DNA from: an uncultured Lachnoclostridium sp. | GTDB lineage: Bacteria > Bacillota > Clostridia > Lachnospirales > Lachnospiraceae | Assembly: GCA_947369165.1 (NCBI GenBank) | Contig: CANBKJ010000026.1 | Location: forward strand, 1 to 36,429 | Direction of reading: 5' to 3' | Length of the DNA: 36,429 bases | In this document: one piece after another, positions 1-36,429 of the stretch | Position numbering within the stretch: position 1 is the first letter of the stretch | How the letters are laid out: each line of letters begins with the position of its first letter | Made by a program: the position numbers and the translations under genes | The notes under the pieces: generated by a model | Seen by the model: the letters and a program-made list of their open reading frames with translations, nothing else | What the model was told of the DNA's origin: nothing | The model's database searches: none

Positions 1-131
1 ATATAAACCTCATATACCTTATTTTTAAATAATTCCCACAAATCCAGTGTATTCTGCATCTTCTCCGGTGCATCCGCCTGATACAGATAACTAACTACAG
101 AAGTGTCTAAATAAACTTTAAGTTTCCGCAT
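1..131 (-). CDS. PIN-domain protein, N-terminal part (cut by window edge)
   Basis: The gene starts with ATG at 131 and runs off the left edge, so only about 43 residues are visible. They begin MRKLKVYLDTSVVSYLY, which fits the first strand and acidic metal-binding Asp (the D of LDTS) of a PIN-fold nuclease of the VapC or PilT type. A good Shine-Dalgarno (GGGAGAAG) lies 5-6 bases upstream, and a separate strong promoter is found at 156-184. PIN proteins are often ribonuclease toxins, but no antitoxin gene fits in the 120 bases upstream. An antitoxin could follow downstream, outside the window. The other PIN acidic residues cannot be checked here, so the call rests on the N-terminus only. Confidence 0.6.
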   Translation of the reverse strand, partial: MRKLKVYLDTSVVSYLYQADAPEKMQNTLDLWELFKNKVYEVY

Positions 132-155
132 AATATCTTCTCCCTATCAGAATAA

Positions 156-184
156 ATTATATCACAATTTTTTTCATTCCACAA
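156..184 (-). promoter_or_regulatory. Sigma-A-like promoter of the PIN-domain gene
   Basis: On the minus strand, TTGTGG (179-184) is followed by a 17-base spacer and a perfect TATAAT (156-161). A TG one base upstream of the -10 makes it an extended -10. The predicted start is about 15-20 bases upstream of the PIN gene's ribosome binding site. The PIN gene is therefore probably not dependent on the truncated gene before it. Confidence 0.65.
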
Positions 185-253
185 TTTTATGGTATGCAGG
201 ACACATCCCCTTTAAAAAGGGGCAGTTTCCTATCCAACAACAGCCGGGTATAC

Positions 254-1273
254 TCACTTCTGCTGTTTGTTCGCAGATACTTCCACCGTTGTCTCCGTTT
301 TCGCCATAGTCTGCATCGTCGAGAACAAATAATCCGCCTCATAATCCTTTGCCTTATTCGAAAACATACCGAACTTCTTTTCCTCTCCAAAAACTTTTTT
401 GTAACTCCGAATGGCATGTCTAGCAATTTGTTCTCTGTGAACTAAAAAAAGAATTCTCTTAGGATTTATTTCCCGTGCAGCAAATGCAGACGCATAGGTT
501 TTCCCTGTCCCCGTTGCAGAAATTAACAATGCCCTATCTTCGCCTCTATCTCTCAGCTTAATAAGATTAGAAACAAATGCTAACTGCATGTTATTTGGTT
601 TTAAACGATATTGCTCCACAGAGGGAATGTGAGCCTTGCGCGCAATATTCTTTTGCTTTTTAACAATTTCATAATTTATACGATATGTATCTATAAATTC
701 ATCGTACCTTTTAGCATATTCCGAATCCCAAAAACTTTCAAATTCCTGAAGGATCTGTTTTGTATACTCACCTTCTTCTGTTGAAACCAACCTTGTATTC
801 CATTCCTTATTTCTTGTCAAGGCGCTGGAAGTCATATTAGAACTTCCCACAATGATACGATACATCCCCTCTTTTTCAAAAACATATCCCTTCGTATGAA
901 AACCTTCTTTTGCCTCACCAGTACAGTACATCCTTAACTCAATATTGTTGAATTCCTGCAGTTTGTCAAGTGCTTTCGGTTCTGTAAACATTAAGTAGTC
1001 TGTCGTCATAATACGGCCGACTACCTGCTTTTTCTCTAACTCTCTCAACGTCTGCAGGAGTGGTTGAATTCCTGCCATGGTTATAAATGCAACACTTATG
1101 AAAAAACGATCACAAAATAAGAGTTCCTCCTCGATAGTGGATAACATCTTACTTCCTTCTTTATAATTATTCGAGATAAACTGTGGTTTATATGCAAGAT
1201 TGGAAGAAACTTTGCTGTCAACAAAAGCCGTTTCTAATCCATTCCTCAATTTTTGTATCATCTGTTGATTCAT
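254..1273 (-). pseudogene. 3'-truncated PLD-nuclease/superfamily II helicase
   Basis: 339 residues remain. Residues about 30-190 resemble the N-terminal phospholipase-D-like nuclease domain of DUF3427-type helicases, with an HTKGYVF motif followed by VGSSNMTSSAL (the HxK...GSxN signature). Residues about 225-325 start a helicase core with Walker A (SATGTGKT) and motif Ia-like VHREQIARH. The protein stops just after FSTMQTMAK, immediately before where the DEAD/DEAH box should come. The last ~12 residues look unrelated to the family. Full-length relatives are, from memory, roughly 900-1,000 residues, so most of the motor is missing. The most likely cause is a deletion that joined this 5' fragment to the DNA before the PIN gene. 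The remaining nuclease domain could still fold, but helicase activity is not possible. Confidence 0.75.
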
Positions 1274-1295
1274 CTTCTGCCTTCCCTTTCTCCTT

Positions 1296-1625
1296 CTATT
1301 TCCCCGTCAATCCATAGCTCTCCCGGATCATCCGCTTTACGTCCTCCTCCGGTACAGTGCCATCTAAAATAATCGAGTTCCAATATTTCTTATTCATATG
1401 GTAAGCCGGGATCACCGAATCAAATGCCTGACGCCAGAATTCCCGCCATTCGGGATCACATTTGACATTGATCCATATATTTCCCTCCCTCTCAAAGATC
1501 CAGGCAAAAACCTTACGGCTGTCATTATGCCGGATCACCGTCCAATTCGGATCCCGAAAGGGATAATCTTCATAACAGCTGCCCAGTGACAGGCAATACT
1601 GGATGGCTTCTTGTCGTGTCCTCAT
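1296..1625 (-). CDS. YjbR/MmcQ family (DUF419) protein
   Basis: A 109-residue protein of the length expected for the family. It shows the typical pattern: an N-terminal YCLSLGSCYEDYPF segment, a WTVIRH strand, INVKCDPEWREFWRQ, and the C-terminal YHMNKKYWNSIILDGTVP. The family has a CyaY-like alpha/beta fold and is annotated as DNA-binding, but no reaction is established, so I give no function beyond the family. The gene lies 22 bases upstream of the truncated helicase on the same strand. The family identity is secure; the biological role is not known. Confidence 0.85.
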   Translation of the reverse strand: MRTRQEAIQYCLSLGSCYEDYPFRDPNWTVIRHNDSRKVFAWIFEREGNIWINVKCDPEWREFWRQAFDSVIPAYHMNKKYWNSIILDGTVPEEDVKRMIRESYGLTGK

Positions 1626-1761
1626 TTTTTTCCTCCGTGCTCATTTAACTATGTTTTCAACTTAGTAATAAGTCTATCACAATTCACTGCTGCTTTCCAT
1701 CTTTTTCTAAAATCCCCTCCTCTCTCTTTCCCATTTTCAGCACTCTGGGACGCTCAAACGA

Positions 1762-1790
1762 TTGACACCAATCTCTCCCTATGTTAAGAT
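1762..1790 (+). promoter_or_regulatory. Sigma-A promoter of the amino acid ABC operon
   Basis: A perfect TTGACA (1762-1767) is followed by a 17-base spacer and TAAGAT (1785-1790). The first gene starts at 1885, leaving a leader of about 90 bases. I saw no recognisable riboswitch or T-box in that leader. A second -10-like TATGAT lies at 1800-1805. Confidence 0.7.
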
Positions 1791-1884
1791 TATCCTTGTT
1801 ATGATAATACATGCCGTCCTGGTTTTTGTCCTATGAAAGATCTGGCAAAATACCGGCGGTACAAGAAAAGAAGCGAGGTATATT

Positions 1885-2700
1885 ATGAAAAAGAAATTAC
1901 TGGCATTACTGCTTATGAGCGCATGCGTATTCACATCCCTTACCGGCTGCGGCGGGGAAGATGCAAAAGAAGATCAGACTTCTACTGGTGGACAGAAATT
2001 TACCGTAGGGTTTGACGCGGAGTATCCCCCTTATGGTTATATGGATGACAACGGGGATTACACCGGCTTTGACCTGGAACTGGCTGCGGAAGTGTGCAAA
2101 TTAAACAACTGGGAACTGGTCAAACAGCCCATCGTCTGGGACAACAAGGACAACGAGCTGAATTCCGGCGCCCTGGACTGTATCTGGAACGGTTTCACGA
2201 TGAATGGTAGGGAAGATAAGTACACCTGGTCCGATGCTTACGTTGACAACAGCCAGGTCGTCGTTGTGGCAAAGGATTCCGGAATATCTGCTCCGGCAGA
2301 TCTGAAAGATAAAACCGTAGGTGTTCAGGCTGCATCCGCTGCCCTGGACCTGCTGAAAAGCGATGAAGAGGGCGGACAAAAAGCACTCTCCGACACCTTT
2401 AAGGCACTTCAGGAGTTCGCTGATTACAACACGGCTTTTGTCGAGCTGGAAGCAGGCTCTATCGATGCTATTGCCATGGATATCGGTGTGGCACAGTACC
2501 AGATCAAAAACCGCGGAGACGGCAAATACACCATTCTGGATGAGCACCTGAACTCAGAAAAATATGCCATTGGCTTCAAACTTGGCAATGAAGAGCTTCG
2601 CGACAAAGTGAATAAATCTCTTCACGACCTGAAAGCAAATGGCAAATTTGATGAATTGGCCAAAAAATACGAATTAAGCGAAATGACCTGCTTAGAATAA
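1885..2700 (+). CDS. Amino acid ABC transporter, substrate-binding lipoprotein
   Basis: 271 residues, first gene of a three-gene importer. A lipoprotein signal peptide ends in the lipobox LTGC with Cys22 as the lipid attachment site, so the mature protein is tethered outside the membrane. The rest matches the SBP_bac_3 family (type 2 periplasmic-binding fold), with VGFDAEYPPYGY followed by GFDLELAAEV and the hinge segment LKDKTVGVQAASAALDLL. The ribosome binding site GCGAGGT lies just upstream of the ATG. The family binds polar or charged amino acids or cystine, and the exact ligand cannot be read from the sequence. The permease gene follows after 13 bases. Confidence 0.9.
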   Translation: MKKKLLALLLMSACVFTSLTGCGGEDAKEDQTSTGGQKFTVGFDAEYPPYGYMDDNGDYTGFDLELAAEVCKLNNWELVKQPIVWDNKDNELNSGALDCIWNGFTMNGREDKYTWSDAYVDNSQVVVVAKDSGISAPADLKDKTVGVQAASAALDLLKSDEEGGQKALSDTFKALQEFADYNTAFVELEAGSIDAIAMDIGVAQYQIKNRGDGKYTILDEHLNSEKYAIGFKLGNEELRDKVNKSLHDLKANGKFDELAKKYELSEMTCLE

Positions 2701-2713
2701 GGAGCAATTACAT

Positions 2714-3361
2714 ATGAGTTTTTCCATGATGCTTTCTCAGATGTCTGAGGGTATGTTAAATACCCTCGGCGTCTTTATTCTCACCCTTCTGTTTTCCATG
2801 CCCTTCGGTTTTGTAGTGGCATTTGGAAGAATGTCAAAATGCCGGCCAGTCAGCGGCTTTACCCGCATCTTTATCTCCATCATGCGGGGGACACCTCTGA
2901 TGCTGCAGCTTATGGTGGTGTACTTTTTTCCCTATTACCTGTTCGGTCTTTCCATCGGAGCCTGGAGATTTCCCGCTATTATCCTTGGATTTTCCATAAA
3001 CTATGCGGCATATTTCGCAGAAATATACCGTTCCGGCATCGAAGCGATTCCAAAGGGACAGTACGAAGCTGCTGCCATCCTGGGATACAACAAGGTACAG
3101 ACCTTTTTGAAGATCATTCTTCCCCAGGTCATCAAGATCATTCTTCCTTCGGTGACCAACGAGGTCATTACCCTTGTCAAAGACACCTCTCTTGCCTACT
3201 CCCTTTCCTATATGGAAATGTTCAGCATAGCAAAGCAGATCGCCGCAAGAGAGACTACCTTGATGCCTTTTGCGATCTCCGCCGTCTTCTATTACATCTT
3301 TAACCTCCTGGTGACATTTGTGATGGAAAAGCTGGAGAAAAAAATGAATTACTACAAATAG
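2714..3361 (+). CDS. Amino acid ABC transporter, permease
   Basis: 215 residues, the usual size for a HisM/GlnP-type permease. Several hydrophobic membrane segments are visible (for example [19 protein letters not shown] near residue 20 and AFYYIFNLL-like stretches near the C-terminus). The EAA loop that contacts the ATPase is present around [24 protein letters not shown]. It lies between the binding protein and the ATPase genes with short gaps (13 and 8 bases), so the three are almost certainly one transcript. A single permease gene implies a homodimeric channel. Confidence 0.9.
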
Positions 3362-3369
3362 AGGAGGAA

Positions 3370-4134
3370 ATGGCTTTGAATTATTTACTGGAAATGAATC
3401 ATGTAAAAAAATCCTTTGCGGATCTGGAAGTGCTCAAGGATATTTCCCTAAAAGTAGCAGAGGGCGAAGTGCTCTCCATCATCGGTCCCTCCGGTTCTGG
3501 CAAATCCACTCTTCTGCGATGTGCCACCCTGCTGGAGAAAATGGATTACGGGGATCTGAGCTATCTGGGCAGAACTGCTGCCTCCATCCAGGGAAACACC
3601 TGTGTCTATGCCAAAAACATAGAACTTGAGACCATCAAAGAATCCTTTGGACTGGTTTTCCAGAACTTTAACCTGTTTCCTCACTACACCGTTATGAAAA
3701 ATATTACAGATGCGCCGCTTCATGTGCAGAAACGCCCGAAGGAAGAAGTCATGAAAGAGGCAGAGGATCTTTTGGAAAAAATGGGTTTGAGCGATAAAGC
3801 GGACTATTATCCCCACCAGCTCTCCGGCGGACAGCAGCAGCGCGTCGCCATCGCCAGAGCTCTGGCGCTGAATCCAAAAGTTCTCTTTTTCGACGAACCA
3901 ACCTCTGCGCTGGATCCGGAACTCACCGGAGAAGTCCTAAAAGTAATTCGCTCCCTGGCAGAAGCCAAGATGACGATGGTAATCGTAACCCACGAGATGG
4001 AATTCGCCAAAAACATTTCTGACCGAATCATTTTTATGGATCAGGGCGTGATCGCAGTGGAAGGCACCCCGGAAGAGGTATTCCATTCCGATCATGTGAG
4101 GATGAATGAATTTCTGGGGAAACTGAATCGGTAA
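3370..4134 (+). CDS. Amino acid ABC transporter, ATP-binding protein
   Basis: 254 residues. Walker A is GPSGSGKST (about residues 39-47), the ABC signature is [15 protein letters not shown], Walker B is [14 protein letters not shown] and the switch histidine lies in VTHEM. It is the motor of the polar amino acid importer in the two genes before it. GAGGAGGAA directly upstream of the ATG decides the start. The region after LLEKMDYG carries a short insertion (around [14 protein letters not shown]) compared with the classic GlnQ/HisP form, where a shorter DGxxL segment is normal. I see no clear terminator after the gene. Confidence 0.9.
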
Positions 4135-4295
4135 GATACAGAGAATGGGAGGGGACAGCCAAGTCGGGGGTGCGGACAAATAGCCACTGAAGCGCTCTTG
4201 ACAGTCTTTGGGTAATATGCGAAAGTCTTCTTTCAATAAAGTTCAAAATATCTTTCCGACATCACATAGTCAAGGGATATTTCGCACGACGAGGT

Positions 4296-5039
4296 TTATT
4301 CCCATTTGAAGCACTTTATAGAGATACCAAAACAAATGAGTGCAATGGCGCTCATAACAGTAACAGGAAGCAGCACATTTTCAACCGGTAATCCAAGAAA
4401 TGCCGCTTTCATCAACTGAATACCTTGTGTCAACGGAAAAATACTGATTATCTTCTGCATGGCAATGGGCATAACCTCAAAAGGAAGTGTCGCTCCTGAA
4501 AAAATCAGCATGGGAAAATACAGAATACAGGCAATCACACTCGCGCTTTTCGTGTTTTTCGCAATTCCTCCAACCAACAATCCTATGCTCAAAGTCGATA
4601 CCATAGTCAAAAGCCAGCTTCCTAAGAACAACAGGAAAGAACCATGTATTTTTATTTTCCATAACAGCGTGGCGGCGGGGAACAGAGTAAGCATTGACAC
4701 TATGCAATAAATAACGTAAATCAAAAATTCTACCAAAAGTAATTTTGCCGGACTGACAGGGGTAACTTGAAAACGCTTCAAAATTTTTCGTTCCCGATAT
4801 TCTGATACGACAAGAGGCAAGCCCATTAGTCCGCCCGCACAAATGGAGATACAGCATAATGCGCCAAAGGACTGTTCCATTAAAGTATATGCTGCTCCGT
4901 CTTCAGCCAACTTTGTCCCATAAATAAAGCCAAGGATAACTAAAACAATCAGCGGCATAATGACAGCAAAAATAACCATATTCATGTTTCTAATGTTTAA
5001 TTTCAATTCATATTTCAAGAGTGTCCTAAATGATTTCAT
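4296..5039 (-). CDS. ABC-2 type exporter, permease
   Basis: 247 residues with about six hydrophobic membrane spans, starting with an N-terminal span (MVIFAVIMPLIVLVILGF) and a conserved middle part (SGATLPFEVMPIAMQKIISIFPLTQGIQLMKAAF) typical of ABC-2 / DrrB-like export permeases. Its start overlaps the ATPase stop by four bases (ATGA), which implies translational coupling. Together they form an export pump of the kind used for drugs, peptides or lipids. The substrate is unknown. The MerR-type regulator just upstream suggests that a small molecule induces the pump. Confidence 0.88.
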   Translation of the reverse strand: MKSFRTLLKYELKLNIRNMNMVIFAVIMPLIVLVILGFIYGTKLAEDGAAYTLMEQSFGALCCISICAGGLMGLPLVVSEYRERKILKRFQVTPVSPAKLLLVEFLIYVIYCIVSMLTLFPAATLLWKIKIHGSFLLFLGSWLLTMVSTLSIGLLVGGIAKNTKSASVIACILYFPMLIFSGATLPFEVMPIAMQKIISIFPLTQGIQLMKAAFLGLPVENVLLPVTVMSAIALICFGISIKCFKWE

Positions 5040-5758
5040 TCTTTCTCCTCCTCACCGGAAAGCATAAGATAAGCGTCCTCAAAGTTCTCACACCCACTGG
5101 CTTTCTTTGCCTGTTCAACAGTTCCATAAAAGACAGCCTTCCCTTTTTTCAAAATACATATCTCGTCACATAAGGCTTCCACTTCGTCCATGAAATGAGA
5201 AGTTAAAAAGATAGTTAATCCCTTGCTTTTTAATTCAGATAATGTTTTCCAAACATCACGCCGGGCTTTTGCGTCAAGCCCGGTAGTCAATTCATCAAGG
5301 AATACCAGTTCCGGGTTCGGGATTAAGGAAAGCACAATAAATAAGCGTTGACGCTCCCCGCCGGATAAACTTTTTACCGCATTACCAGTCTTACCTCCTA
5401 TTCCAAATTGTTCACAAAGTTCCTTCCAGTTGGCAGGTGCTTCATAAAGGCAAGAGGTTTCTTCACATAGTTCTGAAACTTTGATTTCCGGCTGATAATC
5501 GCCCTCTTGAAACTGAACGCCAACATTCTGAAACAGACAGTTTCTATCTTTTTTCGGGTTACAACCCAAGACGGATACCGTTCCGCTGTCGGCAATTTTT
5601 GTGCCTAAGATACACTCAATCGTTGTGCTTTTCCCTGAGCCGTTTGAGCCAAGAAGCCCGTAAACGGTTCCGCGATTTACGGATAAATTGATTTTGTCTA
5701 CCGCAAGCTGATTGCCGTAGTATTTTGACAACTGCTCCACATTGATTACAGTCTGCAT
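5036..5758 (-). CDS. ABC-2 type exporter, ATP-binding protein
   Basis: 240 residues. Walker A is GSNGSGKST (about residues 35-43), the signature is LSGGERQRLFIVLSL, Walker B is LVFLDELTTGLD and the H-loop is LTSHFMDEVEALCD. Walker B has DEL rather than the usual DEP, a variant that keeps the catalytic Glu. This is the motor for the permease that overlaps its 3' end. AAGGAGG lies 7 bases before the ATG. Transcription probably starts at the MerR-type promoter at 5790-5820, giving a short leader of about 30 bases. Confidence 0.9.
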   Translation of the reverse strand: MQTVINVEQLSKYYGNQLAVDKINLSVNRGTVYGLLGSNGSGKSTTIECILGTKIADSGTVSVLGCNPKKDRNCLFQNVGVQFQEGDYQPEIKVSELCEETSCLYEAPANWKELCEQFGIGGKTGNAVKSLSGGERQRLFIVLSLIPNPELVFLDELTTGLDAKARRDVWKTLSELKSKGLTIFLTSHFMDEVEALCDEICILKKGKAVFYGTVEQAKKASGCENFEDAYLMLSGEEEKE

Positions 5759-5789
5759 AATAAGTCCTCCTTTTTTCTTTCGTGAAATA

Positions 5790-5820
5790 AGAATACCACC
5801 AATGAAAACATTGGTGGCAA
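5790..5820 (-). promoter_or_regulatory. MerR-type operator-promoter with 19-bp dyad spacer
   Basis: On the minus strand the -35 is TTGCCA (5815-5820) and the -10 is TATTCT (5790-5795), separated by exactly 19 bases. A perfect 9-bp inverted repeat, CCACCAATG-AAAA-CATTGGTGG (5796-5817 on the plus strand), fills the spacer and runs into the -35. A 19-20-base spacer holding a dyad is the hallmark of promoters that MerR regulators activate by untwisting DNA. The site lies directly between the MerR gene and the exporter genes. It could alternatively be a weak terminator for merR, but no U-tract follows the hairpin. Confidence 0.75.
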
Positions 5821-5830
5821 AGTGTAGGGT

Positions 5831-6574
5831 TTAAGAAAATTGGATTTTCATATCTTGCAACATATCCAAAATAGTGGCTGCATTTTTTTCTGCTGCTGAC
5901 AGCGATACAATTAGTCTGTCGCAGACAGAAATAATGTCATCTGTCTGTTTTGGCGTGTTTAATGTAGCGCGAATATCTGTATCGGGATTTTGGGATAGCT
6001 GTTGCAAAAGCCGCAGGATTGCTTCTAAGGAATAATTCGCACATCTTAATGAGCGAATTATTTTTAGCCGCTGTATGTCCTCATCCGTATAGACGCGATA
6101 CCCGTTATCTTTTCTTTTTACGGTAAGTAAGCCGTTCATTTCCCAATTTCGGAGAGTGTCCATAGAAATATTAAGCAGTTCTGACACATCTTTTCGCTTC
6201 AAATGTTGGGAATTCCCCCCAATACCGCCGGATAAAATCTGCTTTACAATTTCAATAGCTTCTTCTGCGTTCCGGCATTCCTGTCTGATTTGCTTCAGAT
6301 AATTTTTTGTAAGCGCAATGGCTGTATCAAAATCTCCTGTTGCTGATACTGTAATCATCTGTACAATTTTCTTCCTTAATCCGTTTTGCAAGACCTCTAC
6401 TTGAAATGCAAGGCGTATCAGCTTACATTGCTTTATATGAAATTCTGTAAATACACGATAGCCATTTGACAGCCGTTCCGGCTTAGGTATCAGTTTCAGT
6501 TTTTCATATAACCGTACTGTGTTTGGGTGTATTCCAATGATTGCGGCAACTTCCGCAGTTTTGTATGTCTTCAC
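5831..6574 (-). CDS. Transcriptional regulator with two tandem MerR domains
   Basis: 247 residues starting at GTG. Two separate MerR helix-turn-helix units are visible: residues about 4-70 (TAEVAAIIGIHPNTVRLYEK, with NGYRVFTE) and about 125-195 (KDVSELLNISMDTLRNWEMNG, with NGYRVYTDEDIQRLK). They are joined by a helical linker (about residues 80-115). A short C-terminal helix follows, and there is no evident effector-binding domain of the GyrI type. Classical MerR proteins have one DNA-binding domain and dimerise, so a duplicated form may bind as a pseudo-dimer or a larger array. It lies upstream of an exporter with a MerR-type operator between them, so it very likely controls that pump and senses its substrate. 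Confidence 0.85.
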   Translation of the reverse strand: MKTYKTAEVAAIIGIHPNTVRLYEKLKLIPKPERLSNGYRVFTEFHIKQCKLIRLAFQVEVLQNGLRKKIVQMITVSATGDFDTAIALTKNYLKQIRQECRNAEEAIEIVKQILSGGIGGNSQHLKRKDVSELLNISMDTLRNWEMNGLLTVKRKDNGYRVYTDEDIQRLKIIRSLRCANYSLEAILRLLQQLSQNPDTDIRATLNTPKQTDDIISVCDRLIVSLSAAEKNAATILDMLQDMKIQFS

Positions 6575-6640
6575 TGTTTCTCGCCCCCATTCTCTCCCAG
6601 TATATCATAGCCAAAAAGTCTGGTGTTATAGTGTAGGGTT

Positions 6641-6847
6641 CTATTTTACCATAGAAAATAAATTGGGCAAAATTGTGTTGGTTGATATTGGCATTTCTAA
6701 AATTCCTCCGTAGTAGGGGATAAGGAAAATTTTTATCTCTGGAACATTTAAAAGAACATTGAGCAGGGACTGCTGGGACAGAAACACATTCTTCTGGCGG
6801 TTCAAACGCCCATAGGACGCATACAGGCTTTCAATCTTGTAGTGCAC
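6641..6847 (-). other. Short ORF, possible gene remnant of unknown origin
   Basis: A 68-residue reading frame with a GTG start and no good ribosome binding site. The first ~35 residues (IESLYASYGRLNRQKNV, then VFLSQQSLLNVLLNVPE) look like real protein and the rest does not. I do not recognise a family. The most reasonable reading is the tail end of a mobile-element gene left next to the acquired MerR/ABC block, but this is weak. The stretch 6575-7032 otherwise holds the merR upstream region and the terminator at 6852-6899, with nothing else evident. Confidence 0.25.
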
Positions 6848-6851
6848 GCAA

Positions 6852-6899
6852 AAAGGGGCTAAACAATATTCCCTTTCGGGTTTACTGTTTAGCCCCTTT
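6852..6899 (-). terminator. Rho-independent terminator downstream of ppdK
   Basis: A perfect 14-bp stem (AAAGGGGCTAAACA at 6852-6865 with its complement at 6886-6899) encloses a 20-base loop. Read on the minus strand it is followed by a U-tract (TTTTT). It lies about 130 bases after the ppdK stop and is the best candidate terminator for that gene. It could also isolate the neighbouring MerR/ABC block from read-through. Confidence 0.8.
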
Positions 6900-7032
6900 G
6901 TAGACTAAATATAAAGTTCAACAATCAAATCTTGATATTTATTACATTTTCGGTATTTCGGACTGTGCCCCAGGAAATCCCTCTCGTCGTCTACCGTTAC
7001 TGTAATTGTCATCAAGTGAAGCGAATCTTCAA

Positions 7033-9666
7033 TTATTTCCCTCCATTGGCAATCGCTGCCTGTGCTGCTGCAAGTCTTGCAATCGGCACACGGAACGGTG
7101 AACAGGATACATAGTCAAGACCGATCTTGTTGCAGAACTCTACAGAAGATGGATCTCCGCCGTGCTCACCACAGATACCGCAGTGAAGGGCACTGTTTAC
7201 AGGTTTGCCGAGCTTCAGGGAAGTTTCCATAAGTTTGCCTACACCTGTCTGGTCAAGTTTTGCAAATGGATCATTCTCAAAGATCTTAGCATCGTAGTAA
7301 GCATCCAGGAATTTACCAGCGTCATCACGGGAGAAACCGAATGTCATCTGGGTCAGGTCGTTGGTACCGAAACAGAAGAAGTCAGCTTCTTTTGCGATCT
7401 CGTCAGCAGTAAGTGCAGCACGAGGAATCTCGATCATGGTACCTACTTCATATTTCAGATCACTTCCAGCTGCTGCGATCTCAGCATCCGCGGTTTCAAC
7501 AACAAATTTCTTAACATATTTAAGCTCTTTTACATCACCGATCAATGGAATCATGATCTCTGGTTTTACAGTCCAGTCTGCGTGCGCTTTCTGAACGTTG
7601 ATCGCTGCACGGATCACAGCCTTTGTCTGCATCTTAGCGATCTCCGGATAGGTGACAGCCAGACGGCATCCACGATGTCCCATCATCGGGTTGAACTCAT
7701 GCAGGGAAGCGATGATCGCTTTGATATCCTCTACAGATTTGCCCTGGGCATCCGCCAGTTTCTTGATATCAGCTTCCTCGGTCGGAACGAACTCATGAAG
7801 AGGTGGATCCAGGAAACGAATGGTAACTGGATTTCCTTCAAGAGCCTCGTAGAGAGCCTCAAAGTCACTCTGCTGATAAGGAAGGATCTTGTCCAGAGCG
7901 GCTTCTCTTTCCTCTACGGTATCTGCACAGATCATCTCACGGAATGCCGCAATTCTGTCTTCCTCGAAGAACATATGCTCTGTACGGCAGAGACCGATAC
8001 CCTCTGCACCAAGCTCACGTGCTTTCTTTGCATCAGCAGGAGTATCTGCATTGGTACGTACTTTCATAGTACGATATTTGTCAGCCCAATCCATGATGCG
8101 GCCAAATTCACCAGCGATGGTAGCATCTACTGTTGGGATAATGCCATCATAAATATTTCCGGTAGAGCCGTCGATGGAGATGGAATCTCCTTCTTTAAAC
8201 TCTTTACCATTCAACGTAAATTTCTTGTTTGCCTCGTCCATGTTGATGTCACCACAGCCGGATACACAGCATGTACCCATACCACGTGCAACAACAGCTG
8301 CGTGGCTTGTCATACCGCCGCGAACGGTCAGGATACCCTGGGAAGCTTTCATACCAGTGATATCTTCTGGAGAAGTCTCAAGACGAACAAGAACAACTTT
8401 TTCACCGCGGGCATTCCACTCTACAGCATCCTCAGCTGTAAATACGACTTTACCGCAGGCAGCTCCCGGAGATGCACCAAGTGCTTTTGCCATCGGTGTA
8501 GCAGCCTTCAATGCAGCGGCATCGAACTGTGGGTGAAGAAGCGTGTCCAGGTTACGGGGATCGATCATCACAACTGCCTCTTCTTCGGTTCTCATACCCT
8601 CATCTACAAGGTCACAGGCAATCTTAAGAGCAGCCTGGGCAGTTCTCTTACCATTACGGGTCTGCAGCATGTAAAGCTTCTTATTTTCAACAGTAAACTC
8701 CATATCCTGCATATCTCTGTAGTGGTTCTCCAGAGTGGAGCAAACTTCTTTAAACTGAGCAAATGCCTCTGGGAATTCCTGCTCCATCTGAGCGATCGGC
8801 ATCGGTGTACGAACACCAGCAACCACGTCCTCACCCTGGGCATTCTTCAGGAACTCACCCATAAGTTTCTTCTCGCCGGTAGCTGGATCACGGGTAAAGG
8901 CAACACCTGTACCACAGTCGTCACCCATATTACCGAATGCCATGGACTGTACGTTTACAGCTGTACCCCAGGAGTAAGGGATATCATTGTCACGACGGTA
9001 TACATTCGCACGAGGGTTGTCCCAGGAACGGAATACGGCTTTGATCGCACCCATCAGCTGCTCCTTCGGATCATCCGGGAAGTCTGCACCGATCTTTTCT
9101 TTATATTCAGCTTTGAACTGATTTGCCAGTTCCTTCAGGTCGTCTGCAGTCAGTTCAACGTCCTGCTGTACTCCACGGTCTTCTTTCATTTTGTCGATGA
9201 GCTCTTCAAAATATTTCTTTCCAACTTCCATAACAACGTCGGAGTACATCTGGATAAATCTTCTGTAGCAGTCCCAAGCCCAGCGTGGGTTGTTAGACTT
9301 TTCAGCAATTACGTTTACTACTGTCTCGTTCAGTCCAAGGTTCAGGATCGTGTCCATCATACCTGGCATGGAAGCACGTGCTCCGGAACGAACGGATACA
9401 AGAAGCGGATTCTCTTTATCACCAAATTTCTTTCCAGTAATCTCTTCCATCTTAACGATGTATTCGTTGATCTGTCCCTGGATCTCATCGTTGATCTCAC
9501 GGTCATCTTCATAGTACTGTGTACATGCTTCTGTTGTAATCGTAAATCCCTGTGGTACCGGAAGACCAAGGCTGGTCATCTCAGCAAGGTTTGCACCTTT
9601 TCCGCCGAGGAGTTCACGCATGTCTGCGTTACCTTCACTGAACAAATAAACCCATTTGTTTGCCAT
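7033..9666 (-). CDS. ppdK: Pyruvate, phosphate dikinase
   Basis: 877 residues, the full length of the family. The enzyme interconverts pyruvate + ATP + Pi and PEP + AMP + PPi in the cytoplasm. The N-terminal ATP-grasp domain begins at KWVYLFSEG (GGKGANLAEM near residue 22). The swivelling phosphohistidine domain has GGMTSHAAVVARG with the catalytic His at residue 455, the same number as in the known Clostridium symbiosum enzyme. The C-terminal PEP/pyruvate barrel has CRTEHMF and the catalytic Cys region CGICGEHGGD (residues 829-838). TAGGAGGAA lies upstream of the ATG. In clostridia it commonly works in glycolysis with PPi. It is followed on the same strand by a strong terminator. Confidence 0.98.
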   Translation of the reverse strand: MANKWVYLFSEGNADMRELLGGKGANLAEMTSLGLPVPQGFTITTEACTQYYEDDREINDEIQGQINEYIVKMEEITGKKFGDKENPLLVSVRSGARASMPGMMDTILNLGLNETVVNVIAEKSNNPRWAWDCYRRFIQMYSDVVMEVGKKYFEELIDKMKEDRGVQQDVELTADDLKELANQFKAEYKEKIGADFPDDPKEQLMGAIKAVFRSWDNPRANVYRRDNDIPYSWGTAVNVQSMAFGNMGDDCGTGVAFTRDPATGEKKLMGEFLKNAQGEDVVAGVRTPMPIAQMEQEFPEAFAQFKEVCSTLENHYRDMQDMEFTVENKKLYMLQTRNGKRTAQAALKIACDLVDEGMRTEEEAVVMIDPRNLDTLLHPQFDAAALKAATPMAKALGASPGAACGKVVFTAEDAVEWNARGEKVVLVRLETSPEDITGMKASQGILTVRGGMTSHAAVVARGMGTCCVSGCGDINMDEANKKFTLNGKEFKEGDSISIDGSTGNIYDGIIPTVDATIAGEFGRIMDWADKYRTMKVRTNADTPADAKKARELGAEGIGLCRTEHMFFEEDRIAAFREMICADTVEEREAALDKILPYQQSDFEALYEALEGNPVTIRFLDPPLHEFVPTEEADIKKLADAQGKSVEDIKAIIASLHEFNPMMGHRGCRLAVTYPEIAKMQTKAVIRAAINVQKAHADWTVKPEIMIPLIGDVKELKYVKKFVVETADAEIAAAGSDLKYEVGTMIEIPRAALTADEIAKEADFFCFGTNDLTQMTFGFSRDDAGKFLDAYYDAKIFENDPFAKLDQTGVGKLMETSLKLGKPVNSALHCGICGEHGGDPSSVEFCNKIGLDYVSCSPFRVPIARLAAAQAAIANGGK

Positions 9667-9743
9667 GTCTATAAATTCCTCCTAAATTAATAATAGTATT
9701 ATGGTTTGACTTGCAAAATAACATTTGACTAGTCGCTGTGAAT

Positions 9744-9772
9744 ATTATAACACAAGTTCCCCCCAAAGATAA
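9744..9772 (-). promoter_or_regulatory. Probable ppdK promoter (extended -10)
   Basis: On the minus strand a perfect TATAAT (9744-9749) is preceded by TGT, giving the extended -10 TGTTATAAT. The -35 region at 17-base spacing is poor (TTATCT), which is usual for extended -10 promoters. The ppdK leader would be about 70 bases. Confidence 0.55.
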
Positions 9773-9830
9773 AGCATTTTTTTCCCAGAAACCCTTTTTT
9801 TAGCGGATTTCACAAAAACTTCTAGGTTTT

Positions 9831-10445
9831 CTAATAAATTTCCATGGATATCCGCTGGAATTCGTCCTGCCTGAGAGGGCGGAATTCCCCCGGTGCCAGT
9901 TGGTTATCCAGCTGGATGCCTCCTATGGATACCCGTTTCAGATAGACGACATAACATCCTGCTGCTTTCAACATTCTCTTCACCTGATGTTTGCGTCCCT
10001 CAAAGATCGTGAGATAGCCAGAAAACACTGGCTGATCCTTTCTGTTTCCTGGTTTTATCCCACTGGCAAGATCCTGTATATCTCCAAGAACCGCTGTCCT
10101 TCCCCGGACCAGACGGGAAGCGCCCGCCCTGCCGCCTCTCAGCTCGATCCCCTGTTCCAGCCTCTGGTGGTCTTCCTCAGAAAGCTTACCCAGCGCCCAG
10201 AAAAAATAAGTCTTTTCCACATGATTCTCCGGGTTCATAAGCTTCTGGTTCCAGAGACCGTCATTTGTAACAAAAAGAAGCCCCTCCGTATCCTTATCCA
10301 GCCGTCCCACCGGATGCAGTCCCGGAACATCCTCTCTTTGGAAATATTCCATCACCGTCTGGTGTCTGTCATCCTTCACCGCAGTGATACAGCCCGCCGG
10401 TTTGTGAAACATATAATACACATAAGAATCGTTTTTCTTCACCAT
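9831..10445 (-). CDS. rRNA pseudouridine synthase, RsuA/RluB/E/F family
   Basis: About 204 residues from the chosen start. The catalytic motif is GRLDKDTEGLLFVTNDG, with the nucleophilic Asp in GRLD, preceded by FHKPAG and followed by the substrate-binding EGRKHQVKRML. These enzymes turn specific uridines in rRNA into pseudouridine. The N-terminal S4 RNA-binding domain of RsuA and RluB is absent, as in RluE-like enzymes, so the target uridine is uncertain. A longer frame would start at a TTG at 10520, but that codon lies inside a strong hairpin and the extra residues are not family-like. An AAGGGGGTG site supports the ATG at 10445 or the GTG at 10442. Confidence 0.88.
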   Translation of the reverse strand: MVKKNDSYVYYMFHKPAGCITAVKDDRHQTVMEYFQREDVPGLHPVGRLDKDTEGLLFVTNDGLWNQKLMNPENHVEKTYFFWALGKLSEEDHQRLEQGIELRGGRAGASRLVRGRTAVLGDIQDLASGIKPGNRKDQPVFSGYLTIFEGRKHQVKRMLKAAGCYVVYLKRVSIGGIQLDNQLAPGEFRPLRQDEFQRISMEIY

Positions 10446-10503
10446 CCCACCCCCTTCTTCATCCAATCTGACAGCCCAATTGCACAGCAAAGATCCATAC
10501 TTG

Positions 10504-10540
10504 AGAAGCCCCAAAAACAACCTTTGCTTTCGGGGCTTCT
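10504..10540. other. Stem-loop between tpiA and the pseudouridine synthase gene
   Basis: AGAAGCCCC (10504-10512) pairs perfectly with GGGGCTTCT (10532-10540). There is no convincing U-tract on either strand. It may act as a weak terminator or mRNA-stabilising element after tpiA. A second smaller hairpin, TTCCGCC-ACT-GGCGGAA, lies at 10570-10586. Confidence 0.5.
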
Positions 10541-10628
10541 TCTAATATGTTCCCATACATTTCCTAATATTCCGCCACTGGCGGAACAGTTCAAGCATCA
10601 CATCTGTATGGCTCGGATGTTCCTTTAA

Positions 10629-11378
10629 TCACTTATAATTTACGATCTTGCCAAAATCAGCTTTCAGGGATGCTCCTCCCACAAGACCACCGTCGATATC
10701 CGGCTTAGAAAACAGCTCCGCTGCATTTCCCGCATTGACTGATCCACCGTACTGAATGCGGATCTCCTCTGCTGTGGCACTGTCGTAAACCTCGGCAATA
10801 CAATCACGGATCGCCTTACATACTTCCTCTGCCTGGTCAGAAGATGCTGTCTCACCGGTACCGATCGCCCAGATCGGCTCGTAAGCGATCACAGCTTTCT
10901 TTGCCTGGTCAGAAGTCACATTCTGGAATGCGATCTTGATCTGCATACGGATCCAGTCAATGTAGATTCCCTGTTTTCTCTGTGTCAGGGACTCCCCGCA
11001 ACAGATGATCGGTGTGATGCCGTGTTCAAATGCCTTCAGCACCTTCTTATTTACTGTCTCGTCGGTCTCTGCAAAGTACTCACGTCTCTCAGAGTGTCCG
11101 ATCACCACGTATTTCACTCCTGCATCGGTAAGCATATTGGGAGCGATCTCGCCGGTATAGGCGCCGCTCTCCTCATAGTACATATTCTCTGCACCGATCT
11201 GAATATTGCTTCCCTTCGCTGCTTCCACACAAGGGATGATATCGATGGCTGGTACACAGAATACCACATCCGCTTCCTCATTTGCCACAAGAGGTTTTAA
11301 CTCATTTACCAATGCAACCGCTTCACTTGGTGTCTTGTTCATCTTCCAGTTGCCGGCAATAATTTTCTTTCTAGCCAT
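10629..11378 (-). CDS. tpiA: Triosephosphate isomerase
   Basis: 249 residues, the normal length. It interconverts dihydroxyacetone phosphate and glyceraldehyde 3-phosphate. Visible signatures are the substrate Lys in AGNWKMNK near the N-terminus, the catalytic His in [11 protein letters not shown], the catalytic Glu in [11 protein letters not shown] with flexible loop 6, and the phosphate-binding [11 protein letters not shown] and GGLVGGASL. It follows pgk on the same strand after 55 bases, in a gap-pgk-tpiA order common in Firmicutes. AAGGAGGAAG lies upstream. Confidence 0.98.
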
Positions 11379-11433
11379 ATTTATCTTCTTCCTCCTTCAC
11401 GGATCATTGATCTATTCAAACAGAAACAGTTTT

Positions 11434-12630
11434 CTATTTGTCATCAGCAGCTGCCACACCCGGAAGCTCTTTTCCTTCGAGGAACTCAAGAGAAGCACCG
11501 CCGCCGGTAGAAATATGTGTCATCTTGTCGCCAAAACCCAGCTGGTTTACCGCTGCCGCACTGTCGCCGCCGCCGATGATGGTAGTAGCACCTTCCAGTT
11601 TTGCCATTGCCTCTGCCACTGCGATGGTTCCTTTAGCAAAATTAGGCATCTCAAAACATCCCATCGGTCCATTCCATACGACGGTCTTTGCACCAGCCAC
11701 TGCCTCTGCAAAAAGCTCTGAGGTCTTTGGTCCGATATCAAGTCCTTCCATATCTGCCGGAATCTCACCGCGTCCAACGATCTTAGAATTCGCATCATTG
11801 GAAAAATCATCTGCTACCACTGTATCGATAGGGATCAGAAGCTTAACGCCTTTCTCTTCTGCCTTCTTTTCCATATCCAGGGCATACTGCTTGTAATCCT
11901 CCTCCAGAAGGGATTTTCCAACTTCCTCGCCGTGGGCAGCCATGAAAGTATAAGCCATACCGCCACCGATGATCAGTGTATCTACTTTGTCAAGAAGATT
12001 GTTGATAACTGAGATCTTGGAGGAAACTTTTGCCCCGCCGAGGATGGCTACAAATGGTCTCTCCGGATTGTTCACTGCATTTCCGAGGAAATCGATCTCT
12101 TTCTGCATCAGATATCCAACCACTGCCGTATCCACATAATTCGTCACACCTACATTGGAGCAGTGTGCCCTGTGGGCAGTACCAAATGCATCATTTACAA
12201 ATACATCTGCCAGAGAAGCCAGGTCTTTAGAGAATGCCTCCTCGTTCTTTGTCTCCTCTGCACGGTAACGGGTGTTTTCAAGAAGAACTACTTCTCCGTC
12301 CTTCATAGCCTCTACTGCTGCCTTTGCGTTGTCACCAACTACATTAGCATCCGCTGCAAATTTGACTTCCTGTCCAAGAAGCTCGGAAAGACGTTCTGCT
12401 ACCGGTGCAAGAGACAGCTCTGGCTTTGGCTCTCCTTTTGGCTTACCGAGATGAGAGCAAAGGATCACCTTGCCACCATCTGCGATAAGTTTTTTGATCG
12501 TAGGAAGTGCTGCCACAAGACGGTTCTCATCCGTTATCTTACCATCCTGCAAAGGTACGTTGAAGTCACAGCGAACCAGTACCTTCTGGCCTTTTACATT
12601 AATATCATCTACTGACTTTTTGTTTAACAT
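11434..12630 (-). CDS. pgk: Phosphoglycerate kinase
   Basis: 398 residues, full length. It transfers the acyl phosphate of 1,3-bisphosphoglycerate to ADP. The N-terminal substrate-binding domain has [12 protein letters not shown] and the basic-patch motif [10 protein letters not shown]. The C-terminal nucleotide domain has [20 protein letters not shown] and the glycine-rich [12 protein letters not shown] followed by [14 protein letters not shown]. It lies between gap (upstream, separated by a terminator-like hairpin) and tpiA. AAAGGAG lies before the ATG. No clear separate promoter is visible in the 60 bases after the hairpin, so partial read-through from gap is possible. Confidence 0.98.
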
Positions 12631-12689
12631 GGAATGAATCTCCTTTCAAAAATAGTTCCTGTTTCAGTCTAAACCTGAGTGGGATTGAA

Positions 12690-12721
12690 AACGGGCCCGG
12701 TCCTTACAGACCGGACCCGTT
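12690..12721 (-). terminator. Terminator-like hairpin between gap and pgk
   Basis: A GC-rich stem of 13 pairs with one mismatch (AACGGG/CCCGTT outer, CCGGTC/GACCGG inner) has a 6-base loop. On the minus strand it is followed by TTTTC. A second 6-bp hairpin (CGCCGA/TCGGCG, 12741-12763) lies between it and the gap stop codon. It probably lets gap be transcribed at higher levels than pgk-tpiA through partial termination. Confidence 0.7.
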
Positions 12722-12779
12722 TGGGTTTCAAAATTATATTCGCCGAAGTATCGATCATCGGCGGACAATCTTCCGTATA

Positions 12780-13793
12780 TTAAGCCAACTCGCTGAAATA
12801 TTTGATTGTCCTTACCATCTGGCTTGTGTAAGAGTTCTCATTGTCATACCAGGAAACAACCTGAACCTGTGTATTTCCATCATCCATAGGAGATACCATA
12901 GTCTGGGTTGCGTCAAAGATAGAACCAGCTGTAGCACCAATGATATCGGAAGATACGATCTCATCCTCATTGTAAGCATAAGACTCTGTAGCGGATGCTT
13001 TCATCTTAGCGTTGATCTCATCAACAGTAACTTTTCCTTCTACAACTGCTACAAGAATCGTAGTAGAACCTGTAGGACATGGTACACGCTGTGCAGAACC
13101 GATAAGTTTACCATTCAGTTCTGGAATAACAAGACCGATCGCTTTGGCAGCACCTGTGCTGTTAGGAACGATATTAACTGCTGCGGCACGGGATCTTCTG
13201 AGATCACCCTTTCTCTGAGGACCATCCAGAGTCATCTGGTCTCCTGTATAAGAGTGAATTGTGCTCATAATACCAGATTTAACCGGTGCCAGCTCATTCA
13301 ATGCCTTAGCCATAGGTGCCAGGCAGTTTGTTGTACAGGAAGCTGCTGAAATAACAGTATCCTCTGGCTTCAGTGTCTCATGGTTTACATTGTATACGAT
13401 GGTAGGAAGATCATTTCCTGCCGGTGCGGAGATAACTACTTTACGGGCACCTGCTGTGATATGAGCGGAAGCCTTGTCCTTGGATGTATAGAAACCTGTA
13501 CACTCAAGTACAACGTCAACTTTCAGGTCACCCCATGGAAGTTTCGCTGCATCTGCCTCTGCGTAAATTTTGATCTCTTTTCCGTCTACAATGATAGAAT
13601 CATCTGTTGCAGAAACTTTATCAGCAAGAGCATATTTACCCTGAGCTGAATCATATTTCAACAAGTGAGCAAGCATCTTAGGGCTTGTCAAATCATTGAT
13701 CGCTACTACTTCATAACCTTCTGCTCCAAACATCTGTCTGAATGCAAGACGTCCGATACGTCCGAATCCGTTAATCGCTACTTTTACTGCCAT
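12780..13793 (-). CDS. gap: Glyceraldehyde-3-phosphate dehydrogenase (NAD, type I)
   Basis: 337 residues, full length. The NAD-binding Rossmann motif [14 protein letters not shown] lies at the N-terminus. The catalytic Cys is in [13 protein letters not shown] and the catalytic His follows in [10 protein letters not shown], with the substrate-binding [20 protein letters not shown]. Asp in AINDLTS at the end of strand two indicates NAD rather than NADP. TAGGAGGAA lies upstream of the ATG and a good promoter is found at 13861-13889. It is the first of the gap-pgk-tpiA glycolytic set. Confidence 0.98.
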
Positions 13794-13860
13794 TTGTCGA
13801 TTCCTCCTAAAAATATACTTGATTTCGTTTGTTAAAATTTATACAAACTCTCTGTTTCCT

Positions 13861-13889
13861 ATTCTAACCAATAACAAAGCAAATTTCAA
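13861..13889 (-). promoter_or_regulatory. Sigma-A promoter of gap
   Basis: On the minus strand TTGAAA (13884-13889) is followed by a 17-base spacer and TAGAAT (13861-13866), one mismatch to each consensus hexamer. The start would be about 60 bases before the gap ATG. Confidence 0.75.
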
Positions 13890-13929
13890 GGGGTAATATC
13901 GTTTTTTTTGAAATTTCTACTGTTTCATG

Positions 13930-13967
13930 CCAAAAACCACGAGCGTCACGCTTCGCGAGACCGCTCG
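13930..13967 (-). terminator. Second terminator-like hairpin between glgA and gap
   Basis: CGAGCG/CGCTCG (13940-13945 with 13962-13967) encloses a structured GC-rich loop. On the minus strand it is followed by TGGTTTTTGG. Just before it in minus-strand order lies another stem, AATACCT/AGGTATT (13986-13992 with 14008-14014), with an inner GGG/CCC. It would protect the gap promoter from read-through. Confidence 0.5.
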
Positions 13968-14030
13968 GGTTCGCGGGTGCGCTCAAATACCTTGCGGGCA
14001 GGCTCCCAGGTATTCTCACTTTACCTTCGC

Positions 14031-14084
14031 GTAAAAAACAAGCCGGAGAAAACACCTCTCCGAAAAGAAATGTCTTCACCGGCT
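14031..14084 (-). terminator. Terminator downstream of glgA
   Basis: On the minus strand AGCCGG (14079-14084) pairs with CCGGCT (14041-14046), with an inner alternative stem CGGAGA/TCTCCG, followed by TTGTTTTTTA. It lies beyond the left repeat copy, so the repeat would be part of the glgA 3' untranslated region. Confidence 0.65.
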
Positions 14085-14122
14085 GAAAAATTCAGGTGAA
14101 TCCTATGACAAGTCAAATGATC

Positions 14123-14301
14123 TTTTGACCCTGGCAGATGCCGCGAATTGCTTCGTTGTTTCACAACTCCCGCAATTCCTCAAACATTCGAAATCCGCTG
14201 ATTTACTACGTAAATCGCTCCTTTCTCATGTTTGGCGGGTCCCAAGTTCAAATGCCTTATCATGCAAGCATGAACGGCATCTTGACCTTTTGACCCTGGC
14301 A
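14123..14301 (+). repeat. Structured dispersed repeat, left copy (inverted pair flanking glgA)
   Basis: The 165-base unit at 14137-14301 matches the reverse complement of 15788-15992 along its whole length, except for about 40 bases missing here. Most of it is nearly identical. It contains the hairpins GATTTAC-TAC-GTAAATC and CATGC-AA-GCATG and ends with TTTTGACCCTGGCA. A second copy of that 14-mer stands just before the unit at 14123-14136, so the unit is bracketed by 14-bp direct repeats. It ends only three bases from the glgA stop codon. I see no coding potential in it. Confidence 0.85.
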
Positions 14302-14304
14302 GTA

Positions 14305-15741
14305 TCACATCCTGTTATACAGATCTTCGTATTTTCTGGCGGAATTCGCCCAGGAAAAATCCATTGCCATGCCCCGGTCAATGATCTTGTTCCAGTCCCG
14401 TCTCTTACTGTAATAAATATATTTGGCATAACGGATCGTGTTGAGCATCTCGTGAGCGTTATAATTGGCAAAGGAAAATCCGGTTCCCTTGCTCTCGTAC
14501 TCATTGTAAGGCTCCACCGTATCTTTCAATCCACCAGTTTCCCGGACGATGGGCACCGTTCCATAACGGAGGCTCATCAGCTGACTTAGTCCGCAGGGCT
14601 CGAACAGGGATGGCATCAGGAACGCATCGCAGGAAGCATATATTTTGTGGGAGCGCTCATTGGAATAAAAAATATTCGCCGAGACGCGCTCTGGATATTT
14701 CCATGCGAAATGCCGGAAAAGGTGCTCGTATTTTTCTTCACCGGTTCCCAGTACTACAAGCTGGGTATCTTCCGCACAAATCTCCTCAATCACATAATCG
14801 ATAAGGTCAAATCCCTTCTGGTCTGTGAGTCTGGAAACGATACCGATCATAAACTTTTTATCATCCTGGGCAAGTCCCAGTTCTTTCTGGAGTGCCCGTT
14901 TGTTCTTAATCTTCTCTTTGCGGAAGGTTCTGGCATCGTAGTGCGCCGCGATCATCGGATCCGTGGAAGGGTTGTACTCATCATAGTCCAGACCATTTAC
15001 GATTCCCGTAAGGCAGCCCGCCTTGGCATTGATCAGGCCATCCAGTTTTTCTCCGTAAAATGGTGTCTTAATCTCTTCAGCGTATGTATCGCTGACTGTA
15101 GTGATCTGGTCTGCATATACGATTCCGCCCTTCAGATAATTGGCATCTCCATATGCCTCCAGCTTATCCGGTGTAAAATAATAAGCATCCAGTCCGGCGG
15201 TGTCCATCACTGTTTTCTTGTCCCAGATCCCCTGGAATTTCAGATTGTGGATCGTCATGATGGATTTGATGCCGCGGAAGAAATCCCCCTGTTGAAAAGA
15301 ATCTTTTAAGTATACTGGAATCAAACCGGTCTGCCAGTCATGGCAGTGAATGATATCCGGCCGGAAATCAATCAGAGGAAGGGAAGACAGCGCCGCCTTT
15401 CCAAAAAAGGCAAATTTCTCTATATCCTGATAGATCTCCCCATATGGTGTATTTCCATTAAAATAAAATTCATTGTCAAGAAAATAAAATTTGACTCCCT
15501 GGTAATCCATCTGAAAAATCCCCACATACTGCTTACGCCATGCAAGTTCGAGATAGAAATGAGTGACAAACTGCATCTGATTCCTATATTCATCCGGGAT
15601 CGCCGTATATTTTGGGATCATAACCCGGACATCGAATTCATCTTTATTAAAGTATTTTGGCAGTGACCCCACAACATCGGCGAGACCGCCTGTTTTAATA
15701 AATGGTACACACTCTGAAGCTACAAATAAAATCCTTTTCAT
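14305..15741 (-). CDS. glgA: Glycogen synthase (ADP-glucose type)
   Basis: 478 residues from the chosen start, the usual size. It adds glucose from ADP-glucose to alpha-1,4-glucan (GT5 family). The N-terminal MKRILFVASECVPFIKTGGLADVVGSLPK holds the KTGGL ADP-glucose site. The C-terminal GT-B half has IGIVSRLTDQKGFDL and the conserved MPSLFEPCGLSQLMSLRYGTVPIVRETGGL with its catalytic-site Glu. The frame is open to 15771, but GGAGGG 7 bases before the ATG at 15741 and the family N-terminus fix the start there. No glgC/glgD is in the window, and glgB lies 15 kb away on the same strand. The gene is bracketed by inverted copies of a structured repeat. Confidence 0.95.
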   Translation of the reverse strand: MKRILFVASECVPFIKTGGLADVVGSLPKYFNKDEFDVRVMIPKYTAIPDEYRNQMQFVTHFYLELAWRKQYVGIFQMDYQGVKFYFLDNEFYFNGNTPYGEIYQDIEKFAFFGKAALSSLPLIDFRPDIIHCHDWQTGLIPVYLKDSFQQGDFFRGIKSIMTIHNLKFQGIWDKKTVMDTAGLDAYYFTPDKLEAYGDANYLKGGIVYADQITTVSDTYAEEIKTPFYGEKLDGLINAKAGCLTGIVNGLDYDEYNPSTDPMIAAHYDARTFRKEKIKNKRALQKELGLAQDDKKFMIGIVSRLTDQKGFDLIDYVIEEICAEDTQLVVLGTGEEKYEHLFRHFAWKYPERVSANIFYSNERSHKIYASCDAFLMPSLFEPCGLSQLMSLRYGTVPIVRETGGLKDTVEPYNEYESKGTGFSFANYNAHEMLNTIRYAKYIYYSKRRDWNKIIDRGMAMDFSWANSARKYEDLYNRM

Positions 15742-15787
15742 GTCTTTCCCTCCATTCACATGGTATCCCATAAGTAATATGATATGA

Positions 15788-15992
15788 TGCCAGGGTCAAA
15801 AGGTCAAAATGCCGTTCATGCTTGCATGCTAAGGTATTTGAACTTGGGACTCGCCAAACATGAGAAAGAAGCGATTTACACAGTAAATCAGCGGATTTCA
15901 AATGTTTGAAGGGTGCTGAACGTTCGTTTAGCACCAACCGAAGCGAAGCAGAGACGCGGGAGTCGTGAAACACCGAAGCAATCCCCAACATC
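15788..15992 (-). repeat. Structured dispersed repeat, right copy (inverted pair flanking glgA)
   Basis: This 205-base copy is the reverse complement of 14137-14301 plus an extra block of about 40 bases. The extra block holds its own hairpin, GGTGCT/AGCACC (15912-15935), around a GAACGTTC palindrome. The GATTTAC/GTAAATC stem is kept while its loop differs from the left copy (TGT instead of TAC), which suggests structure is preserved. It lies wholly in the region between the glgA promoter and start codon, in forward sense relative to glgA transcription. Confidence 0.85.
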
Positions 15993-16003
15993 ATTCTTCT
16001 TAT

Positions 16004-16032
16004 AGTATACACTATTTGGGGAAGATAGAAAA
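16004..16032 (-). promoter_or_regulatory. Candidate glgA promoter
   Basis: On the minus strand TTTTCT (16027-16032) is followed by a 17-base spacer and TATACT (16004-16009). A start near 15998 would place the whole right repeat in an unusually long (about 250 base) leader. An alternative is formed at the inner end of the repeat: TTGACC, a 17-base spacer and TATCAT, about 50 bases before the ATG. Confidence 0.45.
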
Positions 16033-16053
16033 GGATTTTTTTATTTTACACGT

Positions 16054-17196
16054 CTATTGTTTACCCTTATTTTTGTATGGTACCACTGCGCTGAATTTAC
16101 CATAAACACGTTTTTTATCCGCACCGGTGACATAAGCTCTGATCTTATAATAATAGGTTTTGCCAAGTTTATGTTTTATACTGGTGCATTTGATGGTCTT
16201 ACCCTTCCGGATCGTTTTTACGCGGAGGTATTTTCCACTCTTCTTTTTGCTCCGGTATATCTGGTAGCCTTTTGCCTTGCTGACCTTCTTCCACAGGAGG
16301 GCAGCCTTTCCGTCACTCCAGTATTCCGCCGAGAACTTTTTGACCTTAGCCGGCGGCACCGTAACCTTCACAATCGAACTGTAGCTGCTATAAGTTTTTC
16401 CTCCGCCCGCCTCTGTTTTAAATGCGCGGAGACGGAAGCGATGCGAGGATGCATATCCATATTTTTTAGAATAGGACGTTGTCCCTCCTTTTGTGATCGT
16501 CTTTATCTTTTTGTACTTTTTCGTTTTTTCATCGTATCGGTAAAGCCTGTATCCACTGGCGCCACTGATCTTATTCCACTTAAAATAGACGCGGTTTTTT
16601 CCTTTTTTTACCGTGGCAGTCAATTTTGGTTTCCCTAAGGCCTTTCCAGAAGGCGGAGCAGTCTCTTGCGCTGTAGATCCCACCGTCACCGGAAGGGCAT
16701 TGGACAACGTAAGTGTCACCTCCGACAGACTGCTGCTTTCCGCATACTTTACGACAGGTGCATTGCTGCCATCTGTTTTACCCGCAAATTCCACCTTGAT
16801 CTGATAATCTGTGCTGGTAGGTTTCACGGACAGAATTCCCAGTTTTGCATTCTCACTGTTTTTAAATATATCCTGATTCTTTTTCCCGGACAAAATGATA
16901 TCCACCATATAGGCACTGCCCTCTTTTTTGACCGCAGCACTTTTTACGGTACTTGGAATCGAAGAATCAAATGTGAAATCCGGCTGGCCCATCGTTCCGC
17001 TGGCAGCGGACACCCGCAGCTGTACACGCAGGGAAGTGATCGTCTTCGTCTTTCCCTCTGGTATGGTAAGCGACACAGACACATTATTTTTATCTGCGCT
17101 AAGTGTACCACTGCCGGTTCCTGCCGCTCTGGCAGCCGTGGGAACCGTGGCAGCAAGAACCAGTACTGCCACGAAGAATAATAAGAGTCTTTTCAT
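16054..17196 (-). CDS. Secreted protein: possible cohesin-like domain plus two FN3-type domains
   Basis: 380 residues. The ATG at 17196 is preceded by GGAGG. A signal peptide is clear (residues 1 to ~24, LLLFFVAVLVLAATVPTAARA). Residues about 28-170 are a beta-rich domain (VSVSLTIPEG, ITSLRVQLRV, LGILSVKP, YQIKVEFAG) whose strand pattern resembles cohesin or CBM2/3 beta-sandwiches; I cannot prove this by eye. Residues about 185-280 and 285-375 are two fibronectin-III-like domains, unusually rich in Lys and Arg (GYRLYRYDEK and GYQIYRSKKK at matching places). There is no LPxTG or other anchor. It follows the dockerin-bearing protease gene after 22 bases on the same strand, so the two are probably co-transcribed and co-secreted. 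A binding or scaffold role for the protease is inferred. Confidence 0.7.
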   Translation of the reverse strand: MKRLLLFFVAVLVLAATVPTAARAAGTGSGTLSADKNNVSVSLTIPEGKTKTITSLRVQLRVSAASGTMGQPDFTFDSSIPSTVKSAAVKKEGSAYMVDIILSGKKNQDIFKNSENAKLGILSVKPTSTDYQIKVEFAGKTDGSNAPVVKYAESSSLSEVTLTLSNALPVTVGSTAQETAPPSGKALGKPKLTATVKKGKNRVYFKWNKISGASGYRLYRYDEKTKKYKKIKTITKGGTTSYSKKYGYASSHRFRLRAFKTEAGGGKTYSSYSSIVKVTVPPAKVKKFSAEYWSDGKAALLWKKVSKAKGYQIYRSKKKSGKYLRVKTIRKGKTIKCTSIKHKLGKTYYYKIRAYVTGADKKRVYGKFSAVVPYKNKGKQ

Positions 17197-17218
17197 TTTT
17201 ACCTCCATATTAAGATCC

Positions 17219-20200
17219 TTATTTAGATCCTGTTAATGTAATATCCGGCAGAGAATCCGGAAGCTGGATGATCTGGGTATCACTGACGATACGTTCTCCT
17301 TCCAGGGTCAGGGCATCGTCCACACGGTAAAGTTCACCGCGAATCCCTTTGATCTTCTGCAGAGAATCGGCATCCCACTGACCGGGTTCTACGTAATATA
17401 CCCATGTTCCATTTGAGGTCTCGCCAAGATTTCCCTGCTCCGGCACATCGGCAAAAATAACCTGGCCTGCCTGAACCGCGTCCTCTTTTGCACCAATTAC
17501 ATTTCCTTCTGTATCATATAATACAACCACATTGTAAGCAGGATTTCCTTTATAGGTTCCCGTAAATATCAAAGAACCTTTTTTGATCACATCCGAATCC
17601 TGGCTGCCATACTTATAGTCTGCAGTCAGCACGCCAACTGCCGGCGTATCCTCTCCTGCTTTCATAAATTCCAGATTGTCTCCCGATGGTCCGCATATCT
17701 CGATCTCCTGAATGGCAATCTCACCGGACTGTGGAATGGTCATTCTCACATATCTGGCATCGTAAGTACCAATCCAGCTGTCTCTTAAACTTTCCTTCAC
17801 AGAATCAAACCACACGGTCTGTTCCCCGGTTCCAGACAATCCTGTATAACCTTCTTTTACTGCCGTCCACGCAGTTCCATCCTGACTGACTTCGATGGTT
17901 ATCCCAGACAGAGCATCTCCTAGATATTTCAATGCCGTCACCTGCTCTGTCTTGTGCATATCGATGGTAATCACTGCGTTTCCTTCGCTTTTTCCGTGAT
18001 AAGTTCCTGACTCCGTTCTGTCCTGATCCAGAATCCGGTCAATGCTGTGTACCTTCTTTTCACCGATGCTGCCTGGATTTTCTGTGTGATATCCGCTGTC
18101 AGGATCTTCTGCATCCGGAACAACCGCCACATCATCCTCCGAGGTCATGGTAGTTTCGACGGTCCATGCCTTTTTATCCAGCACACCATCTGTCTGGATC
18201 TTGACTGATCCTGCCTGAGCCGGATTGGAATAATTCAGATACTTATCCACCGCCCGTACTTCATATTCCATAACTCTGTTGTTTATGGATGAAATGGAAT
18301 CCACATATACCGTACTCTGGGCGGTATCAATCGGCTGGAATCCAACTACTTTCGTCTCTTTCTTTCCATCTGAGGTCATGCTTCTAAGAATCTCATAACC
18401 AAGTATCAGATCCTTGTTCTGTTCTGTTGCAATAGTAACCTTTACCTGGTTTGATTCTGCCTCTACAGCAGCAGTTACCACATCCTGATTCAGAATCGTT
18501 CCCTCTTCGCCAGAATGGGCGGCGCGGTAATCTCTGGCATCGTCATTTACATAATACAATGCCTTCGACTCTGCTTCTCCATATTTTTGAGCATATGCTT
18601 TGGTATCCTCGTCCGGCACCATGCCCCACCGTTGGAAAAAGGGCAGAATATTTTTATTGGCGGCGGCACAGGCGAGACGCATAAGATTCTGGTCCGTGCC
18701 TCCCTTCAATGACAAGCCTGATTGTGGTGCCTTTTCCGGATTTCTGGAATAGGTATCCACACGGGCAAAGAAGAGGTTGTTAAACTGTTCTTCATAATCA
18801 TCAAAGATGTGTCTGTCATCCGTATGATCATCGAATGCCAGATGGAGCTGCCAGTATAGTGCCAGCTGCGTACTCACATTAGAAGAGCGGCCGATGGTTC
18901 CTGATGTCACCTTTTCGTACACATTTTCATATTGGAACCTGGTCTTTCCCGGCGTCTTCGTCAGAAGCTGTGCAAAATAATTATTGGTGATCTCCGCCAC
19001 CGCATAGGTTCCCTGATTGATATTATGGCCGATCTCATGGGCAATGCCCCATCCGAAACCAGACCAGTCATTCGGTCCGCCCGCCAGTGTGGTGGATCCC
19101 CACTCTACTCCTATATGGTTGCCGGAGGCATACATAAAAGCACCAGCAAACATTCTCATATACCGAATATTCAGATGCTGTGCAGGCAGGGCATTGTTGC
19201 CTCTCCCAGTGCCTGCGTCGTCACTGAGGCCCTTATGCTGGTAGAACAACGTCATCGTGTCTTCCATTGCCTTCAGGGCGTTATTTAATTTTTCTGTCTT
19301 GTCTTCTGCATTCTTGATCGCCTCCCAGACCTGCGTGGCAGGAACCGAATACATCATATCCTTCATCATGATATCCGTCGCATTCAGGATACAGTTCTTT
19401 ACATCGTAATCATAATCTACATTTTTTGTACCGGTATGTTTTTCTTCATGTCCCGGCTGAATTGTGCTTACATAGCTCTCAAGCTGCTCTACATACGCGC
19501 TGATCGCCTCGGTCCGCTCACTACCGGTCTTTCCATATACACTTAATACCGGAATACTGCTTCCGCCGCTGATACGGACAGCATACTGGTCAGAAGAATT
19601 GTTTCCAGTATAGGCGATATAAAGCTGACCGCCCCTCTCAAATGTGTTGGAAGTGAGCTGCGGAACCGTGATCTCATTTCTCCCCACCTTCAGATTGATG
19701 CCTTTGGCGAGACTGTTTGCCTCTGCGTGATGCTGGGTCACGATCAACTGAAGATTCGTAGAATCTCCGGTTCTCTTTGTATTGTGCCCCACATAAACCA
19801 GAAGTGTCTCACCGGCGTAAGCGGTCTTTCCTAACGGCTGCCATGGATTTAAGCCGCTAAAGCCCAGATGTTTATCCTTCTGTGCTGTGATCCTGTTATC
19901 CACTTCAAGAGAAGGATCCAGCTTGGAATTCAATATCTCTCTTGCCGTCTTGATCTCCAGTGTCAGCTCCTGGAACAGCGGATGTTTTTCTCCGCTCTCC
20001 GCGTCTATCATATTGAGCCGTTCTTCCAGGGCAGCGATGGTGGCTTCTGTCACATCTTTGCGCAGAGTCGTATGCATTTCATCTTCGTAAAGTCTCATGA
20101 TATCATCTTCCAGGGAGTCGTATTTGTGAAAATGTATTTCCCCTACCATGAGATCTCCAGAACCTCCCCAGTTTCTGCCAAGGCACATGTGGATCTTATT

Positions 20201-22426
20201 CGCTGTGATCGCACCGTCAAATTTTACGATGTAATAAGGATTGTTATTATCATCTTTTTTCTGTATCAGACGGGCATTTACAATCTGTTCCTTATCTGGA
20301 TTTTCCTTGTTCCAGTATCCAATTCTCACAACGTCCATTGAAGTCTTCTCATCCACAGCTGCAAACGTCATATAGTTCATCGGATAATCATCATCCAGTG
20401 TTATAATCATTCCCTTGCTAATACTTGGGTAGGCAACTCCGTCATCCCAGTCAGACTTAACCCAGTAGGAACCGTAATTATTATCTACCAGTCCCAAAGC
20501 ACTGCCAGCGGAGGTATCCAACGGACTGCCAACCATCCTAGCACCTCCGCTTCCACCGATCGTTGCATTTACAACATGGTCGCTCAAAACACCCTCGCCC
20601 TTGGAGGTATTTAACAGCTTATACGTTGGAAGCTGCGGCAGCGCGTCAACCTTTGTGACTGCCGAGGATACAAGGGAAGCCTTGCCCCATCCCAGATCAT
20701 TCCAGCTTATGACATAAACTGAATATTCTACATTGTCCTCCAGGCCAGAAATCACATAATGGGCATCCTTCAGCTTTCCGGTTCCTGCCTGTACCGGCTG
20801 GAAATCCTCCACTACCGGCTTAAATTCTGTGTCTGTTGACTTTTTATAATATACCATATAGCCGTCTGCATCGTCCATGTCCTTCCATGACACGCTGATG
20901 GAACGGTATCCCCCCTCTGCCTTTACATAATCCGGAGGATCCGGTAGCTTCTGGGGTTTGGGAATTCCCATCTGCTCATTGGACCAGGGACTCTTCCAGT
21001 CCCCATTTACCGAACGTACCTTGATCTTATACGTTTCATAATTGATCAGATTTTTATCGTTGATCCCGCTGATCGTATGTACCGTATCGGAAACACGGAC
21101 GATCTGTGTCTCATTCTCTTTCTGGCCTTTCACGGGACCAGACACATAGACTTCATAACCTGTGATATTGGTCTGTGCACTCCAGGACACCGTCAAAGCC
21201 TTATCTTCCGATACCGGTGTATTTAATGTCGGAATGTCAAGCTGAGGAGGGGCGATGCGGTCCTCCATGTTATTGACAAACTCCACCTTTGCCAGATTGA
21301 CCAGCGGCTCCGTTTTTCTCGTACCAGTTATTTTGATCGTCACTCTCTTAACAGCGATCTGGGTTCCGAAATCCAGGATCAGTGAACCATCTGCATCCAT
21401 ATGAACCTTCGGATCCGCCGAATAGGCCCTTAATGACTTGCTCTGCTTCGATTCTGAGGCAAGAGGAAGCGTCAGTTCCTGTTCATTCCCCTTCTCATCC
21501 ACGGCAACTACTTGTGCTTCTCCGTCCACAATCTCACTGGAGACATCTTCGCCTTCTTCCGCTTTCATCGGCGCATGAATGGCAATCCCCTGTATCTTGG
21601 GTATATCTGCGGTATCCTGTGCCTCGTCCTCTGCTAATGTAAATTCAAGGGCCACTGGATTGCTGGCTGAGATCGCGGCACTGGCGTCAGATGGTTTCAG
21701 GACAATGCCTTCGGAACGACTGAGAAAGGCGTCCATGCTGCCCTCTACCGATGTCCCGCCCACGGTCTGCACTTTTCTGAGAAGTGCCAGCTTTTCGATG
21801 TTGGATTCCTGTTTTTCATCGATTCCCTGTACCAGGTTCTGCAGATCCACCAGGTCCGTACTTCCATCCTGGTTCAGATCAGTGTCACTTTTTTTCGGAT
21901 CTTCCCGGACCGCTGACAACATCAGTTCGGTATCCTTCTGGTCAATCACGCCATCCCCATTGATGTCTCCCTGACGGATCCATCCAGGACTGGCTCCTCT
22001 TCCGTTCTCATACCTGGCTGCCCAGATCTGAATCTTTGACACCCAGCCCCTGGACACCTGAACCTCCTGTTTGTAGTCAGCAAATTTATCGGACTTAACC
22101 GTAACGGTATAATCCCCCTGTGGGACATCAAACCGCAGGGTTTCCGAGGCTGCATCAGAACCGCTAAAATTCAGTTCTTTGGATTCTTCTACCTCGCCGC
22201 CACGGATCTGTACTGCTGCCTTTCCCTGAAAAGGGAACAGGCGGGAAGACCGGATTTCCACTTCCAGTCCGCTCTCTGTCTGTGACACACTTTCACGATT
22301 GGAACTTTCACTGCTCTCTATGGCTGTCTTTCCTGTCTTGGAACCGGCGCTTGTCGGTACAGCTGCCGCTGCCCAGGTCTGAAAAGCCAGACATCCGGTG
22401 AGCAGTATAGCGATTAATCTCCTCAT
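17219..22426 (-). CDS. Secreted multidomain M60 (enhancin-like) metalloprotease with dockerin
   Basis: 1,735 residues from the ATG at 22426, which has AAGGAAG 7 bases upstream; the open frame reaches 22471. Domains in order: signal peptide (1 to ~26); a PEGA/CarboxypepD_reg-like beta domain (~55-140); a type I dockerin (~152-205) with two complete calcium loops, DINGDGVIDQKD and DLNQDGSTDLVD; a beta domain (~250-390); two FN3 domains (~400-600); a discoidin-like domain (~610-790); the M60 peptidase (~860-1300) with zinc motif HEIGHNINQ at 1130-1138 and a following Glu; an FN3-like region; a C-terminal F5/8 type C domain (~1480-1620); and a beta-rich tail. No cell-wall anchor is visible. M60 enzymes cleave O-glycosylated mucins. 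A mucin-targeted role is expected from the family and the host habitat, not shown here. Confidence 0.9.
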   Translation of the reverse strand: MRRLIAILLTGCLAFQTWAAAAVPTSAGSKTGKTAIESSESSNRESVSQTESGLEVEIRSSRLFPFQGKAAVQIRGGEVEESKELNFSGSDAASETLRFDVPQGDYTVTVKSDKFADYKQEVQVSRGWVSKIQIWAARYENGRGASPGWIRQGDINGDGVIDQKDTELMLSAVREDPKKSDTDLNQDGSTDLVDLQNLVQGIDEKQESNIEKLALLRKVQTVGGTSVEGSMDAFLSRSEGIVLKPSDASAAISASNPVALEFTLAEDEAQDTADIPKIQGIAIHAPMKAEEGEDVSSEIVDGEAQVVAVDEKGNEQELTLPLASESKQSKSLRAYSADPKVHMDADGSLILDFGTQIAVKRVTIKITGTRKTEPLVNLAKVEFVNNMEDRIAPPQLDIPTLNTPVSEDKALTVSWSAQTNITGYEVYVSGPVKGQKENETQIVRVSDTVHTISGINDKNLINYETYKIKVRSVNGDWKSPWSNEQMGIPKPQKLPDPPDYVKAEGGYRSISVSWKDMDDADGYMVYYKKSTDTEFKPVVEDFQPVQAGTGKLKDAHYVISGLEDNVEYSVYVISWNDLGWGKASLVSSAVTKVDALPQLPTYKLLNTSKGEGVLSDHVVNATIGGSGGARMVGSPLDTSAGSALGLVDNNYGSYWVKSDWDDGVAYPSISKGMIITLDDDYPMNYMTFAAVDEKTSMDVVRIGYWNKENPDKEQIVNARLIQKKDDNNNPYYIVKFDGAITANKIHMCLGRNWGGSGDLMVGEIHFHKYDSLEDDIMRLYEDEMHTTLRKDVTEATIAALEERLNMIDAESGEKHPLFQELTLEIKTAREILNSKLDPSLEVDNRITAQKDKHLGFSGLNPWQPLGKTAYAGETLLVYVGHNTKRTGDSTNLQLIVTQHHAEANSLAKGINLKVGRNEITVPQLTSNTFERGGQLYIAYTGNNSSDQYAVRISGGSSIPVLSVYGKTGSERTEAISAYVEQLESYVSTIQPGHEEKHTGTKNVDYDYDVKNCILNATDIMMKDMMYSVPATQVWEAIKNAEDKTEKLNNALKAMEDTMTLFYQHKGLSDDAGTGRGNNALPAQHLNIRYMRMFAGAFMYASGNHIGVEWGSTTLAGGPNDWSGFGWGIAHEIGHNINQGTYAVAEITNNYFAQLLTKTPGKTRFQYENVYEKVTSGTIGRSSNVSTQLALYWQLHLAFDDHTDDRHIFDDYEEQFNNLFFARVDTYSRNPEKAPQSGLSLKGGTDQNLMRLACAAANKNILPFFQRWGMVPDEDTKAYAQKYGEAESKALYYVNDDARDYRAAHSGEEGTILNQDVVTAAVEAESNQVKVTIATEQNKDLILGYEILRSMTSDGKKETKVVGFQPIDTAQSTVYVDSISSINNRVMEYEVRAVDKYLNYSNPAQAGSVKIQTDGVLDKKAWTVETTMTSEDDVAVVPDAEDPDSGYHTENPGSIGEKKVHSIDRILDQDRTESGTYHGKSEGNAVITIDMHKTEQVTALKYLGDALSGITIEVSQDGTAWTAVKEGYTGLSGTGEQTVWFDSVKESLRDSWIGTYDARYVRMTIPQSGEIAIQEIEICGPSGDNLEFMKAGEDTPAVGVLTADYKYGSQDSDVIKKGSLIFTGTYKGNPAYNVVVLYDTEGNVIGAKEDAVQAGQVIFADVPEQGNLGETSNGTWVYYVEPGQWDADSLQKIKGIRGELYRVDDALTLEGERIVSDTQIIQLPDSLPDITLTGSK

Positions 22427-22453
22427 TCTCACGCTTCCTTTCTTTCTAAAATA

Positions 22454-22470
22454 TGCCGCCAGAGGCGGCA
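22454..22470. promoter_or_regulatory. Leader hairpin just upstream of the M60 protease gene
   Basis: TGCCGCC-AGA-GGCGGCA is a perfect 7-bp stem with a 3-base loop, followed on the minus strand by TATTTTAG and then the ribosome binding site. It sits 28 bases before the start codon, so it must be in the mRNA leader. It could be an attenuator or a stabilising 5' hairpin. Confidence 0.55.
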
Positions 22471-22498
22471 CAAATAATTCATGACTAGTACAACGGAA

Positions 22499-22636
22499 AT
22501 TAAGTCTTTGATATATTCACGTAGGATAATTGATTCAGATACAAGGAAGAAAATCGACGGTGTAGCGGTGGCTACAGCTAGATTTTCTGACGCAGTAGCT
22601 GAATAATTAGACAAGTGAATATGTCAGTTACTTAAT
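22499..22636. repeat. 138-bp imperfect palindrome (MITE-like or structured leader)
   Basis: The two halves are inverted copies of each other almost to the centre: ATTAAGT/ACTTAAT at the ends, ATATTCAC/GTGAATAT, TAATTGATTCAG against CTGAATAATTA, AAAATC/GATTTT, and TGTAGC-GGTG-GCTACA at the exact middle. Such a full-length palindrome with terminal inverted repeats is typical of a miniature inverted-repeat transposable element. No transposase is nearby. It lies in the intergenic stretch upstream of the M60 gene. Confidence 0.65.
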
Positions 22637-22648
22637 ATTCGTTGCACT

Positions 22649-22698
22649 AGCTCGACAGCGCGAATTTGAGCCAGGGTTCAAATTGGCGCCATCGAGCT
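22649..22698. repeat. AGCTCGA palindromic repeat, copy 1
   Basis: A 50-base imperfect palindrome that begins AGCTCGACAGCGCGAATTTG and ends with the near reverse complement (CAAATTGGCGCCATCGAGCT). It is related to the repeat at 35180-35260: both share the block AGCTCGAyGGCGCCAATTTG followed by AACCCTG when read in the same sense. The 22472-22982 stretch also has a hairpin at 22694-22728 (GAGCT-a-AGAC with GTCT-c-AGCTC). Confidence 0.75.
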
Positions 22699-22758
22699 AA
22701 GACTAAAACACCGGGCTGGTCTCAGCTCCGATTCGGTCCTCATGATAGACGCTCACAA

Positions 22759-22801
22759 AGTCATGGAAAATATTTATGCAAGCATGATATTTTCCATGAC
22801 T
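22759..22801. repeat. Perfect 15-bp inverted repeat
   Basis: AGTCATGGAAAATAT (22759-22773) pairs perfectly with 22787-22801. The 13-base loop can itself form ATGC-AA-GCAT, so the whole 43 bases fold into one hairpin. There is no U-tract next to it, so it is not a standard terminator. It stands between the M60 gene's upstream region and the terminator of the next operon. The nearby frame 22742-22969 on the plus strand is not gene-like. Confidence 0.7.
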
Positions 22802-22911
22802 CTGCTCACTGTTTTAGCCATTTTGGGTAATGCTACCATATTTTTACGCATAATTCAACAAAAAAATACGGAACTGTGCTCTGTCTTTTCACCCGCCTCC
22901 TGCCACGCGCC

Positions 22912-22959
22912 CAAAAAAAGTCCGGCAAAATGGCCCTTTCAAGGCGTTTGTCAGACTTT
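22912..22959 (-). terminator. Terminator of the NitT/TauT-type ABC genes
   Basis: On the minus strand AAAAGTCTG pairs with CGGACTTTT (one G-U pair), with an inner GCC/GGC stem, and the descending arm continues into TTTTTTT. It lies about 25 bases after the permease stop. Confidence 0.8.
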
Positions 22960-22982
22960 TCCTTCATAAAAATTTTATGATT

Positions 22983-23810
22983 TCACCAGTGCTTTTCCAG
23001 CGTTTCCAGCCCTTTGTAGAGCCCTGTCGCCACGATGCACAGGATCACAATGCTTAAGATTACATAATCCAGTTTAAACACCTGGCTTCCGTATACGATC
23101 AGATAGCCCAGCCCCGCATTGGCGGCGAGAAATTCACCAATAATGACGCCTACCAGGGACAGTCCGATGTTGACCTTCATATTACTGACGATGGTGTGGG
23201 CATTTCCCGGAAGAACAATATACCTGAGTATATCAATTCGGTTTCCTCCCAGCGTACAGATCAGTTTGATCTTTTCCTCTTCCACGGAACAGAAGGCTGT
23301 AAACAGTGTGATAATACTTCCGAAAACAGCCACTGATACAGCCGCCACTATAATGGTCTTCATATTATTTCCCAGCCAGACGATAAACACCGGGGCAAGG
23401 GCGGTCTTGGGCAGACTGTTTAGTACCACCAGATAGGGTTCACTCACCTTTGCCACTGTTTCATTCCACCAGAGCAGAATGGCAGTGAGAATTCCAAAAA
23501 ACATGATAAAAAAGAAGCTTAAAAAGGTTTCAAACAACGTCACCCCGATATGATAGTAAATACTCCCGTCTGCCGAGAGCTGTAGGAAACATTCTGCCAT
23601 ACGGGAGGGACTACTGAAGACAAAAGGATCAATGATCCCAAAATGAGCGGTCACCTCCCAGACCAGGATAAAAAGAATAAATATGCTGATCTGAAGTATC
23701 CTCACCTTACGTTTCTGACGAATACAGGAAAGGATAAATTCCCTCTGGCGCTGCGATACGTCTCCGGAAAGACTACGTTTTAATTTTCGGATCGATATGT
23801 TATTTTCCAC
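22983..23810 (-). CDS. ABC transporter permease, NitT/TauT (SsuC-like) type
   Basis: 275 residues starting at GTG (23810), with GGAGGAATTGAACG upstream; that ribosome binding site lies inside the end of the ATPase gene, which overlaps by 11 bases. About six membrane segments are visible (for example ISIFILFILVWEVTAHFGI). The C-terminal half has the EAA-type loop (LICTLGGNRIDILRYIVLP) and the family motif VGVIIGEFLAANAGLGYLIV. Relatives import sulfonates, taurine, nitrate, thiamine precursors or similar small molecules. The binding protein that would define the substrate is not in the window. Confidence 0.88.
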   Translation of the reverse strand: MENNISIRKLKRSLSGDVSQRQREFILSCIRQKRKVRILQISIFILFILVWEVTAHFGIIDPFVFSSPSRMAECFLQLSADGSIYYHIGVTLFETFLSFFFIMFFGILTAILLWWNETVAKVSEPYLVVLNSLPKTALAPVFIVWLGNNMKTIIVAAVSVAVFGSIITLFTAFCSVEEEKIKLICTLGGNRIDILRYIVLPGNAHTIVSNMKVNIGLSLVGVIIGEFLAANAGLGYLIVYGSQVFKLDYVILSIVILCIVATGLYKGLETLEKHW

Positions 23811-24570
23811 CGTTCAATTCCTCCCATATTTCATTGAAATAATTTTGAAATTCCGGTGTACTTCTCGCCTTAAACGGAGTAATCTCCCCCTCATAACTGA
23901 GGTCGATGCGGATCTCCTTTTTCAGCTGCGCTGGTCTTGAGGTGAGGACCAGAACCCGGTCTCCCATACTGATGGCTTCAGAAATATCATGGGTGATCAG
24001 GATCGCCGTCTTTTTTTCTTTTTTTATAATCTTCCAGATATCGTCCGATACCTCCAGTCTTGTCTGGTAGTCCAGTGCGGAAAATGGTTCGTCCAGAAGA
24101 AGCAGGTCCGGTTCCATCAACAGTGTACGGATCAGGGCAACTCTCTGACGCATGCCGCCGGAGAGCTCCGATGGTTTTGCCTTTTCAAAAGACACCAGGC
24201 CATAGGTCTGAAACAGATGATTCAGCAGCATGATTTTCTCCCCGTCCTGGTTTTTCTTCTGGATTGATAAGCCAAGCGCCGCATTCTGCCAGGTATTTTT
24301 CCATTCCAGAAGATGATCCCTCTGAAGCATGTAACCAATATTCACACCCGATTTATCCCGCTGTGTATTTCCGATCAAAACCTCTCCGGAATCCGGCTCG
24401 ATAAGGCCGGCAATGATAGAAAGCAGGGTGGATTTGCCGCAGCCGCTGGGACCGACGACAGCAAGAAATTCTCCGTCTTTCACATCAAAACTCAGATCAT
24501 CTAAAGCGAGGGTTTCTCCGTTTACACTGTGGTAGGAATAGGATATATGACGAAATGACAAAATATTTCC
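23800..24570 (-). CDS. ABC transporter ATP-binding protein, NitT/TauT (SsuB-like) type
   Basis: 256 residues from ATG 24570, chosen because GGGGAGG lies 7 bases before it; the open frame continues to 24621 but that part overlaps the promoter. Walker A is GPSGCGKST, the Q-loop is MLQRDHLLEW, the signature is LSGGMRQRVALIRTL, Walker B is LLLLDEPFSALD and the switch His is in LITHDISEAISMGDRV. LQRDxLLxW is typical of the SsuB/TauB/ThiZ group. It drives the permease encoded just downstream. The two genes form a two-gene operon divergent from ldhA. Confidence 0.9.
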   Translation of the reverse strand, partial: GNILSFRHISYSYHSVNGETLALDDLSFDVKDGEFLAVVGPSGCGKSTLLSIIAGLIEPDSGEVLIGNTQRDKSGVNIGYMLQRDHLLEWKNTWQNAALGLSIQKKNQDGEKIMLLNHLFQTYGLVSFEKAKPSELSGGMRQRVALIRTLLMEPDLLLLDEPFSALDYQTRLEVSDDIWKIIKKEKKTAILITHDISEAISMGDRVLVLTSRPAQLKKEIRIDLSYEGEITPFKARSTPEFQNYFNEIWEELNGGK

Positions 24571-24600
24571 CATACGCTGCCTCCCCTGTGGATATACCTT

Positions 24601-24629
24601 ATTGTATGAAAATTTTGTCATTTTGTGAA
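24601..24629 (-). promoter_or_regulatory. Promoter of the NitT/TauT-type ABC operon
   Basis: On the minus strand TTCACA (24624-24629), a 17-base spacer and TACAAT (24601-24606), each one base from consensus. It overlaps the divergent ldhA promoter. Confidence 0.65.
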
Positions 24630-24643
24630 AAAACCGCTATGTA
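24615..24643 (+). promoter_or_regulatory. Candidate ldhA promoter
   Basis: TTGTCA (24615-24620), a 17-base spacer and TATGTA (24638-24643) on the plus strand. It overlaps the opposite promoter by 15 bases, so RNA polymerase cannot occupy both at once. The leader of about 85 bases can fold using CCGG-rich arms (24659-24704). I found no complete Rex operator. Confidence 0.5.
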
Positions 24644-24737
24644 TATTCGTTTAAACAACCGGCAAAGATAGGGATAACATGGCATTTCCCCGGCGGTTCT
24701 ACCGTAGGAAAAATATACAGAAGAAAGGTTGGAAAAC

Positions 24738-25709
24738 ATGAAAAAAATTGCTTTTTTTGATACAAAACCATATGACAGAATATGGTTTGACGAATACAAT
24801 GAATCATTTGAAATTGATTATTTTGAGGGAAAACTGACTCCCAAAACTTGTAAACTAGTCCGTGGTTACGACGGTGTCATCGCCTTTGTCAACGATGAGA
24901 TTGACAAGACGGTGATCGATACCCTGTGCGAAGAACAGATCCCGGTTCTCGCCATGCGATGCTCCGGTTTTAACAATGTGGACATCCAGGCAGCAAAGGG
25001 AAAGATAAAAGTGCTGCGGGTTCCCTATTACTCGCCATACGCTGTGGCGGAACACGCTATGGCGCTGCTCCTGACTCTGAACCGAAAGATACACAAGGCA
25101 TACATCCGAACCAGGGACTTTAATTTCAGCCTGAACCGCCTGATCGGCTTTGATATCCACGGTAAGACCATCGGCGTCATCGGCACTGGACAGATCGGGC
25201 GGGTGTTCATCAATATCTGCCGGGGATTCGGAGCAGAGATTATCGCCTATGATCCCTATCCGGTAAAGAACTCGGATATCCCTTATGCGGACCTGGATAC
25301 TTTGTTTGCTAAAAGTGACATCATATCTCTCCACTGTCCGCTGACCAGGGAATCCCACCACCTGATCAATAAAGACAGCATTGAACGGATGAAACGGGGT
25401 GTCTATATCATCAACACTTCCAGGGGAAGCCTCATTGAGAGCCAGGCGCTTCTGGACGGACTGACCTCTGGCAGGATCGGAGCTGCGGGCCTGGACGTGT
25501 ACGAGGAGGAATCGGATTTATTTTATGAGGATTTTTCCAATATCGTGATCAAGGATGATGTCCTTTCAATTCTGGTATCCCGTCCCAATGTCATCCTTAC
25601 CTCCCACCAGGCCTTTCTCACAGAGGAAGCGCTGAAAAACATCGCCAGCATCACCCTTTCCAATCTGGAGGAATATTTTCACACAGGAAAATGTTCAAAC
25701 GAGATCTAG
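24738..25709 (+). CDS. ldhA: D-lactate dehydrogenase
   Basis: 323 residues from ATG 24738, with AAAGG 9 bases upstream; an in-frame TTG at 24729 is less likely. It reduces pyruvate to D-lactate with NADH in fermentation. The NAD-binding motif is GKTIGVIGTGQIGR. Catalytic residues of the D-2-hydroxyacid dehydrogenase family are in place: Arg in NTSRGSLI, Glu in DVYEEES, His in TSHQAFLTEEAL. The segment LFYEDFSN followed by DDVLS is characteristic of the LdhA subgroup rather than phosphoglycerate or glycerate dehydrogenases. It converges on recO, and the stop codons of the two genes overlap. Confidence 0.93.
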   Translation: MKKIAFFDTKPYDRIWFDEYNESFEIDYFEGKLTPKTCKLVRGYDGVIAFVNDEIDKTVIDTLCEEQIPVLAMRCSGFNNVDIQAAKGKIKVLRVPYYSPYAVAEHAMALLLTLNRKIHKAYIRTRDFNFSLNRLIGFDIHGKTIGVIGTGQIGRVFINICRGFGAEIIAYDPYPVKNSDIPYADLDTLFAKSDIISLHCPLTRESHHLINKDSIERMKRGVYIINTSRGSLIESQALLDGLTSGRIGAAGLDVYEEESDLFYEDFSNIVIKDDVLSILVSRPNVILTSHQAFLTEEALKNIASITLSNLEEYFHTGKCSNEI

Positions 25710-26452
25710 AGCGTGTCCATAAACTCAGCAGTGCGAAACCGGTGGTCTACTCTTGTGGAAAAATATCTTCTTACCACCTGTTCCAATTCCTTCTGCACGG
25801 GTTCTTTCACGCTGAAGGTATACAGTTTTTCTATAGGAGTAGCAAGAATGCGCTGCAAAATGTATGTAGTAGTTCCCATGATTTTCACTGCGCCCTTCCC
25901 GCCGTGGGGCGCTTTCTGATAGCACTCTTCACACAGGATTCCCGCCTGCTGATCATGAAAGTAAAAAAGTTCTTCTTTTTTTCCACAGTCAATACACGCA
26001 AATAAACGGGGGGCTTCCCCGTTTACTGCAATCATTTTAAATTCAAAAATCGTCTTTACAAGGACCCGGTTCAGTGACGGTACCTTGAGAGCCCGCAGCG
26101 ACTGGTAAAGAAGTTTCAATACCTCTCTGGCATCGAGATTTTCCCTGGTAAAATAATCTGCCACCTCACAGAAATACATTCCCATGTAAATATCCTCCAG
26201 CTCCTCCCGCAGCTCTGAAAAATAATTTTTTACTTCGACAGAAGATACCGTATAGGAATCCCTGCCCCGGTATACACTAAATTCCCCAAAAGTAAAGGGT
26301 TCACAAGCCGCCAGCATCGGACTCTTTGCCCGTCTCGCCCCTCTGGCAAAGGCGGAGATCTTTCCCCGTTCCTTTGTAAGTATCACAATCCGTTTGTCAT
26401 TTTCACCAACCGGAGTGCCCGAAAGCACCATTCCCGTCACTTTTTCCTGCAT
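25706..26452 (-). CDS. recO: DNA repair protein RecO
   Basis: 248 residues, normal length. RecO helps load RecA at single-strand gaps in the RecFOR pathway. The N-terminal OB fold is visible in VTGMVLSGTPVGENDKRIVILTKE and GKISAFARGARRAKSPM. A zinc-binding pair, CIDCG and CEECY, lies near residues 150-180, as in Firmicutes RecO. It is the last gene of the era-yqzL-recO group. Its start lies inside the 3' part of the yqzL-like gene (50-base overlap). Its stop codon overlaps that of the convergent ldhA. Confidence 0.95.
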   Translation of the reverse strand: MQEKVTGMVLSGTPVGENDKRIVILTKERGKISAFARGARRAKSPMLAACEPFTFGEFSVYRGRDSYTVSSVEVKNYFSELREELEDIYMGMYFCEVADYFTRENLDAREVLKLLYQSLRALKVPSLNRVLVKTIFEFKMIAVNGEAPRLFACIDCGKKEELFYFHDQQAGILCEECYQKAPHGGKGAVKIMGTTTYILQRILATPIEKLYTFSVKEPVQKELEQVVRRYFSTRVDHRFRTAEFMDTL

Positions 26453-26600
26453 GCTGCATCGACTCCATACGATTAGACTCTTTCATTCTCCCAGAATATT
26501 CCCCATATTCATCCGTTGTATTTCTCGCGGAATCTACATATTTTAAGTAATCCGATACTCTTCCGCTTTTTGCAAAATCATTCCAGCTATCACCCTTCAT
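26403..26600 (-). CDS. Small YqzL-like protein
   Basis: 65 residues. The N-terminus MKGDSWNDFAKSGRVSDYLKY has the W..F..sG...dYL.Y pattern of YqzL, a small Firmicutes protein of unknown function found between era and recO, which is its position here. GGAGG lies 8 bases before the ATG, so it is probably translated. The C-terminal half (Ser, Met and Gly rich) looks low in conservation and overlaps recO by 50 bases in another frame, which may couple the translation of the two. Confidence 0.7.
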   Translation of the reverse strand: MKGDSWNDFAKSGRVSDYLKYVDSARNTTDEYGEYSGRMKESNRMESMQHAGKSDGNGAFGHSGW

Positions 26601-26631
26601 ATTGGTTTCCTCCGTGGTTTTTTTCTCCGCC

Positions 26632-26680
26632 GGAAGGATTACTTTAAGTTCAGAAATTCATCTTTCTCCTGAATCCTTCC
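26632..26680. other. Stem-loop in the era-yqzL gap
   Basis: GGAAGGATT (26632-26640) pairs perfectly with AATCCTTCC (26672-26680), and the stem extends imperfectly outward with GC pairs. On the minus strand it is followed by A residues, not U, so it is a processing or stability element of the polycistronic mRNA rather than a terminator. Confidence 0.5.
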
Positions 26681-26743
26681 ACCGGTGTTCACTTTATAGA
26701 TTCTCCACAAAGGAATGTTGCTATACTAGAACATTCTGCCAGA

Positions 26744-27670
26744 TCATCCGTCCAGCTTCTTGTTGTACCCAAAATTTTTCAAAAGAAAATCGCTGTCACG
26801 CCAGTCTTTCTTGACCTTCACCCAGAGCTTCAGGTTCACCTTCTTCTGCAAAAATTCTTCGATCTCCACCCGCGCCTGGGTTCCGATCTTTTTGAGCATC
26901 TGCCCCTGTTTGCCAATAATAATTCCCTTATGGGAATCCCTCTCGCAGATGATCGTGGCGTCAATATCATATAAATTTTTATTATTATGACGCAGCTTCA
27001 TCTGATCCACCGCCACAGCGATGCCATGGGGGATCTCGTCAGAGAGAAGACGCAGTGTTTTTTCCCTGATCAGCTCCGCCACGATCTGGCGCTCCGGCTG
27101 GTCCGTCACCGTATCCTCATCATAAAACTGCGGTCCCTCTGGCAGATACCCAAACATCACATCGATCAAATGCTCCACGCTCTCACCGGTTCTGGCTGAC
27201 ACCGGAATGATCTCGGAAAAGTCCATGATTTCCCGGTAAACATCGATACACTCCAATAAATATTCTTTTTTCACCGTATCCATCTTGTTCATCACAAGAA
27301 TCACTGGAATATTCGCTTTTTTTAGTTGTTCCGCAATATGGTGCTCTCCCTTGCCAATAAAGGTGGTCGCCTCCACCAGCCAGAGAATCACATCCACTTC
27401 GTCAAAGGTTCTCTCTGCCACAGTCACCATATACTCACCCAACTTATTTTTCGCCTTGTGGATCCCGGGCGTGTCCAAAAACACGATCTGTCCTCTCGCA
27501 TCATGAAAAATGGTCTGGATCCGGTTCCTGGTAGTCTGGGGTTTATTGCTGGTTATGGCGATCTTCTGGCCAATGATCCGGTTCATTAGTGTTGATTTTC
27601 CCACATTCGGCCGCCCCACCAGGGAAACAAAACCGGACTTAAATACAATATCCTGATTTGATTTTTCCAT
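26744..27670 (-). CDS. era: GTPase Era
   Basis: 308 residues, normal length. Era binds the 3' end of 16S rRNA and is needed for 30S assembly. The G motifs are in order: G1 GRPNVGKST, G2 region TTRNRIQ, G3 DTPGIH, G4 NKMD, G5 VSAR. The C-terminal KH domain shows the RNA-binding loop IIIGKQGQMLKKIG. GAGAGGAAAG lies before the ATG. It is preceded by the M16C protease gene (31-base gap) and followed by yqzL-like and recO. Confidence 0.98.
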   Translation of the reverse strand: MEKSNQDIVFKSGFVSLVGRPNVGKSTLMNRIIGQKIAITSNKPQTTRNRIQTIFHDARGQIVFLDTPGIHKAKNKLGEYMVTVAERTFDEVDVILWLVEATTFIGKGEHHIAEQLKKANIPVILVMNKMDTVKKEYLLECIDVYREIMDFSEIIPVSARTGESVEHLIDVMFGYLPEGPQFYDEDTVTDQPERQIVAELIREKTLRLLSDEIPHGIAVAVDQMKLRHNNKNLYDIDATIICERDSHKGIIIGKQGQMLKKIGTQARVEIEEFLQKKVNLKLWVKVKKDWRDSDFLLKNFGYNKKLDG

Positions 27671-27700
27671 ACTTTCCTCTCATCCTTTATCCTGGCGTCA

Positions 27701-30619
27701 TTACATCGTCACCGTGACTTCAAATAACTCCTGGTTTTTCTTTACTTTTTCTTCGTTACCCAGTACACAGATCCGGTCCTCAGAGAGAATGGCTTCCACC
27801 ATTCCGGCGCAGCCTTGGATGTCTTCTTCCCTGGCAGCCAGAATCTGGTCTCTCTCTCTCTGAACGTCTTCTTCGGTGATTCCAGTGATATAAGCTGACA
27901 TGGAACGCCCCCCTTTCGCCCTCGGAGGCAATGGCGTATCTACGGAACTGATGGTTCCTATGATAAATTTGGTCATATCACGTTCATCTGCTTTAAAATT
28001 CCTCAGATATTCCGGCACATTCCGGTATACCTCATTGGTCTCAGCAAGCTTGGGATCACGGTAGGATACAAAATATCCTTCTCCGCTGTCGGAAAATCCA
28101 CACATAATACCGTAGGCGCCGCCTTTGACACGTACTTCATTCCACAGATATTCGTAACTCAGTATAGATCTCAGCACCTTATAGACACCACTGTAGCCAA
28201 TGCCCTTTTTCCTGTAATTGCCCACTCTCGCCACATACTGTACCTGTCCTGCCGTAAGGAAGCCCTCATTACACGGAATTTCTTCCTGGAACAGATCTGG
28301 TTTTGGCATCCTGGCGTTTTTCTTCTCCGGCAGACGCCCCGCCAGTGCGGTAAATGACTTTTCAAATACCGGATAGTCTGCTGCTGCACAAGTGATCCCC
28401 GCCAGCATTTGATCCCTGACAAAGATATTTTCCACGAGAAACTTTAATACCTGGATCAGATTCCCTTTATGACTGTCAAAATTCTGATCCAGCTCTTTTA
28501 GAAAACGATAATACGAGATTCCACTGAACGCCTCATCAAAGCAGGATGGTTCCGACAAATATGCCAGTCCCCGGCTTACTGCCGTACTGTGTCCCGCTGT
28601 GATCAGCCGCATCTGCAGGGAAGAACACTGTTCGGCGACAATCTCTTTCAGTCTCTTTTCATCCTCCAGATGGGAGCAGCTCACCGCTTCATAAAACAGA
28701 TCCATTATTTTCTCTGTCTTGTCAGTAAATACCTTGGTCCCAAAAGAAGCATAGGCATCGTAGTGACCCTTTTTCACCCTGCTTTTCATTATCTTGGTAT
28801 CAAAAGACATATCTCCTGCATTCTGCAGGATCTCATTAGAATAATCCAGCTTGTCATGCAGGTCCGTGTCCACACAGCCCAGAGCTGACATAAGAAGGCT
28901 GATATAGGGCGCATAGTCCGCCAGCCATGGCTTGATATCAAATAAAAGATTGATGTAGCTGATGCCGTTAGTAAAATAATCATGATGAATAACGTCGCAG
29001 CCTGCTGCCTGTTTTTTGATATTGGAAAATCCAAGGGCTTTCTTTCCAATATCTTCCCTTGCCAGCAACGGAATCTTCGCCAGATCCTCCTTCGGCGACG
29101 GCTCCTCCTGGTACTCCCTGAGCTCTCTCGTCTGGCGAATCAATTCCTCTCTCTCTGTCTGGGACAACGTCTCCAGATACCCTTCGAGACGCTTCGCTTC
29201 CTTCTCTTCCATCTGGGTGGTCAATCCGGTCTTTGGCTCCACTATCACCACCGAACGATGGGTGTTATCCAGCAGATATTTCTGGATCAGGGACTCAAAG
29301 TATCCCTCATCCATCTTTTGGCGGAGTTTTTCAAAAGTATCGTTGGCGCGTATATGGATAAATGGCTTATCACTGTCGTAGAGCCAGCTGTCAAAGATCT
29401 GGAGCCCATACATCAGCCCCTTAGGATAGGAGCCAAAATCCGCCTCACGATAACGGAATTCCAGGGAATTCAGCCCTGCATTCAGAGAATCCCGGTTGAT
29501 CCCCTGCTCCACCAGCTCTTCCAGCTTCTCCCGTATCACGGCGACGAACTGATCTTTTTTGTCTTCAGCCACATTTTTGGCAATAATAGAAAATACGGGC
29601 TGACAAATACTTTCCTCAAAAAAGCTGATGATTTCACTGCCGATGCCGGCATCGAGAAGCGCCTGTTTCACCGGGGCTCCCACTCCCTGTACCAGCACAT
29701 AATTCAGCACCTGAAAAGCGATGTAGAGATCTCTGTCCAGCGACGTACCAGTAACCGCATTGTAACTAAAATACGTCTTATCCTCTTCGCTCTCTCCCTC
29801 TGTCAATGAGTAGTATACCTTCATTTCCTTCGGCGCATCAAATGCTTTCTGCCGCTTTACTTCGGAATCTACCTCCAGATAGTCAAAATGGCTCAGATAT
29901 TTTTCGTCGATCCATTTCAGCTTTTCTGCCATATCCATATCTCCGTACAGGTAAATATAACTGTTGGATGGATGATAATATTTTCTATGAAAATCCAGAT
30001 ACTGCTGATAGGTCAGGTCCGGAATGTTTTCCGGATCCCCTCCCGATTCAAAACCATAGGTGGTATCTGGAAACAGGGACTGCTGAATCTTTCTCTCCAT
30101 CAACTGTTCCGGGGATGAATACGCCCCCCGCATCTCATTGTACACCACCCCGTTGTACTTCAATGGGCCTTCTGGTTTCTCCAGCTCATAGTGCCACCCC
30201 TCCTGCATAAAGATCTTTTCTTCCTGATAAATATTGGGATAAAATACAGCATCCAGATAAACGTGCATCAGGTTCTGAAAATCCTTTTCATTGCAGCTTG
30301 CCACGGGATACACGGTCTTATCCGGGGCGGTCATGGCATTGAGGAAGGTGTTCAGGGACCCCTTCGCCAATTCCATAAAGGGATCCTTCACCGGAAATTC
30401 CCTGGAACCACATAATACCGTGTGTTCTATAATATGCGCTACTCCTGTAGAATCCTTGGGGGGAGTACGAAATCCGATAGAAAATACTTTATTGTCATCC
30501 GCGGTCTCGATCAAAACCACCTTTGCTTTTGTCTTCTCATGCTCCAGCAGATACCCCTGGGCATCCAGCTCGGTCAACTCCTGTTGTACAAGTTTTCGAT
30601 ATCCTTCTACTGCGTTCAT
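27701..30619 (-). CDS. M16C metalloprotease (presequence-protease/Cym1-like)
   Basis: 972 residues from ATG 30619, chosen because GGAG lies just before it and because the next upstream start would overlap glgB; the open frame extends to 30742. The inverted zinc motif HIIEH is followed by TVLCGSREFPVKDPF, diagnostic of the M16C (PreP) branch, with a distal Glu in the EMRGAYSSPE region. The length fits two fused M16 halves that close around a peptide. Family members degrade unfolded peptides of moderate size. There is no signal peptide, so it is cytoplasmic. Its relation to the neighbouring glgB and era is probably only shared transcription. Confidence 0.93.
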   Translation of the reverse strand: MNAVEGYRKLVQQELTELDAQGYLLEHEKTKAKVVLIETADDNKVFSIGFRTPPKDSTGVAHIIEHTVLCGSREFPVKDPFMELAKGSLNTFLNAMTAPDKTVYPVASCNEKDFQNLMHVYLDAVFYPNIYQEEKIFMQEGWHYELEKPEGPLKYNGVVYNEMRGAYSSPEQLMERKIQQSLFPDTTYGFESGGDPENIPDLTYQQYLDFHRKYYHPSNSYIYLYGDMDMAEKLKWIDEKYLSHFDYLEVDSEVKRQKAFDAPKEMKVYYSLTEGESEEDKTYFSYNAVTGTSLDRDLYIAFQVLNYVLVQGVGAPVKQALLDAGIGSEIISFFEESICQPVFSIIAKNVAEDKKDQFVAVIREKLEELVEQGINRDSLNAGLNSLEFRYREADFGSYPKGLMYGLQIFDSWLYDSDKPFIHIRANDTFEKLRQKMDEGYFESLIQKYLLDNTHRSVVIVEPKTGLTTQMEEKEAKRLEGYLETLSQTEREELIRQTRELREYQEEPSPKEDLAKIPLLAREDIGKKALGFSNIKKQAAGCDVIHHDYFTNGISYINLLFDIKPWLADYAPYISLLMSALGCVDTDLHDKLDYSNEILQNAGDMSFDTKIMKSRVKKGHYDAYASFGTKVFTDKTEKIMDLFYEAVSCSHLEDEKRLKEIVAEQCSSLQMRLITAGHSTAVSRGLAYLSEPSCFDEAFSGISYYRFLKELDQNFDSHKGNLIQVLKFLVENIFVRDQMLAGITCAAADYPVFEKSFTALAGRLPEKKNARMPKPDLFQEEIPCNEGFLTAGQVQYVARVGNYRKKGIGYSGVYKVLRSILSYEYLWNEVRVKGGAYGIMCGFSDSGEGYFVSYRDPKLAETNEVYRNVPEYLRNFKADERDMTKFIIGTISSVDTPLPPRAKGGRSMSAYITGITEEDVQRERDQILAAREEDIQGCAGMVEAILSEDRICVLGNEEKVKKNQELFEVTVTM

Positions 30620-30654
30620 ACGATCTCCATTTCCGTCGGGGAAACTCTTCCCCG

Positions 30655-32982
30655 CTACTTTTCTTTCTTTTTCTGCGAAACGGCTTTCTTTTTCACTGTC
30701 TTCGCCGTCTTTCTTGTCGTTCCAGTCTTTGACTCCGTGCACTGGAAAATCTGTACCGCTGACGGCGCCAGTACGAACTCGATGGACTGATCCATACCGT
30801 CATATTCCACAGCGCGGGACTGCCGTAATCTTGGATTAATGTTTCCTTTTCCCCCAAAGGCTATACTGTCACTGTTAAATATTTCTTTAAATTTACCAGC
30901 AAATGGAACTCCCAACTGGAACTCTTCGTATACTACCGGGGTAAAATTGCACACCACAAGTAATGTCTCTTTTTCATGTTTTCTCAAAAAGGCAATGACG
31001 CTGTGGTCCGCGTCCAGCATACTGATCCACTGGAACCCATTAGGATTGTAATCCTCTGCGTAAAGTGCCGGATGTTCTTTATAAAAATACCAGAGTCCCG
31101 CCACATAATCCTTTAACATGGAATGGGGAGACTTGATGGCGATGATCTCTCCGGAAACGCTGGCTGCCGCCTGCCGATCCTGCAAAAGTTCCCAATCCAG
31201 CTGTCTCTCCTCGCTCCACTCCCGTTCCTGGCCAAATTCCTGTCCCATAAACAAGAGCTTTTTGCCCGGATGTGCCGCCATATAACCATAAGAAAGTCTC
31301 AGCTCTGCCAGCTTCTGTTCCGGCGTCCCCGGCATCTTCCCATACATGGAACCTTTGCCATGCACCACCTCATCGTGGGAAAATACCAGCATAAAATTCT
31401 CTGAATAATTATATACCATGCTAAAGGTCAGCATCCCATGCCGCCCTTTGCGGAACAGCGGATCGGTGCGTATGTATTCCAGATAATCATTCATCCATCC
31501 CATATTCCACTTCAGATCAAATCCCAGGCCTCCCTCTTCCGGCAGCCCGGTGATCATAGGAAATGCCGTGGACTCCTCCGCAATGGTTATGGTTCCGTCT
31601 TTTCTGTCTTTTACCTTCTGGTTCAGCTTCTTTAAAAACTCCACTGCCTCCAGGTTCTCATTGCCGCCGTACATGTTTGCCACCCATTCTCCATCCTGTT
31701 TTCCATAATCCAGATAGAGCATGGATGCCACGGCATCCAGCCGAAGCCCGTCTGCATGGTACTTCTCCAGCCAGAACAGTGCATTTGCCACGAGAAAATT
31801 CACCACCTGGGGCCGTCCATAATTATAGATCAAAGTCCCCCAGTGAGGATGCTCTCCCTGCCGCTTGTCCAGGTGTTCATATAGACAAGTCCCATCAAAC
31901 CGCGCCAGGCCGTGTTCATCCTTGGGGAAATGTGCCGGTACCCAGTCCAGGATCACTCCGATGCCATTCTGATGAAGGGTATCCACAAAAAACATAAAAT
32001 CCTCAGGTGTGCCGTACCGTGAGGTGGGCGCATAATATCCTGTCACCTGATATCCCCAGGACGCATCCAATGGATGCTCCATCACCGGCATCAGTTCCAC
32101 ATGGGTATATCCCATCTCTTTACAGTACTGGCTCACCATAGGTGCCAGCTCCCGGTATGTATAAAAATCCTTCTCCATATCCTGTCCATCCAGCTGAGGC
32201 TTTTTAAAAGATCCCAGCTGCATCTCGTAGACAATGACAGGTTCTTTTGCCAGATCCGTCTTTTTACGTTGTTCGATCCACTTCGCATCCTGCCAGGGAT
32301 ACCCGCTGATATCCCATACCACACTGGCGTTGGCAGGACGTTTTTCACAATAATAACCATAGGGATCTGATTTTAAAACAGTCTTTCCGTCAAATCCATG
32401 GATCTCATATTTATAAAGATAACCTTCTGAAACACCGGGCACAAACAATTCAAAGATCCCGGACTCCAGACGTATCATCGGATTCACCCTGCCGTCCCAG
32501 TGGTTGAAGTCACCCACAACGCTCACAGAGACCGCATTTGGCGCCCACACAGCGAAATAAGTCCCTTTAAATCCACAGGCTGTCCCAGGATGTGCCCCAA
32601 GCTTTTCGTAGATCCTGTCATGGATCCCCTCCTCGAACATGGCTGCGTCCATCACATCAACAAAATCCTCAAGGGCATAGGCATCACACAATTCCATGCT
32701 GTAATCTTCATATTCTACAGTGTAAGAATATGAAGGAATCTTCTTACAGCCTAGAAATGCCGCAAAATATCCCTCTTCGTCCATCTTTTTCATCGTCACC
32801 GGCCGGCTTTTTCCTTTTACCTTCACCGATACCTTTGCCGCTCCCGGAAAAAAGCAGCGTACCAGCACGTCACCCCGCACCTCCACCGGTCCCAGCACAT
32901 GTTTCGGGTTTGTGCACTCCGCATATTCCAGATCTTCGATCTCCGGCCAGTCCATGTAATCATCCAGCTTTAATCCCATCAT
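30655..32982 (-). CDS. glgB: 1,4-alpha-glucan branching enzyme
   Basis: 775 residues from ATG 32982, chosen because AGGAGG lies just before it (32979 is an equally close ATG); the open frame reaches 33030. It forms alpha-1,6 branches in glycogen. An N-terminal beta domain is followed by CBM48 (AVWAPNAVSVSVVGDFNHWDG) and the GH13 barrel. Catalytic residues are the Asp in DGLRLDAVASM, the Glu in IAEEST and the Asp in FSHDEVVHGK. The C-terminal ~20 residues form an odd Lys/Thr-rich tail (TRKTAKTVKKKAVSQKKKEK) beyond the usual end. It follows the YesL gene after 13 bases. Confidence 0.96.
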   Translation of the reverse strand: MMGLKLDDYMDWPEIEDLEYAECTNPKHVLGPVEVRGDVLVRCFFPGAAKVSVKVKGKSRPVTMKKMDEEGYFAAFLGCKKIPSYSYTVEYEDYSMELCDAYALEDFVDVMDAAMFEEGIHDRIYEKLGAHPGTACGFKGTYFAVWAPNAVSVSVVGDFNHWDGRVNPMIRLESGIFELFVPGVSEGYLYKYEIHGFDGKTVLKSDPYGYYCEKRPANASVVWDISGYPWQDAKWIEQRKKTDLAKEPVIVYEMQLGSFKKPQLDGQDMEKDFYTYRELAPMVSQYCKEMGYTHVELMPVMEHPLDASWGYQVTGYYAPTSRYGTPEDFMFFVDTLHQNGIGVILDWVPAHFPKDEHGLARFDGTCLYEHLDKRQGEHPHWGTLIYNYGRPQVVNFLVANALFWLEKYHADGLRLDAVASMLYLDYGKQDGEWVANMYGGNENLEAVEFLKKLNQKVKDRKDGTITIAEESTAFPMITGLPEEGGLGFDLKWNMGWMNDYLEYIRTDPLFRKGRHGMLTFSMVYNYSENFMLVFSHDEVVHGKGSMYGKMPGTPEQKLAELRLSYGYMAAHPGKKLLFMGQEFGQEREWSEERQLDWELLQDRQAAASVSGEIIAIKSPHSMLKDYVAGLWYFYKEHPALYAEDYNPNGFQWISMLDADHSVIAFLRKHEKETLLVVCNFTPVVYEEFQLGVPFAGKFKEIFNSDSIAFGGKGNINPRLRQSRAVEYDGMDQSIEFVLAPSAVQIFQCTESKTGTTRKTAKTVKKKAVSQKKKEK

Positions 32983-32995
32983 GCTCCTCCTCTCA

Positions 32996-33685
32996 TTACT
33001 CTTCGTACCATTCCAGAATCCTCTCACCATCTTCTGTATATCTTGGCTCTGACTCCGGTGTATATTTTTTCAAAAGATGCTCCATAGGGAACGTATACAA
33101 AAAAGCTGCTGTTCCCGGCACAAATGCCAGAATCATCGGCACCAGCGACTGTATCACTGGAGACGGGAACAAAAGGGGTAAAAATATCCCGGTGATGCCC
33201 GCCAGCAGGATCACCACTAATACCAGCGTGTGGGCAAAATGACGAAATGCGAGGAACAAGGAAAAACGAAAGATCTGCACGATTTTCATCGAAAAGCGGG
33301 ATAAGACACAAAAGGCATAGGATATAATGCACAGCACAATCAATGCCAGCGCCAGATAAACCCCGATCAGATACCCTCCGTATTCTGACTGATGATTTAC
33401 AATAGTAAAATTGAAAAATAAAAGTCCAAATACAGCCGCAAAAACTACCCAGATCAATGTGGCAGGTGCAAAATTCTGTTTGAAACTTCTCCAGAACTCT
33501 GTCCACACATAACTTCTTCCCCTGCGCAGCACCTTTGCACTCACATAATAAAGAGATGTCGTCGCCGCCCCGATGGTAATCAATGGAATACAGAATACCA
33601 CATAGATCAGACTGAGCCATCCAATATCAAAAACCTTCGACAATGCCCTCATAACACCATTGTCTGCATTGAAAAAACGTTCCAT
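32996..33685 (-). CDS. YesL family (DUF624) membrane protein
   Basis: 229 residues with about five membrane spans. The N-terminal pattern (MERFFNADNGVMRALSKVFDI, then LSLIYVVFCIPLITIGAATTSLYYV and the short basic WTEFWRSFKQNF) is characteristic of DUF624/YesL. These proteins often accompany carbohydrate transport genes, but their function is not established. Here it lies between the DUF1015 gene (24-base gap) and glgB (13-base gap), so it is part of the same transcription unit. GGGAGG lies about 11 bases before the ATG. Confidence 0.85.
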   Translation of the reverse strand: MERFFNADNGVMRALSKVFDIGWLSLIYVVFCIPLITIGAATTSLYYVSAKVLRRGRSYVWTEFWRSFKQNFAPATLIWVVFAAVFGLLFFNFTIVNHQSEYGGYLIGVYLALALIVLCIISYAFCVLSRFSMKIVQIFRFSLFLAFRHFAHTLVLVVILLAGITGIFLPLLFPSPVIQSLVPMILAFVPGTAAFLYTFPMEHLLKKYTPESEPRYTEDGERILEWYEE

Positions 33686-33709
33686 GATCGGTTATTTCCT
33701 CCCTGTCAT

Positions 33710-34945
33710 CTAAATCCTATGTATAAACAGTCCACTTCTGAGCTTCGGTTCAAACCAGGTAGATTTTGGCGGCATCAAAAGACCGTTATCTGCTACGTCA
33801 AAAAGCTCGATAATGGATGTCGGATACATGGAAAATGAAATGCACATATCTTCACTGGCTCTGCGCTCCAATTCCTGTAACCCACGGATCCCCCCGACAA
33901 AATCAATCCGGCTGTCCGTCCTTGGATCTCCGATACCAAGGACCGGTCCCAGCAGATTATCCTGCAGAACCGATACATCCAGGCTCTCCACTGCGTCCTT
34001 TCCCTCAAACAGCTCCGGTTTTGCCGTCAGAACATACCATTTTCCTTCGGTATACATACCAAAAGTTCCTTTTTTCTCCGGAGCTACCGGTGTCTCTGAC
34101 TCTGCTACCTCAAATTTTTCCTTTACCTTTTCCATAAATTCACCCAGGGAAAGGCCATTCAAATCTTTCACTGTACGGTTATAATCCATAATCATCAACT
34201 CATCATGGGGAAACAGCACAGAAAGGAAGTAATTGAATTCCTCCTCACCGGTATATCCGGGATTTTCCTCCCGCCGTTTCAGCCCCACCTTTACCGCAGA
34301 GGCTGCCCGGTGATGCCCATCTGCAATATAGATCTTATCAATTCTCTGAAATGCCTGGTAGACCGTATCCACATCTTCCCTGTCGCCGATCTTCCACACC
34401 CGGTGGGAAATCCCGTCCACTGCTGTAAAATCATATACCGGTTCTGTCTTCACATACTTCTCCACCACCTGGCTGATCTCCTGATCGGCACGGTAGGCAA
34501 GAAAGATCGGCCCGGTCTGTGCCGAACAGGTGTCCACATGGGTAATGCGGTCCACTTCTTTATCTGCCCTTGTATTTTCATGCTTTTTGATCACCTGGTT
34601 CATGTAATCATCCACAGAGGAACATGCTGCCAGCCCCGTCTGGGTTCTCCCATCCATCTCCAGCTGATAAATATAGTATACCCGGTCCGGATCGGTAATA
34701 TAGACACCGTCTTCGATATCCTTCTCCAAAAGCTCCCTCGCCTTTTCATAAACCTCAGGGGCATAAGTGTCCACAGAATCATCAAAACTGGTCTCTGCCC
34801 TGTCAATCTTTAAAAAAGACATGGGCTCTCTCTGAACCTCTGCCTTTGCCTCCTGCCTGTTATAGACATCATATGGTAACGCTGCCACTCTGTCCGCCAG
34901 CTCTGCTGCCGGGCGCACACAGCTAAATGGTCTGATCTCTGCCAT
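33710..34945 (-). CDS. DUF1015 family protein
   Basis: 411 residues, typical family length. It starts MAEIRPFSCVRPAAELADRVAALPYDVYN, the family hallmark, and contains IYIADGHHRAASAVKVGLKRR (a conserved HHR motif) and the C-terminal MPPKSTWFEPKLRSGLFIHRI. The family is widespread in anaerobes and is sometimes placed near serine or phosphoglycerate metabolism, but its reaction is unknown to me. AAGGAGG lies upstream. It is the first gene of the long minus-strand run down to recO. Confidence 0.9.
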   Translation of the reverse strand: MAEIRPFSCVRPAAELADRVAALPYDVYNRQEAKAEVQREPMSFLKIDRAETSFDDSVDTYAPEVYEKARELLEKDIEDGVYITDPDRVYYIYQLEMDGRTQTGLAACSSVDDYMNQVIKKHENTRADKEVDRITHVDTCSAQTGPIFLAYRADQEISQVVEKYVKTEPVYDFTAVDGISHRVWKIGDREDVDTVYQAFQRIDKIYIADGHHRAASAVKVGLKRREENPGYTGEEEFNYFLSVLFPHDELMIMDYNRTVKDLNGLSLGEFMEKVKEKFEVAESETPVAPEKKGTFGMYTEGKWYVLTAKPELFEGKDAVESLDVSVLQDNLLGPVLGIGDPRTDSRIDFVGGIRGLQELERRASEDMCISFSMYPTSIIELFDVADNGLLMPPKSTWFEPKLRSGLFIHRI

Positions 34946-35009
34946 GTTTTCCTCCTTATCGCCACATCTGTCCGTGACCTCTTCAAAATTTCGTAAAACT
35001 TATAATCTT

Positions 35010-35038
35010 AGTATAGCGAAAAAAGGAAAAGAAAACAA
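35010..35038 (-). promoter_or_regulatory. Candidate promoter of the DUF1015-yesL-glgB run
   Basis: On the minus strand TTGTTT (35033-35038), a 17-base spacer and TATACT (35010-35015). The -35 is weak. The start would be about 55 bases before the DUF1015 gene ATG. Confidence 0.45.
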
Positions 35039-35143
35039 GCCCTTCTAAAATACTTTACAGTTCATTCACAAATGGCAAATTCATTGTTTAGACAGTTAGG
35101 CCGCTCAATCACATCGGGGCGATAAAAATTTATATTCAGCCTG

Positions 35144-35171
35144 TTGATACTGCTTGATATAAAATTATAAT
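35144..35171 (+). promoter_or_regulatory. Candidate plus-strand promoter before palindromic repeat
   Basis: TTGATA (35144-35149), a 16-base spacer and a perfect TATAAT (35166-35171). Transcription would begin about where the palindromic repeat at 35180 starts, and there is no plus-strand gene downstream. The region is AT-rich, so a chance match is possible. Confidence 0.35.
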
Positions 35172-35179
35172 ATTGACAT

Positions 35180-35260
35180 AGCTCGACGGCGCCAATTTGA
35201 ACCCTGCCTCCGCTTGTAATAGCAGCAGCAAAATAGGATTCAAATTGACGCCGTTGAACT
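35180..35260. repeat. AGCTCGA palindromic repeat, copy 2
   Basis: An 81-base element: a 26-base left arm starting AGCTCGACGGCGCCAATTTG and a right arm ending CAAATTGACGCCGTTGAACT, pairing with four mismatches or wobble pairs around a 29-base loop. It shares its arms with the 50-base copy at 22649-22698. In the 34946-35368 intergenic stretch I otherwise see only the two candidate promoters and the hairpin at 35317-35345. Confidence 0.75.
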
Positions 35261-35316
35261 GGTGAATCGGTATATATGCAGTATCATTTAACAGTAAATT
35301 CTATATTCCAATTATC

Positions 35317-35345
35317 CCAGAGGTTTCGGATATCGAAACCCCCGG
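35317..35345 (-). terminator. Hairpin downstream of the collagen-like gene
   Basis: A 12-pair stem (two G-U pairs when read on the minus strand) with a GATAT/ATATC loop, 24 bases after the collagen-like gene's stop. There is no U-tract, so termination is uncertain, but its place and stability fit a 3' end. Confidence 0.5.
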
Positions 35346-35368
35346 AAATCATTTTTCTACTGTATAAA

Positions 35369-36427
35369 TTAATTGATACTTAATCCAGCGCTGGCGTATC
35401 CTGCAACTGTATTGATCAAAGTTAATCCACTTGCCGTTGCTGAAAATACCAGCATCAACCGTGTTCGAGCCGTGACCGGAATATTTAGTCCGGTAAGAGC
35501 ACCATTTAACAATGTTCCTACGGATATAATTCCAGTTAACGATGGTGACAGGTTGATCAGTGTTCCCGCAATCGGGGTAAATACGTTGTTTGGCGTTGTA
35601 GACTGATAGATCTGCGCATTTACCGTGACAGTGGAACCAACCAATGAAAGTGCCGCTGTTGTACTAAAGAATGCACTGAACGAGGTAATGGTACCCGCAC
35701 GCGGAACCTGAAAAGCAAAGTTGGAAAGCGTTCCGCTGGCATTTGTAATATCAATTGTGGACCCCAGCAGCGTAAGACCCTGGGCACTGCTTCCAAAGCC
35801 AACAAAGGCAGGAAGTCCTGCAAGGCCTCCGGCGATTGTCGTCATAGAGATAGGAAGACCCGAAGCAAACGGAATGATCGCTCCTGTGCCTGCAGCACCA
35901 GTAGGTCCTGTTGCCCCTGTCGGACCCGTTGCTCCATCCGCTCCTGTCGGACCGGTTGCTCCATCTGCTCCCGTAGCTCCTGTCGGGCCCGTTGCTCCGT
36001 CTGCTCCCGTAGCTCCGGTCGGGCCCGTTGCTCCATCTGCTCCATCTGCTCCTGTGGCTCCTGTTGCCCCAGTTGCTCCATCTGCCCCTGTCGGACCTGT
36101 TGCCCCGTCTGCCCCTGTGGCTCCTGTCGGGCCAGTTGCTCCATCTGCTCCTGTGGCTCCTGTCGGACCCGTTGCTCCATCTGCCCCCGTGGCTCCGGTC
36201 GGACCCGTTGCTCCGTCTGCTCCTGTGGCTCCGGTCGGACCCGTTGCTCCATCCGCTCCTGTGGCTCCGGTCGAACCGGTTGCTCCGTCTGCCCCCGTCG
36301 CTCCTGTCGGACCCGTTGCTCCATCTGCCCCTGTGGCTCCGGTCGGACCCGTTGCTCCGTCTGCTCCTGTGGCTCCGGTCGGACCCGTTGCTCCATCCGC
36401 TCCTGTGGCTCCGGTCGAACCGGTTGC
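35369..36427 (-). CDS. Collagen-like protein with BclB-type C-terminal domain (5' end outside window)
   Basis: 352 residues plus stop are visible; the N-terminus lies beyond the right edge. Residues encoded by 35882-36427 are uninterrupted Gly-X-Y triplets (about 60), built from a 12-residue, 36-base unit of the type [12 protein letters not shown] with occasional GST. They lead in frame into about 170 residues starting [21 protein letters not shown], with [31 protein letters not shown] and [12 protein letters not shown]. This matches the C-terminal domain of BclB-type exosporium glycoproteins. Such proteins form trimeric filaments on spore or cell surfaces, with the C-terminal head folding first. 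The Thr-rich triplets could be O-glycosylated. A shorter start at the internal Met (35845) is not real. Confidence 0.88.
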
Positions 36428-36429
36428 TC

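Follow-up and report, generated by a model that had tools for sequence, protein, structure and literature searches.

The stretch of DNA analysed here, the window, comprises 36,429 nt of contig CANBKJ010000026.1 from an uncultured Lachnoclostridium sp. (Lachnospiraceae; assembly GCA_947369165.1), numbered along the forward strand. Two adjacent genes on its reverse strand encode a predicted secreted M60 metalloprotease and a smaller secreted protein, termed the partner (Table 1). The protease, with its predicted start at ATG 22426, consists of a signal peptide, a dockerin, FN3 domains, the M60 catalytic domain and an F5/8 type C domain. Its identity as an M60 protease, proposed in an earlier sequence-only reading, is borne out by a Pfam match to Peptidase_M60 (PF13402; E 5.6e-14, 52.8 bits against a cut-off of 25.8) and by the zinc motif HEIGH at residue 1130, followed by a Glu 15 residues further on. 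HExGH is present in 58 of 61 homologous loci, and the misses (L090, L125 and L126) are truncated or interrupted frames. Mucin is the presumed substrate of this predicted protease. A GGAGG motif lies five bases upstream of the partner start at ATG 17196, for which the previously noted gap of 22 bases between the two genes holds; an alternative in-frame start at ATG 17208 would give a protein of 384 aa and a gap of 10 bases.

Table 1. Features of the protease and partner genes in the window.
Feature	Coordinates	Strand	Evidence
Secreted M60 metalloprotease, 1735 aa	17219..22426	-	ORF, Pfam, start codon; signal peptide by eye
Type I dockerin, protease residues 153-206; loop 1 DINGDGVIDQKD, loop 2 DLNQDGSTDLVD	21809..21970	-	sequence
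Peptidase_M60 catalytic domain; HEIGH at 19025-19039	18623..19435	-	Pfam, sequence
Ribosome-binding site GGAGG of the partner gene	17202..17206	-	sequence
Secreted partner protein, 380 aa	16054..17196	-	sequence; signal peptide by eye
Cohesin-fold domain, partner residues 25-172	16681..17124	-	AF2, structure search, family alignment
Two basic FN3-like domains, partner residues 186-380, probable surface-attachment module	16057..16641	-	composition, similarity, homologues

The dockerin is a complete type I module, as the earlier reading had stated: both calcium loops (DINGDGVIDQKD and DLNQDGSTDLVD) have Asp or Asn at positions 1, 3, 5, 9 and 12, and the recognition pairs are QK and LV. Pfam Dockerin_1 (PF00404) scored 18.8 bits on the window protein, under the cut-off of 22.9, and 23.4 bits, above it, in a genome search that scored it together with its neighbours in the frame. 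A dockerin was found in all 56 N-termini examined, which came from the window and 55 of the 61 homologous loci (the remaining 6 loci have no N-terminus), and thus is not a chance motif. Loop 2 was complete in 56/56 and loop 1 in 38/56, read by alignment column with D, N, E or S accepted at the five positions. The two repeats also differ at position 10 across the family, repeat 2 being aliphatic in 56/56 and repeat 1 polar or small in 55/56, an asymmetry from which a single binding face would be expected.

The N-terminal domain of the partner was predicted by AF2 to have a jelly-roll cohesin fold, and structure searches agreed. Foldseek returned 13 matches for the window domain at E up to 0.001, of which 9 were cohesins, with moderate TM-scores (0.35-0.61 by query length), and 4 were not; collagen-binding domains are among the matches. 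In VIA-align, the first 45 rows were all cohesin-bearing chains for both AF2 models. At the sequence level, PF00963 was listed for none of 57 family members, a profile search of PDB sequences gave no proof of cohesin, and hhalign found no link between the whole family and 30 PF00963 cohesins (Prob 0.94 percent, E 0.058). Since all three comparisons failed, it is the fold that carries the argument. The cohesin-like character suggested earlier for this domain thus stands as to fold and fails as to a PF00963 match: the domain has a cohesin fold and is not a PF00963 member.

Subgroups of the family are unevenly linked to one another. With hhalign, the FN3-type subgroup matched one transmembrane group at 97.4 percent (E 1.4e-11), the fused group, in which protease and cohesin form one protein, at 18.7 percent and a second transmembrane group (L111, L116-L118) at 1.4 percent; the latter matched the fused group at 52.6 percent. 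The fused and second transmembrane groups were tied to the family by the AF2 model of the fused group and by an iterated profile, which was started from an alignment that already held both.

Behind the cohesin-fold domain, the partner ends in two domains that are basic by composition, with 25 and 31 K+R against 3 and 3 D+E (pI 10.4), as had been read from the sequence. The label 'FN3-like' rests on homologues, in which Pfam scored fn3 or GH85_C, because Pfam fn3 gave no score on the window protein itself. C-terminal stretches of other secreted proteins in the same genome resemble these domains. In the literature, attachment to the surface by FN3 domains is no more than a postulate (PMC11525138). 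The FN3-like domains of the partner may bind the cell wall, and the protein probably sticks to the cell surface.

Pairing with a partner gene tracks the dockerin and not the protease (27/28 versus 0/4). The pairing is fixed, one relative being Hominisplanchenecus murintestinalis NM72_1-8 (L070), and C-terminal modules swap behind the conserved cohesin: the window has basic FN3-like domains, relatives have a transmembrane tail or choline-binding repeats instead, and some fused forms have SLH repeats. Next to one dockerin-bearing M60 protein (L231), however, the secreted neighbour is not recognised by the cohesin profile. The tail classes were derived from 81 sequences and the window; truncated loci as well as L102, L175, L176 and L231 were set aside. 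Because the seed alignment (A3) had been built by gene position, there is some circularity in counts over the 57 named loci. A3 includes L101 by eye, which the iterated profile does not recognise, and L102 is interrupted, its frames being searched separately. Among the 61 loci, L090/L091 and, judging by contig accession, L122/L126 represent two proteases, each split across two contigs, and one of the 34 M60 matches (G529:C35) lies below the Pfam cut-off. Fisher p-values in the analysis take no account of common descent.

A cohesin search over 61 genomes gave matches in 8, all at the window or seed loci, and none in the other 53. One partner search matched 18 of the 61 genomes, 10 beyond those 8 in FN3-type stretches only, which were scored as lacking the gene; another matched 38, only 7 of them along the whole protein, and the rest were likewise scored as lacking it. 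A whole-genome profile search yielded 15 places, of which L175 and L176 are the seed loci L086 and L078 and 13 are new. Copy numbers and absences from this search are lower bounds, because it missed copies in G425 and G531 and a second copy in G529 that local search found.

Taken as a whole, these observations are probably best explained by a one-to-one surface-display pair, in which the dockerin of the protease is held by the cohesin protein encoded by the next gene. The protease would be exported without an anchor of its own, and its N-terminal dockerin would bind the cohesin domain of the neighbouring product. The C-terminal part of the partner would keep the complex on the cell surface, and as a consequence host glycoproteins would be cut beside the cell. 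The window dockerin is thus proposed to bind the window cohesin, and since the partner probably sticks to the surface, it would apparently tether its protease to the cell. The sequence-only view of a dockerin-bearing protease with a receptor in the same operon is supported. The genome check that it called for revealed one dockerin, one copy of the partner-type cohesin and no PF00963 cohesin above the cut-off in the window's own genome (92.6% complete), and no scaffoldin was found there on which multiple cohesins would assemble multiple enzymes. The pair may work like a cellulosome or mucinolysome without being a member of one.

Contact between the two domains might instead serve the protease itself. 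As a structural clasp, in cis in fused forms and in trans in two-gene forms, it would close or stabilise the enzyme from N- to C-terminus for folding, activity or substrate grip, with cell attachment secondary. Every named fused form whose N-terminus is visible (13/13) indeed retains the dockerin, although its cohesin is already covalently attached, and no anchor was recognised in 9 of the 15 named fused forms, nor in L178. Mirror-tree analysis of 51 pairs (partial r 0.04, residual r 0.06, permutation p 0.12) and of the two-gene sets showed no dockerin-cohesin coupling beyond shared ancestry in the residuals; residual correlation reached p 0.009 only in the 12 fused forms (partial r 0.38, residual r 0.34, uncorrected for four sets). 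These findings also weigh against the display pair, as do the missing sequence link to true cohesins, the unrecognised neighbour of L231 and the merely postulated role of FN3 in attachment. A clasp, however, would not need the unrelated surface-type modules that often lie behind the cohesin in two-gene forms, and this explanation is considered unlikely. The uncoupled two-gene sets would also suit an arrangement without any contact, in which the partner's jelly roll binds a ligand or glycan, the dockerin-like repeat is just a calcium-stabilised spacer, and both gene products act on one substrate. A fold alone shows no function, and the lack of Pfam cohesin matches and the non-cohesin Foldseek matches point the same way. 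Against this, the invariably complete loop 2, the pairing that follows the dockerin and the uniformly cohesin-bearing leading VIA-align rows make such an arrangement quite improbable.

The dockerin could also bind another cohesin of the cell, while the neighbouring product does something else. One candidate is a 431-aa protein (G000:C7:18940-20232) with a weak PF00963 score in the genome search (17.8 bits against 24.1), a cadherin-like domain and two features judged by eye, namely a signal peptide and a C-terminal hydrophobic segment. When that protein itself was scanned with Pfam, however, E values up to 1 brought up no cohesin, and it occurs in 35 of the 37 genomes of the genus, counting the window's own, 7 of which have the protease, so that it does not track the dockerin as the neighbour does. 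This possibility is regarded as very remote, and the one-to-one display pair is the preferred reading.

OlpA and OlpC of Clostridium thermocellum are single-cohesin cell-surface anchors that belong to a large plant-fibre cellulosome and are not known to be paired with one protease. PDB titles (3ul4, 4dh2) describe both as dockerin-binding cohesins of type I. X82 cohesins with FN3 domains in C. perfringens (NanJ, GH84C; PDB 2w1n, 2vo8, 2jh2) each carry their own glycoside hydrolase, according to PMC12997984, whereas the window cohesin protein is enzyme-free and paired with one protease gene. The same paper describes the Limousia mucinolysome (Akresi et al., 2026), likewise a gut-bacterial cohesin-dockerin system aimed at host mucin, which includes dockerin-bearing secreted peptidases and cSca5, a cohesin protein anchored to the wall through LPxTG. 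That system has 3-6 scaffoldins bearing as many as 12 cohesins, together with numerous dockerin CAZymes, in contrast to one dockerin, one cohesin and one protease paired as adjacent genes in the window. Its detection relied on Pfam models for cohesin and dockerin, and the window cohesin is invisible to Pfam, and the term 'M60' is absent from the main text of that paper.

The 2012 survey of M60-like/PF13402 mucosal metallopeptidases (PMC3267712) deals with this catalytic family. According to Table 4 of that paper, 2 of 415 M60-like proteins have a type 1 dockerin; cohesin does not occur in its main text, and a figure legend reports no evidence of a surface anchor for Clostridium and Bacillus M60-like sequences. 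A dockerin-cohesin pair might explain these anchor-less sequences. In its relevant passages, PMC5314468 does no more than cite a C. perfringens dockerin paper among its references, and among the open-access matches listed no paper, judged by listing, abstract or relevant passages, dealt with an M60-dockerin protein and a neighbouring cohesin.

More broadly, the balance tips slightly towards a role for this Pfam-invisible cohesin family, in Lachnospiraceae and in part of the other Clostridia, as the reserved docking site of just one mucin protease, with surface modules that can be exchanged behind it. Several lineages would have fused it to the protease and kept the dockerin, for contact in cis or for protease chains on the surface. 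Surveys based on Pfam cohesin, such as the mucinolysome survey (PMC12997984), would miss this family, and cohesin-dockerin systems may for that reason be undercounted. If true, the pair would show how a mucin protease is kept at the surface of Lachnospiraceae, which the 2012 survey (PMC3267712) leaves unanswered for the Clostridium M60-like proteins that it depicts, and the docking family would provide clostridial M60 proteases with the anchor that they lack.

The pair studied here lies on one contig of a 2.8-Mb genome that is 92.6% complete. The gap of 22 bases between the protease stop and the partner gene, claimed in the sequence-only reading, was confirmed, and inspection of the sequence agreed with its description of a dockerin near the protease N-terminus. 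The partner gene has a good ribosome-binding site. The protease contains an M60 domain (Pfam E 5.6e-14), the zinc motif HEIGH, and FN3 and F5/8 type C domains (Pfam). Pfam and NCBIfam scans of the partner protein gave no match over cut-off, and its top match among PDB sequences was an Fn3-like protein (E 0.06, to the C-terminal part). Transporter-like genes also lie upstream of the protease in locus L175 and are absent there in genome G005.

Features of the window and of other loci
Source	Position	Strand	Feature
Window (C26)	17219-22426	minus	M60 protease gene (ORF)
Window	16054-17196	minus	Partner gene (ORF)
Window	22983-24621		ABC transporter genes (permease, ATPase), immediately upstream of protease
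Window	35372-36427		Collagen triple-helix repeat protein (Pfam Collagen E 1.9e-27), cut by contig end
Window	257-1273		339-aa protein, PLD-like domain and start of ResIII helicase domain (to model position 115 of 164); perhaps cut short
G000:C7	18940-20232		Secreted 431-aa protein (= L243:1141-2436)
L221	10150-11208		Fused M60-cohesin protein ending in second dockerin-like repeat of another type
L227	1550-2266		As L221
L251	2936-3712		Small secreted cohesin-plus-dockerin protein
L252	2338-3135		As L251
L254	12708-13433		As L251

Among 61 related genomes, a whole-length protease was found in eight, in one of which it is split over two contigs. The cohesin profile matched these same eight and none of the remaining 53, all without a whole-length protease. 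Because the eight are represented by the window or by seed loci of the profile, the informative part of this result is the 53 genomes without a match. In G005, identity to the window proteins is 55% for the small protein and 69% for the protease. The G005 pair adjoins putative tryptophan-synthesis genes (by eye), and the window pair adjoins glycogen synthase and ABC transporter genes; the pair is kept despite different neighbours and is therefore the unit. Searching named genomes with an alignment of the protease yielded 61 loci, of which 57 have a sequenced 3' side, as L090, L110, L125 and L126 stop before the partner position. The partner is the next gene in 42 of the 61 (gaps of -29 to +209 when measured from the longest frame). 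In another 14 the cohesin domain is part of the protease chain, joined to its C-terminus, and L102 encodes it in a separate frame that follows an interrupted protease. An iterated profile, run on 3514 open frames from 94 loci, gave 83 matches, never more than one in a locus, and recovered 56 of the 57; L101, the one it missed, was assigned by alignment alone.

The pairing was also examined independently of gene position. The cohesin profile identified 16 places in 299 genomes of the family: the window and 15 others, which were retrieved and of which 13 were not seed loci. In all 15 the cohesin accompanies a dockerin-bearing M60 protein, directly downstream of it in 14 and inside it in one. In the reverse test, PF13402 gave 34 M60 matches in 33 of the 299 genomes, 29 with an N-terminal dockerin. 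Four (L220, L222, L223 and L226) have no dockerin, and L227 lacks its protease N-terminus and carries a fused cohesin. With L219, a dockerin-bearing M60 cut off at the 3' end, set aside, the profile found a partner for 27 of 28 M60s with a dockerin versus none of four without (Fisher p 1.4e-4, shared ancestry ignored). L231 contains a dockerin-bearing M60, yet its neighbour was unrecognised by the iterated profile. The partner goes with the dockerin, not with the protease.

The modules behind the cohesin were classed in the window partner and in 81 other partner proteins or fused tails, 82 in all. At an E threshold of 0.001, Pfam revealed fn3 in 18, GH85_C in 17, FIVAR in six, SLH in five and dockerin in one, and choline-binding models in at least eight, with overlap between these classes; the window partner had no Pfam domain at this threshold. 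Of the 81, 35 were scored as having an FN3-like end with a motif of our own definition, 17 have a strongly hydrophobic terminal helix with at least three basic residues after it, and five have an SLH-like end. The 24 tails with none of these ends include those carrying choline-binding repeats, the two that bear a second dockerin, and L178 together with nine named fused forms in which no anchor was recognised. With their second repeat, the fused proteins of L221 and L227 look as though they might dock onto a further cohesin. The two C-terminal domains of the window partner are very basic (pI 10.4), and similar stretches end other secreted proteins of the same genome, including three that carry GH43 domains and a fourth with GH2 (L239-L242); Pfam fn3 exceeded the cut-off in one of the four, L239. 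These FN3-like stretches may serve this organism as a general module for retention at the surface. For NanJ of C. perfringens, an FN3 domain next to a cohesin has been postulated to tether that enzyme to the cell surface (PMC11525138).

The genome search for other dockerins proposed in the sequence-only reading showed that the genome has one (profile of the window dockerin, E up to 0.1). PF00963 gave two matches in this genome, both sub-threshold. One is the 431-aa protein (E 0.0057), in which a cadherin-like domain and, on inspection by eye, a hydrophobic segment at the C-terminus are present. It occurs in 35 of 37 same-genus genomes, seven of which have the protease, and is not a dedicated partner of the dockerin, although it could still bind it; this core surface protein may carry another cohesin that escapes detection. 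The other match (E 0.03) lies on contig C28 within a 1042-aa frame that itself showed no cohesin match. Family genomes G505, G470 and G409 (L245-L255) gave 29, 31 and 19 dockerin-profile matches on other secreted proteins, counted at E up to 0.1 with half repeats included and only some places fetched. The small cohesin-plus-dockerin proteins among them (L251, L252 and L254), each encoded directly before a gene for a protein with a hydrophobic C-terminal segment, look like a separate adaptor system.

Position 10 of dockerin repeat 2 is aliphatic in 56 of 56 (I 29, L 23, M 2, V 2), and that of repeat 1 is polar or small in 55 of 56. That the asymmetry holds across the family suggests a single conserved binding face. 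Near-symmetry is common among cellulosomal dockerins. Counting against the pairing, mirror-tree residuals (p values by permutation, uncorrected) revealed no dockerin-cohesin coupling beyond ancestry in three of the sets: partial r was 0.04 over the full 51 pairs (p 0.12), -0.04 for the 39 two-gene pairs (p 0.20) and 0.11 for the 30 FN3-type pairs (p 0.48). In the 12 fused pairs it reached 0.38 (p 0.009). The dockerin is kept in all 13 named fused forms with a visible N-terminus, and anchoring is thus not the whole story in these proteins; they may make the dockerin-cohesin contact in cis or assemble into chains.

A 2012 count found a dockerin in two of 415 M60-like proteins (PMC3267712). Mucinolysomes, predicted cohesin-dockerin complexes for mucin, have been described in Limousia, with dockerin-bearing peptidases and a wall-anchored cohesin (PMC12997984). 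Among the matches listed, no description of the M60-dockerin/cohesin pairing was found in the open-access literature searched. The one-to-one pairing, a cohesin family missed by Pfam, the exchange of surface modules behind the cohesin and the fused forms all appear to be new.
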